64,000 nucleotides of DNA from Allopontixanthobacter sediminis (GTDB lineage Bacteria > Pseudomonadota > Alphaproteobacteria > Sphingomonadales > Sphingomonadaceae): positions 744,001 through 808,000 of the forward strand of contig NZ_WTYL01000002.1 in assembly GCF_009828115.1 (NCBI RefSeq), written 5' to 3'. Below are positions 1 to 64,000 of the stretch, one piece after another. Below the pieces are notes generated by a model, which saw only the letters and a list, made by a program, of their open reading frames with translations, did no database searches and was not told the origin of the DNA. Positions within the stretch are counted from its first letter, which is position 1, and every line of letters starts with the position of its first letter. Both the position numbers and the translations under genes were made by a program.

Positions 1-362
1 TCAAGGCAGCCGACCAGCTGGAAGCCAAGGGCCTTAGCACGACCGTAGCCGACCTGCGCTTCGCAAAGCCGCTCGACAGTGAGATGATCGAGAAACTGAT
101 CCGCACGCATGAAGTGGTGGTGACTGTGGAAGAAGGCAGCATCGGCGGCCTCGGCGCGCATGTGCTGACCTTGGCAAGCGATCTCGGTCTGACCGACGCG
201 GGCCTCAAGATCCGCACCTTGCGCCTGCCGGACATCTTCCAGGACCATGACGCGCCAGAGAAGCAGTATGACGAAGCAGGTCTCAACGCTCCGAATATCG
301 TCGATACCGTGTTGAAGGCGCTGCGGCACAATTCCGCAGGTGTGGAAGAGGCCCGGGCCTGA
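1..362 (+). CDS. dxs: 1-deoxy-D-xylulose-5-phosphate synthase, C-terminal end (partial)
   Basis: The frame is open from base 3 at the window edge and encodes about 119 residues of the third domain of DXS, the thiamine-diphosphate enzyme that joins pyruvate and glyceraldehyde 3-phosphate in the first step of the cytosolic MEP isoprenoid pathway. Recognisable blocks are [10 protein letters not shown], the [12 protein letters not shown] stretch and the end pattern [11 protein letters not shown] followed by Y-x4-GLN, all typical of DXS C-termini. The TP-binding domains lie upstream of the window. A transketolase or other TPP enzyme C-domain is the only alternative, but the EEGSIGG and LPDxFxxH blocks favour DXS strongly. 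Confidence 0.93.
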
Positions 363-377
363 AGCAAAGCTGTCAGG

Positions 378-1061
378 CTAGATCCAGCGCCATAGTCCTG
401 CGGGAAGTCCGCCAGCCGGGGTATGCAGCCAGGTGAGGAGCAGCCACAAGGCTAGCCCTGCCATCCAAAGCGCCGGTTTGACTTGCAGCAGGCGGGACCA
501 GCGCGGCCAGTAATTGGTGCGGCTTTCCCATTGGCGCCACGCATCCCCCATCAGCGTTTCCTTCTTGCGGTCCTGCATCCTGGCACCGACCAGCGCGAGC
601 ATGATCACGGAGGACATCACCACCAGCGTGCGCGACGTCGGGGCGGCGATAAGGTGTCCAATTGCGGCAAGGGAAAAGCCCCACATCATCGGGTGCCGGG
701 TAATAAGAAACACGCCCGCCGGTTCCTTCCGTGCGGCATCCTCCGCCCCCGGGGCGGGCAGAGCAGGATTTCCGGCAAAAGACCCGGCGAGCAGGACCAT
801 TCCCAGCAAGGTGAACAGGCTTCCGGCGACCCAACTGACATCATCAAATCCGGCCCACAGCGGCAGGGCAGGGGCATCCACAGCCTTGAATGCAAAATAC
901 ATCCAGACGATCGCGGCAATGCTGATCAGACTGTACGCACCCTGGAAACCTGTCGGGCCGAGCACGCGAACCATCGGCGCGCGCAGCGGGTGCGACATGG
1001 CGAAATGGCTGCCTACGAAGAAAGCCGAAGCGGCGATTAGCGAAACAAGCGCGGCATCCAT
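378..1061 (-). CDS. NnrU-family integral membrane protein
   Basis: A 227-residue protein with about six hydrophobic segments. It matches the NnrU family, membrane proteins first linked to denitrification and distantly related to plant zeta-carotene isomerase; the biochemical role in most bacteria is unknown. Visible family blocks are VGSHFAMSHPLRAP near the N-terminus and ITRHPMMWGFSLAAIGH at mid-length, the latter carrying the conserved histidine. The ATG at 1061 is chosen over a TTG two codons upstream because GGGAG lies seven bases before it. It converges on dxs, 15 bases from its stop. No denitrification genes are nearby, so a function in nitric oxide metabolism is not supported here. Confidence 0.85.
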   Translation of the reverse strand: MDAALVSLIAASAFFVGSHFAMSHPLRAPMVRVLGPTGFQGAYSLISIAAIVWMYFAFKAVDAPALPLWAGFDDVSWVAGSLFTLLGMVLLAGSFAGNPALPAPGAEDAARKEPAGVFLITRHPMMWGFSLAAIGHLIAAPTSRTLVVMSSVIMLALVGARMQDRKKETLMGDAWRQWESRTNYWPRWSRLLQVKPALWMAGLALWLLLTWLHTPAGGLPAGLWRWI

Positions 1062-1145
1062 GGGCAATCTCCCGAAGCGGACTGCAACATTGGTAGCAGA
1101 TTAAAACCTAACTGCAAATAACATGCTTGCGCCGGGTGCACGGTC

Positions 1146-2450
1146 TTACCAGTCGTATGCCTTGGGCAGATCGCTTTCGTCCAGGTCGCGGTAGCGTTCG
1201 CGCAGGCGGGTCTGGTGGTTATCGACCGGTTGTTCGACCCCGTCGATGAACACGCGTAGCGGGGCAGACGACAATTCCAGTGGATCGCCGTCCCAGATCA
1301 CCACGTCACCGGCCGCGCCTGCGGTCAGCGATCCGAGCTTGCCGTCCATTCCGCTGATCGAGGCCGGGACTGAAGTTATTGCGGCCAGCGCCTGTCCCCA
1401 TGTGAGGCCCGCAGCGCGCGGGACTCGGCTAAGGGCGACCAGGTTTCCGGCATATTGTGTGGCGTTACGCGGCTGTTCAGTGCCTGTCATGCCGCCGATG
1501 GCCACTTTAACACCGGCGGCGACCATCCGGCCCACGTTGCTCTGTGTCGCTGCCAGCTGCTCGAATTTCGCCGGAAGATCATCCAGCGCTTCGGCGATCA
1601 CCGGCACGTTGGCTGCCGCCAGTGCATCCGCGACCATCCAGCCTTCGCTGGCCCCGATCAGGACCATGTCGAGCTTCGGGAATTCGCTGCGCATGGCCAG
1701 CACGGCGCGGATGTCAGCTGCGCGCTCGACATAGATATACAGCTTCTGTTCGCCGCGGATTACTGGCACAAGCGCCGCCACGTCGGCCCGGGTCAGCAAG
1801 GCGGCCTCGCCTTCCCAGGTGCCGGACGCGAACTCGCTGGCTTCACGCAAGGCGTTGCGCAGGGCGACATTGGTCGCCACCCGGCTGCCACCAGCGAGGC
1901 GCGCTCCGCCTTCGCCGAGGATTACCATCTGGAATGCGCGCGGCATTGTCACCGCGTTAGGATCCGCACCGAGATCGATGATTGCTCCCTGTCCTGCGAA
2001 AATCGAATCGCCGGGTGAGGGTGTGATGCTTGCACGCGTGACGCCGCCTGCGCGGCTGACGCCGATGTCCTGCGCCGCCGGATTGATCGAGGTCGAAACG
2101 TCGAGCGCGATATTGAACGGCGAATCGCTCGCCCGCGTATCGTTGCTTTCATCGACCCCGCCGACGTCGACGAGGCCGATATCGGTAATCGCCGCGAAGA
2201 TGCCAGGCGTGACCCACGCGCCTTCGGCATCCAGCACGGTGCCGGTGCGGGTAGCAGACCCTGCGGCTGGTCCGGCGGACACCACCTTGCCGCCGCGAAT
2301 TTCGACCACCCCGTTATCGATCGGCTCGGAACCGTCACCGATGGCGAGCTTGGCGTTCACGATGGTGAAATCCTGCGCTCTGGCGGGAAGGGTGTAACCC
2401 GCGAGCGCGGCGGTCAGGGCGAGCAGCGGAAGTTTGACGAGACGGTTCAT
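1146..2450 (-). CDS. Secreted amidohydrolase-fold protein lacking the HxH metal motif
   Basis: 434 residues with a clear Sec signal peptide (hydrophobic core, cleavage near ARAQ at residues 24-27). The fold is that of the amidohydrolase/imidazolonepropionase superfamily: an N-terminal DGVVEIRGGKVVSAG block, the VTPGI strand, and the C-terminal GSLTAGAAGDVVIWDGDP block. Where active members have the metal-binding HxH after VTPG(I/V)xDxH, this protein reads VTPGIFAAITDIG, so the two histidines are missing. It overlaps the upstream intact paralogue by four bases (ATGA), has GGAG before its start, and is surely co-translated with it. It is probably a non-catalytic or structural partner, or an enzyme with altered chemistry. 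Confidence 0.85.
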   Translation of the reverse strand: MNRLVKLPLLALTAALAGYTLPARAQDFTIVNAKLAIGDGSEPIDNGVVEIRGGKVVSAGPAAGSATRTGTVLDAEGAWVTPGIFAAITDIGLVDVGGVDESNDTRASDSPFNIALDVSTSINPAAQDIGVSRAGGVTRASITPSPGDSIFAGQGAIIDLGADPNAVTMPRAFQMVILGEGGARLAGGSRVATNVALRNALREASEFASGTWEGEAALLTRADVAALVPVIRGEQKLYIYVERAADIRAVLAMRSEFPKLDMVLIGASEGWMVADALAAANVPVIAEALDDLPAKFEQLAATQSNVGRMVAAGVKVAIGGMTGTEQPRNATQYAGNLVALSRVPRAAGLTWGQALAAITSVPASISGMDGKLGSLTAGAAGDVVIWDGDPLELSSAPLRVFIDGVEQPVDNHQTRLRERYRDLDESDLPKAYDW

Positions 2451-3835
2451 TTCACGTCTCCTTCACCGGGCTGGCCAAGCTCGAAATCGCTGACCGGCCG
2501 GCGCTTCGGATCGTCATAATCGTACATCAGCGCCCCATCGATCCAGACTTTCTCGGGCCGCGAATAGACGCTGAGCGGATCCCCGTTCCACAGCACCACA
2601 TCGGCCATCTTGCCCGCTTCGAGGCTGCCGGTCATCGAATCGATGCCCATGGCCTTCGCTGCGTTCAGGGTAAGCCACGAGACCACTTCGGCGTCGGGAA
2701 TTTCTATGCCCATCCGGCGGCCTGCAGCCTGCGCCTTGGCCGCTTCCTGGTTCAGGCGCTGAATACCGTTTTCGTCGTCGGAATGGATCACCACGCAGGC
2801 ACCGGCCTTCTGCAGCAGCGCGGCATTTTCGGGAATGCCGTCATAGCTTTCCATCTTAAAGCCGTACCAGTCGGCCCAGATCGCGGAACAGACGCCGTTT
2901 TCCTTCAGCAGGTCGCCGATCTTGTAGCTTTCAACCGCGTGGTGGAACGCGCTGACCGTGTACCCGAATTCCTTGGCCATATCCATGACCAGTGCCATTT
3001 CGTCCGCGCGGTAGCAGTGGTTGTGGATTAGGATGTCGCCGTCCAACACGCCCGCCAGCGTTTCTTTCGCGAGGTCGCGCTTTTTGCGGTCGCCGTCGGC
3101 ATATTCCTTCGCATCGAGCCACATCTGGCGGTTAACCGCGAAATTGCCCATCCGGGTCGAAGGCATCCGGCCGCGGCCGCCGTAAACGCGCTTGGGATTT
3201 TCCCCGCACGCCATCTTCATGCCGTAAGGCGCGCCGGGAAATTTCATACCCTGCACCGTGCGGGATGGGACGTTCTTCAAGGTAACCGTGCGGCCGCCCG
3301 TCAGGTTTGCACTGCCGGGCAGGATCTGCAGCGAAGTGATGCCGCCGTTAGCCAGCGCGCGGCTGAAGCCGGGGTCTTGCGGCCAGACGGAATGTTCCGC
3401 CCAGACTTCGGGCGTGGTCGGGCTGGTGGCTTCGTTGCCGTCCGAATGCGCGTCAACCGACGGGGTGGGGTAGTTGCCCAGGTGGCTATGGATGTCGATC
3501 ACCCCCGGAGTGACGAATTTTCCGGCACCGTCGATCCGCGTGTAGCCAGCGGGAATCGCCAGGTCCGGCCCGCCCACGGCCACCACCTTGCCGCCCGAAA
3601 ACAGGACTGTACCGCTGTCGATACGGCCGCCGGTGCCGTCATAGACCGTCGCACCGACCAGCGCGGTCGGCGCGCCGGGATAGGCTTCGTATGTCGACGG
3701 ATACGGTGCATCCGCCGAACCGGACGCGTCCGCCGAGTTGACGCCGTCCGCGCCTCCGGTGGTTGAACAGGCCGCGAGCGCCATTGCGCACCCTACCACT
3801 GCAAAGGCACGAAAGCGCATTCGGTTGGTCTCCAT
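2447..3835 (-). CDS. Amidohydrolase-family lipoprotein
   Basis: 462 residues starting with a lipoprotein signal (lipobox LAAC, lipidated Cys about residue 23), so it is probably anchored on the periplasmic side of a membrane. The TIM-barrel amidohydrolase core is complete: VTPGVIDIHSHLG supplies the HxH metal ligands, IHNHCY and SAFHHAVESY give later histidines, VIHSDDENG the aspartate, and GSLEAGKMADVVLWNGDP the closing beta-sandwich. Such secreted members usually hydrolyse dipeptides or cyclic amides, but the substrate cannot be read from sequence. It is followed with overlap by a metal-site-less paralogue and lies two bases downstream of a peptide transporter gene, which suggests work on peptides or peptide derivatives. 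Confidence 0.88.
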   Translation of the reverse strand: METNRMRFRAFAVVGCAMALAACSTTGGADGVNSADASGSADAPYPSTYEAYPGAPTALVGATVYDGTGGRIDSGTVLFSGGKVVAVGGPDLAIPAGYTRIDGAGKFVTPGVIDIHSHLGNYPTPSVDAHSDGNEATSPTTPEVWAEHSVWPQDPGFSRALANGGITSLQILPGSANLTGGRTVTLKNVPSRTVQGMKFPGAPYGMKMACGENPKRVYGGRGRMPSTRMGNFAVNRQMWLDAKEYADGDRKKRDLAKETLAGVLDGDILIHNHCYRADEMALVMDMAKEFGYTVSAFHHAVESYKIGDLLKENGVCSAIWADWYGFKMESYDGIPENAALLQKAGACVVIHSDDENGIQRLNQEAAKAQAAGRRMGIEIPDAEVVSWLTLNAAKAMGIDSMTGSLEAGKMADVVLWNGDPLSVYSRPEKVWIDGALMYDYDDPKRRPVSDFELGQPGEGDVK

Positions 3836-3837
3836 AC

Positions 3838-5592
3838 TTATACCGGTTTGGTGGTCGGGTGCATACCGGCGGCCTGGGGTTCGCCAGCTTCCGCCTGGCC
3901 TTCCAGATCGTCGCCGACATTGTCGTCCTGAAGGGTGTCGAGATGCATCAGCTTCTTGATCAGCGGACTTATAACCATCACCCCGATGCCAACACCCACT
4001 GCAGTCCAGCCAACCGTCGAGTACACGTCGATCACCACAGCCTTGCCCGATGCCTCGCCAACACCTTCCGCGCCGGTAGCGGCGGCGATCAGGCCAGCCG
4101 CGAAGTTACCCGTGGCAGAAGCGAAGAACCATACGCCCATGATCAGCGACGCGAGGTGAGACGGAGCGAGCCGGTTCATCGCCGACAGTCCGACCGGGCT
4201 CAGGCAAAGCTCGCCCGTGGTGTGCAAGAGATAGATCAGGAAGATGAACAACACCGGCACAGGGACATCGAGTCCGACCGAACGCGCGCCCCACACTAGG
4301 ACTAGGAAGCCAAGGCCGACCTGGATTACGCCGAGGCCGAACTTGAGAGGGGTCGAGGGTTCAATCCCCTTGCGGCCCATCACCGTCCACAAGGTAGCAA
4401 AAATCGGTGCCAGCAGGATGATGTAGATCGCGTTGATCGACTGGAAAACCGATGCAGGCACTCCGCCGCGGTCGACGTGCCGGTCGGTGAAGAGGTTCAG
4501 CGAGGATCCGGCCTGTTCGAACAAAGCCCAGAAAATGATCGAGGTGATGATCAGGAACATCGCCGCGAAAATCCGGTCCCGGTCATGGAACGTCTTGGAA
4601 ATCATCTGCTGTGCCATGACCGCGATCATGATCACCAGCCCGACAATTGGTACGATGGTGAGAGCGGGGTCGAATGCTACCACGACCAACATGCCGAGGA
4701 CGGTGACTGTCGCGCCGACAATGAACAAATTGACCGGCATTTGCGGAGAAGCGCGATAGGAACCGTAAGCCAGCCGGAAGGTGGCGATATAGAGCACGTA
4801 GGAAACCAGCGCCGCCCCGAACGTGCCGAGCAGGCCGCCGACGACTGACTGATATTGCACCAGGACCCAGCACAGCGCGACGAGCAGCAACCCGACGCCG
4901 TAAATGCTCCATTCGGTGCTCTTGCCGAGGGGCTGGCTTGGCTCGCCGCGTCCAAGGAGCAGTGGCCTGCCCCAGATGAACACCACCAGGCCAGCTAGCA
5001 TGCCGATCCCGGCAAGCCCGAAGCCGTAACCCCAACCATAGGTCTCGCCGATGTAACCACACAGCAGCGAACCCAGCGCCGCGCCGAGATTGATGCCCAT
5101 GTAGAAAATCGTGTACGCACCGTCGCGGCGCACGTCGGTACGGGGATAAAGTTGGCCCACGATGACCGAAATATTCGCCTTCAGGAAACCCGATCCGACG
5201 ATGATCAGGGCGAGCGCCAGCCAGAAGACATAGATTACCGGATTGTCCGTATTGCCGGCGCGCGGCGCACCTTCGAACGCCATGAAGAAGTGACCCAGCG
5301 TCAGCAGCACGGCGCCGAATAGCACCGCCTTTCGCTGTCCGAGATAGCGATCCGCCAAGTACCCGCCGACCACAGGCGTAATATACACCAGGGCGGTGTA
5401 AGCGCCGTAAATAACGCCCGATTCCTCGTCCGAGAAAAGCCAGTGCTTGGTGAGGTAGAAAATCAGAAGCGCACGCATGCCGTAATAGGAGAAGCGTTCC
5501 CACATCTCGGCGAAAAAGAGGATGAAAAGCCCCTTTGGATGGCCGAGGATAGTGCCGGCGGCATCCCCGTTTTCGGCATATTTCGTCGCCAT
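3838..5592 (-). CDS. POT/PTR-family proton-coupled peptide transporter
   Basis: 584 residues with about 14 membrane helices. The first helix carries the POT signature ExxERFxYYG (AEMWERFSYYGMRALL), which is essential for proton coupling in di- and tripeptide importers of the inner membrane. The second family block, a TIFYMGINLGA-type sequence, is also present. The ATG at 5592 is preferred to one 30 codons upstream because GAGGGAA sits 10 bases before it and homologous POT proteins begin near this point. It heads an operon with the two amidohydrolases downstream (gap two bases), consistent with uptake of peptides coupled to their processing. The upstream region carries two inverted repeats. 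Confidence 0.93.
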   Translation of the reverse strand: MATKYAENGDAAGTILGHPKGLFILFFAEMWERFSYYGMRALLIFYLTKHWLFSDEESGVIYGAYTALVYITPVVGGYLADRYLGQRKAVLFGAVLLTLGHFFMAFEGAPRAGNTDNPVIYVFWLALALIIVGSGFLKANISVIVGQLYPRTDVRRDGAYTIFYMGINLGAALGSLLCGYIGETYGWGYGFGLAGIGMLAGLVVFIWGRPLLLGRGEPSQPLGKSTEWSIYGVGLLLVALCWVLVQYQSVVGGLLGTFGAALVSYVLYIATFRLAYGSYRASPQMPVNLFIVGATVTVLGMLVVVAFDPALTIVPIVGLVIMIAVMAQQMISKTFHDRDRIFAAMFLIITSIIFWALFEQAGSSLNLFTDRHVDRGGVPASVFQSINAIYIILLAPIFATLWTVMGRKGIEPSTPLKFGLGVIQVGLGFLVLVWGARSVGLDVPVPVLFIFLIYLLHTTGELCLSPVGLSAMNRLAPSHLASLIMGVWFFASATGNFAAGLIAAATGAEGVGEASGKAVVIDVYSTVGWTAVGVGIGVMVISPLIKKLMHLDTLQDDNVGDDLEGQAEAGEPQAAGMHPTTKPV

Positions 5593-5661
5593 TGCGCTGG
5601 TATTCCCTCTGATCTGGACCCTGAAGGCCGCGTCTTGCTGCGCGGCTTGGAAACCGTGCAC

Positions 5662-5708
5662 ACTAACGCCTGTTTTCGGCATGTGAAGCGTTAGTTTCAG
5701 CTGAAACT
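5662..5708 (-). promoter_or_regulatory. Inverted repeats upstream of the POT transporter
   Basis: Two dyads lie 70-116 bases upstream of the transporter start. The first pairs ACTAACGC (5662-5669) with GCGTTAGT (5688-5695). The second, AGTTTCAGCTGAAACT (5693-5708), is a perfect 16-base palindrome and overlaps the first by three bases. They sit in the divergent region between the transporter and a GntR-type regulator, a usual place for a regulator operator. Which factor binds is unknown; the adjacent GntR protein is the first candidate. The first dyad could also form a hairpin in the transporter 5' leader. Confidence 0.5.
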
Positions 5709-5806
5709 GCCGTTTTCCAAAGGTTTTGTTTCGCTGCGGTCACCGCTGCGCGGTCTTGACGCGCCGCGCTGTATTATGGCACTGATGCACCCAGCAAGGA
5801 ATTCCG

Positions 5807-6154
5807 ATGCCCCAACAGTCCCGCCCGGTCTATCTCAAGCTGCGTGACCTCATCGCAGCAGCCATCATCGAAGGCAAATACCCCGAAGGTGAAATGCTGC
5901 CGTCCGTGCGTGCCTTCGCCGCCGCACAAGGGGCAAATCCGCTGACCGTGGCCAAGGCCTACCAGCAATTCCAGACCGACGGCCTGGTCGAAGTGCAGCG
6001 CGGAGTTGGAATGTATGTCGTTCCCGGCGCGGCGGCCAAGCTGCGGCGGGCCGAACGCGAACATTTCATCGCCTCCGAATGGCCGGAAATCGAAGCCCGC
6101 ATGCAGCGTCTCGGTATCGACCCGGCGGACCTGATCGAAACCGAATCGGCCTGA
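5807..6154 (+). CDS. GntR-family transcriptional regulator, YtrA type
   Basis: 115 residues: a winged-helix GntR DNA-binding domain (VYLKLRDLI, then PEGEMLPSVRAFA and NPLTVAKAYQQF, wing GLVEVQRGVGMYVV) followed by only about 40 residues of helical tail. This short tail without an effector domain defines the YtrA subfamily, whose members often control neighbouring transporter genes. AAGGAATTCCG precedes the ATG. It is divergent from the POT transporter operon, separated by 214 bases that contain palindromes, so autoregulation and control of the transporter are both plausible. The ligand is unknown. Confidence 0.9.
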   Translation: MPQQSRPVYLKLRDLIAAAIIEGKYPEGEMLPSVRAFAAAQGANPLTVAKAYQQFQTDGLVEVQRGVGMYVVPGAAAKLRRAEREHFIASEWPEIEARMQRLGIDPADLIETESA

Positions 6155-6177
6155 GCCCGGCGGCCACTATCCTCTCT

Positions 6178-6197
6178 ATTGTGCGAAACCGTACAAT
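6178..6197. repeat. 20-base inverted repeat ATTGT...ACAAT before ihfB
   Basis: The 20 bases from 6178 form an imperfect palindrome with arms ATTGT/ACAAT and inner CG/CG, interrupted by one G-T position. It lies 24 bases after the GntR gene and about 115 bases before ihfB, upstream of a TTGACG (6206-6211) that could serve as a -35 element. It may be an operator for ihfB or a weak terminator for the GntR gene; there is no T tract, so an operator is more likely. Confidence 0.35.
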
Positions 6198-6312
6198 CTG
6201 TCACTTTGACGTCCGCCAGAAAATTAACTAGCGCCATTTTCAGGGGCGTTGCAAATAATGATCCGCCGCGATTTGCCCGGAAATGCCGGGTGCGTCGGAC
6301 GAGGGGAAAGAT

Positions 6313-6594
6313 ATGATCAGATCGGAACTGCTGCAGGCGCTGGCCAAGGACAATCCTGAATTGCATAACGATGAAATCGAGCAGGTGGTCGACATCTTCT
6401 TCGAGGAAATCGCCCAGCGCCTGGCCGAAGGCGGCCGGGTCGAACTGCGCGGCTTTGGCGCTTTTTCGACACGTGAACGCGATGCGCGCAAGGGCCGCAA
6501 TCCCCGTACCGGGGAACCGGTCGACGTTCCTGGGAAACGGGTGCCTTATTTCAAGCCTGGCAAGGAAATGCGCCAGCGGCTCAACGCGGAATAA
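6313..6594 (+). CDS. ihfB: Integration host factor subunit beta (HU/IHF family)
   Basis: 93 residues of the bacterial histone-like family, which binds and sharply bends [18 protein letters not shown] starts the helical dimer core and [20 protein letters not shown] is the DNA-clamping arm with its intercalating proline. [10 protein letters not shown] ends the protein as in IHF-beta; HU proteins differ in the arm and end shorter. The ATG at 6313 follows GAGGGGAAAG, which is clearer than the upstream in-frame codon at 6283. It stands alone between a GntR gene and a tRNA. Confidence 0.92.
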
Positions 6595-6741
6595 GGTCCG
6601 GGCGCTGCATCCAAAGCTCACGCGAGCCGATTCCCGAGCCTTGCGGCAAGGGGCTGCGCGTCCCTTTGATGCCCGATGTATTGGCAGGGCCGCAATCCCG
6701 CGTTAGTGGCAGCGTTGTGCTGCCCCCGTGACCGGGGATGG

Positions 6742-6826
6742 GCGGGTGTGGCGGAATGGTAGACGCCGGGGACTTAAAATCCCCTGATCCTTGATCGTGC
6801 TGGTTCGAGTCCAGTCACCCGCACCA
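6742..6826 (+). tRNA. tRNA-Leu, anticodon UAA
   Basis: The acceptor arms GCGGGTG (6742-6748) and CACCCGC (6816-6822) pair perfectly and are followed by discriminator A and an encoded CCA (6824-6826). The anticodon stem GGGGA/TCCCC encloses the loop CTTAAAA, giving anticodon UAA for leucine. A long variable arm lies between the anticodon stem and the GGTTCGAGTCC T-arm, as expected for a class II leucine tRNA of 85 bases. The D-arm has the GGCGGAATGGTAGAC pattern. Confidence 0.97.
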
Positions 6827-6910
6827 CATCCGGATTGACCCGAAGATAGCGTCCATCCTGCTCCGGTCTATCGGGTTCCAGCCGCGGCGATTTGTGACGC
6901 CGTCCTGCAT

Positions 6911-7564
6911 CTAATCGCGGTCTGGCGCGCCAAGCGGGAAATAGTGCCGGAACCGCCGCGCCTCATCGACCGCGCGGGCGAAGGACGGACGTTGAAGCAA
7001 GCGCGCCCGGTAGGCGGCGAGGGCTGCGTAATGTTCGGGGATGCGATGCGTCCAGTCGGCATAGAACAGCGAAGGTGCTGCCGCGCAATCGGCCAGCGAG
7101 AAGCTGTCGCCTACCGCCCACGTCCTGCCTTGCATGCGTTGGTCCAGCCAGGCGTAGCTTGTTTCCAGCATCTTGCGGGCTTCTTCCACCCCGTAAGGAT
7201 CCTTGCTGTCCGGCGGACGCAGCGCATCGACGACGAACTTTCCCTGGGGCGTCATCACGTAATTGTCGAAGAACCGGTCGAGCATCCGCACCTCGGCAGC
7301 CTCAGCGGGATCCTCGGGAATGAGCGTCACGGGTCCAGGGTGCCTTACATGCAGGTGCTCGATGATCGCCGTCGCTTCGAAAATGACCCGCCCATCGTCA
7401 AGCAGCGTCGGGAATTTTTTCATCGGCCATAGCGAGGCTAGCGTATCGCCCACGCCCTCGTCTTCCAGCATTCGATAGCGGAACGGAATGTCGTTCTCGT
7501 AAAAGGCGATCAGTGCCTTCTGGCAATAGGAGGAGAACGGGTGGGCGAACAATTCCATCGTCAT
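6911..7564 (-). CDS. Glutathione S-transferase family protein
   Basis: 217 residues with the two-domain GST fold. The thioredoxin-like N-terminus begins MELFAHPFSSYCQKALIAF and contains the cis-proline block KKFPTLLDDGRVIFEATAIIEHL (residues about 50-72). The all-helical C-domain carries YAWLDQRMQ and SLADCAAAPSLFYAD, the usual N-capping region. These enzymes conjugate or isomerise small electrophiles in the cytoplasm; the substrate is not predictable. It is divergent from the GMC oxidoreductase gene. Confidence 0.9.
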   Translation of the reverse strand: MTMELFAHPFSSYCQKALIAFYENDIPFRYRMLEDEGVGDTLASLWPMKKFPTLLDDGRVIFEATAIIEHLHVRHPGPVTLIPEDPAEAAEVRMLDRFFDNYVMTPQGKFVVDALRPPDSKDPYGVEEARKMLETSYAWLDQRMQGRTWAVGDSFSLADCAAAPSLFYADWTHRIPEHYAALAAYRARLLQRPSFARAVDEARRFRHYFPLGAPDRD

Positions 7565-7762
7565 GCGAACTCCCTCGTCGTCCGACCTTGAACCATCACA
7601 GTCAGATTGTCGACGTGCCTTGCCGCTCCCAGGGCAACCGCCGAGTGCCGCTACCTTCGTCTACTTTGGAACTGCACGAAGGAGCGGAGTATAGCAGACG
7701 TAAAATTACAATCACTGGGCGAAGTGTCAGGCTAGATATAGCGGACAGGGGGAATTCGCATC

Positions 7763-9814
7763 ATGGAAGCCAAGCCGTTCAACCCGTTCGTCGCCGCGAT
7801 CTGGCGCCGGCTTGCGGAAACCATGTTTGCCCCGCCCGATGACATGGCGATCAGCCCCCGCGAGGTGGTTGATAACCTCCAGCGCATGTTTGCCAACATC
7901 GTGGGCAGCACCCCGCGCAACACCGGGCTATCGGTTGTCGCAGCGTGGGTCGTACTGGGCGGGCCGGTGTGGCATTTCGGCCCGCGCGGGTTTCGCATCT
8001 GGCGCATCGAGCGGCGCCTGAAAAACAGCCGGATCGATATCTTCCAGGACATGGCCCGTATTCGCGGCATCGTTTATGCCGGCTATTATGGCCACTGGCT
8101 GGATGCGGACGAGGCCGATCCCGGCCACGCTTCCGAGGAAGATGCCAACCGCGCGAACCCGGTTTTCACCTCCATCGGATATACACTGCCACGCCACCGC
8201 ACCCGCGCGGGCACGCCGGACGATCCGATGATCGAAGAATTCAGCGGCAACGACCTGCCGGATACCGTGTTCATCAGCGAAGATGCGATCCCGGACAGCG
8301 TCGAGGTGGTCGTTATCGGTTCGGGTGCGGGCGGCGCGGTGGCAGCGTCCAACCTGGCTGATCAGGGCTATGACGTGCTGGTGGTCGAGGCTGGCCCCTA
8401 TCTGCCGAGCACCCGGATAACCCCCCACGAGGCGCGCATGTCATCCAGCCTGTTCAAGGATGGTGCGATCCAGACCACTCGCAACCGCGATATCATCGTA
8501 TTCCAAGGGCGCACCGTGGGCGGGTCGACCGTCATCAACAACGGCATCTGCCTGCGGCTCGAGCGCGAGGGTGAAACCCATCCCGACGCCAATGTTGTGC
8601 TGGCAACCTGGCAGGCGTTGGGCGCGGGCATCGCGTCCGAGGTGCTCGAGACATCCTACGCGCGGGTCGAAGCGCGGCTGGGCGTCCACGAGATCGACCG
8701 GCGGCTGGGGCGCAGCAATGGTACGCGGCTGCTGAGCGGCTGGGAAGCCTACCGCGCCACCTCGAACGATCCGCTGGATCAGCGCGCGATTTCCGGCTGG
8801 TTCCGCAAGAACTGGGGCGCGAAGACCCAGGACAATCGCTGCGTCTCCTGCGGTTACTGCAACACCGGTTGCCCCTATGGCCGCAAGCGCGCGATGCCGG
8901 AAAGCTTCCTGCGGCACGCGACGCTGATCGCGCCGCGCAAAGCCCGGATCCTGCCCCAGGCGGAAATTTCGCACATCGGCTGGGGCGCGCCCACCCTCGA
9001 TGGCCGGCAGGTGGCGACATCGGTGCAGGTCGTACTGCCCGATGGCCGGGCCAAGACGATCCGCGTGACCAAGGGCGTGGTGGTTGCCGCGGGCACAATC
9101 GCGTCCAGCAATATCCTGTCTTCCAGCGGCATCGGGGGAACCGGCAAGGGCATATCCCTCAACATCGCCTGCCCTGTCCCCGCGCTGATGCCTGATCCGG
9201 TGCTGGCGTGGGACGAGGACCAGATGGCAACGTACATCGATCGTGGCGACTTCCTGATCGAGAGCCATTTCCAGCCGCCGATGAGCATGGGCACGCTGGT
9301 GCCGGGCTGGTTTGACGAACATTTCCGCCGGATGCGTAATTATAACCGGCTGGCATCGGCCGGGGCCCTGTTTCCCGCTGACCGGCTGGGCGAAATCAAG
9401 GGCGGCAAGCTGGGATTCACTCTGCAGGAAAGCGATCTTGCGGTACTGCGCCGGGCGTTGTCGGTGATGACCAGGGTGCATTTTGCCGGTGGCGCGCTGG
9501 AGGTGTATCCGGCGCTGCTGCACGGCGAAACATTGAGCGCCGGGATGAGTGATATAGACATCGACGATTTCTATCGGAACAACATCAGCGAGCCCGACGA
9601 TGTCGTGCTATCCTCGAGCCACCCCCACGGCGGCAACGCGATCAACGCCGACCCGGACAAGGGTGTCGTCGATCTGGACCAGCGGGTCCACGGTACCGCC
9701 AACGTGCTGGTCACCGATGCCAGCGTGATGCCCAGCTGCATCCGCGTCAACGCGCAGTTGACCACCATGGCCATGGCCGACCGGGTTACCTTCGGTCGGC
9801 GTGTGTTTGACTAG
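7763..9814 (+). CDS. GMC-family FAD oxidoreductase with a CxxCxxCxxxC motif
   Basis: 683 residues. A helical N-terminal stretch of about 175 residues precedes the FAD-binding GSGAGG (187-192) and VVEAGP. The GMC block GRTVGGSTVINNG follows, and the C-terminus has the catalytic-type SSSHPHGGNAIN and the closing VTDASVMPSCIRVN segment. Cysteines 360, 363, 366 and 370 form C-x2-C-x2-C-x3-C-P, the spacing of a ferredoxin-type [4Fe-4S] site; related bacterial sterol and long-chain alcohol oxidising GMC enzymes are known to carry a similar cysteine cluster. It probably oxidises a hydrophobic alcohol or sterol-like compound. GGGGGAA precedes the ATG. Confidence 0.88.
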   Translation: MEAKPFNPFVAAIWRRLAETMFAPPDDMAISPREVVDNLQRMFANIVGSTPRNTGLSVVAAWVVLGGPVWHFGPRGFRIWRIERRLKNSRIDIFQDMARIRGIVYAGYYGHWLDADEADPGHASEEDANRANPVFTSIGYTLPRHRTRAGTPDDPMIEEFSGNDLPDTVFISEDAIPDSVEVVVIGSGAGGAVAASNLADQGYDVLVVEAGPYLPSTRITPHEARMSSSLFKDGAIQTTRNRDIIVFQGRTVGGSTVINNGICLRLEREGETHPDANVVLATWQALGAGIASEVLETSYARVEARLGVHEIDRRLGRSNGTRLLSGWEAYRATSNDPLDQRAISGWFRKNWGAKTQDNRCVSCGYCNTGCPYGRKRAMPESFLRHATLIAPRKARILPQAEISHIGWGAPTLDGRQVATSVQVVLPDGRAKTIRVTKGVVVAAGTIASSNILSSSGIGGTGKGISLNIACPVPALMPDPVLAWDEDQMATYIDRGDFLIESHFQPPMSMGTLVPGWFDEHFRRMRNYNRLASAGALFPADRLGEIKGGKLGFTLQESDLAVLRRALSVMTRVHFAGGALEVYPALLHGETLSAGMSDIDIDDFYRNNISEPDDVVLSSSHPHGGNAINADPDKGVVDLDQRVHGTANVLVTDASVMPSCIRVNAQLTTMAMADRVTFGRRVFD

Positions 9815-9827
9815 CGGGGCCCGCGCT

Positions 9828-10283
9828 CTAGCAATCCGGCAGGGCGGCCGTCTGGCGCAGGGCTTCCCCGAGTGCCAGTGCAGCCGTCATTGCCAGGTTC
9901 ATCGATCGCACCTCGGGCCGCATCGGGATACGCACGCGGGCATCGCATGCATCGGCTATTTCTGGCGGCACGCCAGCGCTTTCCTTTCCGAAAAGCAGCA
10001 CATCGTCCGGCAGGAATTGAAAATCATAGGCCGATTGTTTTCCCTTGGTCGTGAACAATATCAGCCGCCTGGGCGCCGTGGCCGTCCTGAAAGCATCGAA
10101 TGTAGGATGATGGGAAATCTCGACATGGTCGATATAGTCCATGGCAGTCCGCCGGACCCGCCGATCGTCCCATTCGAACCCCATCGGTTCGATCAAGTCA
10201 ACCGCTGCGCCCATGCATGCACCGAGCCGCAGGATGGCCCCGACATTTCCGGCGATCTCGGGCTCGTATAAGGCAATCCGCAT
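9828..10283 (-). CDS. trmL: tRNA (cytidine(34)-2'-O)-methyltransferase TrmL (SPOUT)
   Basis: 151 residues of a compact SPOUT methyltransferase that 2'-O-methylates the wobble nucleotide of the two leucine tRNAs with cmo/cmnm-type anticodons. The knot-forming motifs are clear: NVGAILRLGACMGA, LFGKESAGVPPEI, and IPMRPEVRSMNLAMTAALALGEALRQ in its usual C-terminal place. The ATG at 10283 is chosen because the family starts MRIALYxPxIAGN. It converges on the GMC gene. A tRNA-Leu(UAA), one of its expected substrates, lies 3 kb away, although this may be chance. Confidence 0.94.
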   Translation of the reverse strand: MRIALYEPEIAGNVGAILRLGACMGAAVDLIEPMGFEWDDRRVRRTAMDYIDHVEISHHPTFDAFRTATAPRRLILFTTKGKQSAYDFQFLPDDVLLFGKESAGVPPEIADACDARVRIPMRPEVRSMNLAMTAALALGEALRQTAALPDC

Positions 10284-10386
10284 TTTGGTTAGATGGCATA
10301 GCGAGCGCCGCGAGAAAACCTGCGACGCAGGTTGCGGGGCCAAATGACCTCACAACAGCTACAGGTCTAATCAATGCCGGAAGTGA

Positions 10387-11031
10387 TTAGGCCGAGGCCA
10401 TCGGCTCCATATCCTGGCGCGCGAGTGCAGCCTTTACCCCGTCGTCCGCTTCCATGCGGCTGCGATGGGCGGCAAGCGCAGGATAGTCATCGAGCGATAA
10501 CGGCGTCTGATCGAGCCACCGCACCAGCACATAAAGGAATGCGTCGGCGAAGCTCTTTTGCCCCAGATACCAGTCACCGCCGGAAGCCGAGAGGTTTTCC
10601 TCCAACCGCTCGTAATGGCCGCGCAGTGTGCCGTAAGTGGCCTGCTTTACTTCCTGTTGCGCGCTTTCGCTCCTCGCGAATTTCTGCGCTGCGAAGTGGG
10701 GGCCATAAGCTCCATGAACTTCCGTCGTCATGTACGATAACGCCTCCGCTTCGCGCCGGCCAAGCTTGCTGTCGCGGGCGTAATTTTCACCGCCGTGCTC
10801 TGCGCCAAGCCAGGCGAGGATCGCGGAAAGCTCCGTCAGCACATCGCCATCGGGAAAGCGCACCGCGGGCACCTTTCCTTTAGGATTGATCGCCAGATAG
10901 GCATCCTTCTTGTGGTCACCGTAGGCCAAGTTTTCGACTGCGACCGGCGCGTCGATCCAGGCGACGGCGATATTCGCGGCGAGCGAGCAGGTTCCAGGCA
11001 TGGTGTAGAGGGTCGTCTGGTTGTTGGACAT
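10387..11031 (-). CDS. Glutathione S-transferase, beta-like
   Basis: 214 residues. The N-terminus TTLYTMPGTCSLAANIAVAW holds the cysteine typical of beta-class bacterial GSTs, and INPKGKVPAVRFPDGDVLTELSAIL is the glutathione-binding beta-alpha-beta block. The helical domain ends with SFADAFLYVLVRWLDQT, the N-capping box. GGAG lies before the ATG. It is unrelated in detail to the GST at 6911-7564 and forms a separate unit from trmL (about 100 bases apart). Confidence 0.9.
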   Translation of the reverse strand: MSNNQTTLYTMPGTCSLAANIAVAWIDAPVAVENLAYGDHKKDAYLAINPKGKVPAVRFPDGDVLTELSAILAWLGAEHGGENYARDSKLGRREAEALSYMTTEVHGAYGPHFAAQKFARSESAQQEVKQATYGTLRGHYERLEENLSASGGDWYLGQKSFADAFLYVLVRWLDQTPLSLDDYPALAAHRSRMEADDGVKAALARQDMEPMASA

Positions 11032-11231
11032 ACTGGGTCTCCTTTGCCGTACCTACGCGCGAAGACCACTTAGGGTCCGCTTTGAGCTGTCTTCACTTGC
11101 CCGAGCAAGCCCGGTTCCGCACCGATCCCTGCGGTCTAGCCATGGACACGGGGCGGCATCGAGGCGGTGACCCCGGACAACAATGGATCGCAACTTCGAC
11201 AAAGGCGTTGGTCTCCCGAGAGGAGAGTCCG

Positions 11232-12029
11232 GTGGTACCGTCAATCGAAACGCATACAGAGGGTGCTGGCCGAAAACTCCTGCTGGTTCATGGGCTTGGG
11301 GGCAGCTGGAAGTCCTGGTCCCCTGTTCTCCCGTTCGTGGCCGCGCAGAGAGAAGTGATCATGATCGACTTGCCCGGGCATGGCGCATCTCCCGTTCGCG
11401 CCGACAGCGGCACCTTTGCTGGGTTGGCGGACAGTCTGGAGGCCTACATCCGGGAGAACAATCTGGAATCCGCCGATGTTGCTGGCTTTTCGCTCGGCGG
11501 TCGGTTGGTCCTGGAAATGGCGAGACGAGGCTGTGCGGGGAATATCGTGGCGTTGGATCCCGGCGGTTTCTGGCAGGGTTGGGAGCGAACCTATTTCAGA
11601 TGGACGCTCGGTGCTTCGGTCAGGCTTTTGCGTTTGCTGAAGGGCCAGCTTGGCGCGTTGAGCCGTTCGCCAGTGACCCGCACCGCCTTGCTCGCGCAAC
11701 TCTCGGCGCGGCCCTGGGCATTGTCTGGCGAAATGGTCGAGAGGGAACTTCGGTCGTTTGCGGAAACGCCGACTGTGCCCGCGTTGATCAAGGATCTGGC
11801 CCGCGGCCCCGCACAGCAGGGACCCGGTTCGCCAGCCTCTGGAAACGTCACCATCGCTTGGGGCAGGAAAGATCGCTTGTGCCCGCCCCGTCAGGCCGCC
11901 CGTGCGCAAGCTGCCTTCCCGGATGCCGCGTTTCACTGGTTCGAAGAAAGCGGCCATTATTCGATCTGGGATTGCCCGCAGGAAGCGGCTGAATTGGTTC
12001 TCCGATCGACTGGTAGCGAACAGCGCTGA
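11232..12029 (+). CDS. Alpha/beta-hydrolase fold protein
   Basis: Probably 265 residues. LLLVHGLGGSWKSW gives the oxyanion region, DLPGHGASP the next strand, GFSLGGRL the nucleophile elbow (GxSxG), and ESGHYSIWD the catalytic histidine near the C-terminus; GRKDRLCPP carries the acid. The frame stays open back to 11082 but the best start is the GTG at 11232, preceded by GAGAGGAG at good spacing; the upstream residues look unlike a hydrolase. Family members include esterases, haloperoxidases and C-C hydrolases, so the substrate is open. Confidence 0.82.
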   Translation: MVPSIETHTEGAGRKLLLVHGLGGSWKSWSPVLPFVAAQREVIMIDLPGHGASPVRADSGTFAGLADSLEAYIRENNLESADVAGFSLGGRLVLEMARRGCAGNIVALDPGGFWQGWERTYFRWTLGASVRLLRLLKGQLGALSRSPVTRTALLAQLSARPWALSGEMVERELRSFAETPTVPALIKDLARGPAQQGPGSPASGNVTIAWGRKDRLCPPRQAARAQAAFPDAAFHWFEESGHYSIWDCPQEAAELVLRSTGSEQR

Positions 12030-12208
12030 GCAGCGGCCGATTAAATTATCCGGGCAACTGGCAAGTCACGTCAGCACCGAACGACACCTCCGTCATGATT
12101 TTCAAGAGCGATACCGGAATTCAGTGTAATTCGATCTGCTGCCAGAGTAATGTCTGCGAATAAAAACGAGTCGCGAGCAATCCCGGGGTTTCCGTACAGG
12201 GGGTAATC

Positions 12209-13492
12209 ATGCTTGGCACTCTTGGTAGTTTTTCGAAGACAGGCCGTCGCAAGCAGCGTGCAAATATGGCCTTGGGCATATCTGCCGTCGGCACAGCGGT
12301 GTTGGCGGTAACAGCCTATGCGGCGCAGCAGCAATCGCCGCCGATCGCGCGCTATACAATGGACGCCGGAACGACATCGGGCTTTGGCGCGATGGGCGGC
12401 GGACTGAATGGCGCGATGGCGATGCTGACCGGCCGGGGTGGCGGCGCGGCCCACGAACTAATCTTGCGTCTCGGCTCCACCCGCCCAGCAGCGGGCGCGC
12501 CGAAAGCCGATCATTTCATGCCCGCCGGTGCGGGGCTGGGCAAATCGGTGCCGCTGGTCACACCTGTTGCCGGAAAGCCGGGAACCTCGCGCGAAGGCGG
12601 GCCGATGGGCGAACTTCCCAAGGCCCGGCTCTATATCTTCTGGGGCTGCGGAGAACACGCGCCCAAAGGCCAGCCGCTGGTTATCGATTTTTCCAAGCTG
12701 GCCAAGGGTCAAGTACCGCCGGGTCTTTACGCCCAATCGCTAAACCTACCCGGCGATTGGACCGTCCTGCCCAGTGCCAGCACAACCTACGGCGATTGGC
12801 CGAACGGCAAGGATGCCAAGGCGGTACCCGGCAATGCCTCGCTACGGGGAGTGCACCGGATTGCCGCCAGCTATTCGCCCGAGATCAACTTCACGCTCGA
12901 CCGGGACTTCATGCCCGCACTGCAGACGCAGTCGCAGGCGATGCCGAGCGGAGCGTATTCGTTGAGCTGGAAGCCAGTTGCCGACGCGACCGGATATTAC
13001 GCGTGGGGTATTTCGGCCAAGCTGACGGACCAGTCGGGAAAAGGCGGGGAGGTCCAGGAAATGGTCTGGTGGTCCAGTTCCGCGACCCAGCAATTCGGCG
13101 GTGCCCTGTCGGACTGGATGTCGCCTGCGGCGGTCTCCCAACTCATCGCCGCAAAGACCGTCATGCCGCCGAGCCAGACCAGTTGCACCGTCCCAGCCGA
13201 GGTCAGACAAATGGGCGGAGACATGACAATGGCCAACCTGTCAGCTTACGGGCCGCAAAACGATTTTGCATTCCCTCCTCGCCCGGCGGACGCGAAGATC
13301 GCGTGGAAGCCCGAATGGATCGCGCGGGTCCGCTTCCGCTCGACTACCATGCTGGCGCTCGGCATGCCCGGAATGGACGAAATGATGGCGGGCACCCCAT
13401 CGGCGAACCCCGCCGCGCCGCCGCAGTCAGCTAAACCCAAGTGCAAGGGCCTTGCCGGTATTGCGAAGCGGGCAGCGGGGCTCTGCGAATAG
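12209..13492 (+). CDS. Exported protein of unknown function
   Basis: 427 residues, not recognised. A cationic N-terminus (KTGRRKQRAN) and a hydrophobic stretch to about residue 38 suggest an uncleaved or cleaved Sec signal. The rest is rich in Gly, Ala and Pro with few charged runs. Near residue 255 the sequence SWKPVADATGYYAWG resembles the start of fibronectin III-like or sugar-binding beta modules. The C-terminus has two cysteines (KCKGLAG...LCE). AGGGGG lies before the ATG. It stands alone, converging on the DUF4126 gene. GC content and codon use look like the neighbours, so recent transfer is not indicated. Confidence 0.75.
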   Translation: MLGTLGSFSKTGRRKQRANMALGISAVGTAVLAVTAYAAQQQSPPIARYTMDAGTTSGFGAMGGGLNGAMAMLTGRGGGAAHELILRLGSTRPAAGAPKADHFMPAGAGLGKSVPLVTPVAGKPGTSREGGPMGELPKARLYIFWGCGEHAPKGQPLVIDFSKLAKGQVPPGLYAQSLNLPGDWTVLPSASTTYGDWPNGKDAKAVPGNASLRGVHRIAASYSPEINFTLDRDFMPALQTQSQAMPSGAYSLSWKPVADATGYYAWGISAKLTDQSGKGGEVQEMVWWSSSATQQFGGALSDWMSPAAVSQLIAAKTVMPPSQTSCTVPAEVRQMGGDMTMANLSAYGPQNDFAFPPRPADAKIAWKPEWIARVRFRSTTMLALGMPGMDEMMAGTPSANPAAPPQSAKPKCKGLAGIAKRAAGLCE

Positions 13493-13580
13493 TCTGATCG
13501 GCTGGGTCGCATACGCACGAAACGGCGTGTTTCAGTTCTGGATGCCCTGTCCAGCGCCGCTTTCGGAAGACCGCCGCGCG

Positions 13581-14039
13581 TCAGGCGTTCACCGGCCTCG
13601 TATTGGCGACTGCCCAACCTGCTGCCAGAACGATGGCGTCTTCCACAAAGCCGGTTGCTGTCTGCCCCCAGCGCCGCATCGCCCATTTGCGCGCAGCCAG
13701 CCCCGCATGCGAAGATGCGATCGCCGCACCGACGCCGAGTGCCGCCCCGGCGAGACGGCGCCTTGGCGGAGCGAGCGCCCCGCCCGCGAAACCGCTGGTG
13801 ATCGTGCGCGCCAGCAGGCCGAGAAACACGGTCCGGTCGGGCGCCGTCTCCATCTTGTCACCCGCCATTTCGGCACCAGCCATGGCGGTGCCGCCAGCAG
13901 CGGCGAAACGTGTCGAAAGCAGCGCTGCCTCCGCATTGTCGTAGGGGAGGCGCCCCTCACGCGCCGCACCGGCTAGTACAGCCAGCGGAGTCATGGATCG
14001 CTGGCCGGCAACCAGTCCCATCAGGATCGAACGAAGCAT
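13581..14039 (-). CDS. DUF4126-like membrane protein
   Basis: 152 residues. It starts MLRSILMGLVAGQRSMTPLAVLAGA and has glycine-rich hydrophobic segments, including GFAGGALAPP and GAALGVGAAIASSHAG. This is the pattern of the DUF4126 small membrane proteins, whose function is unknown. AAGGA lies six bases before the ATG at 14039, so the longer open frame to 14264 is not used. It is divergent from the PilZ gene and converges on the exported unknown. Confidence 0.72.
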   Translation of the reverse strand: MLRSILMGLVAGQRSMTPLAVLAGAAREGRLPYDNAEAALLSTRFAAAGGTAMAGAEMAGDKMETAPDRTVFLGLLARTITSGFAGGALAPPRRRLAGAALGVGAAIASSHAGLAARKWAMRRWGQTATGFVEDAIVLAAGWAVANTRPVNA

Positions 14040-14365
14040 GGCAAATCCTTTCGCAAGTGTCTGCCTTTTGAACGGACCACTGCGCATAACGATCCGGCAA
14101 ACTGGTGTGCGCGAATTGCCTTCATCGCGGGGGCCAGCGAGCAGACGCACCGGGTCCCGTGTATCGCCCGCATATGCTGCGCCTTCATCCCACCGGACTT
14201 GGCAAATCGCACCTGCCAAAAACATTCGGCGAACCGGCCGCAAGAAAGCAATTCTTAAACACAATTTTCAGTAATGGCCCCTAGGCCGGTGATAGCGGGA
14301 AACTAGCTTTCATTCGGGTAAAGATCCTCGTCGTGGGTTTTGACAGAATGGTCCAAGGGGCAGCA

Positions 14366-15040
14366 ATGGGTTACGAAGAAATCGGCGGGACGTTAGGCGT
14401 CGTACAGCACCAGGAACTGCCGCCTGCGGTCGCGCTCGAAGAACGGGCTGCGCCGCGCTTTACCCTGCTCATCCGTACGGCGAAGCTGGTATGCGGCAGA
14501 GCGGAATATCTCTGTGTCATCCGGGACGTGTCGGCGGAGGGTATCAGTGTCCGGTTGTTTCACCCGCTCCCGCCAGTCGAGCAGCTTCCCGCCGATATCG
14601 ATTCCCGGTTCGTACTCGAAATGCAAACCGGGGACCGCCATCCGGTCCGGTCGATCTGGGAAAAACCAGGTGAAGCAGGGTTCCAGTTCCTGACGCCGGT
14701 CGACGTCGAACAGATGATCCGCCGGTCGAGCCGGTTTCCCAAGCGCGAGTTGCGCTTTGCCGCGGAATTACCGGTGAAACTGGCGATTTCCGGCGCGAAA
14801 TATCACGCGGTGCTGCACAATATCTCCCAGCAGGGCGCGATGATCGAAACCGGCGAGCATCTGAAGATTGCCCAGACGATGTGGATCGAAAGCCGTACCA
14901 TGCCGGATATCGAGGCGAAGGTCCGTTGGCGCCAGGGCGAACGATACGGGCTGATCTTCGACACCACCTTCCGCATCGGCGACCTGGCCGAAATCGTCCA
15001 TGCCCTGCAGAAACGAACCTCGGGACCGGCGCATTCCTAG
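14366..15040 (+). CDS. Protein with two PilZ domains in tandem
   Basis: 224 residues made almost only of two PilZ units. The first has RxxxR at residues 27-31 and DVSAEG at 54-59; the second has RxxxR at 123-127 and NISQQG at 152-157. These are the two cyclic-di-GMP contact motifs of PilZ domains (RxxxR and (D/N)xSxxG), so both halves could bind the messenger. No catalytic or output domain is attached, so it probably works by contacting a partner. AAGGGG five bases before the ATG at 14366 favours this start over a GTG at 14333. The neighbours downstream are envelope-glycan genes. Confidence 0.85.
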   Translation: MGYEEIGGTLGVVQHQELPPAVALEERAAPRFTLLIRTAKLVCGRAEYLCVIRDVSAEGISVRLFHPLPPVEQLPADIDSRFVLEMQTGDRHPVRSIWEKPGEAGFQFLTPVDVEQMIRRSSRFPKRELRFAAELPVKLAISGAKYHAVLHNISQQGAMIETGEHLKIAQTMWIESRTMPDIEAKVRWRQGERYGLIFDTTFRIGDLAEIVHALQKRTSGPAHS

Positions 15041-15160
15041 GCTGTTAGCCGCCACAAACCAGCAGCGCGCGCGCTGTCATGACGCCATCAAATCGGCGAA
15101 ATTAACCTTCCCCTAACCATTTTCCTTCACTCCCGGACCAGAAGATGGACCGGGGCACAG

Positions 15161-16759
15161 ATGAATCACCAAACCGCCAAGCAACTGAACGTCGATGTCG
15201 CCATTATCGGTGCGGGCCCGGCCGGCCTGACCGCAGGCTATTTGCTGACCAAGCAGGGCAAGACGGTTGCGATCATCGAGAAGGATCCGGTCTACGTTGG
15301 CGGAATCAGCCGGACGGTCGAGCATGAAGGGTACCGGTTCGACATTGGCGGGCACCGGTTTTTCTCCAAGAGCCAACAGGTCGTCGATCTGTGGGACGAG
15401 ATCCTGCCGGACGATTTCATCCAGCGCCCCCGGATGAGCCGGATATATTACGAGGGCAAATTCTATTCGTACCCGCTGCGGGCTTTCGAAGCGCTGGCGA
15501 ACCTTGGCATCCTGCGCTCCACTGCCTGCATGGTCAGCTATCTGCGCTACAAGCTGTTTCCCGTCGCAGACGTAAGAAGTTTTGAAGACTGGACCACCAA
15601 CCAGTTCGGCCACAAACTCTATTCCATCTTCTTCAAGACCTACACCGAGAAGGTCTGGGGCATGCCGTGCAAAGAGATGAGCGCCGACTGGGCCGCCCAA
15701 CGCATCAAGGGCCTGTCCCTGTGGAGCGCGGTGGTCGACGGTCTCAAGCGGTCGTTGGGCCTCAACAAGAAGCCCAACGACGGGCAGGCAGCCAAGACGC
15801 TGCTCGAAACGTTCCGGTATCCGCGGCTCGGCCCCGGAATGATGTGGGATGCCGCACGGGACAAGATTGTCGCGGCCGGCGGCACCGTAATCATGGGGCA
15901 TGGCCTCGAACAGCTTGCCAGCGACGGCTCCGGTGGGTGGCGCATGTCCGCAAACGGGCCGGATGGAAAGATCGTTATCGCCGCGAAAGACGCGATCAGC
16001 TCCGCGCCGATGCGCGAGCTGGCGGCGCGGCTGCACCCGCTGCCCGATACCACGCTGAACGCTTCCAAACTCAAATACCGGGACTTCCTGACGGTCGCAC
16101 TCAAGATTAAATCCGCGGACCTGTTCCCCGACAACTGGATCTACATCCACGATGACCAGGTCCAGGTTGGCCGGGTGCAGAATTTCCGCAGCTGGTCGCC
16201 GGAAATGGTGCCAAACAAAGATGTCGCCTGCGTCGGTCTCGAATATTTCTGTTTCGAAGGGGACGGCTTGTGGGCGTCTTCGGACGATGACCTGATCGCG
16301 CTGGCGACCCGGGAGATGAACATCCTCGGGCTGTGCGATCCTGCCGACGTGATCGGCGGCGCAGTGGTTCGCCAGGAGAAGGCCTATCCGGTCTATGACG
16401 AGGATTACGCCGCCAACGTGGAAGCCATGCGCCGGGAACTGGAAGGGAAATATCCCAGCCTGCATCTGGTCGGCCGCAACGGCATGCACCGTTACAACAA
16501 CCAGGATCACGCGATGATGACCGCGATGCTGACGACCGAGAATATCCTCGCCGGCACCCGCGTGTACGACACCTGGTGCGTCAACGAAGACGCCGAATAT
16601 CATGAAGCCGGGACCGAAGGTGCTGAAGCCGCGCTCCCTGCCCGCGAAAATGCAGACGAGGGCTTGCTAGTCACGCAAGATCAATCCGCGGCGCTCAATT
16701 CGCTGCGCGGGGTTCCGGAACGGATTTCGGCGATAAAGGGCAGCTCCAGGGCTGCGTGA
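15161..16759 (+). CDS. FAD-dependent oxidoreductase resembling UDP-galactopyranose mutase
   Basis: 532 residues. A Rossmann FAD site (IIGAGPAGLTAGYLL, residues 15-29) is followed by GGISRTVEHEGYRFDIGGHRFF. The segment YYEGKFYSYPLRAFEAL recalls the substrate-side strand of UDP-galactopyranose mutase and of protoporphyrinogen-oxidase-like amine oxidases. TYTEKVWGMPCKEMSADWA is well conserved among uncharacterised homologues as far as I recall. Direct neighbours downstream are a GtrA flippase-like gene (39 bases) and a GT-C-like membrane protein, so a role in making or modifying a lipid-linked sugar is likely. It may be a sugar mutase or an oxidase. Confidence 0.78.
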   Translation: MNHQTAKQLNVDVAIIGAGPAGLTAGYLLTKQGKTVAIIEKDPVYVGGISRTVEHEGYRFDIGGHRFFSKSQQVVDLWDEILPDDFIQRPRMSRIYYEGKFYSYPLRAFEALANLGILRSTACMVSYLRYKLFPVADVRSFEDWTTNQFGHKLYSIFFKTYTEKVWGMPCKEMSADWAAQRIKGLSLWSAVVDGLKRSLGLNKKPNDGQAAKTLLETFRYPRLGPGMMWDAARDKIVAAGGTVIMGHGLEQLASDGSGGWRMSANGPDGKIVIAAKDAISSAPMRELAARLHPLPDTTLNASKLKYRDFLTVALKIKSADLFPDNWIYIHDDQVQVGRVQNFRSWSPEMVPNKDVACVGLEYFCFEGDGLWASSDDDLIALATREMNILGLCDPADVIGGAVVRQEKAYPVYDEDYAANVEAMRRELEGKYPSLHLVGRNGMHRYNNQDHAMMTAMLTTENILAGTRVYDTWCVNEDAEYHEAGTEGAEAALPARENADEGLLVTQDQSAALNSLRGVPERISAIKGSSRAA

Positions 16760-16797
16760 AACAAATTCCGGCGGGGGGACCGCAGGGGGGGCAAACG

Positions 16798-17214
16798 ATG
16801 ACCGCATATCTGACCAGGCTGCGCGATATCCGTCTGATCCGCTATCTGTTCGCCAGCGCCGGGGCACTGGCGGTGGATTTCGGCAGTTTCCTGGCGTTGC
16901 TGGCGCTTGGCGTCGCGGCGGCACCGGCTTCCGCTTTCGGCTACGCGCTGGGCATCTTCGCGCACTGGCTGCTGTCCAGCCGCGCCGTGTTCCACGACAC
17001 CGTCGCTGAACGCGGGAGCGACCGGAACCGGCAGAAAGCGCTGTTCGTCGTTTCGGCACTGGTCGGCCTGGTCCTGACCACTGCGATCGTTGGCGCTGCC
17101 GATTTGGCCGGGATCGACCCTAAACTGGCAAAACTGGCCGCCATCATGGTCAGTTTCACGGCGACTTGGTTGCTTCGCGCCAGGATCGTCTTCCGCGCCC
17201 GGACGCAGGCATGA
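16798..17214 (+). CDS. GtrA-family membrane protein
   Basis: 138 residues with four hydrophobic helices and the GtrA start pattern LIRYLFASAGALAVDFGSFLALLALG. GtrA proteins are proposed to flip polyprenyl-phosphate-linked sugars across the inner membrane for decoration of O-antigen, teichoic acid or arabinogalactan. The ATG at 16798 follows a GGGGGG run, whereas the upstream GTG overlapping the previous stop has none. It overlaps the next gene by four bases (ATGA). The usual partner GtrB, a polyprenyl-phosphate glycosyltransferase, is not in this operon. Confidence 0.88.
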   Translation: MTAYLTRLRDIRLIRYLFASAGALAVDFGSFLALLALGVAAAPASAFGYALGIFAHWLLSSRAVFHDTVAERGSDRNRQKALFVVSALVGLVLTTAIVGAADLAGIDPKLAKLAAIMVSFTATWLLRARIVFRARTQA

Positions 17215-18980
17215 TCGACCGCAGGCGCCCCTTGTTCGAGCCGGAACTGTTGGTCCGGACCGCACTCGTGTGGGTGGCGGTCTGCGCCCTGATGCTGGTC
17301 GCCAGCTTTGGCAGCATTTCCGCCGGACGTTTTCCTGATCCCGACGATGTCATGCGGCTGATGCAAGTCCGGGACCTGCTGGCAGGGCAAAGCTGGTTCG
17401 ATGTCCATCAATACCGGGTCGACGCCGTTTCGGGCGGGGTACCGATGCATTGGTCGCGGCTGGTCGATGTGCCGCTTGCGGCGCTGATCTGGTTGTTCTC
17501 CCTGTTCATGGCGCAGGGCGCCGCCGAGATCGCAGCGGCGATCATGGTACCGTTGCTGACATTCGGTATCGCACTGTTGCTGGCGTCACGCATTGCCTGG
17601 CGGCTGATCGGAGCCGAAGCAGCCGGGATGACGTGTCTCGTGATGGCGGTGTCGGTACCGGTTATCATCCAGATGGGGCCACTGAGGATCGACCACCACG
17701 GCTGGCAGATCGTGCTGGCCTTGCTGGCCTTGAACGGCATGATGGCCCGCGACCCGCGTCTGGGCGGCGCGCTTACCGGCTTCGCGCTGGCCTTGTGGAT
17801 CTCCATTTCGGTGGAAGGCCTGCCCCTGGCGCTGGCCATCTGCGGGGTCGCCGCGCTTCGCTGGCTGGGGGATCGGCGGGCCAGTTGCCGCATGGCATCG
17901 ATCATGGGATCGCTGGCCGTCGTCTCTGCGCTGATCTTTGCCGGGACGCGGGGCTTTTCCGACCTGGCCCAATATTGTGACGCGGTGTCGCCAGTGCATC
18001 TCGCCGTGTTTGGCTGGGGCGGTGTTTCCATCTTCGTGCTGGCGCACTGCGAGCCGATCCCGCGCGGCGCGCTGTTGTCCGGATTTGCGGTGATCGCGGC
18101 GGGCGCCGCCGGGATCGTCTATTTCGCCGCACCGCAATGCGCCGGCGGCGGCTTCGAAGCGCTCGATCCGCTGGTGACAAAATACTGGTATCGCAACGTG
18201 AGCGAAGGGATGCCGATGTGGCAGCAATCGCCCGCCCTGGCGATGCAAATGCTGATACCGCCGGCACTTGGTTTGCTCGCAGCCGTCAAGCTTGCAGGCC
18301 GGAGCAGCGATTGGCTGCGCCAGTGGTGGTATGATTATGCCATGTTGCTGGGCGCTGCGCTGCTGATTGCGTTATTCGTGGCCCGCGCCGGGGCGGTGGC
18401 CGGAGCGATCGCCTCGATCCCGCTCGGCTGGCAGATCGCCGTGTGGATCCGCGCGGCCCGCAACATGCGCAGTCGTGGCCGCCGTATCGCGACCCTGGCC
18501 GGAACCGCGTTGGCGTTGATGCCGGCACTCCCGCTTGGCCTGTTGACCGCGTTGATCCCGACGGAAGTGCGCGCCAAGGATAACGGCGCGCAAACTGCGG
18601 ACTGTCCGATCAGCGATGCTCTGCCGACTCTGCGCAAACTGCCGGAAGGCGAAATCATTGCCCCGATCGATATGGGGCCCGAACTCCTGAATTCGACGGC
18701 CCATTCGGTAATTGCCACCGGGCATCATCGGGGCAGCCCCGGAATGGCAGCGATGATCCGGATATTCATCGGTTCCGCCGCTGAAGCCGAAGCAGCACTA
18801 CTAGCGCGGGGGACGCGTTATGTGGCGGTGTGTCCGGGTCTGGTCGAAGCGCGTAATTACGCCCGGACCATGCCGGATGGGTTCATGGCAGACTTGCTTG
18901 GCGGCGACGAGCCGTCATGGCTGGAACCCGTCGCGGTCCCCGGCGGGGGTGCGGTCAGGATCTGGCGCATCAAGCGGTGA
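17211..18980 (+). CDS. Polytopic membrane protein, GT-C glycosyltransferase-like
   Basis: 589 residues with about 11-13 membrane helices and a soluble C-terminal portion of roughly 130 residues. An acidic motif PDPDD (42-46) lies in the first external loop, followed by GGVPMHWSRLVD; RIDHHGW (159-166 region) and QWWYDYA (371-377) follow. The acidic loop motif plus a WW-x-DY element recall oligosaccharyltransferases of the STT3/PglB/AglB type (DxD and WWDYG), but the match is loose. It is translationally coupled to GtrA, so it probably transfers a lipid-linked sugar at the periplasmic face. Acceptor and donor are unknown. Confidence 0.7.
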   Translation: MIDRRRPLFEPELLVRTALVWVAVCALMLVASFGSISAGRFPDPDDVMRLMQVRDLLAGQSWFDVHQYRVDAVSGGVPMHWSRLVDVPLAALIWLFSLFMAQGAAEIAAAIMVPLLTFGIALLLASRIAWRLIGAEAAGMTCLVMAVSVPVIIQMGPLRIDHHGWQIVLALLALNGMMARDPRLGGALTGFALALWISISVEGLPLALAICGVAALRWLGDRRASCRMASIMGSLAVVSALIFAGTRGFSDLAQYCDAVSPVHLAVFGWGGVSIFVLAHCEPIPRGALLSGFAVIAAGAAGIVYFAAPQCAGGGFEALDPLVTKYWYRNVSEGMPMWQQSPALAMQMLIPPALGLLAAVKLAGRSSDWLRQWWYDYAMLLGAALLIALFVARAGAVAGAIASIPLGWQIAVWIRAARNMRSRGRRIATLAGTALALMPALPLGLLTALIPTEVRAKDNGAQTADCPISDALPTLRKLPEGEIIAPIDMGPELLNSTAHSVIATGHHRGSPGMAAMIRIFIGSAAEAEAALLARGTRYVAVCPGLVEARNYARTMPDGFMADLLGGDEPSWLEPVAVPGGGAVRIWRIKR

Positions 18981-19478
18981 TCAGGCGGGGATGAAATCCA
19001 TCGCCGCGCCGTTCATGCAATAGCGTTTGCCGGTCGGGCGCGGGCCGTCGCTGAAGACGTGGCCCAGATGTCCGCCGCAATCGGCACACAGCACTTCGGT
19101 GCGCGGATAACCGAGCTTGTAGTCCGTATCGGTTACGATACCGCCTGACAGCGGCTGGTAGAAACTGGGCCAGCCGGTTCCGCTGTCGTATTTGGTTTTC
19201 GAGGAATAAAGACGGTTGCCGCAACCCGCGCATGTGAAGACACCGCTGCGTTTTTCCTTGTCGAGCGGCGAGGAATAGGCGCGTTCGGTCCCTGCGCGGC
19301 GGAGGACGTAAAACTCCTGCTCGGTCAGTTTCTTGCGCCATTCCGCCTCAGTCAGCGATTTGGGAAAAGTCCGTGCTTCAGCCGGAGACGATCCGCAGCC
19401 AGCCAGAGCGAAGCCCGATACAGCCGTTCCGATGAGCGTCAGGACATTGCGTCGGCTGGGCGTTTGATGCGGTATCAT
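18981..19478 (-). CDS. msrB: Peptide-methionine (R)-S-oxide reductase, exported lipoprotein form
   Basis: 165 residues. A twin-arginine-containing N-terminus (SRRNVLTLIGTAV) ends in a lipobox LAGC near residue 28, so the enzyme is likely anchored in the periplasm and repairs oxidised envelope proteins. The MsrB core has both zinc CxxC pairs (CAGCG and CADCGG), the SGTGWPSFYQPL substrate block and the catalytic cysteine in RYCMNG (RYCxN in the family). It ends directly against the stop of the convergent membrane protein gene. Confidence 0.94.
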   Translation of the reverse strand: MIPHQTPSRRNVLTLIGTAVSGFALAGCGSSPAEARTFPKSLTEAEWRKKLTEQEFYVLRRAGTERAYSSPLDKEKRSGVFTCAGCGNRLYSSKTKYDSGTGWPSFYQPLSGGIVTDTDYKLGYPRTEVLCADCGGHLGHVFSDGPRPTGKRYCMNGAAMDFIPA

Positions 19479-19578
19479 GGGGGTTTCCTCGGGCGAAAAG
19501 ATCTTGTTGTCCTTTATATACGCAGCCTAGCGCCCAAAAGTTTCACCTTAACGGCCAAGCCAAGCGAGTGTCCGGGGG

Positions 19579-20925
19579 TTAGAATTTTTCCAGCCGTACT
19601 TCCAGTTTACGAAAGCCGTGGACGAAATTGGCTCGCACCCGCTCCACCGCGCCGACCACGTTCACGCGCATCCGGCGGGCGTGCATTTCCTCCATCAGGA
19701 TGCGCAATTGCAATTCAGCCAGCCGCGCGCCGACGCAGCGGTGGATGCCGTAGCCGAACGCCAGATGGCGGCGGGCGTTGTTGCGGGTGAAATCGAGCGT
19801 GTCGGGATGATCGAACACGGCCTCGTCGCGGTTCGCCGAAAGATACCATAGTATCAGCCGGTCACCGGCCTTGATTTCCTTGCCGAACAGGTCGGTATCC
19901 TCGGTCGCGGTGCGGCGCATATGGGCCAGCGGGGTCTGGAAGCGGATGCATTCCTGCACCGCGTTGGGGATTACCGAAGGATCGTTTTCGAACAGGGACC
20001 GCTGGTCGGGGAATGCGTCCATCGAATGCACAATGCCGGACATGGTGTTACGGGTGGTATCGTTACCGCCGACAATCAGCAGGACCAGATTGCCCATATA
20101 TTCCTGCGGGCTCATGTCGCTCATCGCGTCCGAGTGGATCATCCGCGATATCAGGTCGGGCGCCTCGCCGGCGTCGGCCCGTTCCTGCCACAGCCGGGTG
20201 AAATAGCCGGCCATCTCCATCAGCACGGTATGCCGCATTTCGTCGAGGCCGGGGATCAGCGCGACTTCGGTATCGCCAGCCCAGTCGGACCAGAACGACA
20301 GCAGGTGCCGGTCCTTCCATGGGAAATCGAACAGGACCGCGAGCATCTGGGTGGTCAGTTCGATGGAGACCTTCTCCACCCAGTCAAAGGTTTCGCCGTG
20401 GGGCAAGGTGTCGAGCACTTCGCTGGTGCGCGCGCGCAGGTCACCCGTCAGCCGGGTCATTTCCGCCGGCGTGAAGGCCGGTGCGACAGTGCGCCGCTGT
20501 CCGGTATGTTCGGGCCGGTCCATGGCGATGAACATCGGCAGTTCGAACTTCCGGTCGGCGACGATGTCGTCCTTGCGATCGAGGATCGTGATTCCGCCAT
20601 TTTTCCACGAGGAGCTGAATATCTCGGGCAGGGCCTCGACGTGCTGGATGGCCTTGTGACTGGTCACATTCCAGTAATCGCCGAACGGACTGCCGGTAAC
20701 CTTGTTGACCGGTTCCTTCTCGCGCATCTCTGCGAAGACCGGCTGCCACCGGTCCTCGACATAGATGTCGCTGCGGCTGACGTCCCAGGCCTGGGTATGG
20801 ACCGGAAGGTCCTCGGGGTGCTCGCTTAAATGGGCATCCAGCGCCTCTACTGCCGTGGGGTGGGTTCGGTAAATCGGCGCGGCCGAATCCTGCGGCGCCG
20901 AAACATCTGCCGGTTGGGTTGCCAT
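19579..20925 (-). CDS. Cytochrome P450, CYP153-type (alkane/fatty-acid terminal hydroxylase)
   Basis: 448 residues with all P450 landmarks: I-helix GGNDTTRNTMSG, the ExxR of the K-helix (ECIRF), and the heme loop FGYGIHRCVGARLAE with the thiolate Cys397. The block PMFIAMDRPEHTGQRRTVAPAF and the sequence around DRKDDIVADR are those I associate with the soluble CYP153 family, which hydroxylates the terminal carbon of medium-chain alkanes and fatty acids. Such enzymes need a ferredoxin and a ferredoxin reductase. A candidate reductase is at 24420-25646, but no ferredoxin gene is in the window. Confidence 0.9.
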   Translation of the reverse strand: MATQPADVSAPQDSAAPIYRTHPTAVEALDAHLSEHPEDLPVHTQAWDVSRSDIYVEDRWQPVFAEMREKEPVNKVTGSPFGDYWNVTSHKAIQHVEALPEIFSSSWKNGGITILDRKDDIVADRKFELPMFIAMDRPEHTGQRRTVAPAFTPAEMTRLTGDLRARTSEVLDTLPHGETFDWVEKVSIELTTQMLAVLFDFPWKDRHLLSFWSDWAGDTEVALIPGLDEMRHTVLMEMAGYFTRLWQERADAGEAPDLISRMIHSDAMSDMSPQEYMGNLVLLIVGGNDTTRNTMSGIVHSMDAFPDQRSLFENDPSVIPNAVQECIRFQTPLAHMRRTATEDTDLFGKEIKAGDRLILWYLSANRDEAVFDHPDTLDFTRNNARRHLAFGYGIHRCVGARLAELQLRILMEEMHARRMRVNVVGAVERVRANFVHGFRKLEVRLEKF

Positions 20926-21042
20926 CAGATCTCTCCTCGCGTCGCCGCCTGACCGGTCGGCAATCGCGGGACTATCCTGCGCTTACTTACCTTGTTGTCA
21001 ATAGTCGGTGGCGAAATGCGACCTAAATTTCAGCCGAGCCGA

Positions 21043-22305
21043 TCAGGTCGCCGCGGGCTTACGGTTCCAGAACCGCCGCTTCTTCGAAACGCCCTGCGGA
21101 CCGGATTTCATCACCCGCTTGCGGAACAGCGTTGCGCCCGCCTTGATGAACACCGCTACTGCGAATACCTGCCACAGTATTGCAAGCGCGTGGGGCCACA
21201 GCGCCTCCATCTGGGCCGCGCGGGCCATCATGGCGAAGGGGGATGAGAGCGGAAAAATCACCGCGGCCACTTCCATGGGGGAACCGGGCCTGGCCATCGC
21301 GTAGCTGGCGAAAAAGAACACCAGCAGCTGCAGCATGGTTACCGGCATGGACAGCGTCTGCACCTCGCGTACCGTGGCGGCCATCGATCCGATCGCGAGG
21401 AAGATCGATCCGAGCAGCAAGTAACCCATCGAGAAATAGACCACGCCCAGCAGCAGGAACAGCGGCCAGCCGACCGCAGGCGGCGGCAGCGCGGCGAGAT
21501 CGGCCCCGACCACCAGCACCAGCACTCCGGCGACCGAGCCCCAGACCAGGATCCCGACCATCGACACGCCCAGCATCGCAAACAGCTTGCCGAGGAACAC
21601 CGCGTCCATCGGGATTGCCGCGGCGAGGACCTCGATAATCTTGTTGCCTTTCTCCTCGACCAGATTGGACAGTACCATCCCGGCGAGCAGCATCGTCAGC
21701 AGGAACAGCAGCATCTGGCTGATCTGCGCGGTGACGACGCGGCTGCTTTTCTCACTCGCGCCGCTGGTAGCGACTTCCTGAGTCGTGATTTCGGGGAATT
21801 TCGCCGGCGCCTCGCCGATCGCCGCTGCGGCAACCAACGCCACCCGGCCGCCGAGCCGATCGAGCTGGTCCGCGGTCCCGGTCATCACCGGCGCTGCCGG
21901 TGTGCCGGTCACGATCGCGGCATAATTCCCCTGACGCTCCTCGAGAATCGCTTCCGCAGCCTGCTGCAGATTGCCATCCTGGGGGGAGGTTTCGACAGCG
22001 ATCATGGGCGGCATTGCCCCGCCCAATTGTTCCGCCAATGCCGTGTGTGCGGCCAGCATTGCGGCGGTGTCGGGAACGCTCATCGCGATACCCACTTCCG
22101 GATCTACGGTCTCCTCCCGGATCTGGCTGCCCACGCCGCTCGACAGTGCGCCGACGCCGAGCAGGAATACCGGCCCGAGCAGGAAAAACAGAAACGCGCG
22201 GCTGAACAGGATCGCCTGGAAATCGCGCCTCGCAATCACGAAGGCCGCGCTCCACAAGTTGAGGCGGGACTTGCGGTGCCCGCCGGCTGTTTCGGACGGG
22301 CTCAT
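21043..22305 (-). CDS. ABC-2 type exporter permease, NatB-like
   Basis: 420 residues. The first membrane helix lies near residues 30-55, then an extracytoplasmic domain of about 140 residues, then five to six helices (FLLTMLLAGMVLSNLVEEKGNKIIEVL begins the ABC-2 core). The VEEKGNKxxE element is the coupling segment typical of NatB/YhaP-type permeases. It overlaps the ATPase gene by four bases, so both are made together. Substrates of this type include sodium, lipids or drugs; none can be assigned here. Confidence 0.9.
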   Translation of the reverse strand: MSPSETAGGHRKSRLNLWSAAFVIARRDFQAILFSRAFLFFLLGPVFLLGVGALSSGVGSQIREETVDPEVGIAMSVPDTAAMLAAHTALAEQLGGAMPPMIAVETSPQDGNLQQAAEAILEERQGNYAAIVTGTPAAPVMTGTADQLDRLGGRVALVAAAAIGEAPAKFPEITTQEVATSGASEKSSRVVTAQISQMLLFLLTMLLAGMVLSNLVEEKGNKIIEVLAAAIPMDAVFLGKLFAMLGVSMVGILVWGSVAGVLVLVVGADLAALPPPAVGWPLFLLLGVVYFSMGYLLLGSIFLAIGSMAATVREVQTLSMPVTMLQLLVFFFASYAMARPGSPMEVAAVIFPLSSPFAMMARAAQMEALWPHALAILWQVFAVAVFIKAGATLFRKRVMKSGPQGVSKKRRFWNRKPAAT

Positions 22306-23309
22306 CGGGCGGCCTCCACGGCGGATTGTTCGGTCAGGGCGCGCGCGGCGGCTTCACCGGCAATATGGACGAAAGCATCGTGCAGGCCCGCGCGTTCGAT
22401 GGACAGCGACAGGATGCCCGCTTCCCCTTCGATCAGCGCCCGCAGCAGTGGCTCGATCCCGCTTTCGGGCAGCGAGAACATCCAGAAATCCCCTTCGCGC
22501 CGGGCATCGGCTGGCAAGGCGTCCCGCCAGCGGCCGTGTTCGGCGCGGGTTTCGAGCCGTACTTGCGCCGGGATCCGGTCCCGCGCTTCGTCAACCGATC
22601 CCGCGTAAGGAACCTTGCCGCCGGCAATGATCGCAACCCCTTCGCACAGCCGTTCGGCGTGGGCGATGACGTGGGTGGAAAAGATTACCGTCGTGCCTTC
22701 GGCGGCCAGCTCGCGGATCATCAGTTCCAGCTTGCCCTGGTTGATCGCGTCGAGACCGGAAAACGGCTCGTCCAGCACCACCAGCCGTGGTTTGTGCACC
22801 AGTGTCCCGAGCAATTGGACGGTCTGCGCCATCCCCTTCGACAATTGGCGGATCTGCCGATCCGCCGCATGGCCGAGGTCGTGGCGTTCCAGCAATTCGC
22901 GCCCGCGCCGCTTGCCCTCGGCCAGCGGCAGACCGCGCAGGGCGCCGAGGAATCCGATAGCCTCATACGCCTTCATCGAGGGATACAGACCGCGTTCCTC
23001 CGGCAGGTAACCGATCATTCGCGCAATGTCGTGCGGCCGGTCATGCCCGAATATCCGCCGGATGCCCGCGTCGGGATCGATGATGCCGAGCAGCATCCGT
23101 AGCGTGGTGGTCTTGCCCGCTCCGTTCGGGCCGAGGATACCGTAAATAGCGCCTTCGGGTACTGCCAGGTCGACCCCGTCCACCGCCGTGGTCCCTTCGA
23201 AACGCTTGACCAGGCCGCGCGCCTCGATCGCCATGGGCCTGGAAGTCTCGAGGATGCCTCCGGATGCGGGATTGTGTGCATCGGTGGCTTCGCTTAGCAT
23301 CATGTCCAT
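22302..23309 (-). CDS. ABC transporter ATP-binding protein, NatA-like
   Basis: 335 residues. Walker A is GPNGAGKTTT, the signature LSKGMAQTVQLLG, Walker B RLVVLDEPFSGLD and the switch histidine STHVIAHAE. A C-terminal DUF4162-like region of about 80 residues follows, usual in exporters of the ABC-2 class. The N-terminus is uncertain: ATGs at 23309, 23300 and 23234 (MAIEARGLVKRF) are all in frame, and the last fits the family best. Divergent from queG by 44 bases. Confidence 0.92.
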   Translation of the reverse strand: MDMMLSEATDAHNPASGGILETSRPMAIEARGLVKRFEGTTAVDGVDLAVPEGAIYGILGPNGAGKTTTLRMLLGIIDPDAGIRRIFGHDRPHDIARMIGYLPEERGLYPSMKAYEAIGFLGALRGLPLAEGKRRGRELLERHDLGHAADRQIRQLSKGMAQTVQLLGTLVHKPRLVVLDEPFSGLDAINQGKLELMIRELAAEGTTVIFSTHVIAHAERLCEGVAIIAGGKVPYAGSVDEARDRIPAQVRLETRAEHGRWRDALPADARREGDFWMFSLPESGIEPLLRALIEGEAGILSLSIERAGLHDAFVHIAGEAAARALTEQSAVEAAR

Positions 23310-23353
23310 ACGCGCCGATTACCCCCCGTGCGTGAACGGGAGCAACCCCAATA

Positions 23354-24436
23354 ATGGTTAACGCCGCTGTCATGGACGGCCTGAAGACTGCGATGACACG
23401 CGAAGCCGCGCGGCTGGGCTTCGCGGCGATTGGCTTTGCGCCGGCGGAAGATGATCCATTGCAGGCGGACCGGCTGCGCGAATGGCTGGATGCCGGCCAT
23501 CACGGCACGATGGAATGGATGGAGGAACGCGCCGCAGTGCGGCAGGGCCCGCAGAGCATGTGGCCCGACGCCGCCAGTGTGATCGCGCTGGGAATGAGCT
23601 ATGCCCCGTCGGCCGATCCGCTGGCGTTGGAAAGCGAACCGGAAAAGGCGCGTATCTCGACCTATGCGCAGGGCGGCGATTATCACGATACGGTGAAGAA
23701 GGCGCTGAAGGCGCTGGCCCGCTGGCTGGTGGCCGAATGCCGGGCGCGCGGCCTGGACGAGCCGCAGTTGAAGGTCTTCGTCGATACCGCGCCGGTAATG
23801 GAAAAGCCGCTCGGGCAGGCGGCGGGGATTGGCTGGCAGGGCAAGCATACCAACCTGGTCAGCGCCGCGCATGGCAGCTGGCTGTTCCTCGGGGCGATCT
23901 ATTGCACCTTGCCGTTCGCGCCCGACGCGCCGCATCAGGACCAGTGCGGCAGTTGCCACGCCTGCCACGATGCCTGCCCGACCGACGCTTTCCCTGCGCC
24001 GTACCGGCTGGATGCGCGGCGGTGCATCTCTTACCTCACGATCGAGCACAAAGGGCCGATCCCCGAGGAATTCCGCGCCGCAATGGGCAACCGCATCTAT
24101 GGCTGCGATGATTGCCTGGCGGTTTGCCCGTGGAACAAGTTTGCCGATGCTGCGGCCCGCAACAAGGCGTTCCTGCCCCGCGCCGAACTTACCGCGCCCG
24201 CGTTGGCTGACTTGCTCGCGCTGGACGATGCGGGCTTCCGGACCCTCTTCTCCGGATCGCCGATCAAGCGCATCGGCCGTGACCGGTTCGTGCGCAATTG
24301 CCTGATCGCGGCTGGCAACAGCGGCGACATGGCATTGGCAGGCCATGTGCGCGCGCTGACCGGCGACCGCGACGAGGTAGTTGCCGAGGCTGCGCGTTGG
24401 GCGCTGGATCAGCTCGAACTTACAGCAGTTCCTTGA
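23354..24436 (+). CDS. queG: Epoxyqueuosine reductase QueG
   Basis: 360 residues. It catalyses the last step of queuosine synthesis on tRNA, reducing epoxyqueuosine with cobalamin and two [4Fe-4S] clusters in the cytoplasm. The iron-sulphur ligands are visible in [16 protein letters not shown] and [14 protein letters not shown], the latter completing the second cluster. Upstream are the [18 protein letters not shown] block and KHTNLVS, both family signatures. The C-terminal 80 residues look like a HEAT repeat. Its last 17 bases overlap the convergent reductase gene. Confidence 0.95.
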
Positions 24437-25646
24437 GCGGGGTGTCCGCGTCGGCCAGGATATCCGGGTCCGGCACCAACCTCGCTTCGATCAGCTTGCG
24501 GCCCTGGACGTAATCCTTGACCGAATTGACGCAATCGAGCGCGATGACACGCCCTTCCTTGAGGTAGATTACCGAAAACCTGCTGCTGTCCGGATCGCCG
24601 CGCAGAACGGTCTGGTCGTAATCCAGGGACAGCCCTGCGGTCTGAAGTTTCAAATCATACTGGTTCGACCAGAACCAAGGGAAGGCGTTATACGGCTGCT
24701 TGTCCCCGCAGATCGCGCGCGCCGCGGTGCTTGCCATATCATGCGCGTTCTGGACCGATTCCAGACGGATGACGGCGTTGTCGGCATAGGGGTTGGCGTG
24801 GGCAGCACAGTCACCGATGGCGTAGATATCGTCGAGGGTGGTCCGGCAGAACTCGTCCACATCGACCCCGTTCCCGCCCGCGGCACCCGCGGCGATCAGC
24901 GGGCCGATTGCGGGAACAATCCCGATGCCGACCACGACAAGGTCCGCCGGAATTATCTCACCGGTGTCCAGCTTTACGCCGGTGACCTTGTCGCCGTCAC
25001 CTTCGAGCCGTTCGACCGTGGTTTCCAGCCTCAAATCGACCCCGTGCGCGCGGTGCTGCGCCTGGTAGAAATCGGACAATTCCTGTCCTGCCACCCGGGC
25101 CAGTACCCGCGGGAGGGCTTCGAGCAGGACTACTTCGTGATCGAGCTTGCGCAGCACTGCCGCGGCCTCCAGCCCGATATAGCCGCCGCCAATCACCGCG
25201 ACGCGCTTCGGACCGCCGGCGAGTTCGGTTACCATCCGGTCGACATCGGCGCGGTTCCGCACCGAATGCACGCCGGCAAGGTCGGCCCCGGCGCAGGACA
25301 GCCGCCGCGGATCGCCGCCGGCAGCCCAGATCAGCTTGCGATAGGTCAGCTTCGTGTCGTCGGACAGGGTGATGGTGTGGTCCATCCAGTCGACGTCGGT
25401 GACGTAGCTGCCCAAACGCAGGTCGATGTCCTTTTCCGCCCAAAATTGCGTCGGGCGGATCTGGATCCGCTCGAACGGTTTCTCTCCGGCGAAATATTCC
25501 TTCGAAAGAGGTGGGCGCTCGTACGGCGGATCCTTTTCCCGCCCGAGCAGGATGATCGACCCCTCGAAATTGTTCTGGCGAAGAGCGATGGCCGCTTGCG
25601 CGCCGCCATGGCCGGTGCCCACGATAATAACGTCTGCATGATCCAT
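24420..25646 (-). CDS. Ferredoxin/rubredoxin reductase-type FAD oxidoreductase
   Basis: 408 residues. The FAD site is [17 protein letters not shown] and the NAD site [29 protein letters not shown] is the hallmark of the class of single-component reductases that feed class I P450s and dioxygenases (as in putidaredoxin reductase). It could be the electron donor of the CYP153 P450 3.5 kb away, via a ferredoxin encoded elsewhere. The first FAD glycine motif has Thr-Gly-His in place of the more usual GAG, a common variation in this group. Confidence 0.9.
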
Positions 25647-25739
25647 GCGACGTGGTTTGTCGCAATCCTCCGCGGGGTCAACCCATTAGGCGCGTCTGCC
25701 CCGGGGCAATACACCCGGCACCGACCGGGAAAGATCGCT

Positions 25740-28700
25740 CTACCGGCCCAGGACGTTGCGCGCCTGACTCGCGATCTGGGCCAATACCGCAGGCGCGACG
25801 GGGCTGTGCGCCTGCGCCCGGCCGATCATCGCGCGAAACTGGCGAATCGCGGCGGCGTTGTCGTCCGCCCAGGCAGCGACCGCACCGACCGGATCGGCCT
25901 TGGCGTTCTTGCGGCGGGATAGCCGGCGCAGGAACTGGAGCCGCATCTGCTGGAAATCGCGTGCGAGGCCCGCAACCAGAAGCCGTTCCCACACATCCGA
26001 AGGTTCCATCAGGGCTGCGGTCCCTTGCGCCCAGTCAAGACCGAGCATCGATCCCAGATCGGTGAAGGCGCGGGTCAGTTCGGGTGCCCGGATTTCCGCA
26101 TCGCGCGACAGGCTGGCAAGCCCGACCGCGCCGTCGATATCGTACAGATGCGCAACTTGTGCTGCCAGTTTTTCCGGCGTTCCGGCGGCAATGAAACTGG
26201 CACGCAACTTGGCCGATTGCTGACGGGATTCGGCGGCCAGCAAGCTGTCCTTCGCATCGGACAGTTCTTCGATCCCGGGCGAAAGCTCCGTGACAACCTG
26301 CGATGGACTTGTCGTGCTTGCGCCGCGCCGGAGCAGGTCGGCCATCTGGCCCCGAACAGCAGAGGCAGTTTTCTCGAACAGCATCAGCCGCGCCGATTCG
26401 GGCAATTCGGCGGTATCGAGCTGCGCCCACAGCGCGTCGATGTCGAACAATTCGACTGCGGCGAAAAATGCGCTGGCGACCTCGGCCAACTGGGCGCTTT
26501 CTTCTTCTGCCAGTTCGAACGGATGGACCAGGCCAAGGCAGTTGATCACCTTGTTCGCCAGCACCGTCGAAATGATTTCGCGGCGCAGTGCGTGACCGAG
26601 AATTTCCGTCTTGAAGGATTTGCGCATCGCAGCAGGGAAATAGGTCATCAGGACCTCTTCCATCGCCGGATCGTCGGGCAGGGCGCTGTTCTCGATCGCG
26701 TCCTGCAGCAGCAGTTTGGTGGACGATAGCAGCACCGCCAGTTCAGGGCGGGTCAGGCCCACCCCGTCGGCCGCACGGCGCGCCAGGGTGGTTCCGTCGG
26801 CGAGACCCTGCGTCCGCCGGTCGAGATCGGCCTTTTCTTCCAGCGTTTCGATCAGCCGGATCTGCGAGGCGGCCGATTTTGCGCCGCCGGTTTCCGCGAT
26901 CGACAGGATCAGCGCCTGCAGCCGGTTGTCCTCCAGCACCATCGCCCCGACTTCGTCGGTCATCGACGCCAGCAGCGCCACGCGTTTCTTCTCTGACAGC
27001 TTGCCGCTACGCTTCGCGGCAGCCAGCGCGATCTTGATGTTGACCTCGTGGTCGGAACAATCGACCCCGGCGGAATTGTCGATGAAATCGGTGTTGCAGC
27101 GCCCGCCGAGGATCGAGAATTCGATTCGGCCGGCCTGGGTGATACCAAGATTGGCGCCCTCGCCGATCACCTTGGCGCGAAGCATGGCGGCGTCGACGCG
27201 AAGGCTGTCGTTCGCCGGATCGCCGACCGCGATGTTGTTTTCGGAAGAGCTTTTGACATAGGTCCCGATGCCGCCGAACCAGATCAGGTCAACCGGCGCG
27301 GCAAGGATCGCGGAAATCAGCGCGTCGGGCTCGATCGTCTTGGCGTCAATGCCGAGGGCCTTGCGGGCCTGCGCCGACAAGGGAATCTGCTTGAGCGACC
27401 GGCTGTACACGCCGCCACCCTTGGAAATCAGCTTGGCGTCGTAATCCTCCCAGCTGGACCGCGGCAGGGTGAACATCCGCGCCCGTTCCTTCCAGCTTGC
27501 TGCCGGATCGGGATCGGGATCGATGAAGATATGGCGGTGGTCGTAAGCGGCCACCAGCTTGATCGATTTCGAGAGCAGCATGCCGTTTCCGAAAACATCG
27601 CCCGACATGTCCCCGCAGCCGACAACCCGGATGGTATCGTTCTGCACGTCCACGCCCATTTCCAGGAAATGGCGCTGGACGGACACCCACGCGCCGCGCG
27701 CGGTGATGCCCATCGCCTTGTGATCGTAACCATTCGAACCGCCACTGGCGAAGGCATCGTCGAGCCAGAAATCGCGGGCTTCGGCAATGCCGTTGGCAAT
27801 GTCGGAGAAAGTCGCCGTGCCCTTGTCTGCTGCGACCACGAAATACGGGTCCTCGCCGTCATGGATCACCACGTTGTCGGGATGGACGACCTTGTCGTCG
27901 ACGATGTTGTCGGTGATCGACAGCAGCGTGCGAATGAAAATCTCGTAGCTGGCGCGGCCCTCTGCGGCCCACGCCTCGCGGTCGGTTGCGGGCGCGGGCA
28001 GCAATTTGGGATAGAAGCCTCCTTTCGCGCCGGTCGGCACGATCACCGCGTTCTTGACCCGCTGAGCTTTCATCAGGCCGAGGATCTCGGTGCGGAAATC
28101 GTCGCGCCTGTCGGACCAGCGCAGGCCGCCGCGCGCCACAGGTCCGGCGCGCAGGTGGATCCCTTCGACCCGGCGCGAATAAACGAAGATTTCCCGCCAC
28201 GGCACCGGCTTGGGAAGGTTGGGGACCAGCTTCGATTCGATCTTGAATGCCAGTGCCTCAGCCGACGCGCCGACGAAGGCGTTGGTCCGCAGGATCGCGC
28301 CGATGAGGGCGTGGTAGAGACGGAGAAGGCGGTCATCGTTGATCGCGGACACCTGCGACAGGCCCTGCCGGATGGCGTTCTCGGCCTTCTGGGCCGCGGC
28401 ATCGCGGTCGCCTTCGAAGGCGGGGTCGTGCATGCAGGTGAACAGGTCGATCAGCGCCGAAGTGACCGCAGGGGCGCGGCCCAACGCATCGACCACGGTG
28501 TAGATGGTGAAGGTTATCCCCGCCTGCCGCAAATAGCGGTAGAACGCGCGCAGCCAGTCGGCTTCGGTCGCAGACAGCGCTGTGCCGATAACCAGGCGGT
28601 TGAATGGATCATCCTCCGCCGAACCGTTCAATACCGCGGCGATCGCCTGTTCGATGGAGGTAGACCGCTCGAGCAATTCGGCGGCGCGGTCGCCTTCCGG

Positions 28701-30473
28701 CAGGGCCAGGGTGAAATCGTGGATCGCGCCCAACTCACCTTCGTCCAGCACCGTGGGGGTCTCGCCAAGAATCCGGAAGCCGAAATTCTCCAGCGCGGGC
28801 ACCGAATCGGACAGCGGCAACGTGCCGCCGTGTTCGTAAATTTTTAGGCGAAGCTGGCCTTCGGGATCGCCGGCAAGCTGATACAGCCGGGCGCTGCGCT
28901 CGTCGCCCTGGGGTGCCGATGTGCCTGGCTCCGCCGATGTCAGGTGACGCATCCGCAGGATGTCGAGCGCGGCTTCCGTGGCTCCGTAGACACTCCGGTA
29001 GGACAGGGGAAAAGCCTCCGCAAAGCGTGTGGCAATGGCCGCGGCACGGCCTGCCTCGAGATGTTCGGCCAGTTCGCTTTCGACGGCTTCCGCCCAGCCG
29101 CGCAGCATATCCTGCATCGCCGCTTCGAGTTCGCTCTCGCTCTTGACCGGCTGTCCGCCGCGAATATCGAGGACAAACCGCAGCATGGCCAGATTGCCGC
29201 CTTCGACTTGCAGGCTCCAGTCGAGCAATTCGGCGTTGGCACCGGTTTCGAGCAGGTTCTGGATCTGCTTGCGGACCTGCGTCGACAGCAGGTCCCGGGG
29301 CAACCAGACAAACGCGAACAGATGGCGCGACAGGGCGGCCTGGACCATCGCCAGGCGTGGGCGCGGCCGGTCGACCAGGCTCATCATGGTCGTCGCGACC
29401 CGTTCGATGTCGGCCTTGGGAAAGCTGATCATCAAGTCGTGCGGCAGCGCGGTCAGGGCGTGGAACAGCGCCTTGCCGGCATGGCCCTTGTTGTCGAAAT
29501 GGAACTTGTCGATCAGCTCGGTCAACTGCGTGCGCAGGCGTGGAACCTGGCTCGGCGGGGCGGCCAGCGCCGCGCTGGTCCACACGCCCGCGTGGACGGA
29601 CAGCGCGGCAATTTTGCCGTCTTCGACAACTGGTACGATAAACAGATCGAGCGGTACGCGGCGATGCACCTGCGACAGCAGGTTGGCCTTGATCACCAAG
29701 GGGGCCTGGAGCCGTTTCGCCTTCGCCTTGCTGGTCAGGGCCAGGTCAAACCAGGCGAAGGCCCGGTCATAGGACGCATCGGCCAGGATCTGGTTCGCGC
29801 TGCGCCGGCAGATGCCGAGCAGGTCGCTCAGCGAACCGTCGCGGTGCCGCGTCAGGTGGCCCAGCTGGGTCAGCATTCCGTCGTCGAGCCACCGCAGCAG
29901 GGCCGCGCCTTCGCCTGACAGCAAATCCGCGTCCGCACACATCGCATCGCGGAGTTTCTGCCAGTCCTTGACCGCAGCGCGCACGTCGCCAAGAGTTACC
30001 CGCAGGGCTTTTTCAAGATCGCGCCGCTGACGCGCATCGATCCGCGTGGTTTCCACGTAGATGATCGATTCCTGTACGGTTTTGTCCGTCTTGCTGTCGG
30101 GTATTTCCAGCAATTCGCCACTGTCCGACCGCTCCACCGGCATCACCGGATGGACGAGACGGTCGATCGACAGGCCCTGCGCGGCGATGGTCGCGGCGAC
30201 CGAATCCACCAGGAACGGCATGTCTTCGTTGACGATCGCGATCCGCATGAAGCGGCGCTGGTCGCTCGCTGAAACCAGCGTAACGATCGCCTCGCCCGGA
30301 GTGCGCTGCTGGATGGCGCCAAGCAGGAACGCGGCAGCGTCGGCGACCTTGTCGCGCGCAAAGGGGGTATCGCCGGGCAACAGCGAATTGCTGATCCGGT
30401 CGGTCAGCGCCGCCGTGAGTTTACCATCGGGGGAAGATGAATTTCGAGTCGTTGCGGTGGTTTTCGATCCCAT
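25740..30473 (-). CDS. NAD-specific glutamate dehydrogenase, large (about 180 kDa) type
   Basis: 1577 residues, the size of the L-180 class of NAD-dependent glutamate dehydrogenases that degrade glutamate to 2-oxoglutarate and ammonium. The long N-terminal half (to about residue 700) holds ACT-like regulatory segments; the catalytic part has RGGLRWSDRRDDFRTEILGLMKAQ, VPTGAKGGF and AEGANLGITQAGRIEF, then a helical C-domain. GGAG lies 8 bases before the ATG. Its promoter region holds a palindrome between -35 and -10. In alphaproteobacteria this enzyme supports growth on glutamate-family amino acids. Confidence 0.95.
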   Translation of the reverse strand: MGSKTTATTRNSSSPDGKLTAALTDRISNSLLPGDTPFARDKVADAAAFLLGAIQQRTPGEAIVTLVSASDQRRFMRIAIVNEDMPFLVDSVAATIAAQGLSIDRLVHPVMPVERSDSGELLEIPDSKTDKTVQESIIYVETTRIDARQRRDLEKALRVTLGDVRAAVKDWQKLRDAMCADADLLSGEGAALLRWLDDGMLTQLGHLTRHRDGSLSDLLGICRRSANQILADASYDRAFAWFDLALTSKAKAKRLQAPLVIKANLLSQVHRRVPLDLFIVPVVEDGKIAALSVHAGVWTSAALAAPPSQVPRLRTQLTELIDKFHFDNKGHAGKALFHALTALPHDLMISFPKADIERVATTMMSLVDRPRPRLAMVQAALSRHLFAFVWLPRDLLSTQVRKQIQNLLETGANAELLDWSLQVEGGNLAMLRFVLDIRGGQPVKSESELEAAMQDMLRGWAEAVESELAEHLEAGRAAAIATRFAEAFPLSYRSVYGATEAALDILRMRHLTSAEPGTSAPQGDERSARLYQLAGDPEGQLRLKIYEHGGTLPLSDSVPALENFGFRILGETPTVLDEGELGAIHDFTLALPEGDRAAELLERSTSIEQAIAAVLNGSAEDDPFNRLVIGTALSATEADWLRAFYRYLRQAGITFTIYTVVDALGRAPAVTSALIDLFTCMHDPAFEGDRDAAAQKAENAIRQGLSQVSAINDDRLLRLYHALIGAILRTNAFVGASAEALAFKIESKLVPNLPKPVPWREIFVYSRRVEGIHLRAGPVARGGLRWSDRRDDFRTEILGLMKAQRVKNAVIVPTGAKGGFYPKLLPAPATDREAWAAEGRASYEIFIRTLLSITDNIVDDKVVHPDNVVIHDGEDPYFVVAADKGTATFSDIANGIAEARDFWLDDAFASGGSNGYDHKAMGITARGAWVSVQRHFLEMGVDVQNDTIRVVGCGDMSGDVFGNGMLLSKSIKLVAAYDHRHIFIDPDPDPAASWKERARMFTLPRSSWEDYDAKLISKGGGVYSRSLKQIPLSAQARKALGIDAKTIEPDALISAILAAPVDLIWFGGIGTYVKSSSENNIAVGDPANDSLRVDAAMLRAKVIGEGANLGITQAGRIEFSILGGRCNTDFIDNSAGVDCSDHEVNIKIALAAAKRSGKLSEKKRVALLASMTDEVGAMVLEDNRLQALILSIAETGGAKSAASQIRLIETLEEKADLDRRTQGLADGTTLARRAADGVGLTRPELAVLLSSTKLLLQDAIENSALPDDPAMEEVLMTYFPAAMRKSFKTEILGHALRREIISTVLANKVINCLGLVHPFELAEEESAQLAEVASAFFAAVELFDIDALWAQLDTAELPESARLMLFEKTASAVRGQMADLLRRGASTTSPSQVVTELSPGIEELSDAKDSLLAAESRQQSAKLRASFIAAGTPEKLAAQVAHLYDIDGAVGLASLSRDAEIRAPELTRAFTDLGSMLGLDWAQGTAALMEPSDVWERLLVAGLARDFQQMRLQFLRRLSRRKNAKADPVGAVAAWADDNAAAIRQFRAMIGRAQAHSPVAPAVLAQIASQARNVLGR

Positions 30474-30503
30474 CCGTCCAGCTCCTGCAGGCCGCTCAGC
30501 CTT

Positions 30504-30531
30504 GTTATAATGTTACTGCACCGTGCAGCAA
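30504..30531 (-). promoter_or_regulatory. Promoter of the glutamate dehydrogenase gene with spacer palindrome
   Basis: On the minus strand TTGCTG (30531-30526) and TATAAC (30509-30504) are spaced by 16 bases, a fair sigma-70 promoter giving a start about 25 bases before the coding region. Between and partly over the -35 box is the 13-base near-perfect palindrome CTGCACCGTGCAG (30516-30528). A dyad in this place usually blocks RNA polymerase when bound by a repressor. Confidence 0.5.
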
Positions 30532-30684
30532 AAATTCACGGATAGTCGGATGTCCCGAGTGCGGCAAGCCGCTGTTTGGGGAATTTGTCCTGCCTTCCGT
30601 GCGCTTTGGTTGCCGGTACCCTAAAGGGTTTCGACACAGTTCGACAGTAGGTAACCGCCCTTTCCAACCGGACCTAGCCCCGGC

Positions 30685-31536
30685 TCACTCGGTCTGGCCA
30701 ACTTCCCCGAGCTGCGCGAGATAACTGCGCGCGGTCTGCGCCAATGGACTGCCGGGTGACAACTCGACCACCGAAGTCCAGCTCCGCCGCGCCGCATCGT
30801 CGCGTCCGCCAAGCACGGCGATCACCCCGGCCTCCAGGCCGATTTCAGGATCTGTCGGTGCAAGAAGCGCGGCTTCCTCGATGAATCGCTGCGCATCGTC
30901 CAGCGTGTCCAGCCGCCGCGAAAGGGTGGCGGACAGTAGCCAAGCCTGCGGGTTGTAAGGCAGTGCGGTGCGGGCAAGGGTGAGAGCGGACTGCGCATCG
31001 TCCAGACGGCCAAGCGCCACCAACGCCCGTGCCCGGTCGAGCGCGATCTCACCCTTGAGAACTTCGTTGCCGGCGAGGCCAGCGTCCCTGTCCGCCTGTT
31101 CAAGTGTTGCCAGCGATGCTGCGGTATCACCCACTGCCAATTGGGCATTACCAGCCATCGCGCCGAGCTGGGCCCGCGTTTTGGACGCTCCGGGCAGAGC
31201 TACGTCGCGGCCCCGGATAAACGCCGCGATGGCATTTTCCCATTGGCCCAATTGTACTTCCGCCATCCCGAGGCATTGCGCGGCATCTGATTTCTGCTCC
31301 AGCCCGTCGGTTTCCAGCCAGTTGCTGGCCTCGGTTCGCGCGGCGGCCGGATCGATCTCGATCAACGCGGCGCACTTGGCGAGCCGGTTGTCGGTAACGC
31401 TGGCCGCATCTTCGCGCTGCTCGGTCGCTTCCCGGTTGAGTCGCCGCTGCTCCCACAGTTCGTCGGGAACGGGGGACACCGGTTGAGTGCCGGGTGCCGC
31501 GCCAACCTGAAGAAGAGCGGCTAGCAAGAGGGACAT
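30685..31536 (-). CDS. Exported tetratricopeptide-repeat protein
   Basis: 283 residues with a short signal peptide (MSLLLAALLQVGAAPG) and a helical, Ala-rich body. Repeated pattern A-x2-L-x8-A (AQCLGMAEVQLGQWENAIAAF, AMAGNAQLAVGDTAASLATL, ALVALGRLDDAQSALTLA, AWLLSATLSRRLDTLDDAQRF) shows about six TPR units, which act as protein-binding scaffolds. It follows the hydrolase at 31566 by 29 bases on the same strand. The binding partner is unknown. Confidence 0.85.
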   Translation of the reverse strand: MSLLLAALLQVGAAPGTQPVSPVPDELWEQRRLNREATEQREDAASVTDNRLAKCAALIEIDPAAARTEASNWLETDGLEQKSDAAQCLGMAEVQLGQWENAIAAFIRGRDVALPGASKTRAQLGAMAGNAQLAVGDTAASLATLEQADRDAGLAGNEVLKGEIALDRARALVALGRLDDAQSALTLARTALPYNPQAWLLSATLSRRLDTLDDAQRFIEEAALLAPTDPEIGLEAGVIAVLGGRDDAARRSWTSVVELSPGSPLAQTARSYLAQLGEVGQTE

Positions 31537-31565
31537 AGGCGGGCCTTTATCAAGCGAACGGGGGA

Positions 31566-32306
31566 TCAGGCGAAGACGGGCAGCCGGGCAATCGTGCCCA
31601 GCAGCAGGGCGATATCCTCATCGCGCGACATGCGATGATCGGCGGACTTTACCAGCGTCACCTGTATGTCGTCCGAACGAAGCTGCTCTGCCAGTCGCAG
31701 GCTTACTTCCCACGGAACATCACCGTCGCTCTGTCCGTGGAGCAGGCGAACCGGACACGTGATCGGGATCTCGCCGGTGAGCAACCGGTTCGACTGCGCA
31801 TCGTGCCAGAATTTGGCGTGTGTCGGAGTCGGTTCCGGGCCGTAGGGATTGGGCTCATGGATCGTTTCGCCGCGTTCCAGCCGGGCTTTCTGTTCTTCGC
31901 TGTAGCCCCAGTCGGAGAAATCCGGCGCGGAGGCGATGCCGACCAGGCCCGCAAGGCGGTCTTCCAGCGCGAGGCCTATCAGAAGCATCAACCAGCCGCC
32001 CATTGACGATCCGACGAGGATGACGGGGCCGGAACATTTAATCCCGATCAGGTCGAGGATATCGTCCCGCCACAGCGACAGCGTACCATCGGCGAAATCG
32101 CCCGGACTGGAGCCGCAGCCCGAATAATCCAGCAACAGGCAATTGCGACCCGCCTCCAAAGTCCAGTCCAGCACCGCCTCGGCCTTGCTGCCGGCCATGT
32201 CGGACATATAGCCCGGCAGGAACACCAGCGTGGGCCCCGTTCCTTCGGCATGGCGGAAGGCGATCCGGCGACCACCGGGCAAAGTGTGAAACTGGATGTC
32301 GGTCAT
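31566..32306 (-). CDS. Alpha/beta-hydrolase, ABHD10/YqiA-type
   Basis: 246 residues. LVFLPGYMSDMAGSKA is the oxyanion-hole strand, LLLDYSGCGSS the next, and GSSMGGWLML the nucleophile elbow (GxSxG). HGQSDGDVPWE holds the acid and SADHRMSR the catalytic histidine. This variant with the extended FLPGYxSDMxGxKA block is common in alphaproteobacteria and related to mitochondrial ABHD10, a depalmitoylating esterase; the substrate here is unproven. It probably forms a two-gene unit with the TPR protein. Confidence 0.88.
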   Translation of the reverse strand: MTDIQFHTLPGGRRIAFRHAEGTGPTLVFLPGYMSDMAGSKAEAVLDWTLEAGRNCLLLDYSGCGSSPGDFADGTLSLWRDDILDLIGIKCSGPVILVGSSMGGWLMLLIGLALEDRLAGLVGIASAPDFSDWGYSEEQKARLERGETIHEPNPYGPEPTPTHAKFWHDAQSNRLLTGEIPITCPVRLLHGQSDGDVPWEVSLRLAEQLRSDDIQVTLVKSADHRMSRDEDIALLLGTIARLPVFA

Positions 32307-32371
32307 ATGGTGCTCTTTTTGCCCAACGCGGGTTCAGGAGCAAGATGCGCTTCGGCGGCGGAATCGTAAGG

Positions 32372-32476
32372 TCAGTAGATTTCCGGCAGGTGCAGCGGGA
32401 CGGTGTTATCGCGGCCCGGTTCGGAGTTGTTGCACGCGGCCAGCAGTACGACTGCCAGCAAGGTCAGGAATCGCAT
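32372..32476 (-). CDS. Very small lipoprotein (34 residues)
   Basis: 34 residues starting MRFLTLLAVVLLAAC, an almost minimal lipoprotein signal with lipobox LAAC, leaving a mature peptide of only 20 residues ending LHLPEIY. AAGGAAGGA sits seven bases before the ATG, a strong ribosome-binding site. The start is four bases after the stop of the XRE regulator gene. The short, Pro-rich tail has no recognised domain. It was probably missed by normal length limits. Confidence 0.75.
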   Translation of the reverse strand: MRFLTLLAVVLLAACNNSEPGRDNTVPLHLPEIY

Positions 32477-32480
32477 CGTC

Positions 32481-32717
32481 TCATCCTTCCTTTTCAACTT
32501 GGCCATTTTCGCCTGGCAACGCCGCAGGGTCGCGCAGGAATATCGCTTCGATAGACATACCAAATGTTTCGGCAATGCGAAAGGCCAACGGCAGGGAGGG
32601 ATCGTACTTGCCGGTTTCGATCGCATTCACGCTCTGGCGCGAGACTTCGAGCCTCTCCGCCAGATCCTGCTGGCTCCAACTGCGTTCGGCACGCAGGACC
32701 TTGAGGCGGTTTTTCAT
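32481..32717 (-). CDS. XRE-family helix-turn-helix regulator, 78 residues
   Basis: 78 residues consisting of a single Cro/CI-type DNA-binding domain. The helix-turn-helix is WSQQDLAERLEVSRQSVNAI, followed by ETGKYDPSLPLAFRIAETFG and a short tail. The sequence is close to a group of small regulators that are regularly next to membrane protein genes. Its start overlaps the stop of the upstream membrane protein gene (ATGA). It probably binds its own operon promoter, but the operator has not been identified. Confidence 0.92.
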   Translation of the reverse strand: MKNRLKVLRAERSWSQQDLAERLEVSRQSVNAIETGKYDPSLPLAFRIAETFGMSIEAIFLRDPAALPGENGQVEKEG

Positions 32718-33319
32718 TCTTCGCCCCCTGCACGGTCCCGCAGCGCCAGCCAGCCCTGCCCAAGGCCCATACCTACCGCCCAGATCGGCACGGCCCACCA
32801 CCCCGGCACGTGGGGCACCAGTTCGAAGGTTTCGAGGAATCCCCAGAACGATCCGATGGCGAGCACGAAGCCCAGTCCGACGAGCGATGCCAGCACTGCC
32901 CGGTGCCGCAGGTATTCGTCGGTTTCTTCCACGATGTACCGCCCCATGACGTAGATCATCCAGAAGATCGGGGCGATCGGCAGCATGGCGAGAAGCCAAG
33001 TGACGGCGGTGGACGGATCGTAGTTGCGCCACACCGACATCGCGGTCCCCAGGCCAACTAGATAGGCCGCGGAGGAAATGGCAATCCCGCGGGTGTACCG
33101 GATACTGGCCATGCCGGCGCAGGCGTTAGTTCGCGGCTGCCGGCCAAGGGCGCGCACGTACAGGACCACCATGAAGATCGGGATCGCCAGCAGGATCAGG
33201 GTCGTGGTCCGGTTGATCGCACCCGTAGTATTCAGCGCGATCAAAAACGCAAAAATGGCAAGGCCCATTCCGGCCCAGAAATTCGGTTTCCGGCCCGCGT
33301 GTTTGGATCCGCCGCTCAT
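32714..33319 (-). CDS. Five-to-six-helix membrane protein of an XRE operon
   Basis: 201 residues. Hydrophobic segments lie near FWAGMGLAIFAFLIAL, LILLAIPIFMVVLYV, AISSAAYLVGLG, WLLAMLPIAPIFWMIYV, ASLVGLGFVLAIGSFWG and WWAVPIWAVGMGLGQ, so about six membrane spans are predicted. The family is not recognised. The ATG at 33319 overlaps the stop of the 57-residue protein upstream, and its stop overlaps the XRE start, so it is translated as part of a coupled chain. Longer in-frame extensions upstream would overrun that small gene and are rejected. Confidence 0.85.
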   Translation of the reverse strand: MSGGSKHAGRKPNFWAGMGLAIFAFLIALNTTGAINRTTTLILLAIPIFMVVLYVRALGRQPRTNACAGMASIRYTRGIAISSAAYLVGLGTAMSVWRNYDPSTAVTWLLAMLPIAPIFWMIYVMGRYIVEETDEYLRHRAVLASLVGLGFVLAIGSFWGFLETFELVPHVPGWWAVPIWAVGMGLGQGWLALRDRAGGEE

Positions 33320-33489
33320 TGCTTCACCCGGCATGTCCGGTTCTTGCCCAGCCAAGCGGAAGGAAAAATCGCCAACAGGGCGACTGGCCCGTATTGCGCA
33401 AACTCCTCCGGCACGAAATCGAAGATTGCGAGGACAGCCACCGCGATCATCGCGCCCGACAGCAACAACGCTTTCTGATATTGGGTCAT
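33316..33489 (-). CDS. 57-residue membrane protein heading the XRE operon
   Basis: 57 residues, starting MTQYQKALLLSGAMIAVAVLA. Two short hydrophobic stretches (residues 8-22 and 36-48) and a basic C-terminus (KNRTCRVKQ) suggest one or two membrane passes. AAGGAG lies seven bases before the ATG and the stop overlaps the next start (ATGA). These two facts make it a gene despite its size. Function unknown; no family recognised. Confidence 0.8.
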   Translation of the reverse strand: MTQYQKALLLSGAMIAVAVLAIFDFVPEEFAQYGPVALLAIFPSAWLGKNRTCRVKQ

Positions 33490-33554
33490 GGTCAATGCTC
33501 CTTTTCACTATGTAAAGGACGGTTTACTTCGATTCGCGATAAAGTCAAGCATGA

Positions 33555-33581
33555 TTGACAATAAGCTTATGTTGCTTGTCA
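33555..33581. repeat. Inverted repeat in the XRE-operon / phoD divergent region
   Basis: TGACAA (33556-33561) and TTGTCA (33576-33581) form an inverted repeat with 14 bases between, and the perfect palindrome ATAAGCTTAT (33561-33570) lies inside. It is about 70 bases upstream of the 57-residue gene and 70 upstream of phoD. Short XRE regulators often bind such dyads, so this is a possible operator, but similar AT-rich dyads arise easily in promoter DNA. Confidence 0.35.
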
Positions 33582-33650
33582 TGAGCTGCACATTGTCAGG
33601 GGCGTACAAACCGACTTGGTGCTGCAATGAAATCGACGTAGATCATCGCC

Positions 33651-35324
33651 ATGACGACCCAGCCCCCGCCGACCACCCATCCCCGCACCGCGCTTTCACT
33701 GGACCGCAGGAGCCTGTTCCGGGCCGGTGTGCTGGGGGCGGGGCTCGCCGCCGCGCCGTTCGCCGCTGCAGCGTCCACCATGCGCGGGTTCACCCACGGG
33801 GTGGCGAGCGGGGAGCCGGGACCGGCGCAGGTTTTGCTGTGGACCCGCTACGTCGGCGATGCGTCCGCCACCCTGCGTTACGAAGTCAGCGAGACCACCG
33901 ATTTCGGCAGGGTTGTTTCGGGCGGGAACGTGGATGCGCTCCCCGAACGCGATGGCTGCGTCAAGCCGATTGCGACAGGGCTGGAGCCCGACCGCTGGTA
34001 TTATTACCGCTTCATCGCGCCGGGCGGAGCAGTCTCCGATATCGGCCGCACCCGCACGCTCCCGGTGGGTGAAACTCCGCGGTTCCGGCTGGCAGTGGTC
34101 GGCTGCTCAAACTTCGGGTTCGGGTGGTTCAACGGTTACGCCCACATCGCGGAGACGGACGAAACCGACCTGGTGATCCACACCGGCGACTACATCTATG
34201 AATACGGTGCGGGGACCTATCCCGCGGCGAAGGATGCCCTGCCGGGGCGGTTGCTCGATCCACGGTCGGAAATCGTCGCGCTCGCCGATTACCGTCTCCG
34301 TTATGCGACGTATCGCAGCGATCCCGACCTCCAGCGGCTGCACCAGCTGTTCCCGGTGGTTGCCGTGCCCGACGACCACGAAAGCGCGAACGACGCGTAC
34401 CGGGATGGCGCGGAAAACCACCAGCCAGACATCGAGGGTGAATGGGAGGTCCGCAAGCGCGCAGCGATGCAGGCCTACCGTGAATGGATGCCGATATCGG
34501 ACGAGCCCTGGGCAAAATACGATGTCGGAACCCTCGCCACGATCTTCCGGCTCGAAACACGGCTGGTTGGCCGCGATAAGCCTTTCGACATGTCCGACAT
34601 CGTGAAGGGAGTCGAAAGCGATCCGGACAAACTCGCCGCCGCGCTCGACACATTCCGCGACGGCGCGTGGCGCAATCCGGAACGCAGCCTGATGGGGCCC
34701 GCGCAGGAGGCGTGGCTGTACGACGGGGTTCGCGAATCGCGTCGCTCGGGCACGACCTGGCAGGTGCTGGCGCAGCAAATCGTGATGTCGAGCATGACCC
34801 TGTCGCTGCCTGACCTCGACGGAGTGATCGACGGGCTTCCCGAAAATGTCCGCCAGAGGCTGAAGGTCGTCAACGCCACTACGCAGGCCGGCTTGCCGTT
34901 CAACATGGACGCGTGGGACGGTTACCCGGCCGCGCGCGACCGCTTGCTCGGCGCGGCGCAGGACGCGAACGCCAATATGGTGGTGCTGGCGGGCGACAGC
35001 CACAACGGCTGGGCGTCGAACCTGGACCGGGGCGGCGCGGCGGCGGGGATAGAGTTCGCCGGACATTCGGTGACTTCGCCCGGCGCGGAATATTACCTCC
35101 CGCTGCTGAAGCCTCAGGAATTCGCCGCCCGGCAAGTAGCAGGCAACGCGCAATTGCAATGGGCGGACACCGGCCAGCGCGGCTATATGGCGGTCGAACT
35201 CACTCCCGCCCGGATCACCACCGACTATCACTTCCTGCAAGGGATCAGGACGCGGTCCACCGTGCTGGCCGGAACGAAACGGATCACCAGCGAGGCAGGC
35301 AGCCAAACGCTCGACGTAGGTTGA
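33651..35324 (+). CDS. phoD: Alkaline phosphatase D family protein, Tat-exported
   Basis: 557 residues. The N-terminus has a twin-arginine signal (DRRSLFRAGVLGAG, cleavage near AAAAS), as usual for PhoD, which binds its metals before export. GVASGEPGPAQVLLWTR opens the mature protein; metal-binding blocks include HTGDYIYEYG, PDDHESAND and LAGDSHNGW. PhoD enzymes release phosphate from mono- and diesters in the periplasm using iron and calcium. No clear Pho box was found. Its last codons overlap the promoter proposed for the thrS leader. Confidence 0.93.
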   Translation: MTTQPPPTTHPRTALSLDRRSLFRAGVLGAGLAAAPFAAAASTMRGFTHGVASGEPGPAQVLLWTRYVGDASATLRYEVSETTDFGRVVSGGNVDALPERDGCVKPIATGLEPDRWYYYRFIAPGGAVSDIGRTRTLPVGETPRFRLAVVGCSNFGFGWFNGYAHIAETDETDLVIHTGDYIYEYGAGTYPAAKDALPGRLLDPRSEIVALADYRLRYATYRSDPDLQRLHQLFPVVAVPDDHESANDAYRDGAENHQPDIEGEWEVRKRAAMQAYREWMPISDEPWAKYDVGTLATIFRLETRLVGRDKPFDMSDIVKGVESDPDKLAAALDTFRDGAWRNPERSLMGPAQEAWLYDGVRESRRSGTTWQVLAQQIVMSSMTLSLPDLDGVIDGLPENVRQRLKVVNATTQAGLPFNMDAWDGYPAARDRLLGAAQDANANMVVLAGDSHNGWASNLDRGGAAAGIEFAGHSVTSPGAEYYLPLLKPQEFAARQVAGNAQLQWADTGQRGYMAVELTPARITTDYHFLQGIRTRSTVLAGTKRITSEAGSQTLDVG

Positions 35325-35349
35325 TGCGCTGCAACGCTGCTGCTATGGC
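35321..35349 (+). promoter_or_regulatory. Promoter of the thrS leader, inside the end of phoD
   Basis: TTGATG (35321-35326) and TATGGC (35344-35349) are separated by exactly 17 bases. The start point expected seven bases after the -10 box is 35356, the A of the leader peptide ATG, so the transcript would have no 5' leader. The rhizobial trp leader is a known precedent for such leaderless attenuator transcripts. The -10 match is only moderate (TAT conserved). Confidence 0.5.
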
Positions 35350-35355
35350 TGCGGC

Positions 35356-35427
35356 ATGACGCACATGCGCACCTTGACCACGACCACTACCACCCGGATC
35401 ACTCCGGGGCGGTTGGTCGCGGCCTGA
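35356..35427 (+). CDS. Threonine-rich leader peptide upstream of thrS
   Basis: 23 codons: the peptide starts MTHMRTLTTTTTTRITPG and ends in LVAA before TGA (35425-35427). Nine of 23 residues are Thr, with six consecutive Thr codons at 35377-35394 and another at 35401. It lies 132 bases upstream of thrS on the same strand. Runs of codons for the amino acid handled by the downstream gene are the signature of ribosome-mediated attenuation. No good ribosome-binding site precedes it, consistent with the leaderless transcript proposed. It is not likely to have a function as a protein. Confidence 0.8.
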   Translation: MTHMRTLTTTTTTRITPGRLVAA

Positions 35428-35549
35428 TCCGCAGCCACCGTCGCCCGGTTTCGGGCGGCATGGTGTCACCTCCCGAAGCTGACATTCTCCCGACACCGGA
35501 CTTCCGGCGCGCGCTGCATTGTGCCATGGCGCGCTCAAAGAACAGGTGA
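35381..35549 (+). promoter_or_regulatory. Candidate attenuator and SD-sequestering region of thrS
   Basis: By hand the RNA offers a chain of alternative pairings. Stem 0: 35381-35386 with 35414-35419 plus CCCGG/CCGGG (35393-35397/35404-35408), enclosing the Thr codons. Stem A: 35410-35440, with the leader stop codon in its loop. Stem B: 35436-35465, with an 8-pair GC-rich core (tetraloop GTTT). Stem C: GGTGTC (35462-35467) with GACACC (35492-35497). Sequestration D: TCACCT (35466-35471) with AGGTGA (35544-35549), the thrS ribosome-binding site. 0/A, A/B, B/C and C/D exclude each other pairwise. No T tract follows any stem, so control of translation is more likely than a simple terminator. Confidence 0.6.
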
Positions 35550-35559
35550 GACAGTTTCG

Positions 35560-37581
35560 ATGAGTGAAATGCTGAAGATCAGCCTGCCCGATGGTTCGGT
35601 GCGCGAAATGCCGCAGGGTTCGACACCTGCCGATGTGGCCGCCGCGATCGGGCCCGGCCTGGCAAAGGCCGCGCTGGCCGCCCGCGTGGACGGCGAAGTG
35701 CGCGATATCATGCGGCCGTTCGACGGCGACACACGGCTGGAACTGATCACCAGCCGGGACGAGGCCGACGCGCTGGAACTGGTGCGGCACGATTACGCCC
35801 ACGTGCTCGCCGAAGCGGTCCAGGCGCTGTGGCCCGGCACGCAGATCACCTTTGGCCCATCGACCGACGACGGGTTCTATTACGACGTGATGGCTCCGGC
35901 TGGCCGCGAACCGTTCGGCATGGACGATCTGCCCGCGATCGAAGAAAAGATGCGCGAGATCATCAAGGCCGACAAGCCGCTGATCCGCGAAGTGTGGTCC
36001 CGTCAGGAACTGATCGACAAGTGGCAGGCCGATGGCGAGACGTTCAAGGCCGAATGGGCGAACGAATTGCCCGAAGGCGAAGAGCTGACGGTCTATCGCA
36101 GCGGCGCCAAGGATACCGAAAATTCCTGGCTCGACATGTGCCGCGGCCCGCATCTGGCGAGCACCGGCAAGCTCGACCCGCAGGCGTTCAAGCTGATGCG
36201 TGTGGCGGGCGCCTATTGGCGCGGCGACCAGAAGAACGCGCAATTGACGCGCATTTACGGCACCGGCTGGCTGAACAAGAAACAGCTGAACGAACATCTG
36301 GTGCGGCTGGAAGAAGCCGCCAAGCGCGACCACCGCAAGCTGGGCCGCGAGATGGATTTGTTCCACTTGCAGGAAGAAGCCCACGGCAGCGTGTTCTGGC
36401 ATCCCAAGGGCTACAAGATCTGGCGCGAGCTGGAAGCCTATATGCGCCGGATGATGGACAATGGCGGCTACCGCGAAATCAAGACCCCGCAGGTGATGGA
36501 CGCGCGCCAGTGGGAACAGTCCGGCCATTGGGGCAAGTACCGCGAAAACATGTTCGTCATTCCCGACGAAGTGCCCAACGTCGATGACGAAGGTCCAGTC
36601 ATTTCCGGCGACGCGCAGTGGATGGCGCTGAAGCCGATGAATTGCCCGGCGCATGTGCTGGTCTTCAAGCAGGGCATCACGTCTTACCGCGACCTCCCGA
36701 TCCGGCTGGGCGAGATGGGCTGCTGCCACCGTAACGAACCGCACGGCGCGCTCCACGGGCTGATGCGGGTGCGCCAGTTCACGCAGGACGATGCGCATAT
36801 CTTCTGCACCGAGGATCAGGTGATCGCCGAAGTGCGGCAGTTCTGCGAACTCGCCAGCCGGGTTTACAGGGACCTCGGCTTCGAGAAATTCGCGATCAAG
36901 CTCGCAACGCGCCCGGATCAGCGCTTCGGAAGCGACGCCGACTGGGACAAGGCCGAGGACGAACTGCGCAACGCGGTGATCGAAGCGGGCATGGCCACCG
37001 AGGAATTCGGCTGGGAAGAACTGCCCGGCGAAGGCGCGTTCTACGCCCCCAAGCTGGAATGGCACCTGACCGATGCAATCGGGCGGACGTGGCAGGTCGG
37101 CACGATCCAGTCCGACCGCGTGCTGCCAGACCGCCTCGACGCGCATTACATCGGCGAAGACGGCGACAAGCACCGCCCGGTCATGCTGCACCGCGCGATT
37201 TTCGGATCGTACGAGCGCTTCATCGGTATTCTGATCGAAAACTACGCTGGCAAGCTGCCCCTGTGGCTGGCTCCGGTGCAGGCGGTGGTCGCCACCATCG
37301 TTTCGGACGCGGACGACTATGCGCAGACCGTGCTCGCCCGCCTGCAGCAAGCCGGTATTCGCGCCGAACTCGATGTGCGTAACGAGAAGATCAACTACAA
37401 GGTGCGCGACCATTCGGTGAAGAAGGTTCCGCACCTGCTGGTGGTCGGCAACCGGGAGGCGGAGGAAGGCACCGTCGCCATTCGCACGCTGGGCGAACAG
37501 CAGCAGAAATTCGTCTCGCTGGACGAAGCGATTGCGATGCTGAAGGCCGAGGCAACCGCACCGGACCTGCGGGCAAGCTGA
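35560..37581 (+). CDS. thrS: Threonine--tRNA ligase
   Basis: 673 residues, full length. Domains in order: TGS (about 1-62), the editing domain with HxxxH ([11 protein letters not shown]) and a later C-x3-H (CRGPH), the class II catalytic core with motif MNCPAH whose Cys binds zinc, motif 2 around [20 protein letters not shown] and motif 3, then the anticodon-binding domain from about residue 565. The ATG at 35560 follows AGGTGAGAC; an upstream GTG at 35521 is in frame but without support. Expression is probably controlled by the Thr-rich leader just upstream. Confidence 0.97.
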
Positions 37582-37633
37582 CCGGCTCGGTCCTATCCTG
37601 CTAGCGGGTTTCACCTGGGAACAGCTGGGCCTG

Positions 37634-38338
37634 ATGGTGTCGGCGGGGCTGGCTGCGGCGTTTGTTCGCGGCCTGTCGGGGTATGGCCTCGCGATCTTGC
37701 TAGTGCCGGTTCTCGGGCTGGTCATTTCGCCGCAATCGGCGGTGGTGACGAGCAATTTGCTGGCGCTGCTGATCGGACTGGTGGGGCTGCGCAAGGTGGC
37801 CGGCCATTCGGAACCATCGATCTGGCCGATTTCCATCCTCGCCATGGTGGCGACCCCGCTAGGGCTGTGGGCGCTGGCGATCACCGATCCGGCGGTGTCC
37901 CGCTTCCTGATCGCGATGGTCGCGATCGCGGCCTTCATTATCGTGCTGTTGCCGAAACGTGTCGAGACCTACCGCCCGCATTTCCTGGAAACAGGGGCAA
38001 CGGGGATAACGGCCGGGGTGCTGACAGGGTTCGCGGGAATGCCCGGGCCGCCGGTGATCCCCTACTACCTGCGGCGCGCAATCGATCCCCAGACGGCCCG
38101 CGCATCGATGATGGCGATTTTCCTGGCGACCTCTATCGCGGGGTCATTGGCCGCGCTGGCGCTGGGGTTGATGGAGATGAAGGACGCGGTGCTGGCCGCG
38201 ATTCTGTTCCCCGCGATCCTGATCGGCAACGCGCTGGGCGGCTTCGCCTTCGGCAAGGTAAGTCCGGCGCTATGGCGCAGTTTTGCGGGATTGGTGCTGG
38301 GCGCGGCGGCAATCGGCGCGCTGGCGAAGCTGGTCTAG
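37634..38338 (+). CDS. TauE/SafE-family membrane permease
   Basis: 234 residues with about seven to eight helices. The repeated family pattern is visible: AAFVRGLSGYGLAILLVPVLGLVISPQ in the first half and GVLTGFAGMPGPPVIPYYL in the second, each with a G-x-G re-entrant segment. The family exports sulphur-containing organic anions or sulphite; substrate here unknown. The start is unsure: the ATG at 37634 has only a weak GGGAA before it, and the frame is open further upstream without ATG. It lies 52 bases after thrS, perhaps on the same transcript. Confidence 0.85.
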   Translation: MVSAGLAAAFVRGLSGYGLAILLVPVLGLVISPQSAVVTSNLLALLIGLVGLRKVAGHSEPSIWPISILAMVATPLGLWALAITDPAVSRFLIAMVAIAAFIIVLLPKRVETYRPHFLETGATGITAGVLTGFAGMPGPPVIPYYLRRAIDPQTARASMMAIFLATSIAGSLAALALGLMEMKDAVLAAILFPAILIGNALGGFAFGKVSPALWRSFAGLVLGAAAIGALAKLV

Positions 38339-38339
38339 T

Positions 38340-38471
38340 TTACAGGCCGAGGGCGGGGAGAAACTGGCCCGCCATGATCAACGCCGCAGCGCAGCCGCCA
38401 ACGATAATCGTTCGAAGCGTCTCGACCGGAGAGACCTCGACGCTGCGCGCAAATGCAAGTGCTTGTGCCAT
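38340..38471 (-). CDS. Possible 43-residue single-pass membrane protein
   Basis: 43 codons on the opposite strand to its neighbours. The peptide starts MAQALAFARSVEVSPVETLR and continues with a hydrophobic segment (TIIVGGCAAALIMAGQFLPAL) that could span the membrane. Codon third positions are GC-rich as in real genes here. Against it: no clear ribosome-binding site before the ATG at 38471 and no recognised family. It ends two bases from the convergent permease gene, which is a typical gene-end arrangement. Confidence 0.45.
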   Translation of the reverse strand: MAQALAFARSVEVSPVETLRTIIVGGCAAALIMAGQFLPALGL

Positions 38472-38613
38472 GAGGGCTGTTGTCGGGCATAACCGCTAAC
38501 GAAAGGTTAAAGTTGGGAGCGCCGGCAATTTGTTTTGTCAGCTGACGACGACATTGCAGACTTTCCCGGCGAGCCGCATATGTTCATACGGAGTGGCGAG
38601 ACAGGAGGAATTC

Positions 38614-38988
38614 ATGGGAGATATTCCTAGCACCGGAGCCTTCGCAATTGTTCCGTGCAATGAACTGCGAACTGCTCCCCATTTCTGGGAACGCCTCGGT
38701 TTCACCCGAAGTGGCGGAGACGACGACTACATCATCATGACTGGTTGGGGCTGCGAAGTTCATCTTACGCAAGCAGGCGAAGGTATCTGGCGGGTCCCGG
38801 AACATAATCCGTTCGGTGTTTTCATCAGGACTCCCGATGTCGAAACCATTGCCGAAATGGTCGATGATCTGATCATCCGTCCCGGCGGCATCCTACGCCA
38901 TCGCGAGTGGGGCCTTTACGAGTTCGCGGTCGGGTCGCCAGACGGACTACTGGTTCGAGTGGGCTGGCCGTCCAGTCTGATGAAATAG
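38614..38988 (+). CDS. VOC-superfamily (glyoxalase/bleomycin-resistance-like) protein
   Basis: 124 residues with the beta-alpha-beta-beta-beta pattern of the vicinal-oxygen-chelate fold: FAIVPCNELRTAPHFWERLGFTRSG, GCEVHLTQ, FGVFIRTPDVETIAEMV and FAVGSPDGLLVRVGW. Members include glyoxalases, dioxygenases and antibiotic-binding proteins, and small ones like this often only bind ligands. AGGAGGAA three bases before the ATG at 38614 is a very strong ribosome-binding site, though slightly close, and fixes the start. Confidence 0.85.
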   Translation: MGDIPSTGAFAIVPCNELRTAPHFWERLGFTRSGGDDDYIIMTGWGCEVHLTQAGEGIWRVPEHNPFGVFIRTPDVETIAEMVDDLIIRPGGILRHREWGLYEFAVGSPDGLLVRVGWPSSLMK

Positions 38989-39058
38989 CGCTGAGGCAGC
39001 TTACCACCCGATTTCAGGCAAATCGAACCTCATTACTGCGCATGTGACCTCCGGATAG

Positions 39059-40042
39059 CTAGCTCTCAACCGCAGGCAACTGCTGGCTCGCGCAGTGGAA
39101 GCCGCCGCCACCCGCCAGCACTGCATCGGCGGGCAGGCCAACGGTCGCGCGATCCGGAAACATGGCGGCGATGGCCGCGACGCCGTCCACATCGTGCGGC
39201 GAACCGAAGGTCGGGACCACCACCAGACGGGTGGTGACCGCGAAATTGGCGTAGCTGGCGGGTTCGATCCGGCCGTCCCGCTCTATCCGGCCCGGCGAAG
39301 GAATTTCGCTGACAATTAGGCTGAACGCCTCCGCGCGGCGCTTGGCGTCGGCGTAGATTGCGGCGTTGGGATCGTCCGCCCCGGTCGCGCGCGGCAGCGC
39401 CAGAACGCCGGGCGCGACGAAGCGGGCGAGATTATCGACATGACCGTCGGTATGGTCGTTCACCAGCCCGTCCCCCAGCCACAGCACGCGTTCGAAGCCG
39501 AGGTCGCCTGCCAGACGCTGCTCGATATCTTCGCGAGTCAGGCCAGGATTGCGGTTGGGATTGAGCAGGCATTGCTCGGTCGTCACCGCCAGTCCGGTGC
39601 CGTCGCCGTCGACCGCGCCGCCTTCCAGGATCCAGTCGGCAACTTCCACGGGCAGGCCCGCGTCCGCGGCCAGTTCCGCCCCGATGGTCTGGTCCCCCGG
39701 CATCAGATATTTACCGCCCCAGCCGTTGAAACCGAACCGCACGGCCTTGCGCCCGCCTCCGTCCGCAACCACCAGCGGCCCCGTATCGCGCAGCCAGATA
39801 TCACCGTAAGCGCGCCGTTCCAGCGTCACCTTACCGCTGACCAGTTCTCGTGCCCGCGCTTCGTTGCCAGCATCGCGCACCACCAGGCGCACGTCCTGTC
39901 CGCTGTCGGCAACCGCATTGGCAAAACCGGCGATCTGTTCCTGCGCGCGCGCCAGAAAGCCCGGCCATTCCTCTCCGTCGTGGGGAAAGCCGATCCACAG
40001 CAAATCCTGCGGCGCCCATTCGGGCGGCATCCGGAGTGTCAT
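39059..40042 (-). CDS. aguA: Agmatine deiminase family protein
   Basis: 327 residues of the peptidyl-arginine/agmatine deiminase fold. Blocks: RMPPEWAPQDLLWIGFPHD at the start, YGDIWLRDTGPLVV, ILEGGAVDGDG, NDHTDGHVDNLARF, and the C-terminal GGGGFHCASQQLP carrying the catalytic cysteine. Agmatine deiminase yields N-carbamoylputrescine on the way from arginine to putrescine. The ATG at 40042 is used; a longer frame from a GTG at 40093 would overlap the gene before. It follows the M28 peptidase by 16 bases, so the two are probably co-transcribed. No N-carbamoylputrescine amidase is next to it here. Confidence 0.9.
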   Translation of the reverse strand: MTLRMPPEWAPQDLLWIGFPHDGEEWPGFLARAQEQIAGFANAVADSGQDVRLVVRDAGNEARARELVSGKVTLERRAYGDIWLRDTGPLVVADGGGRKAVRFGFNGWGGKYLMPGDQTIGAELAADAGLPVEVADWILEGGAVDGDGTGLAVTTEQCLLNPNRNPGLTREDIEQRLAGDLGFERVLWLGDGLVNDHTDGHVDNLARFVAPGVLALPRATGADDPNAAIYADAKRRAEAFSLIVSEIPSPGRIERDGRIEPASYANFAVTTRLVVVPTFGSPHDVDGVAAIAAMFPDRATVGLPADAVLAGGGGFHCASQQLPAVES

Positions 40043-40058
40043 GGCAGCCGTACTTTTT

Positions 40059-41744
40059 TCAGCAGCCGCCGTCAGCTTCGCAGCTTTCGTCACGGATGGC
40101 GCGGAATTCGTCGCCTTCGACCCAGTTCGGCCAAGCCCGCGTCATCGCCAGCATGCGGCCGAGCCGGTAATAGACCTGCAGATCCTGCTCCACCCCGGTC
40201 CAGTCCCAATTCTCGTCATATTCGTCGTTCGGACCGTGATAGGCGTTTTCGCGGTAGGCATCCTCATACGCCGCACCAGCTGCCGGTCCGCCGGTCACCA
40301 GGTCGCCGCCGCCTTTGACATACAGCATCGGCAGGCCGCGTTTGGCAAAACCGAAATGGTCGGACCGGTAGTAATAGCCCTTCTCCGGTGTGGTTTCCGG
40401 CACGGCTACGCGGCCTTCGTCGGCCAGCGCCTTGTCGAGGAACTTGTCGAGCTGTGATTTGCCCGGGCCGATCACCACGATGTCCTTCGCAGGTCCGGCC
40501 ATGGACAGCGCGTCCATATTGACCCCGCCGACGGTCTGGCTGAGCGGGAAAACCGGATTGGCGGCGTAATAGTCGGAGCCGAGCAGCCCCGATTCCTCCG
40601 CCGTCACCGCCAGGAACACCAGCGACCGGTCGGCGGCTCCCGCCTTCGCCTGCGCTTCCGCCAGCGCGACGAGGGCGGCGGTGCCGGTAGCGTTGTCGAT
40701 GGCCCCATTGCAGATGTCATCGCCGGTCTCGTCCGGCGTGCAGCGTCCCAGGTGATCCCAATGCGCGGTGTAGAGGACGTATTCGTCCGGACGCTTGGCA
40801 CCCGGCAATTGCCCGATCACGTTCTTGGAGGAGAACCGGCGAATGTCGTTCTTGAAACTGGTCGATACTTCGAGGCCCAGCGGAACAGCGGTGAAGCCCT
40901 TCTGTTTCGCCGCGGCGGACAATTCGCCGAGATCCTTGCCTGCTGCAACGAGGATTTTTTCTGCTACCGGCTTTTGCACCCAGCCGTTCATGGTGGTGAG
41001 TGCGGGAGCATTCTCGCCGCGCCGGGCATAGGCCTGCGGCCCGGTCCAGCTGCTTTCGACCACGTTCCAGCCATATGCGGCCGGGAAAGTGTCGTGAATG
41101 ATGATCGCGCCCGCCGCGCCCTGCTTGGCGGCCTCTTCGTATTTGTAGGTCCAGCGCCCGTAGTAGGTCATCGCGCGGCCGTTGAAATCGCCTTCCAGCC
41201 CCTCGGTCTCGTAATCGGGGTCGTTCACCAGGATGACCGCGGTCTTGCCGGCCATGTCGATGCCTTCGTAATCGTTCCAGCCCTTTTCCGGGGCATTGAT
41301 CCCGTAGCCGACGAACACCAGTTCGCTGTCTTCCAGAGTGGTCGCTGCATCTTCGCGGTAGGTCACGCCGACCCAGTCGGTGGACGGCGCGAAGGACATT
41401 TCGGTGCCGTTCCCCGACACCGTGAGCGGCGCGTAATCCGTGCCGGTAATCTCGACCAGCGGCACTTCTTGGACCCACGATCCCTTGTTGCCCGGTTCCA
41501 GCCCGGCATTGGCGAATCTCTCGATCAGCAACGCGACGGTCAGCTCCTCGCCCCGGGTGCCGGGCATCCGGCCTTCGAACTCGTCGGACGAAAGGGTCTT
41601 GGTAACTTCCTTCATTGTCTGGATCGAGATGTCGCCGGCCGCGACCTCGGGGGTTTCCAGTTCGGTGCTGCTGACGGTGTTGCAGCCCGACAAGGCCGGT
41701 ATGAGCGCCAAGGCCAGCGCTGTCTTGGTCAATCGTTGCAACAT
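40059..41744 (-). CDS. M28-family zinc peptidase, lipoprotein
   Basis: 561 residues. The N-terminus is a lipoprotein signal (lipobox LSGC, Cys about 21). A PA insert follows (residues about 130-270, with YEGIDMAGKTAVILVNDPDY). Metal ligands of the M28 aminopeptidase core are seen in TAHWDHLGRC, GAIDNATGTAALVALAEA, TAEESGLLGSDYY and later YRSDHFGFAKRGLP. It should work in the periplasm, removing N-terminal residues from peptides. Divergent from glnE with about 150 bases between. Confidence 0.92.
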   Translation of the reverse strand: MLQRLTKTALALALIPALSGCNTVSSTELETPEVAAGDISIQTMKEVTKTLSSDEFEGRMPGTRGEELTVALLIERFANAGLEPGNKGSWVQEVPLVEITGTDYAPLTVSGNGTEMSFAPSTDWVGVTYREDAATTLEDSELVFVGYGINAPEKGWNDYEGIDMAGKTAVILVNDPDYETEGLEGDFNGRAMTYYGRWTYKYEEAAKQGAAGAIIIHDTFPAAYGWNVVESSWTGPQAYARRGENAPALTTMNGWVQKPVAEKILVAAGKDLGELSAAAKQKGFTAVPLGLEVSTSFKNDIRRFSSKNVIGQLPGAKRPDEYVLYTAHWDHLGRCTPDETGDDICNGAIDNATGTAALVALAEAQAKAGAADRSLVFLAVTAEESGLLGSDYYAANPVFPLSQTVGGVNMDALSMAGPAKDIVVIGPGKSQLDKFLDKALADEGRVAVPETTPEKGYYYRSDHFGFAKRGLPMLYVKGGGDLVTGGPAAGAAYEDAYRENAYHGPNDEYDENWDWTGVEQDLQVYYRLGRMLAMTRAWPNWVEGDEFRAIRDESCEADGGC

Positions 41745-41894
41745 TTATCGGTCCTTTTCGGGGATCCCCCCGGCTTACATCGTGTCAGGCGGCCTTTGTT
41801 GCAAAGCTGGTGGGTAACGGCAAGGCCCATCCTCCCGCATCCCACCGCGCACCGTCCTTGCATGGCACCCGCGGGACGGGCAGACAGCGCCGCG

Positions 41895-44633
41895 ATGGAA
41901 GCCGATTGGAACAATGCCCTAACGCGTGCCCGGGCGCACGCACCGTTCCTGGCGCGCGGTCTCGAGCGAATGCCGGAGCTGGCGGCGATGCTTGCTGCCG
42001 GCCGGGGAGAGGATGCGCTCGCTCATGCGCGGGAAGCGGGTGCGGATATTGCCGATGTCCGCACGGCCTTGCGCCGAGAGCGGCTCGCGTATGCCGTGGC
42101 GCTGGCGGTCGGCGATCTGGCGGGTGCGTTTCCGGTGGGCCGGGTGATGCAGGAATTGTCCGACCTCGCGGACCGCGCGCTGGACGCCGCCATCCGGGCA
42201 GCGATTTTACGGCGCGTGCCGGACGCCGACCTTCAAGAAAAGCCGACCCGGATGCCAACTGGAATGATCGCACTGGCGCTCGGCAAGCACGGCGCGCAGG
42301 AACTCAATTACAGTTCCGACATCGACCCGATCTTGCTGTTCGACCCCGAAACGCTTCCGCGCCGCGATCGGGACGAGCCGGGGGAGGCGGCGCAGCGCTA
42401 TGCCCGGGACATCGTGCAGATACTGTCGGAGAACACCGCCGAGGGCTATGTTTTCAGGGTCGACCTGCGCCTCCGTCCCGCTTCCGAAGTCAGCCCGCTG
42501 GCGATCTCGCTGGATGCCGCGCTGACCCATTACGAATCCTCCGCGCTGACGTGGGAACGGGCGGCCTATATCCGGGCGCGGCCGTGCAGCGGCGACATCG
42601 ACGCGGGCCGCGCATTCCTGGCGGCGATCCGGCCTTTCGTATGGCGCCGCAGCCTCGATTTCGGGGCGATCGAGGAAATCGGCCGGCTGACCGCGCGGAT
42701 CCGGGACAATTACCGTGGTCCGAAGGTCCCCGGCCCCGGCTTCAATCTGAAACACGGGCGCGGTGGAATTCGCGAAGTGGAATTCTTCGCCCAGACGCAT
42801 CAATTGATCCACGGCGGACGCGACCCCTCACTGCGCCAGCGCAGTACCCGGCCAGCGCTGGATTCGCTGGCGGCGGCGGGTCATATCTCGGCCGAAGACG
42901 CCGCGGTCCTCGGCGCGGCGTATGACCGGCTCCGCACGCTCGAACACCGGTTGCAGATGGTTGACGACCAGCAGACCCATGCACTGCCGTCCGGCACGGC
43001 GCTCGACAATGTCGCACGGCTGGAAGGCTTTGCGGACGGGGCGGCAATGGTCGCCGAAGTGCGCGAACTGACCGAGGAGGTCGGCGCGCGGTTCGACCGG
43101 CTGATCGATGCCGAAAACCGTTCGGTGCCCGGCTCACAGAAGTCGAGCGGTGGTCTTGCAGACTTGGTTGCCCGGCTCGATTTCGCGGACCCTGAAGCGC
43201 TGTTGGAGCGGATACGCGGCTGGACGGATGGGCGCTTCCGCACGCTCCGCAGCCCCGCCGCCTGCGCGGCTTTCGAGGCGATCCTGCCGGACCTCATCGA
43301 AGCCTTGGGACAGGCATCCGATCCGGACGGCGCGATCTTGCGATGGGAAGCACTGCTGGCGGGCGCGTCCAGCGCGATCAATCTGTTCCGCCTGCTCGAG
43401 GCGCGGCCCGCGCTGCTCGACCAGCTGGTCAAGATCCTCACCCTGGCGCCGCCGCTGGCTGGCGAACTCGGCCGGCGCCCGGAATTGCTCGACACTTTGA
43501 TCGATCGCAGCGCGCTGGACCTGCCGGGCAATGTGTTGGAGCTGGCGCAGGCGATGAGGTCGGCAGACGGCCACGCCGCCGATTATGAACAGCGACTGGA
43601 CCGCATCCGAATCGTCACCGGCGAAAAGCGCTTCGCTCTGGGGGTCCAGCTGGTTGGCGCGGCGCACGATCCGCTGGCGATCGGCGCGGCGCTCTCGCGC
43701 GTCGCCGAAGCGGCGATCGAAGTCGCGGGGGAGGCCGCAAACGCATCCTTTGTGCAGGCGCACGGGTTCGTTGCGGACAGCGAGCTGGTGGTGCTCGGGC
43801 TGGGCCGGCTGGGGGGCGGGATAATGACCCACGCGTCCGATCTCGACATCATCTACCTGTTTAGCGGCACGCATGAAGGCGAATCGGATTGTGGCGGGCG
43901 GGCCAACTGCCGGCCACTGGGCACGACGCTTTATTTCAACCGGCTGGCGACCAGGGTGAGCGCGGCGCTGAGCGTCCCGACTGCCGAAGGCGCGCTGTAT
44001 GAAGTGGACACTCGGCTGCGGCCGCAGGGCGCCCAAGGGCCACTGGCGGTGAGTTTCGACAGCTTCGCCCGGTATCAGCGCGAAAGCGCGTGGACGTGGG
44101 AGCACATGGCGCTCACCCGGGCGCGGGTGCTGTGCGGATCGCCCTCCGCCAGGGAGGAACTGGAGGCGCTGGTTGCCGACGTTCTCGGCACGCCGCGCGA
44201 TCCGGCCCAATTGCGGACCAGCCTGCTCGACATGCGCAGCGAAATGGCGGCGCACAAATCCCCCAAGGGACCGCTTGACGCGAAACTGCTGCGCGGCGCG
44301 CTGGTCGACCTCGAGTTCATCGTCCATTACCTGCAACTGCGCGAGCGGACCGCGTTTCATCCCGATCTGGGGACCGCGATTTCTGCGCTGGTGGCGGAGG
44401 GTTACCTGCCCGAAGAACTCGGCCCCGCGCACGACTTGATGATCCGCATGCTGGTCGCGGCGCGGTTGCTGGCCCCTGATCTGCAGCAGCCGCCCCCGGC
44501 CGCCTTTGCCGTGCTGGCGCAGGCCTGCGGCTGCGTCAGCGGAACAAGCCTGTTGCATGACTTCACCGCGGCACGGCAAAGCGTCGCGCGGAGCTGGAAA
44601 GCGATTCTCGAAACCGATCTGGAGACTGAATGA
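41895..44633 (+). CDS. glnE: Bifunctional glutamine-synthetase adenylyltransferase/deadenylase
   Basis: 912 residues, near the usual length. Two nucleotidyltransferase modules are present: GKHGAQELNYSSDIDPILLFD for the deadenylylation half and GLGRLGGGIMTHASDLDIIYLF for the adenylylation half, each with the G-G...SDxD metal motif. KHGRGGIREVEFFAQ is the conserved linker block. It adjusts glutamine synthetase to nitrogen supply under PII control. A second start (ATG 41862) is possible; neither has a good ribosome-binding site. Overlaps the peroxiredoxin gene by four bases. Confidence 0.94.
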   Translation: MEADWNNALTRARAHAPFLARGLERMPELAAMLAAGRGEDALAHAREAGADIADVRTALRRERLAYAVALAVGDLAGAFPVGRVMQELSDLADRALDAAIRAAILRRVPDADLQEKPTRMPTGMIALALGKHGAQELNYSSDIDPILLFDPETLPRRDRDEPGEAAQRYARDIVQILSENTAEGYVFRVDLRLRPASEVSPLAISLDAALTHYESSALTWERAAYIRARPCSGDIDAGRAFLAAIRPFVWRRSLDFGAIEEIGRLTARIRDNYRGPKVPGPGFNLKHGRGGIREVEFFAQTHQLIHGGRDPSLRQRSTRPALDSLAAAGHISAEDAAVLGAAYDRLRTLEHRLQMVDDQQTHALPSGTALDNVARLEGFADGAAMVAEVRELTEEVGARFDRLIDAENRSVPGSQKSSGGLADLVARLDFADPEALLERIRGWTDGRFRTLRSPAACAAFEAILPDLIEALGQASDPDGAILRWEALLAGASSAINLFRLLEARPALLDQLVKILTLAPPLAGELGRRPELLDTLIDRSALDLPGNVLELAQAMRSADGHAADYEQRLDRIRIVTGEKRFALGVQLVGAAHDPLAIGAALSRVAEAAIEVAGEAANASFVQAHGFVADSELVVLGLGRLGGGIMTHASDLDIIYLFSGTHEGESDCGGRANCRPLGTTLYFNRLATRVSAALSVPTAEGALYEVDTRLRPQGAQGPLAVSFDSFARYQRESAWTWEHMALTRARVLCGSPSAREELEALVADVLGTPRDPAQLRTSLLDMRSEMAAHKSPKGPLDAKLLRGALVDLEFIVHYLQLRERTAFHPDLGTAISALVAEGYLPEELGPAHDLMIRMLVAARLLAPDLQQPPPAAFAVLAQACGCVSGTSLLHDFTAARQSVARSWKAILETDLETE

Positions 44634-45121
44634 TGGGCGATATCAAGCCAGGGCAGACTATCGAGGCGGGCGACACCATTCCCGACATCGGACTGGAAAC
44701 AACCGACGGCGGCACGGTAGGCATTTCGGATTTCGCGGGGCAGAAAGTCGTGTTGTTCTTCTATCCCAAGGACAACACCCCGGGCTGCACCAGCCAGGCC
44801 AAGGATTTCTCGGCGTTGAAAGACCAATTCGCTGCATCGAACACCGCGGTCCTCGGGATCAGCAAGGATTCGGCAAAGAAGCATCTCAATTTTATCGCCA
44901 AACATGGCCTGACCGTGCCCCTCGCGACCGATGCGGAGAACGGTGGCCTGTCCGATGCCCTGGGGATATGGACGGAAAAGCAGATGTACGGAAAAACCTA
45001 CATGGGCATGGTTCGGACGACCGTGCTGGTCGACGCCGGGGGCAAGGCCGCGCAAGTCTGGCACAAGGTAAAGGTGAAGGGCCACGCGGAGGAAGTGCTG
45101 GCAGCCGCCCGGGCGCTTTGA
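44630..45121 (+). CDS. Peroxiredoxin, PrxQ/Bcp type, single cysteine
   Basis: 163 residues with the PrxQ active-site block FFYPKDNTPGCTSQAKDF, reducing hydroperoxides in the cytoplasm. The only cysteine in the protein is the peroxidatic one. Many Bcp proteins have a resolving cysteine five residues later; here that position is not Cys, so reduction must involve an outside thiol. It starts inside the glnE stop (ATGA), so it is translationally coupled to a nitrogen-regulation gene, and the DUF455 gene follows at 8 bases. Confidence 0.92.
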   Translation: MMGDIKPGQTIEAGDTIPDIGLETTDGGTVGISDFAGQKVVLFFYPKDNTPGCTSQAKDFSALKDQFAASNTAVLGISKDSAKKHLNFIAKHGLTVPLATDAENGGLSDALGIWTEKQMYGKTYMGMVRTTVLVDAGGKAAQVWHKVKVKGHAEEVLAAARAL

Positions 45122-45129
45122 GCGGGAGC

Positions 45130-45975
45130 ATGACCGATACGGGTGTCGCCGCCGCGATTCGCGCCGCGTTGTTGACGGCGGACCCGCGCGCCAAGGTGAT
45201 GGCGACCCGCACCGTGGCGAGGGCTTGGAGGCAGGGCCGGCTGGACTTCGATTTCAGTGTTGCCATGCCCGATCAGCCGTCATGGCCCGCGCGCCCCGAA
45301 CTGCTGCAACCCTCGCAAATGCCCCGGCGAGGGGGTGGCTCGGAGCATGGGCGAATCGCCTTGTGGCATGCGCTGGCGCATATCGAATTCATCGCGATAG
45401 ACCTCGCGCTCGACATGGTTGGCCGATTCGGCGGCGAGATGCCTCCGGAGTTCACGTCCGATTTCCTGTCGGTGGCTGCGGACGAGGCGATGCATTTCGT
45501 CCTGCTCGACCGCAAGCTCCGGACACTCGGGAGCCATTACGGGCTTCTGCCCGCACATGGCGGCCTATGGGAAGCGGCGGCGCGGACAAGCCACGACGTG
45601 ATGGCCCGGCTGGCGGTGGTGCCGATGGTGCTGGAAGCGCGCGGTCTGGACGTCACCCCGGCCACCTTGGCCAAGGTGCAATCGCAAGGCGACGCGCACG
45701 GTGCGAAAATCCTGAGTCGCATACTTGACGATGAAATCCGGCACGTCGGGTTTGGCACAAAGCATTTCACCGCTCTGTGTGATTCAATTGGGGAGAATCC
45801 GCAAAAACGTTGGAAATCCTTGGTCGCAGAGCATTTTAAGGGGAGTTTGAAGCCGCCATTCAACGACTCGGCGCGTCTCGCAGCCGGTTTGTCGCTAGAC
45901 TACTACAGCGCTATTGCGCCGTTAACGAATACACGGATAACCCAACAATCAACGAAGCGGCGGCAAGTTCCGTAA
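45130..45975 (+). CDS. DUF455 ferritin-like protein
   Basis: 281 residues. Ferritin-like di-iron ligands are visible: HALAHIEFIAIDLALD, DEAMHFVLLDRKLR (ExxH) and DDEIRHVGFGTKHF (ExxH). DUF455 proteins are related to the tRNA hydroxylase MiaE, but their own reaction is unknown to me. GGGAG precedes the ATG at 45130. The frame is open upstream over the peroxiredoxin gene, which is only frame overlap. It probably belongs to the glnE-peroxiredoxin transcript. Confidence 0.87.
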   Translation: MTDTGVAAAIRAALLTADPRAKVMATRTVARAWRQGRLDFDFSVAMPDQPSWPARPELLQPSQMPRRGGGSEHGRIALWHALAHIEFIAIDLALDMVGRFGGEMPPEFTSDFLSVAADEAMHFVLLDRKLRTLGSHYGLLPAHGGLWEAAARTSHDVMARLAVVPMVLEARGLDVTPATLAKVQSQGDAHGAKILSRILDDEIRHVGFGTKHFTALCDSIGENPQKRWKSLVAEHFKGSLKPPFNDSARLAAGLSLDYYSAIAPLTNTRITQQSTKRRQVP

Positions 45976-46073
45976 AGCTTCAAAAAAAGTTTCACGGCGA
46001 TCTGCAGTCGGTAGTTCGGATGGGAAACGGGGTCTCGGCGGTGTTTCAAGACATCGCAGAAAAGGACGGGTCT

Positions 46074-46772
46074 GTGATTGCTATTCTTAAGCAAAGCCGG
46101 ATGGTTGCAGCGGCTGCAATGCTCTTCGGTTTTCTGACTATGGGTGCACACCCGGCGCTTGCCAACTCCAGTGCCGCCTCGGCAGACATCTCGGCCGCAG
46201 CGCGCGATGCCCGGACTTCCCCGATGGGCGGCGGTGACGAACAGTTCCGCAATTTGTTCGCCAGCTGGCAATCGCTTGACGGCCCCGGCGCTTCCTCCCC
46301 TACCCCGACCACTACCATTGCAATTCCTTCCATCATGCCGCTCGCAGCTGCCAAGCTGACCAGCGATTACGGCATGCGCACCCACCCCGTGATTGGCGGT
46401 CGCCGCGCTCACAAGGGTGTCGACCTTGCCGCTCCGACAGGGACGCCGGTCTATGCGACAGCCGATGGCATCGTATCGCGCGCCGACCACTTCAGCAGCT
46501 ACGGCTTGTATATCTCGCTCCAGCATGGTGCGGCCCTCGAAACCCGCTATGCGCATTTGTCCCGTTTGGCAGTCGCCGCCGGACAGCGCGTCAACAAGGG
46601 TGAAATCATCGGTTATGTCGGCTCGACCGGCCGTTCCACCGGTCCCCACCTCCATTACGAAGTCCGCATGGACGGCGAGGCGGTAAACCCCATTCCCTAC
46701 ATGGTCGAATCCGAAGCACAGCAGGCGTTCGCGCTCGTGATGGACGAAGGCGGCCAGGGCGGCCCCGAGTAA
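46074..46772 (+). CDS. Exported M23-family peptidase (LytM type)
   Basis: 232 residues. The signal peptide (MVAAAAMLFGFLTMGAHPALA, shown from an internal Met) is followed by a spacer and the LytM domain: SDYGMRTHPVIGGRRAHKG-VDLAAP with the HxxxD zinc pair, and GSTGRSTGPHLHYEV with HxH. These endopeptidases cut peptidoglycan cross-links or activate amidases in the periplasm. The GTG at 46074 is chosen because AGGA lies seven bases before it; ATG 46020 is in frame but lacks a site. A strong terminator follows at 46833. Confidence 0.88.
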   Translation: MIAILKQSRMVAAAAMLFGFLTMGAHPALANSSAASADISAAARDARTSPMGGGDEQFRNLFASWQSLDGPGASSPTPTTTIAIPSIMPLAAAKLTSDYGMRTHPVIGGRRAHKGVDLAAPTGTPVYATADGIVSRADHFSSYGLYISLQHGAALETRYAHLSRLAVAAGQRVNKGEIIGYVGSTGRSTGPHLHYEVRMDGEAVNPIPYMVESEAQQAFALVMDEGGQGGPE

Positions 46773-46832
46773 TCCTCACCGCCTAGCGAGACAGATACAT
46801 ACCAGTTTGACATCGGAGAGGGTGTCCTGAGT

Positions 46833-46868
46833 AAAGGCGGCAGGGGCGATCCTGCCGCCTTTCCTTTT
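46833..46868 (+). terminator. Rho-independent terminator after the M23 peptidase gene
   Basis: AAAGGCGGCAGG (46833-46844) pairs perfectly over 12 bases with CCTGCCGCCTTT (46851-46862), with a six-base loop, and is followed by a T-rich CCTTTT. It lies 60 bases after the peptidase stop and before the acyl-CoA synthetase gene. Confidence 0.9.
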
Positions 46869-46963
46869 GCGGGAAAGAACCCGGCCTCCCGCTGCCCGGC
46901 AGGCTTCGTTTTCCCTTGTTGTCCCCTGAACTCCGGCTAATCTGGCGGCGGAAGAGGAACATC

Positions 46964-48499
46964 ATGCACCCGATACAGCACGCGCAGTCGCGGCCCGATC
47001 ATCCGGCGGTGATCATGGCCGGCAGCGGCGAGACGATCACCTATCGCCAGATGGACGAAGCCGCGAACCGCGTGGCGCAATTGCTGCGCGCCCGCGGTCT
47101 GGCGGCGGGGGATGCGATTGCGGTGCTGATGGAAAATTCGCCGCGCTATTACGAGATTTACTGGGGGGCCCAGCGGGCAGGCATTATCCTCGTGCCGATC
47201 TCGACCCACCTTACCGCCAGCGAAGTGGCCTATATCCTTTGCGATAGCGACGCACGGCTGCTGATAACGACTAAGCTGTTCGATGATCTCGTGGGACGGA
47301 TGCAGGCGGCGGGCCTCGACTTGCCGGTGCTCGTCTACGGCGGTGACGGCGAACATTCCGCGGAAAGCGCCCTGTCCGCGTGTTCTGCTGCGCCGATCGC
47401 CGACCAGTCCGCGGGGCGTGTGATGTTGTACAGCTCCGGCACTACCGGCAGGCCCAAGGGTATCGTCCCGGCGCCCCCCGCCAATCCGGCGGTGCAAGCC
47501 GGAACCCCGTTGATGATGCTGGCGGTGCACGGGTTCCATTTCCCTACCGACGGCAGCAGCCGCTATCTCTCGCCCGCGCCGCTGTATCACGCGGCCCCGC
47601 TGGGTTGGAGCACCACGGTCCACCGCCTCGGCGGGACGGTGGTGGTGATAGAGAAATTCGATCCCGAAGGCGCGCTGGCAGCGATCGAGAAATACCGCAT
47701 TACCGAAAGCCAGTGGGTGCCGACGCATTTCGTCCGCCTGCTCAAATTGCCCGAGGACGTGCGCGGCCGGTACGACCTGTCCTCGCACCAGCATGCGATC
47801 CACGCCGCGGCACCGTGTCCGGTACCGGTGAAGCGGGCGATGATCGACTGGTGGGGCCCGGTCATCTGGGAGTATTATGCAGGCAGCGAAGGCAACGGAA
47901 TGACGATGGTCGGCTCCGAGGATTGGCTTGCCCATCCCGGGACGGTGGGGCGAGCGATCCTCGGGACAGTGCATGTCTGCGATGGATCCGGCGGCGAAGT
48001 CCCGATGGGCCAGGAGGGTGTGATCTACTTCGAAAGCCCGCACCCGTTCGCCTACCACAAGGACGACGGGAAAACCGCTGAGGTGACCCACGCCGAGGGG
48101 TGGACGACGCTCGGCGATATCGGGCGGCTGGATGAAGACGGCTTCCTGTATCTGACCGACCGCCGCAGCAACATGATCATTTCGGGCGGGGTCAATATCT
48201 ACCCGCAGGAGGTCGAGAACCTGCTCGTCGGCCATCCCAAGGTGATGGATGCCGCCGTTATCGGCGCGCCGGACGCGGAGATGGGCGAATGCGTGGTGGC
48301 GGTGGTACAGCCGGTCGACATGACCGAAGCGGGCGATGCGCTCGCCGCCGAATTGCGCGAATATCTGTCCGGCGAACTCGCCCGGCTGAAACTGCCGCGC
48401 CTGTTCGATTTCCGTGCCGACCTCCCGCGTGAAGCGAACGGGAAACTGTACAAGCGCAAACTGAAGGACGAATATCTGGCGCGCGCGGAAACCGCCTGA
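46964..48499 (+). CDS. Acyl-CoA synthetase (AMP-forming)
   Basis: 511 residues of the adenylate-forming superfamily. The P-loop is LYSSGTTGRPKG, A5 is WEYYAGSEGNGMT, A7 LGDIGRLDEDGFLYLTDR and A8 IISGGVNIYPQEVE; the final lysine is in LPREANGKLYKRKL. It activates a carboxylic acid as acyl-AMP and transfers it to CoA; substrate size is unknown, though the layout fits fatty or aromatic acids. The ATG at 46964 has GGAAGAGGAAC before it. It is a single gene after a terminator. Confidence 0.92.
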   Translation: MHPIQHAQSRPDHPAVIMAGSGETITYRQMDEAANRVAQLLRARGLAAGDAIAVLMENSPRYYEIYWGAQRAGIILVPISTHLTASEVAYILCDSDARLLITTKLFDDLVGRMQAAGLDLPVLVYGGDGEHSAESALSACSAAPIADQSAGRVMLYSSGTTGRPKGIVPAPPANPAVQAGTPLMMLAVHGFHFPTDGSSRYLSPAPLYHAAPLGWSTTVHRLGGTVVVIEKFDPEGALAAIEKYRITESQWVPTHFVRLLKLPEDVRGRYDLSSHQHAIHAAAPCPVPVKRAMIDWWGPVIWEYYAGSEGNGMTMVGSEDWLAHPGTVGRAILGTVHVCDGSGGEVPMGQEGVIYFESPHPFAYHKDDGKTAEVTHAEGWTTLGDIGRLDEDGFLYLTDRRSNMIISGGVNIYPQEVENLLVGHPKVMDAAVIGAPDAEMGECVVAVVQPVDMTEAGDALAAELREYLSGELARLKLPRLFDFRADLPREANGKLYKRKLKDEYLARAETA

Positions 48500-48618
48500 G
48501 CTTTCGCCGCGCGACGCTGTTCAAAATCGGTACGGGCGCATCGATTGTCCTGTTGCGGCAGGCGCTGCTCTGCTAGGCATATCGGACGGGGCATCGGCGA
48601 GGGGGCGCAGCTATAAAC

Positions 48619-49257
48619 TTGTTTGCAGACCATAATCTGCCGTTTTCGGTAGCCATGCTCCTGCTTGCGTTGCTGGCAATTGTCCAACTGATCGGGGTTG
48701 GCGATTTCGGCACCGACGGCGGGCTGGACGGTGATATCGATAGCGATACCGTCGAAGGTTTGGGCGGCACCGGATTTGCCGACAGCCTGGCCACCATCAT
48801 CGGCCTTGGCCGGGTGCCTTTCACGATCTGGCTGGGAGCGCTGCTGTTCCTGTTCGCCGGGCTCGGTTTCAGTATCCAGATGCTTGCGGAAGGACTGCTC
48901 GGCGCGCCGCTATACAGCCTGCTTGCCGCAGCATTTGCCGGAGTGGCGGCGCTTCCGGCTACCGGCGTGATAGTCCGGCCGCTCGGCCGCCTTCTGCCGC
49001 AGGACGAAACCACCGCGGTCAGCACCGATACCCTCGTGGGCCGACGCGCGACCATTTCGATCGGCCGTGCTGCGCACCTCTCGCCGGCCCGCGGGCAGGT
49101 TATGGACCGTCACGGGCGCCCGCACCAGGTCATGATCGAACCCCACGACAGCGCCCAGGTCCTGACCCAGGGTGAAGAAGTTCTGCTGGTTCGCCGGGAT
49201 GGCGAGACCTTTTACGCGGTACCCCTTGCAGAGCGCCAACTGGCGCCGACAGTTTGA
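48619..49257 (+). CDS. YqiJ-like membrane protein with OB-fold tail (NfeD-related)
   Basis: About 212 residues. Hydrophobic segments near residues 10-27, 62-82 and 92-120 form a membrane part, followed by an OB-like beta-rich C-domain (TLVGRRATISIGRAAHLSPARGQ and GEEVLLVRRDGETFYAVPL). This is the layout of YqiJ/NfeD proteins, which are almost always encoded next to a flotillin, as here (11 bases). The start is weakly supported: TTG at 48619 has GAGGGGG 12 bases upstream; an ATG 12 codons further in is possible. Confidence 0.85.
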   Translation: MFADHNLPFSVAMLLLALLAIVQLIGVGDFGTDGGLDGDIDSDTVEGLGGTGFADSLATIIGLGRVPFTIWLGALLFLFAGLGFSIQMLAEGLLGAPLYSLLAAAFAGVAALPATGVIVRPLGRLLPQDETTAVSTDTLVGRRATISIGRAAHLSPARGQVMDRHGRPHQVMIEPHDSAQVLTQGEEVLLVRRDGETFYAVPLAERQLAPTV

Positions 49258-49268
49258 ATGAAAGGCAC

Positions 49269-51023
49269 ATGATGGACGGTTTCACTTTCTGGGCGGCACT
49301 TGGCGGGGGCGGATTCCTCCTCCTGCTCATCATTCTGGTCATGATAACGCGGTTGTATCGCCGCGCGACCAAGGAAGTGGCCTTCGTGCGAACCGGCTTT
49401 CGCGGCGAACAGGTGGTAATGGATGGCGGCGCCATGGTCCTTCCGGTCCTGCACGAAACCATGCCGGTCAACATGAACACCGTTCGGCTTGCTGTTGAAC
49501 GAAAGAATGCCGACGCGCTGATTACGCTCGACCGGCTGCGCATCGACGTGAAGGCGGAGTTTTACGTCCGTGTCCGGCCCGATGCCGGAGCGATCGCCAT
49601 GGCCGCGCAGACGCTAGGTTTGCGGACCATGCATCCCGAAGCACTGAAGGACCTCGTCGAAGGCAAATTCGTCGACGCGCTGCGTTCGGTTGCGGCGGGA
49701 ATGTCGATGAACGAATTGCACGAGCAGCGGGCCGATTTTGTCCAGAAGGTCCAGCAGGTATCCTCCAGCGACCTCGCGATGAACGGGCTGGAACTGGAAT
49801 CGGTCTCGCTCACCGGGCTCGATCAGACCAGCATCGAACATTTCAACGCCAACAACGCGTTCGATGCGGAAGGCCTGACCAAGCTGACCGAGCAGATCGA
49901 GCTCCGCAAGAAGGCCCGCAACGACATCGAGCAGGATACGCGGGTCCAGATGGAAATGAAAAACCTCGAGGCTGACCAGAAAAGTTTCGAGATCGGGCGC
50001 GACAATGAATTCGCCCGCCTGGAACAGGAACGCGAAGTCGAAATGCGCCGCGCAAAGCAGGCTTCAGAAGTCGCACGGGAACAGGCCGAGCGTAGCAGGG
50101 AAGCGGACTCGGCGCGGATCGAGGCCAAGCGCCAAGTCGATTCCCAGCAGATCGAAGCCGACCGTGTCGTAGAAGAAGCGCGGATCGCGCAGACCCAGGC
50201 CCTCGAGATCGCTCGCCAGGAACAGCAGATCGCGGTCCAGAACAAGTCGCGCGAAGAAAGCCAGGCAAAAGCCGAAGCCGACGCTGCCCGGGCCAAGGCG
50301 GTCGCCGCCGAAGAAGGCGTCCTGACCGCGCGCGAAACCGAAATCGCCGATCGTGAAAAGCGTATCGAGCTGATCGAAGCATCGAAAACCGCCGAACGCG
50401 ATGCGATCAAGGTAAGGGTCGAGGCGGAAGCCGAGAAAGACGCTGCAGGCAACCGCGCCGAAGCAGTGAAAATGGCGGCGCAGGGCGAGGCGGATGCCGA
50501 GCGGCTACGCGCCGAAGCATCCCGCGTACGCTTCGAAGTGGAAGCTGCCGGCCAGCGTGCGATCAACGAAGCGGCCAACATCCTGTCGATGAACCAGATC
50601 AGCCTGCAGACGAAGTTGGCCTTGTTGAAAGTGCTGCCGGAACTGATCCGGGAAAGCGCTAAGCCGATGGAAGCAATCGATTCGATCAAGATCGTGCAGG
50701 TCGACGGCCTGACCAATCACGGCGGACACGGCGGTAGTAATGGGTCGGGCGGCGGCACCGGCAATCTGGCGTCCGACGCCGTCAGCGCTGCGCTTGCTTA
50801 CCGTGCACAGGCACCGGTGCTGGACGGTTTGCTGAAGGAACTCGGCCTCGATGGCAGCTCGCTCGGCGCGCTGGCTGGAGGAGCATCGCTGGTCGGCGGA
50901 AGTGTGGGTGAAGCTGGACCGGGCACCCCCTCTGCTGCCAAGTCGGCGTCCAAGCCCAACACCAAGACCAATGCCGGATCGCCGGACGAAGCCGAAGAAC
51001 CAGCCAGTCCAGTGGAAGCCTGA
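49269..51023 (+). CDS. Flotillin-family protein, YqiK type
   Basis: 584 residues. One N-terminal membrane helix (FLLLLIILVMITRLY), an SPFH domain (about residues 35-190), and a long Ala/Glu/Arg-rich coiled coil (about 200-460, with REQAERSREADSARIEAKRQ typical). A Gly-Ser-rich linker and an acidic, Pro-containing tail end it. Flotillins assemble on membranes into detergent-resistant patches and act as scaffolds. AAAGG lies before ATG 49269. It pairs with the YqiJ-like gene just upstream. Confidence 0.93.
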   Translation: MMDGFTFWAALGGGGFLLLLIILVMITRLYRRATKEVAFVRTGFRGEQVVMDGGAMVLPVLHETMPVNMNTVRLAVERKNADALITLDRLRIDVKAEFYVRVRPDAGAIAMAAQTLGLRTMHPEALKDLVEGKFVDALRSVAAGMSMNELHEQRADFVQKVQQVSSSDLAMNGLELESVSLTGLDQTSIEHFNANNAFDAEGLTKLTEQIELRKKARNDIEQDTRVQMEMKNLEADQKSFEIGRDNEFARLEQEREVEMRRAKQASEVAREQAERSREADSARIEAKRQVDSQQIEADRVVEEARIAQTQALEIARQEQQIAVQNKSREESQAKAEADAARAKAVAAEEGVLTARETEIADREKRIELIEASKTAERDAIKVRVEAEAEKDAAGNRAEAVKMAAQGEADAERLRAEASRVRFEVEAAGQRAINEAANILSMNQISLQTKLALLKVLPELIRESAKPMEAIDSIKIVQVDGLTNHGGHGGSNGSGGGTGNLASDAVSAALAYRAQAPVLDGLLKELGLDGSSLGALAGGASLVGGSVGEAGPGTPSAAKSASKPNTKTNAGSPDEAEEPASPVEA

Positions 51024-51044
51024 GCCGCAGAGCTTAGCCTGCCG

Positions 51045-51911
51045 CTAATCCGGCGCTGCGCTCACGGGCATGTTGTCGATCAGGCGGGTGCCGCCAATGC
51101 GGGCGGCAACCAGCAGGCGGGCTGGCGTGTTGCCCCGTGCCCGCAGCAACTCAAGGCTGTCGGCATCGGCGAGATCGGCGTAGTCGACCGATGAGAACCC
51201 CGCTTCCGTCAACCGGTTCTGCAGTTCGGCGAGGGCCGCGCTAACGGCCTCCCCGGCTTCGATCTGGCCAATTGCGTCCTTCATTGCCCGCGGCAGGGTC
51301 GCGGCGGCGGAGCGGTTTTCGGGCGAAAGATAGCGATTGCGGCTGCTCATCGCGAGCCCGTCCGGTTCCCGTACCGTGGGAATTCCGATGATCCGGTCTG
51401 CCATGGGCGCCGACAAATCGAGGTCGCGGGCCATGCGGCGGATGGTCGCGAGTTGCTGCCAGTCCTTCTCGCCGAAGCAGGCGACATCGGGCCCGACCTG
51501 GTTGAACAGCTTGCACACCACCGTCGCCACCCCGTCGAAATGGCCGGGACGGTCCGCGCCGCAGAAATTCTCGGTCACCCCGGCCACCGATATGCTGGTC
51601 GCAAAACCGGACGGATACATTTCCTCCACGGAGGGAGCCCACAGCAATTCCACGCCCTCGGCTTCGAGCAGCGCGGAATCCGCTTCCAGTTGGCGTGGAT
51701 AGGCGTCCAGATCCTCGTTCGGGCCGAACTGCTTGGGGTTGACGAATATCGACACGCAGACGTGGTCGGCCAGCAGCCGTGCCTCCCGTACGAGGGTGAG
51801 GTGACCTTCGTGAAGGGCGCCCATGGTCGGCACCAGCGCCAGCGTAGCGACATCGCGGCGTAACGAAGCTGCACTATTTCTCAACATGTGGAGACGGGTG
51901 ATGGTTTGCAC
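51045..51911 (-). CDS. panC: Pantothenate synthetase
   Basis: 288 residues, the usual length. TMGALHEGHLTLVREA is the HIGH-like ATP motif, FGEKDWQQLATIRRMARDL and MSSRNRYLSPENR (KMSKS-like) complete the active site that joins pantoate and beta-alanine with ATP. The GTG at 51911 is chosen because proteins of this family start near (M/V)QTI and GGAGGGG lies 12 bases upstream. Divergent from mipZ. Confidence 0.95.
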   Translation of the reverse strand: MQTITRLHMLRNSAASLRRDVATLALVPTMGALHEGHLTLVREARLLADHVCVSIFVNPKQFGPNEDLDAYPRQLEADSALLEAEGVELLWAPSVEEMYPSGFATSISVAGVTENFCGADRPGHFDGVATVVCKLFNQVGPDVACFGEKDWQQLATIRRMARDLDLSAPMADRIIGIPTVREPDGLAMSSRNRYLSPENRSAAATLPRAMKDAIGQIEAGEAVSAALAELQNRLTEAGFSSVDYADLADADSLELLRARGNTPARLLVAARIGGTRLIDNMPVSAAPD

Positions 51912-52044
51912 GGGGCGGGCCCCTCCGATAAGAGAACTTGTCGAGACCCCTAGCCGTTGGCGGGGTGTAAAAACAACGTGCAACAATCACATTCGAAACC
52001 GGTCGGGACCAGCCCGATCGCCACACCGAAGGATCAGCCCCGCC

Positions 52045-52866
52045 GTGCCCGACAAAGCTCCCCACCGGATTACCTTTGCGAATGAGAAGGGCGGAACCGG
52101 CAAATCGACCACCGCGGTTCATGTCGCGGTCGCGCTGGCGTATCGCGGAGCGAAGGTCGCCGCGGTAGATCTGGATCCGCGCCAGCGCACTTTCGCGCGG
52201 TATTTCGAAAACCGCGGCGAAACGGAAATTCGCCGGGGGATCAGGCTTCCGGGTGCAAAAGTGGAGACCTTCACTGGTTCCACCGTCGAAGAATTCGAAG
52301 ACGTCGCCCGCCGGATTGGCGAAGGCGCCGATTTCCTCATTGTCGACACGCCCGGGCGCGACGATCCCTTCGCCCGCCATGCCGCAACCGAGGCGGACAC
52401 CCTGGTAACCCCGCTGAACGACAGTTTCGTGGATTTCGACCTCATCGGACAGGTCGATGCCGAGACGTTCAAGGTCCGCCGGCTGAGCTTCTATGCCGAG
52501 TTGATCTGGGAAACCCGCAAGGCCCGCGCCTTGTCGCGCCGTCAGGAAATCGATTGGGTCGTGGTGCGCAACCGCACCGGCCACGTCGAGGCCCGCAATA
52601 TGCTCCGGATCGAAAAGGCGCTGAAGGAGTTATCCAAGCGTGCCGGTTTCCGGGTCGCAAAGGGATTGTCCGAACGCGTGATCTATCGCGAACTTTTTCC
52701 ATCCGGGCTGACCCTGCTGGACAAGGGTCACTTGGGCGAACTGGGCACCAGCCATGTGGTTGCGCGGCAGGAAATGCGCTCGCTTCTGGCGGGGCTCAAT
52801 CTGCCGCACGGTGATACGGCTGCCAATGACGGGCCTGCACCCGGTACCAAGGCGGCAGCGGCATGA
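52045..52866 (+). CDS. mipZ: Cell-division positioning ATPase MipZ
   Basis: 273 residues of the ParA/MinD superfamily. The deviant Walker A is NEKGGTGKSTTAVHVAVAL. DLDPRQRTFARYFENR, LVTPLNDSFVDFDLIG, IDWVVVRNR and RVIYRELFPSGLTLLD match Caulobacter MipZ closely from memory. MipZ forms a gradient from the cell poles and blocks FtsZ there, placing division at mid-cell. The GTG at 52045 has AAGGA upstream and gives the family length; the open frame before it runs across the panC promoter. Overlaps the next gene by four bases. Confidence 0.93.
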   Translation: MPDKAPHRITFANEKGGTGKSTTAVHVAVALAYRGAKVAAVDLDPRQRTFARYFENRGETEIRRGIRLPGAKVETFTGSTVEEFEDVARRIGEGADFLIVDTPGRDDPFARHAATEADTLVTPLNDSFVDFDLIGQVDAETFKVRRLSFYAELIWETRKARALSRRQEIDWVVVRNRTGHVEARNMLRIEKALKELSKRAGFRVAKGLSERVIYRELFPSGLTLLDKGHLGELGTSHVVARQEMRSLLAGLNLPHGDTAANDGPAPGTKAAAA

Positions 52867-53153
52867 TGCGGCTACTGGTGATCGCGGCGGTGATCGCGGT
52901 CGGGTGCAAGCTTGCGTTCGGCAAATGGCCGTGGGAGTTTCTCGCGGGCAAGAACAGTACCCGCCAGCAAGCGTTGTTCCGCGCTCGAAAGTTGTTGGGG
53001 GTGTCCGCCACTGCCTCGCGTCAGGAAGTGCTCGAAGCCCACAAGCGACTGGTTGCCATGGTCCATCCCGACCGGGGTGGTACCAACGCCCAGGTGCATG
53101 AGGCAAACGCCGCGCGCGACCTGCTGATCGACGAATTACCCCATCCCGGTTGA
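52863..53153 (+). CDS. Small membrane J-domain protein, Tim14/Pam18-like
   Basis: 96 residues: one N-terminal membrane helix (LLVIAAVIAVGCKLAFG) and a C-terminal J domain of about 55 residues. The HPD motif is in VHPDRGG, and ANAARDLLIDEL closes the domain. Having the J domain at the C-terminus behind one helix is the layout of mitochondrial Tim14/Pam18, which stimulates Hsp70 at the import channel. Bacterial homologues in alphaproteobacteria have no settled role. It starts inside the mipZ stop codon. Confidence 0.88.
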   Translation: MMRLLVIAAVIAVGCKLAFGKWPWEFLAGKNSTRQQALFRARKLLGVSATASRQEVLEAHKRLVAMVHPDRGGTNAQVHEANAARDLLIDELPHPG

Positions 53154-53162
53154 GGAACTGAC

Positions 53163-54566
53163 ATGACTTACAAATTCGATCCGACGGTCCTGAGGGAATA
53201 TGACATCCGCGGAATTATCGGCGAGACGCTGGGGCCCGACGACGCCCGGGCAATTGGCCGCGGTTTTGCCACCCTGATGCGCCGCGCGGGCGGATCGCGG
53301 ATCGCTGTGGGCTATGACGGGCGGGTCAGTTCCCCCATCCTGGAACACGCCCTGATCGAGGGGATCAACGCCAGCGGCTGCGATGTCGTCGCAATCGGGA
53401 TGAGCGCGACGCCGATGCTGTATTATGCAGAGGCCTCAGCCGAAGATGTGGATGGCGGCATTCAGATAACAGGCAGCCACAATCCCGCCAATTACAATGG
53501 CTTCAAGATGGTATTTCAGGGTCGGCCCTTTTTCGGCGAGGATATCCTCACGATCGGAAGGATGGCTGCCGAAGGCGACTGGGACGATGGTACCGGAACG
53601 GTTGAGAGCCGCCCGGTCCTCGACGACTATATCGATTGCATCCTGCTCGGCCTTGAAGGCATCGATACGAATGTTCTGGACGGTCTCCGCATCGGCTGGG
53701 ACGCAGGCAATGGCGCCGCCGGCCCCGCTCTCGAGGCCCTCGCCGCGCGCCTGCCGGGCGAGCATCATCTCTTGTTTACTGATGTCGATGGTAATTTTCC
53801 TAATCATCATCCGGACCCCACTGTCGAGGCCAATCTGGAGGACCTGCGGGCGCTGGTCGCGGAGAAGAACCTCCATTTCGGGGTCGCATTTGACGGCGAT
53901 GGCGACCGGATCGGTGCCATCGACGGGGAAGGCCGGGTCATCTGGGGCGATCAATTGCTGATGATTTATGCCGAGGACCTCCTTGCGCGCATGCCGGGTG
54001 CTACTGTTATCGCGGATGTGAAGGCTTCCCGGGCGCTGTTCGACCATGTTTCCGCGCATGGCGGTAAGCCGCTGATGTGGAAGACCGGTCACAGCCTGAT
54101 TAAGTCCAAAATGAAGGAAACAGGTTCACCTCTCGCCGGGGAGATGAGCGGACACGTGTTTTTTGCCGATACTTATTATGGTTATGACGACGCGCTTTAC
54201 GCCGGAATTCGCCTGATCGCGGCATCGGCGCGGCTCGGAAAATCGGTCACCGAACTGCGCAGCGCGATGCCGCCGATGGTCAACACGCCGGAAATGCGCT
54301 TCCAGGTGGACGAAAGCCGCAAGTTCGCCGCGATCGAGGAAGTGAAGGACCGCCTTTCGAAAACCGACGCCGTGGTCGACGGTACCGACGGCGTGCGGGT
54401 GACCAACGCGGATGGCTGGTGGCTGCTGCGCGCCTCCAACACCCAGGACGTGTTGGTGGCGCGGGCCGAAAGCGAGACGCAGGAAGGGCTGGATCGGCTA
54501 ATGGGCCAGATCGACGAGCAACTGACCCTTTCCGGCCTCGAACGCGGCGAAAACGCGGGACATTGA
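53163..54566 (+). CDS. pgmG: Phosphomannomutase/phosphoglucomutase
   Basis: 467 residues of the alpha-D-phosphohexomutase superfamily. The catalytic serine is in ITGSHNPANYNGFK, metal is bound by FDGDGDRIG, the sugar-binding block is GEMSGHVFF, and RASNTQDVLVARAES is the phosphate-binding end. FREYDIRGI appears as LREYDIRGI at the N-terminus. It interconverts hexose 1- and 6-phosphates for polysaccharide and lipopolysaccharide sugar nucleotides. It follows the J-domain gene by nine bases. Confidence 0.94.
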   Translation: MTYKFDPTVLREYDIRGIIGETLGPDDARAIGRGFATLMRRAGGSRIAVGYDGRVSSPILEHALIEGINASGCDVVAIGMSATPMLYYAEASAEDVDGGIQITGSHNPANYNGFKMVFQGRPFFGEDILTIGRMAAEGDWDDGTGTVESRPVLDDYIDCILLGLEGIDTNVLDGLRIGWDAGNGAAGPALEALAARLPGEHHLLFTDVDGNFPNHHPDPTVEANLEDLRALVAEKNLHFGVAFDGDGDRIGAIDGEGRVIWGDQLLMIYAEDLLARMPGATVIADVKASRALFDHVSAHGGKPLMWKTGHSLIKSKMKETGSPLAGEMSGHVFFADTYYGYDDALYAGIRLIAASARLGKSVTELRSAMPPMVNTPEMRFQVDESRKFAAIEEVKDRLSKTDAVVDGTDGVRVTNADGWWLLRASNTQDVLVARAESETQEGLDRLMGQIDEQLTLSGLERGENAGH

Positions 54567-54613
54567 TGGCGGGTCCGTGGAACCGATGGCCTGCGCCGAC
54601 CGGTTGAGCGGTG

Positions 54614-57070
54614 ATGCAGGCAAGTTTCCCTCCGGAGATTGAAAACTGGTTCTCGGATCGCGGCTGGCGCGTCCGCAGCCATCAGGCTGACATGTTCACC
54701 GCTAGCCTGGCCGGGCACCACACGATGCTGGTGGCCGACACCGGGGCGGGGAAAACGCTGGCGGGGTTCCTGCCGACGCTGGCCGAGTTCTGCCCCAGCC
54801 AGTTCGGCGATGATGGACCGCCCGAAGGGCTGCACACGCTGTATGTCTCGCCGCTAAAGGCGCTGGCGCATGACGTGCAGCGCAACCTGATGATTCCGGC
54901 GGAGGAAATGGGGCTACCCGTGCGGATCGAGACCCGCAGCGGCGATACACCGTCCGATCGCAAGAAACGTCAGCGTAGCAAGCCGCCGCATATCCTGCTG
55001 ACAACGCCGGAATCGCTATCGCTGTTGCTATCCTATCCGGACAGTTTCGAGCTTTTCGCGGGCCTCAAGCGCATCGTGATCGACGAGGTCCACGCCTTTG
55101 CCACCGGAAAGCGGGGCGATCTTCTGGCCTTGTGCCTCAGCCGGTTGCAGGCGCTCTCGCCCGGCCTCCAGCGTGCGGCCCTGTCGGCCACCGTCGCCCG
55201 GCCGGAGGAGTTTCGCGCGTGGCTTGCCCCGTGGGGCGATGTCGGCGCGGTAGACCTGGTGATCGGGGAGGAAGGCGCGCCGCCCGAGGTCGAAATTCTC
55301 CTCCCGGAAGGCGAGCGGGTTCCGTGGGGCGGCCATGCGGCAATCTGGGCAATCCCGCAGATTTACGACCTGATCCGGGCGAACCAGACCGCGCTCATCT
55401 TCACCAACACCCGGTTTCTGGCGGAATACATCTTCCAGCACCTGTGGGATGTGAACGAGGACAAATTGCCGATCGGCATCCACCACGGGTCGCTGTCGAA
55501 AGAGGCGCGGCGCAAGGTCGAAGGAGCGATGGCGCGGGGCGAGCTGCGCGCGCTCGTCGCTACGGCCAGTCTAGACCTCGGGGTCGATTGGGGCGATGTC
55601 GACCTGGTGGTGCAGATGGGGGCGCCAAAAGGCTCCTCGCGCCTGTTGCAGCGGATTGGCCGGGCCAACCACCGGCTCGATCAACCCAGCCGTGCGGTGC
55701 TGGTGCCGGGCAACCGGTTCGAGTTCCTCGAAGCTACCGCGGCCAAGGAAGCGGTCGACCAGGGGCAGCGCGACGGTGAGGATTTCCTGCCCGGCGGCCT
55801 CGATGTGCTGGCCCAGCATATCATGGGCTGCGCCTGCGCCGCGCCGTTCGACGAAGCCGGATTGTTGGCGGAGGTTCGGTCCTCTCCGACCTACAACTGG
55901 ATCGATGAGACGATCTGGCAGCGAGTGCTGAACTTCGTCGCGACCGGGGGATATTCGCTGACGGCCTATGACCGGTTCAAGCGGATCACGCGCGACGCAG
56001 ACGGTATGTGGCGCCTGAGCCATCCGGAGCAGGCCGCTCGGCACCGGCTGAACGCCGGGATCATCATCGACAGCCAGATGTATGACGTCCGTTTTCGCAA
56101 TGGCAGGTCGCTCGGGCGGGTGGAAGAACGGTTTGCGGCCAGCCTTTCTCCGGGCGATACCTTCGCTTTTGCCGGAGTCAGCCTCGAGGTCGAGCGGATC
56201 AAGGACGGCGAGGTTAGCGTGCGCGCGTCGAAGAAATCGGCGATGATCCCGTCTTACGGCGGCGCACGGATGCCGCTGACGACACATCTGGCAGACCGGG
56301 TGCGCGAAATGCTGGACGACCGCGCGGGGTGGGGCCGCTTTCCGGACGATGTTCGCGAATGGCTGGAGATGCAGGACTACCGGTCCATGATGCCGGGACC
56401 GGGTCAGTTGCTGGTCGAAAGTTTTCCGCACGCGAACCGCGAGTATTCCGTGTTCTACACCTTCGAGGGGTGGAACGCCAACCAGTCGCTGGGCATGCTG
56501 ATCACCCGGCGGATGGAGACCATGGGCCTGCAGCCCGGTGGCTTCGTGGCGAACGATTATTCGCTGGCGGTGTGGGGGCTGAAGCGGGTCGAGCATCCCG
56601 CCCCGCTGCTGTCGCCCGACATACTGGGCGATGAATTCGCCGCGTGGGTCGAGAGTTCGCACTTGCTCCGCCGCGCATTCCGCGAGGTCGCGGTGATCGG
56701 CGGGCTGGTGGAACGACAGCAGCCCGGGCAGCGCAAGAGCGGCCGGCAGGTGAGTTTCTCGACCGACCTGATCTACGACGTGCTCCGCAAATACGAACCG
56801 GATCATATCCTGCTTGACGCTGCTTGGGCCGATGCCCGGGCGAAGATGACCGACATCGGACGGCTCGGCGCGCTTCTCGATCGGGCCGAGGAGCAACTTG
56901 TCCATGTCCGGCTGGACCGGGTCAGCCCGATGGCAGTGCCGGTCATGGTAGTAATCGGGCGAGAGAGCCTGCCCCAGGGTGCGGTCGATGACGAATTGCT
57001 TCTGGAGGCTGAAAGCCTGGCCGATGCCGCGATGAGAGCTGATCCGCCGGCCGTCAGCGAGGATGATTGA
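54614..57070 (+). CDS. Lhr-like DEXH helicase (ligase-associated DNA damage response type)
   Basis: 818 residues. Helicase motifs in order: Q-like RSHQADMF, I ADTGAGKTLAGFLP, Ia YVSPLKALA, II VIDEVHAF (DEVH), III ALSATV, IV IFTNTR, V ATASLDLGVDW and VI QRIGRANHR, followed by a winged-helix and an Lhr-specific domain. The length matches the short Lhr branch usually found beside an ATP-dependent DNA ligase and a nuclease. None of these partners is in the window; pgmG precedes it and an exbD gene converges from the other side. A GTG directly before the ATG could also serve as start. Confidence 0.9.
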   Translation: MQASFPPEIENWFSDRGWRVRSHQADMFTASLAGHHTMLVADTGAGKTLAGFLPTLAEFCPSQFGDDGPPEGLHTLYVSPLKALAHDVQRNLMIPAEEMGLPVRIETRSGDTPSDRKKRQRSKPPHILLTTPESLSLLLSYPDSFELFAGLKRIVIDEVHAFATGKRGDLLALCLSRLQALSPGLQRAALSATVARPEEFRAWLAPWGDVGAVDLVIGEEGAPPEVEILLPEGERVPWGGHAAIWAIPQIYDLIRANQTALIFTNTRFLAEYIFQHLWDVNEDKLPIGIHHGSLSKEARRKVEGAMARGELRALVATASLDLGVDWGDVDLVVQMGAPKGSSRLLQRIGRANHRLDQPSRAVLVPGNRFEFLEATAAKEAVDQGQRDGEDFLPGGLDVLAQHIMGCACAAPFDEAGLLAEVRSSPTYNWIDETIWQRVLNFVATGGYSLTAYDRFKRITRDADGMWRLSHPEQAARHRLNAGIIIDSQMYDVRFRNGRSLGRVEERFAASLSPGDTFAFAGVSLEVERIKDGEVSVRASKKSAMIPSYGGARMPLTTHLADRVREMLDDRAGWGRFPDDVREWLEMQDYRSMMPGPGQLLVESFPHANREYSVFYTFEGWNANQSLGMLITRRMETMGLQPGGFVANDYSLAVWGLKRVEHPAPLLSPDILGDEFAAWVESSHLLRRAFREVAVIGGLVERQQPGQRKSGRQVSFSTDLIYDVLRKYEPDHILLDAAWADARAKMTDIGRLGALLDRAEEQLVHVRLDRVSPMAVPVMVVIGRESLPQGAVDDELLLEAESLADAAMRADPPAVSEDD

Positions 57071-57085
57071 AGCGTTAGCGACGGA

Positions 57086-57520
57086 TTACTTGCCGAATTC
57101 GCGATATCGCTCGGTGCCGACGAAGCCGAATTTGGTGACCCCGCTGGCTTTGATGGTGCTGAGCATCCGAGCAGAGACCTGATAACTCGCCATCGCATCT
57201 GGTTCGAATTGCAGTTCCGGCTCGACATCGAGCAGCAGCGTATCTTTCAGCAGGCTCGACGTTTCCGCTTCGGTAACAGGCTGGCCGTTCCAGTAAAGAC
57301 GGTCCTGCCCGTCGATGACCATCTTGTTCTTGTCCTCGAACATTGGAGCAACGACATCGCCCCGGGGAAGGTTGAGGTCCACCGAGTGGGTGGCGACGGG
57401 GATGGTAATGATGAACATGATCAGCAGGACGAGCATCACGTCGATCAGCGGCGTGGTGTTCATTGCGCCCATGGCCTGGGGAACGGTGCGTGCTGCGGAG
57501 GATGCGAAGGAAGCGGCCAT
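57086..57520 (-). CDS. exbD: ExbD/TolR-family proton-channel subunit, third copy
   Basis: 144 residues: one N-terminal membrane helix with the essential Asp (NTTPLIDVMLVLLIMF) and a periplasmic domain ending YREFG. It resembles the 57707-58150 copy closely, especially in IPVATHSVD and SGVTKFGFVG, so the two are likely duplicates. The ATG at 57520 has GGGAG seven bases before it; the ATG at 57526 is too near that site. It follows a strong terminator and has its own promoter with a palindromic operator. Confidence 0.92.
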   Translation of the reverse strand: MAASFASSAARTVPQAMGAMNTTPLIDVMLVLLIMFIITIPVATHSVDLNLPRGDVVAPMFEDKNKMVIDGQDRLYWNGQPVTEAETSSLLKDTLLLDVEPELQFEPDAMASYQVSARMLSTIKASGVTKFGFVGTERYREFGK

Positions 57521-57544
57521 GTTCATTCTCCCGGAAGGTGATCC

Positions 57545-57574
57545 AATGATATATCATTACTAGCAGGCCAACAA
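57545..57574 (-). promoter_or_regulatory. Promoter of the third exbD with Fur-box-like palindrome
   Basis: On the minus strand TTGTTG (57574-57569) and TATCAT (57551-57546, five of six consensus bases) are spaced by 17. Over the -10 box lies AATGATATATCATT (57545-57558), a perfect 14-base palindrome. It differs from the core of the classical Fur box (AATGATAATCATT) by only one inserted base. A repressor here would block the promoter. The expected transcript has about 20 leader bases. Confidence 0.6.
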
Positions 57575-57649
57575 GGGATGAACGTACTGCGGGCCGATCC
57601 GCGGGTTGCAAGCTCGGGCGAGAAGGGCACTAGCGAGATCACCACAGAC

Positions 57650-57682
57650 AAAAAAGAGGGGGCGGATCGCTCCACCCCCTCT
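57650..57682 (-). terminator. Rho-independent terminator ending the tonB-exbB-exbD-exbD operon
   Basis: On the minus strand AGAGGGGG (57682-57675) pairs with CCCCCTCT (57662-57655) around a 12-base loop and is followed directly by TTTTTT. It lies 25 bases after the second exbD stop, and separates it from the third exbD. Confidence 0.93.
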
Positions 57683-57706
57683 CAGGAAATTCAGGAATTG
57701 GGGCGA

Positions 57707-58150
57707 TTACGCGCCAGCTTTTCCAAATTCCCGATACTTTTCGTTACCGACAAAGCCGAACTTTGAAACGCCGGAACCTTTGATGATGTTGAGAACCTTG
57801 GCCGACAAGTCATAGCTTGCGCGCGGTTCAGGTTCGAACTGGAGTTCCGGCTCGACTTCGAACGCCAGCGTTTCCTGCAAGTTACGCACCAGTTCGTTGT
57901 CATTGATCGGTGTACCGTTCCACAGGATTTCGTCTGCCTGGGTAAGAACGATCTTGTTCTTGATCGGGTCGACCTGATCCAATGGCGGCGGCACTGAGCT
58001 TGGCTGCGGCAGGTCGATATCGACCGAATGCGTCGCTACGGGAATGGTGATGATGAACATGATGAGCAGAACGAGCATGACGTCGATCAGCGGCGTCGTG
58101 TTCATCTCCATCATCGGCGAGCCGTCTTCCTTGCCGCCTGAAATTGCCAT
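57707..58150 (-). CDS. exbD: ExbD/TolR-family proton-channel subunit, second copy
   Basis: 147 residues. MNTTPLIDVMLVLLIMFIIT is the membrane helix with the proton-carrying Asp; the periplasmic domain has PQPSSVPPPLDQVDP and ends KYREFGKAGA. With ExbB it forms the inner-membrane proton channel that energises TonB. AGGAG lies before the ATG. It follows the first exbD by 91 bases, with a 12-base palindrome CTGACCGGTCAG at the junction, and is followed by the operon terminator. Confidence 0.93.
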   Translation of the reverse strand: MAISGGKEDGSPMMEMNTTPLIDVMLVLLIMFIITIPVATHSVDIDLPQPSSVPPPLDQVDPIKNKIVLTQADEILWNGTPINDNELVRNLQETLAFEVEPELQFEPEPRASYDLSAKVLNIIKGSGVSKFGFVGNEKYREFGKAGA

Positions 58151-58241
58151 CGTGGGTTACTCCTGAATATTCAGCCTAGCATTACCAGGCCCTAAGTTGG
58201 TTCCGTGACCAGGCAGGCCGAAGCCCGCCCGATCTGACCGG

Positions 58242-58775
58242 TCAGCCGTTGGGGTCGACCGGATTGGAAATGAAGCCAACAGTTGGATAGCCAGCTGCCT
58301 GCACGTTGTAGATGGTTCCTGCAACGCACTGCCACGGCGCGTTCACGTCGCCGCGAATGTGAACCTGAGGGATCAGATCGGGATCCTCCATGATCGCTTC
58401 GGGGCCGCCGGCGCGGCTTACGATATTATCGAGCCGTTCGAACGACTGATCGTACAGTTCCTGCGACGTAACCGGCGTCGTGTTGTTGAAATAGATCCGG
58501 CATTCGCCATCGCGCGATGCGCCTTCGAACCCTGGTTCACCAGCGCTCCGTCCGGCAGCATCGGTCGTGCTGATGGTCAGCAAGAGATTTTCCACCTTAT
58601 CCTTCGATTCGACGGATTCCATGATCGGCAGCCGCAGCTTGTCGATTGTCTGGATCGCAACCGGAACCGCGATAAGGAAGATAATGAGGAGCACCAGCAT
58701 CACGTCGACGAGCGGCGTGGTGTTGATGTCTGACATCGGCGTTTCAAAGCCACCGCCGCCTGCCGAAATTGCCAT
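58242..58775 (-). CDS. exbD: ExbD/TolR-family proton-channel subunit, first copy, long form
   Basis: 177 residues, about 30 more than the other two copies. DINTTPLVDVMLVLLIIFLI holds the conserved Asp. The periplasmic part has an insert and two cysteines (GECRIYF and APWQCVAG) that could form a disulphide; the other two copies have none. It therefore may play a different part in the complex. It comes after exbB in the operon, with a strong hairpin between them. Confidence 0.92.
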   Translation of the reverse strand: MAISAGGGGFETPMSDINTTPLVDVMLVLLIIFLIAVPVAIQTIDKLRLPIMESVESKDKVENLLLTISTTDAAGRSAGEPGFEGASRDGECRIYFNNTTPVTSQELYDQSFERLDNIVSRAGGPEAIMEDPDLIPQVHIRGDVNAPWQCVAGTIYNVQAAGYPTVGFISNPVDPNG

Positions 58776-58828
58776 GGCTAAATCCTATCCTGAACTACTA
58801 AATACATTGGATCGCTTTGGTGATTGTC

Positions 58829-58853
58829 GGGGGCGGCCGTTTCAACCGCCCCC
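58829..58853 (-). terminator. GC-rich hairpin between exbB and the first exbD
   Basis: GGGGGCGG and CCGCCCCC pair over eight bases with a nine-base loop, 10 bases after the exbB stop. On the minus strand no T tract follows, so it is more likely a partial terminator or RNA-stabilising element that makes more ExbB than ExbD than a full stop. ExbB is indeed needed in excess (five per two ExbD). Confidence 0.5.
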
Positions 58854-58863
58854 TTAATCCCGA

Positions 58864-59649
58864 TCAGGCCTTAGGTGCGGTAACCGGACGGGCGGCAGCT
58901 GGCTTGGCCGCTGCGCCAGCCTGCTGGGTCGACGCCTTGGTCATTGCGGCCGGACGAACGGCACCCTTGGAGTTGATGTTTGCAAGCAGGTCGGTCGAGA
59001 AGCCCGCGAGCAGCTCGGCGATCCGCTTGTTGCGGCTCTGCAGCCAGTTGTAGGCAAGCACTGCAGGCACAGCCACGAGCAGACCGATAGCGGTCATGAT
59101 CAGAGCTTCACCAACCGGGCCGGCGACCTTGTCGATCGATGCCGAACCGGCGAGACCGATGTTGATCAGGGCACGGTAGATACCGATAACCGTACCGAGC
59201 AGCCCGACGAACGGGGCAGTTGCACCAACCGAAGCGAGGAACGGCAGGCCGCCCGCAAGCTTGGAGTTGATCGCTGCTTCCGAACGAGCCAGGGAACCGT
59301 GCATCCAGTCATGCGCTTCGAGGCTGTCGGTCATCTGGGTGTGCTGCGCTTCCGCAGCGAGACCATCGTCGACCAACTGGCGCCATGCGCTGTTCTTTTC
59401 CAGCTTGGTTGCGCCTTCTTTCAGCGAACCCGCGCGCCAGAAACCGGCCTGGATCTGCTTGAACTGGTTGAAGACCTTCTGCTGTTCCATCCACTTGGTA
59501 ATCAGGATGTAGAAAGAACCGACGGACATGATGACCAGAACGGTGAAGATCGACCATGCGATCACGCCGCCCTGTTCCATGGCTTCCATGAAGCCGAATT
59601 GATTCTGCGGTGCTGCGTCAGCGGCTACGGTAAGAAGTTCGATAAGCAT
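58864..59649 (-). CDS. exbB: ExbB/TolQ/MotA-family proton-channel protein
   Basis: 261 residues. Three membrane helices: WSIFTVLVIMSVGSFYILI near residue 32, then ATAPFVGLLGTVIGIYRALI and ALIMTAIGLLVAVPAVLAYNW, the last two being the conserved channel helices of MotA/TolQ/ExbB. The long C-terminal tail is Ala/Pro-rich and probably disordered. It forms the pentameric core of the TonB-energising complex. GAGAGGAAA precedes the ATG. It sits between tonB and the exbD genes. Confidence 0.94.
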   Translation of the reverse strand: MLIELLTVAADAAPQNQFGFMEAMEQGGVIAWSIFTVLVIMSVGSFYILITKWMEQQKVFNQFKQIQAGFWRAGSLKEGATKLEKNSAWRQLVDDGLAAEAQHTQMTDSLEAHDWMHGSLARSEAAINSKLAGGLPFLASVGATAPFVGLLGTVIGIYRALINIGLAGSASIDKVAGPVGEALIMTAIGLLVAVPAVLAYNWLQSRNKRIAELLAGFSTDLLANINSKGAVRPAAMTKASTQQAGAAAKPAAARPVTAPKA

Positions 59650-59699
59650 TGCGAGTTTCCTCTCAGAAAGAAGCTGTTCAAAAAATCATTGTGGCCTCA

Positions 59700-59720
59700 C
59701 CGGCCCACCCCTTGGGCCGG
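59700..59720 (-). terminator. Hairpin between tonB and exbB
   Basis: CCGGCCC (59720-59714 on the minus strand) pairs with GGGCCGG (59706-59700) around a seven-base loop, 10 bases after the tonB stop. A T-run follows only 14 bases later, so this is a weak or partial terminator. It may reduce transcripts running on into exbB or protect the tonB 3' end. Confidence 0.4.
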
Positions 59721-59730
59721 CGAGCGCCGG

Positions 59731-60408
59731 TTATTCGGGTATCACCCACCGTATCGCGTTCGAATAGGTATCCGTGGTCGGATCCCCATTGCCATCAGTC
59801 GCCGGCCGGAAGCGGGCGCGCCGGGTGATATTCCTGCATGTTGCCTCATCAAGGTCAGGGTGACCGCTGGACCTGGTGATGGAGCAATTTGTTACCCTGC
59901 CGTCTGCGCCGACGTTGACACGGAAACCAGTGGTTCCTTCGCGTTCCTCGCGGAGAGCGCGTGACGGATAGTCGTTCGCGGTCGCCCAGTTGGCGGGATT
60001 GCCGCGCGGTTCGGCGCCCTTGGGCTGTACCCGGGGCGGTGGTGGCGGAGGCGGCGGAGGCGGCGGGCCAACCGGCGCAGGCGGAATCCGCAACGCTGGC
60101 GGTGCCGGCGGCGGGATTGTCGGCTGGGTCTGGACCTGCGGCGGACGGACCGCGATGCTGATCGGCGGCGGCGGAGCAACCGGCGGCGGCGGAGCGGTAT
60201 CAGGCTCAGGCGGCGGCGGTGGTTCGTCTTCGGGTTCAGGTGGTGGCGGCTCTTCGATGTCGACCGTCGTCACACGCTCGATTGCCTTGGACACCGCCTC
60301 ATAGGCGAGCCCGGTAATCAGCGCATAGCCCAGGGCCACATGGATCAACCCCACAATGATCAGAGCGATAATCCGGTTACCGCTCATCTGTTGGTCAGCG
60401 TAGGCCAT
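59731..60408 (-). CDS. tonB: TonB energy-transducing protein
   Basis: 225 residues. One N-terminal helix (IIALIIVGLIHVALGYALITG with the conserved His), then a rigid Pro/Glu-rich spacer (residues about 52-130 with long runs of Pro), and the C-terminal TonB domain: YPSRALREEREGTTGFRVNVGADGRV in two blocks, GHPDLDEATCRNI and ARFRPATD. It spans the periplasm and drives TonB-dependent receptors such as siderophore and sugar transporters, which are numerous in sphingomonads. First gene of the tonB-exbB-exbD-exbD operon. Confidence 0.95.
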   Translation of the reverse strand: MAYADQQMSGNRIIALIIVGLIHVALGYALITGLAYEAVSKAIERVTTVDIEEPPPPEPEDEPPPPPEPDTAPPPPVAPPPPISIAVRPPQVQTQPTIPPPAPPALRIPPAPVGPPPPPPPPPPPRVQPKGAEPRGNPANWATANDYPSRALREEREGTTGFRVNVGADGRVTNCSITRSSGHPDLDEATCRNITRRARFRPATDGNGDPTTDTYSNAIRWVIPE

Positions 60409-60746
60409 TCAGTCGCATCACTCCATAGTCTGCGGGCAGGTGAACACACCTACCCAAACGGCTCAGGTCAGAGTCCCCCTCTGCCAGAGCATATTCACTG
60501 CTGTCCACCCTGAAAGGCCAAACGAATTTGGTTGCCTTATCGGCCGACCGGACCCGATTGGCCCGGTATGGGCCTGATTGAACGTGTCTTATTAGCTTCA
60601 TCCAATCGTATTCTTGCATTAGCTTCGAAGAACAGCCCTAGCAAACGCTTTGTCGGTTAACGGCGGATTCACTGCGCTTCTGGTCAAACAATCGTCGCGC
60701 GAATCGCTACTCGTCCGGCGAGGCAACCAAGTTGGAAAAACACGTA
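60409..60746. other. 338-base region between divergent tonB and an exported-protein gene
   Basis: It must hold both promoters. I see no convincing -35/-10 pair for either gene, no Fur-like dyad comparable to that of the third exbD, no RNA gene and no reading frame with a good start. A minor dyad CCAAA-CGAA-TTTGG lies at about 60517-60530. A 74-codon frame facing tonB overlaps its start and has no ribosome-binding site. Confidence 0.6.
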
Positions 60747-61592
60747 ATGTCGAATATTATGAAGGCGTTGGGCACCGCAGTGGTAGCCGGGACAATCGCA
60801 CTGGCCCCCGCTGCTACGGCCTTGGCACAAGCCGAGCCGATGGCCCGCGAATCGACCTATGCCGACCTCGTGGACCTGTCAGACGCGTCAAACATGGTCC
60901 TTCAGGTCAAGATTCGCAAGCAAGCCGAAGTGAAGGCCGAACGCGCACCGGGATTGTCCCCGGGCATGGCGCGATTGTATGTCGAGGCCGACACGCTTGC
61001 CCTGCTGACCGGCAATTCGCCGGTTAGGGAAACGGTGAAATACCTTGTTGACGTGCCGCTCGATGCGAAAGGGCGTGCGCCGAAATTAAAAAAACAGGAC
61101 ATGCTTCTGTTCGCGAAGGCGGTTCCGGGCCGGGCGGGAGAAATCCAGCTGGTCGGTCAGGGCGCGCAGATACGCTGGACGCCGGAACTGGAAGCCCGCG
61201 TCCGGCCGATCCTGTCTGGCCTGGTGGCGCCCGACGCGCCGCCGGTGGTGACCGGGGTGCAGGACGCTTTGTCGGTCAAGGGCAATTTGGTCGGCGAATC
61301 CGAAACCCAGCTGTTCCTATCGACCCGCCGGGACGCCCCGGTATCGGTGACGGTGATCCGCCGCCCGGGACAGCAACCGACCTGGGGTGTGTCCTTCAGC
61401 GAGATCGTCGACCAGTCCGCCGTTCCGCCGCGACCGGACACGCTGGAGTGGTACCGGCTTGCCTGCTTCCTCCCGCAGGAATTACCGGGTGAGGCGAACT
61501 TGTCCCGTGACGCCGCTGCGCGCGCGCAAGCCGCCGAAGATTACCAGTATATGATGAGCCAGCTGGGACCCTGCCCGCGTAATCGCCTGTAG
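60747..61592 (+). CDS. Exported protein of unknown function
   Basis: 281 residues with a clear signal peptide (cleavage near ATALAQA, residue 30). The mature part is mixed alpha/beta and rich in Val and Arg: DASNMVLQVKIRKQAEV, YVEADTLALL, VKYLVDVPLDAKGRAPKLKK. The repeated stress on metal- or ligand-free beta segments does not match a family I know. It looks like the conserved periplasmic proteins of sphingomonads that end in a Cys-containing tail (LGPCPRNRL). ATG 60747 is chosen over a TTG upstream. Confidence 0.75.
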   Translation: MSNIMKALGTAVVAGTIALAPAATALAQAEPMARESTYADLVDLSDASNMVLQVKIRKQAEVKAERAPGLSPGMARLYVEADTLALLTGNSPVRETVKYLVDVPLDAKGRAPKLKKQDMLLFAKAVPGRAGEIQLVGQGAQIRWTPELEARVRPILSGLVAPDAPPVVTGVQDALSVKGNLVGESETQLFLSTRRDAPVSVTVIRRPGQQPTWGVSFSEIVDQSAVPPRPDTLEWYRLACFLPQELPGEANLSRDAAARAQAAEDYQYMMSQLGPCPRNRL

Positions 61593-61731
61593 GCATTCGG
61601 CCTGCGCGGGCCGACTTTTCGGGCGCAGGAAAGGTCGCGGGCCGCGCGTGAAGGCTTGCGCAATCGTGTTCGCCTGCGCAGAGGGCGTCTCCTGACCCAG
61701 CCTCAGCGCGCAACAGGAAGCCCCTCTGATC

Positions 61732-63078
61732 ATGGCACAGGACCACTCGTCTCCGGCCCAACCGTCAACCAGCCCGCCGCTGCGTATCGCGCTTGCGGGC
61801 CTCGGCACCGTTGGTGCGGGAATGATTCGCTTGCTGGAGACCAACGCCGATATCGTCCGTGCCCGGGCTGGCCGCCCGCTCGAGATCGTAGCGGTCAGCG
61901 CGCGTGACCGGTCCAAGAACCGCGGCGTCGATATCAGCAGATTTGCTTGGGAAGACGACATGACCGCCATGGCCGCGCGCGGCGATGTCGATGTGGTGGT
62001 CGAACTCGTCGGCGGTTCGGACGGTCCGGCGCTGACCCTTGCCCGCAACACCATCGCTGCCGGCAAAGGGCTGGTCACCGCCAACAAGGCGATGATCGCC
62101 CATCACGGGATGGAACTGGCCCGCCTGGCCGAAGCCGCTCCGGCTCCGCTGAAATTCGAAGCGGCGGTTGCCGGCGGAATTCCGGTGGTGAAGGGGCTGC
62201 GCGAAGGCACCGCGGCGAACGCGATCGAGCGGATTTACGGCATCCTCAACGGAACCTCCAACTACATCTTGTCGACGATGGAAGCGACCGGGGCCGATTT
62301 TTCTGCCGTCCTCGCGGAGGCACAGGCCAAGGGCTATGCCGAAGCCGACCCGACATTCGACGTCGGCGGTATCGACGCGGCGCACAAGCTGTCCATCCTG
62401 GCAGGGATCGCGTTCGGGACCTGCATCGACTTCGGTAATGTCGAATGCGAAGGTATCACCGGAGTCCGTGCCGCGGATATCGCGCAGGCCGATGCACTCG
62501 GTTACGTCATTCGCCTGATCGGGATGGCCGATGTCGAAACGGGCGGGGACGGAACGCAGCGCCTGCTCCAGCGGGTCAAGCCTTGTCTGGTGCCCAAGGG
62601 GCATCCGCTGGCGCATGTTACCGGCGCAACCAACGCGGTGGTCGCGGAAGGCAATTTTTCCGGACGGCTGCTGTTCCAGGGCGCCGGCGCGGGTGACGGG
62701 CCGACCGCCAGCGCGGTTGTGGCCGATTTGATCGACATTGCCCGGGGCGAAACCTCGGCGCCCTTCTCGATTCCGGTCGCGGAAATGGTCGCGATGGAAC
62801 CGGCCGGATCGGGCGCGCGCACCGGACGCACATACCTGCGCTTCACGGTCACCGACCGGCCGGGTGTGCTGGCGGAAATTACCGCGGCCATGAGGGATGC
62901 CGGGGTTTCCATCGAAAGCCTGATCCAGCAAGGCCGGGTATCGGAAGGCGGCGAAGTGCTGGTGGCGATGGTGGCGCATGAGGGACCGGAAAAGAACATT
63001 GCGCGGGCGCTCGCATTACTCGAAGCTTCGCCCAGCCTGACGGCAACGCCGCTGGTGATGCAGATTATCTCCGGGTAG
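61732..63078 (+). CDS. hom: Homoserine dehydrogenase
   Basis: 448 residues. NAD(P) site LRIALAGLGTVGAGMIRLL; catalytic and substrate blocks LVTANKAMIAHHG, AAVAGGIPVVKGLREG, ILNGTSNYILSTME and DPTFDVGGIDAAHKLSILAGIAFG; a C-terminal ACT domain (YLRFTVTDRPGVLAEITAAM, about residues 360-448) for feedback by threonine. It makes homoserine for threonine and methionine. No threonine-rich leader was found before it, unlike thrS. In alphaproteobacteria glpX commonly follows hom, as seen here. Confidence 0.96.
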   Translation: MAQDHSSPAQPSTSPPLRIALAGLGTVGAGMIRLLETNADIVRARAGRPLEIVAVSARDRSKNRGVDISRFAWEDDMTAMAARGDVDVVVELVGGSDGPALTLARNTIAAGKGLVTANKAMIAHHGMELARLAEAAPAPLKFEAAVAGGIPVVKGLREGTAANAIERIYGILNGTSNYILSTMEATGADFSAVLAEAQAKGYAEADPTFDVGGIDAAHKLSILAGIAFGTCIDFGNVECEGITGVRAADIAQADALGYVIRLIGMADVETGGDGTQRLLQRVKPCLVPKGHPLAHVTGATNAVVAEGNFSGRLLFQGAGAGDGPTASAVVADLIDIARGETSAPFSIPVAEMVAMEPAGSGARTGRTYLRFTVTDRPGVLAEITAAMRDAGVSIESLIQQGRVSEGGEVLVAMVAHEGPEKNIARALALLEASPSLTATPLVMQIISG

Positions 63079-63092
63079 GGCGAAAACCTACC
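63073..63092. terminator. Small hairpin at the hom / small exported gene junction
   Basis: GGTAGG (63074-63079) and CCTACC (63087-63092) pair around a seven-base AAAA-containing loop between the two convergent stop codons, so the same hairpin could end both transcripts. No long T tract follows in either direction, so the efficiency is doubtful. Confidence 0.4.
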
Positions 63093-63543
63093 GTCCGGGA
63101 ATTTCGCCCTTGCCGACCTTGTCAGCGTCCGAACCTTCCGGAGCTTCGGGCAGGGCGGAGAGATCGATGATCAACGCCGGCGGCGGCGGGCATTTCTGAA
63201 GGCCGGGGATACACAGGCCGCCGACGGTCGCGGGTCCTTTGAAAATTCCCGGCCCAGCCACGTCCGGGGCGCGGGGCAGGCCGTCCGCCAGCGCTTCTTC
63301 CGATTCGGGATCGAGTTCGGTGGAGGACTTGACCCGGAACTGGGAATTGTCCTGTTCCCGTGCGCAGACCACGATTTCGTCGCCCTCTGGCGGGGCGCAC
63401 TCGGGTTCCGGCGGCGGCGGACCGTAAGCTTCCTGCGCGCGTTCGGCGACTTGCTCTGCCGTGACGGGCCTTTGATCCTGGGAGTAGGCGGGATTTCCGG
63501 CGATGATGATAATCAACGCCGCAAGTCCGGCACTTCTCGACAT
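63088..63543 (-). CDS. Small exported Pro-rich protein of unknown function
   Basis: 151 residues with a signal peptide ([15 protein letters not shown], cleavage after YSQ or AYS). The mature part is acidic and Pro-rich ([15 protein letters not shown]) with the EIVVCARE block that recurs in small secreted proteins of sphingomonads. Four cysteines could form two disulphides. No known domain. It lies between hom and glpX on the opposite strand, 54 bases before the divergent glpX start. Confidence 0.8.
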
Positions 63544-63597
63544 TCAGTGACTCCCTGTTTAAGCGCCCCTTACCGCGCCAAAGGGACTGAATTAGCC

Positions 63598-64000
63598 ATG
63601 AACGATAGCACCACTTCCGCCGCCAGCACACCGGCCCCCGAACGGAAGCGGGTCAACAAGAGCAGCGTACTCGACCGCGCCCTGGTGCTCGAAATGGTCC
63701 GTGTGACCGAAGCTGCCGCCATCGCGGCGTCCAAGCTGATCGGGCGCGGCGACGAGAAGGCCGCCGATGCCGCCGCAGTCGAGGCGATGCGACGGGCGTT
63801 CGACGAGTTGGAAATCGATGGCACCGTGGTGATCGGCGAGGGCGAACGTGACGAAGCACCGATGCTGTATATCGGTGAAAAGGTGGGCGGTGCGCCGGGT
63901 CGGGGCCCGAAGATCGATATCGCGCTCGACCCCCTGGAAGGCACCACCATCACCGCCAAGGCCGGACCAAATTCCCTGGCTGTGCTGGCAGCGGCGGAAG
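63598..64000 (+). CDS. glpX: Class II fructose-1,6-bisphosphatase GlpX (partial)
   Basis: The first 134 residues are seen before the window ends. [36 protein letters not shown] and [11 protein letters not shown] are the metal- and phosphate-binding blocks of GlpX, a lithium-sensitive phosphatase that produces fructose 6-phosphate in gluconeogenesis. AAGGG precedes the ATG at 63598. The arrangement hom-glpX is kept although a small gene on the other strand is inserted between. Confidence 0.95.

Follow-up and report, generated by a model that had tools for sequence, protein, structure and literature searches.

A putative threonine-sensing leader-peptide attenuator upstream of thrS in Allopontixanthobacter sediminis and related genomes

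The threonyl-tRNA synthetase gene thrS of Allopontixanthobacter sediminis is preceded by a short frame rich in threonine codons and by RNA helices that exclude one another, and we consider it likely that the region acts as a threonine-sensing, ribosome-mediated attenuator of thrS. The analysis covered a stretch of 64,000 nucleotides (the window, to which all positions refer) together with thrS upstream regions of related genomes. Comparison with these relatives leaves the sensor and the switch well supported, and the leader switch probably raises the amount of the synthetase when threonyl-tRNA runs short. The thrS leader would then be a variant of leader-peptide attenuation with a well supported sensor and a putative output of no standard form.

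Leader frame, distribution and promoters

In the window the leader frame has 23 codons, nine of which encode threonine, six of them in a row, and its stop codon ends 132 bases upstream of the thrS ATG at 35560 (Table 1), just as the preliminary description had reported. Among frames of up to 45 codons, a run of at least four threonine codons was found in 93/184 distinct related thrS upstream regions and a run of at least six in 55/184 (99/190 and 59/190 with near copies included), compared to 0.21% and 0, respectively, of 3800 dinucleotide shuffles. Judged by this comparison of sequences, a threonine-run leader frame before thrS is not due to chance, and the conservation of threonine codons that the preliminary description had put forward as a check is borne out. 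All four synonymous codons are used across 97 leaders (ACC 385, ACT 153, ACG 141 and ACA 57), which argues that it is the coding of threonine that is conserved and not only the RNA sequence, and this synonymous variation suggests selection on threonine itself. The run ranges in length from 2 to 9 and the N-terminus of the frame is variable as well.

The RNA model R1, constructed in this work, matched 140/396 Sphingomonadales genomes, all in the family of the window and spread over 23/84 genera; 96 of 99 sources were matched at E 1e-6. Upstream of thrS lay 139 of the 141 matches, 112 by coordinates and 27 by reading the locus, the remaining two being weak matches (E 0.002 and 0.009). By genome comparison the link of the RNA element to thrS is firm. 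Among the relatives that carry the leader are Pelagerythrobacter marinus, Croceicoccus sediminis, Parerythrobacter lacustris, Novosphingobium beihaiensis and Erythrobacter ramosus. No R1 match was present in 38/150 genomes of the family with a placed thrS, and the device is therefore dispensable. In a sample of the class (289 genomes), three members of the window's family matched R1 strongly and six other genomes weakly (E 0.002–0.007), and a search for thrS at the loci of these six found none there. We took the weak matches outside the family, the match in G334 and the second match in G293 as chance.

The 97 leaders are what remains of 104 flagged upstream regions after removal of L152, L163, L164 and L190, which have no real leader, of L036 and L122, which were dropped for odd spacing although R1 matches both, and of the window itself (L001). 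For alignment A1 (94 sequences) the window was added back, and L092 and L094 (hard to align, with weak R1 matches) and L172 and L181 (near copies of L156) were left out; alignment A2 keeps 61 of the 67 sequences left by thinning at 80% identity. The 77 upstream regions counted as leader-less exclude L022, L030, L161, L176 and L187, where a leader lies further up, and L169 and L185, where the frame scan had missed one.

The gene upstream of the leader ends at 35324. A strict consensus scan of the window found no promoter before the leader, and by eye we propose a promoter P1 whose −10 element (TATGGC) ends six bases 5′ of the leader ATG, so that transcription is predicted to start (+1) at the A of the ATG or at an adjacent base. 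A permissive −35/−10 pattern precedes 86/97 leaders, and in 69 of these 86 a gap of 6–7 bases separates the end of the −10 from a start codon. When shifted by −60, −90, −120, +40 and +80 bases the same scan hit 4, 6, 8, 37 and 8 of the 97, the +40 shift (37/97) being one that can still touch the promoter. Since these promoter-like pairs sit so close to the leader start codons, the leader mRNA is probably leaderless.

Between helix C and thrS lies a further element, CTT-N21-[CT]A, with a 3′ part that most often reads CATGGC or CATGGG. It was found in 91/97 leader-bearing and 35/77 leader-less upstream regions, with 17/97 and 6/77 in a control shifted by 150 bases, and because it also occurs without a leader we read it as a probable, if unproven, separate (basal) promoter. 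In the leader-less L009, L023, L121 and L160 a CTT...CATGG-like element is kept before the thrS start codon, and in another leader-less relative, L041, a GC-rich repeat that resembles a hairpin (TTTGCCCGC...GCGGGCAA) directly covers the thrS start region. A hairpin D over the CTT...CATGGC element was set aside as weakly supported (t −1.8 to −3.2), the element also preceding leader-less thrS genes. A helix E that would join the CTT element to the 3′ strand of C (CACCG:CGGTG in some species) looked attractive by eye and was set aside too, the pair C6:D1 giving t −0.7 (duplex) and −1.6 (hairpin). We also dropped the GTG at 35521 as an in-frame start of a longer thrS, since frame and spacing change among the relatives viewed by eye.

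Alternative helices and the proposed switch

Table 1. Positions, in the window, of features of the thrS leader region.
Feature	Positions	Strand	Basis
Proposed promoter P1: TTGATG (35321-35326), 17 bases, TATGGC (35344-35349)	35321..35349	+	proposed by eye
Threonine leader peptide frame, MTHMRTLTTTTTTRITPGRLVAA followed by the stop	35356..35427	+	window sequence; kept in relatives
Run of six threonine codons (codons 8-13)	35377..35394	+	window sequence
Stem 0: threonine codons paired with codons of the leader C-terminal tail	about 35378..35422	+	-27.2 kcal/mol in the window (mean -22.1); weak covariation (t -2.1)
Stem A: leader codons for P-G-R-L-V-A-A paired with post-stop RNA; the loop holds the stop codon	35404..35448	+	native vs swapped t -5.8, with longer segments
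Stem B (S3:S4), GC-rich, exclusive with A	35440..35459	+	covariation; hairpin swap test
Helix 4:5: 35449-35458 with 35469-35478, exclusive with B	35449..35478	+	strong covariation
Helix C: GGTGTC (35462-35467) paired to GACACC (35492-35497); interleaved with 4:5	35462..35497	+	covariation
CTT-N21-CATGGC element, 3′ of C and 5′ of thrS; may be a basal promoter (P2) and is not clearly an RNA element	35501..35530	+	putative assignment
AGGTGA, thrS Shine-Dalgarno	35544..35549	+	window sequence; conserved sequestration argued against
thrS, threonyl-tRNA synthetase, 673 aa	35560..37581	+	Pfam tRNA-synt_2b, TGS, tRNA_SAD, HGTP_anticodon

Folded whole, positions 35350-35575 reach −98.3 kcal/mol (z −2.9). 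The stems 0, A, B and C that had been drawn by hand in the preliminary description, with the leader stop in the loop of A, all exist in the window as complementary segments, and the compensatory changes it had suggested looking for in relatives were found in A, B and C; what it missed is helix 4:5, the strongest covarying segment pair of all. This emerged from a swap test on the leader RNA of the 67 thinned sequences, in which the native duplex energies of 105 pairs among 15 segments were compared with those obtained with the segments of other species. The three top pairs of the 105 were S4:S5 at t −8.3, C5:C6 at t −7.8 and, at t −4.6, the post-stop segment with the leader tail, followed by segment 5 with the thrS start codons (t −2.3) and with the Shine-Dalgarno region (t −2.0), values that are weak for 105 tests. 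For stem B the duplex scored weakly (t −1.0) and the hairpin better (t −3.5).

Alignments gave a similar picture. On A2, which was not fitted to the helices, 94.5% of the cells in 4:5 are paired, 5/9 pairs show double changes and 0/500 shuffles reach the covariation score. On the model-fitted alignment A3, 4:5 together with C is 90.8% paired with 141 double-changed cells against 42 in shuffles; the counts for B and C lean towards these helices because A3 was fitted to them, and they stand at 93.4% paired and 132 double-changed cells against 35 in shuffles for B with C, at 98.3% paired and 4/6 double-changed pairs for the main helix of B (one pair being GC in 50, AU in 26 and GU in 16), and at 89.8% paired with double changes in 6/6 pairs for C. 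Stem A is paired in 71.7% of cells, with 91 double-changed cells against 54 in shuffles; its inner helix is formed in 60%, its innermost pair in 50% and its outermost two pairs in 53%. Codon bias contributes to the pairing of 0 and A, both being located in coding sequence. When the partner strands were slid against each other, covariation score and paired cells dropped in every case, and two slides equalled or exceeded the 13 double-changed pairs of A. The number of double-changed pairs taken alone is not far above shuffles, as 20/500 reach the count for A and likewise for 4:5 with C. Mean energies are balanced, at −22.1 (0), −27.7 (A), −12.8 (B), −16.2 (4:5) and −10.9 kcal/mol (C region).

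As the preliminary description had proposed, A and B are alternatives, for both use the strand 35440-35448. B and 4:5 in turn share most of the 3′ strand of B, and with strands shared in this way A excludes B and B excludes 4:5, leaving A plus 4:5 on one side and B on the other. Helix C does not overlap B and thus fits the B state, so that its earlier placement in the starved state does not hold and C is more naturally part of the replete one; it interleaves with 4:5. Covariation leaves the set A, B and 4:5 well supported as a real switch. The region has the marks of an attenuator in the broad sense, with a short frame holding a codon run for the amino acid tied to the gene and mutually exclusive helices, one of which uses the 3′ part of the leader frame.

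We infer ribosome stalling and the direction of the switch, the latter from established attenuation logic. With enough threonyl-tRNA, the ribosome would reach the stop codon and cover the strand needed by A, B would form, and C could form beside it, giving low expression. When threonyl-tRNA is scarce, the ribosome would stall in the threonine run, with stem 0 opened and the strand needed by A left uncovered. Stem A would then form around the stop codon and use up the 5′ strand of B, whose 3′ strand, now unpaired, would join segment 5 as 4:5; alone or with C as an H-type pseudoknot, 4:5 would give high expression.

Output on thrS and rival readings

A scan of 35200-35700 found 0 terminator-like sites, in agreement with the earlier remark that no T tract follows B, and the region does not have the form of a classical transcription attenuator. 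Viewed by eye, the alignments of relatives show no general T run downstream of B, C or the CTT element, with one TTTTTT after C in L165. The preliminary description had instead suggested control of thrS at translation, and a translational attenuator in which TCACCT and its flanks sequester the thrS Shine-Dalgarno in the replete state has some points in its favour. In the window TCACCT (35466-35471) is, by eye, fully complementary to AGGTGA (35544-35549), as had been stated, with a predicted cost of opening the start region of 12.9 vs 8.9 kcal/mol; a near-match stands out in two genus mates, L010 and L012, among the leaders viewed by eye; six of 67 species (L043, L186, L147, L148, L046 and L003) exceed all 12 of their swaps; and the pairings of segment 5 with the thrS start region noted above go the same way. 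As a conserved output the complementarity does not stand. In 29 of the 94 leaders the predicted cost of opening the thrS start region is higher in the B state by more than 1 kcal/mol, and in 2 it is lower by as much, in a comparison where the B-state stretch is longer and pairing therefore favoured. When modules were swapped between species (n = 67), native occlusion was no better than swapped (8.3 vs 8.5 kcal/mol, t −1.2), and 5/12 foreign modules occlude thrS of the window at least as well as its own. Many relatives also have, by eye, weak sites of the ACGGA or GAGACG type at variable spacing. With no conserved occlusion of the thrS start in one state over the 94 leaders and 67 swaps, we rejected sequestration as the general output and regard this reading as improbable, while single species may make use of it.

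Given the long and variable distance between the switch and the thrS ribosome-binding site, our guess for the output is premature termination of transcription without a U tract, for example by Rho acting on an exposed segment 5. This segment and its loop are rich in C and poor in G (C 0.37, G 0.16). Six genomes have the match 558–586 bases upstream of thrS, and in the five of these whose loci were read (L307-L311) one gene of 163–168 aa sits between leader and thrS. The one of these five that was searched weakly resembles the Rv2179c 3′-5′ exoribonuclease domain (E 6.5e-4, below the Pfam cut-off). In all five the 3′ strand of C ends 9–13 bases before the start of the intervening gene, adjoining or touching its ribosome-binding site, and where another gene directly follows the leader, helix C probably blocks the ribosome-binding site of that gene.

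Instead of 4:5 simply shutting out C, the two could together make up the active state as an H-type pseudoknot, which would itself raise expression, perhaps by shielding the RNA or by blocking Rho. Both helices covary strongly and mostly abut, without shared bases in 72/94 leaders; connector 1 measures 0–4 bases in 82/94, connector 2 0–3 in 79/94 and the third loop 10–16 in 85/94, and 4:5 and C mostly have 10–12 and 6–9 base pairs. Two interleaved covarying helices with loops compatible with an H-type pseudoknot are thus found in 72/94, which is no proof that they form simultaneously. The best helices overlap by 1–3 bases in the other 22/94, interleaving is equally expected if the two helices exclude one another, and where another gene directly follows, the pseudoknot would also sit against the start of that gene. 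In this model the geometry is that of an H-type pseudoknot and mutual exclusion is equally possible, and we find a pseudoknot that promotes expression conceivable but rather doubtful. The same doubt attaches to the fuller proposal, which we offer tentatively, of a threonine-sensing leader whose on-state pseudoknot would act on the distant synthetase gene and would use no intrinsic terminator and no sequestration of the Shine-Dalgarno. A different reading takes the RNA to be bound by a protein, ThrRS itself or another regulator, with the threonine run not acting as sensor. The strong structure would suit this, and in E. coli thrS is autoregulated by ThrRS binding an operator. A regulatory protein is likewise proposed, in the part of PMC1262725 available to us, for the LEU element, where changed leucine codons are reported to be without effect on regulation, a result that counts against reading the present leader as a threonine-sensing attenuator. 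The threonine run is, however, conserved as amino acids with synonymous variation, which a protein-binding site would not need, and a bound protein as the explanation strikes us as very improbable. In yet another reading the short frame is there by chance or codes for a small protein with a function of its own; in its favour is a tail, R-G-R-x-V-A, that recurs before the stop in many of the relatives' leaders; this tail is explained by its pairing with the RNA after the stop in stem A, the N-terminus and the length of the run vary as described above, and the idea seems to us extremely improbable. The threonine-sensing attenuator, with a putative output, is the reading we consider likely.

Relation to known systems

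Rfam was scanned over 34000-37000 with E up to 5 and gave two snoRNA matches only, below their gathering scores and taken as chance, with no T-box and no match to Thr_leader. The copy in the window matches no Rfam family and the RNA element is without an Rfam counterpart; model R1 would let annotators find this leader RNA. Control of thrS is a textbook case of lineage difference, with an operator in E. coli and T-box control in Firmicutes. A third, alphaproteobacterial solution, with and without a terminator, would show the same sensor coupled to different outputs, and the Sphingomonadales version, without both standard outputs, poses a clear and testable question. If true, a pseudoknot acting at a distance would be a new kind of output for leader-peptide attenuation, present in about a third of the sampled Sphingomonadales genomes. 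Our literature search found no report of a threonine leader before thrS in Alphaproteobacteria, though the surveys of Lopatovskaya 2010 and Vitreschak 2004, which cover attenuators of bacteria and proteobacteria, could contain one. In the portion of PMC2965389 at hand threonyl-tRNA synthetase is named once, for the E. coli autoregulation.

Threonine leaders are found before thrS in another alphaproteobacterial family too. In family f61 a Thr-rich leader precedes thrS in 8/10 upstream regions (L216, L315-L320 and L322), with a hairpin and then TTTTTT before thrS in 7 of these 8; L321, one of the two without a threonine leader, is cut short upstream. This is apparently a separate thrS attenuator, and its combination of leader and terminator means that threonine leaders of the classical form exist before thrS in Alphaproteobacteria and that sensing threonine at thrS fits the biology. 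Family f48 has a threonine run in 1/19 upstream regions (L215, in a frame 241 bases before thrS), and the other 18 have no run above 2.

Among described systems, the nearest in layout are the leader-peptide attenuators of synthetase genes. Classical attenuators are reported before trpS and leuS in Streptomyces, and pheST of gammaproteobacteria is mentioned, in the part of PMC1262725 that we could draw on. Such systems, pheST for example, share with the present leader a short frame rich in cognate codons before a synthetase gene, followed by exclusive helices; they are called classical, whereas here no terminator was found and the extra covarying helices 4:5 and C follow. The LEU element before actinobacterial leuA, as described in the same part of that source (PMC1262725), likewise combines a run of cognate (leucine) codons with a conserved possible pseudoknot and an alternative hairpin; it differs in that its codon run pairs with the Shine-Dalgarno box and in its gene and phylum, and the comparison is one of descriptions only. 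A leaderless trp leader is known from Sinorhizobium, and a leader peptide has been suggested before a gene of the aspartate pathway, according to the accessible part of PMC10117765. The f61 leader shares the Thr-rich frame before thrS and differs by its hairpin with TTTTTT and by its leader tail, and none of the nine class-sample genomes matched by R1 belongs to f61. The thrL attenuator of the enterobacterial thr operon, which is the Thr_leader of Rfam, also has a threonine-coding leader; it differs in controlling biosynthesis, in sensing isoleucine as well and in ending in a terminator, and it gave no Rfam hit here. Control of repZ in IncI plasmids, finally, is similar in that a hairpin is opened when a leader is translated and a pseudoknot can then form; repZ control is not specific to an amino acid, and its pseudoknot adjoins the start of the target gene.
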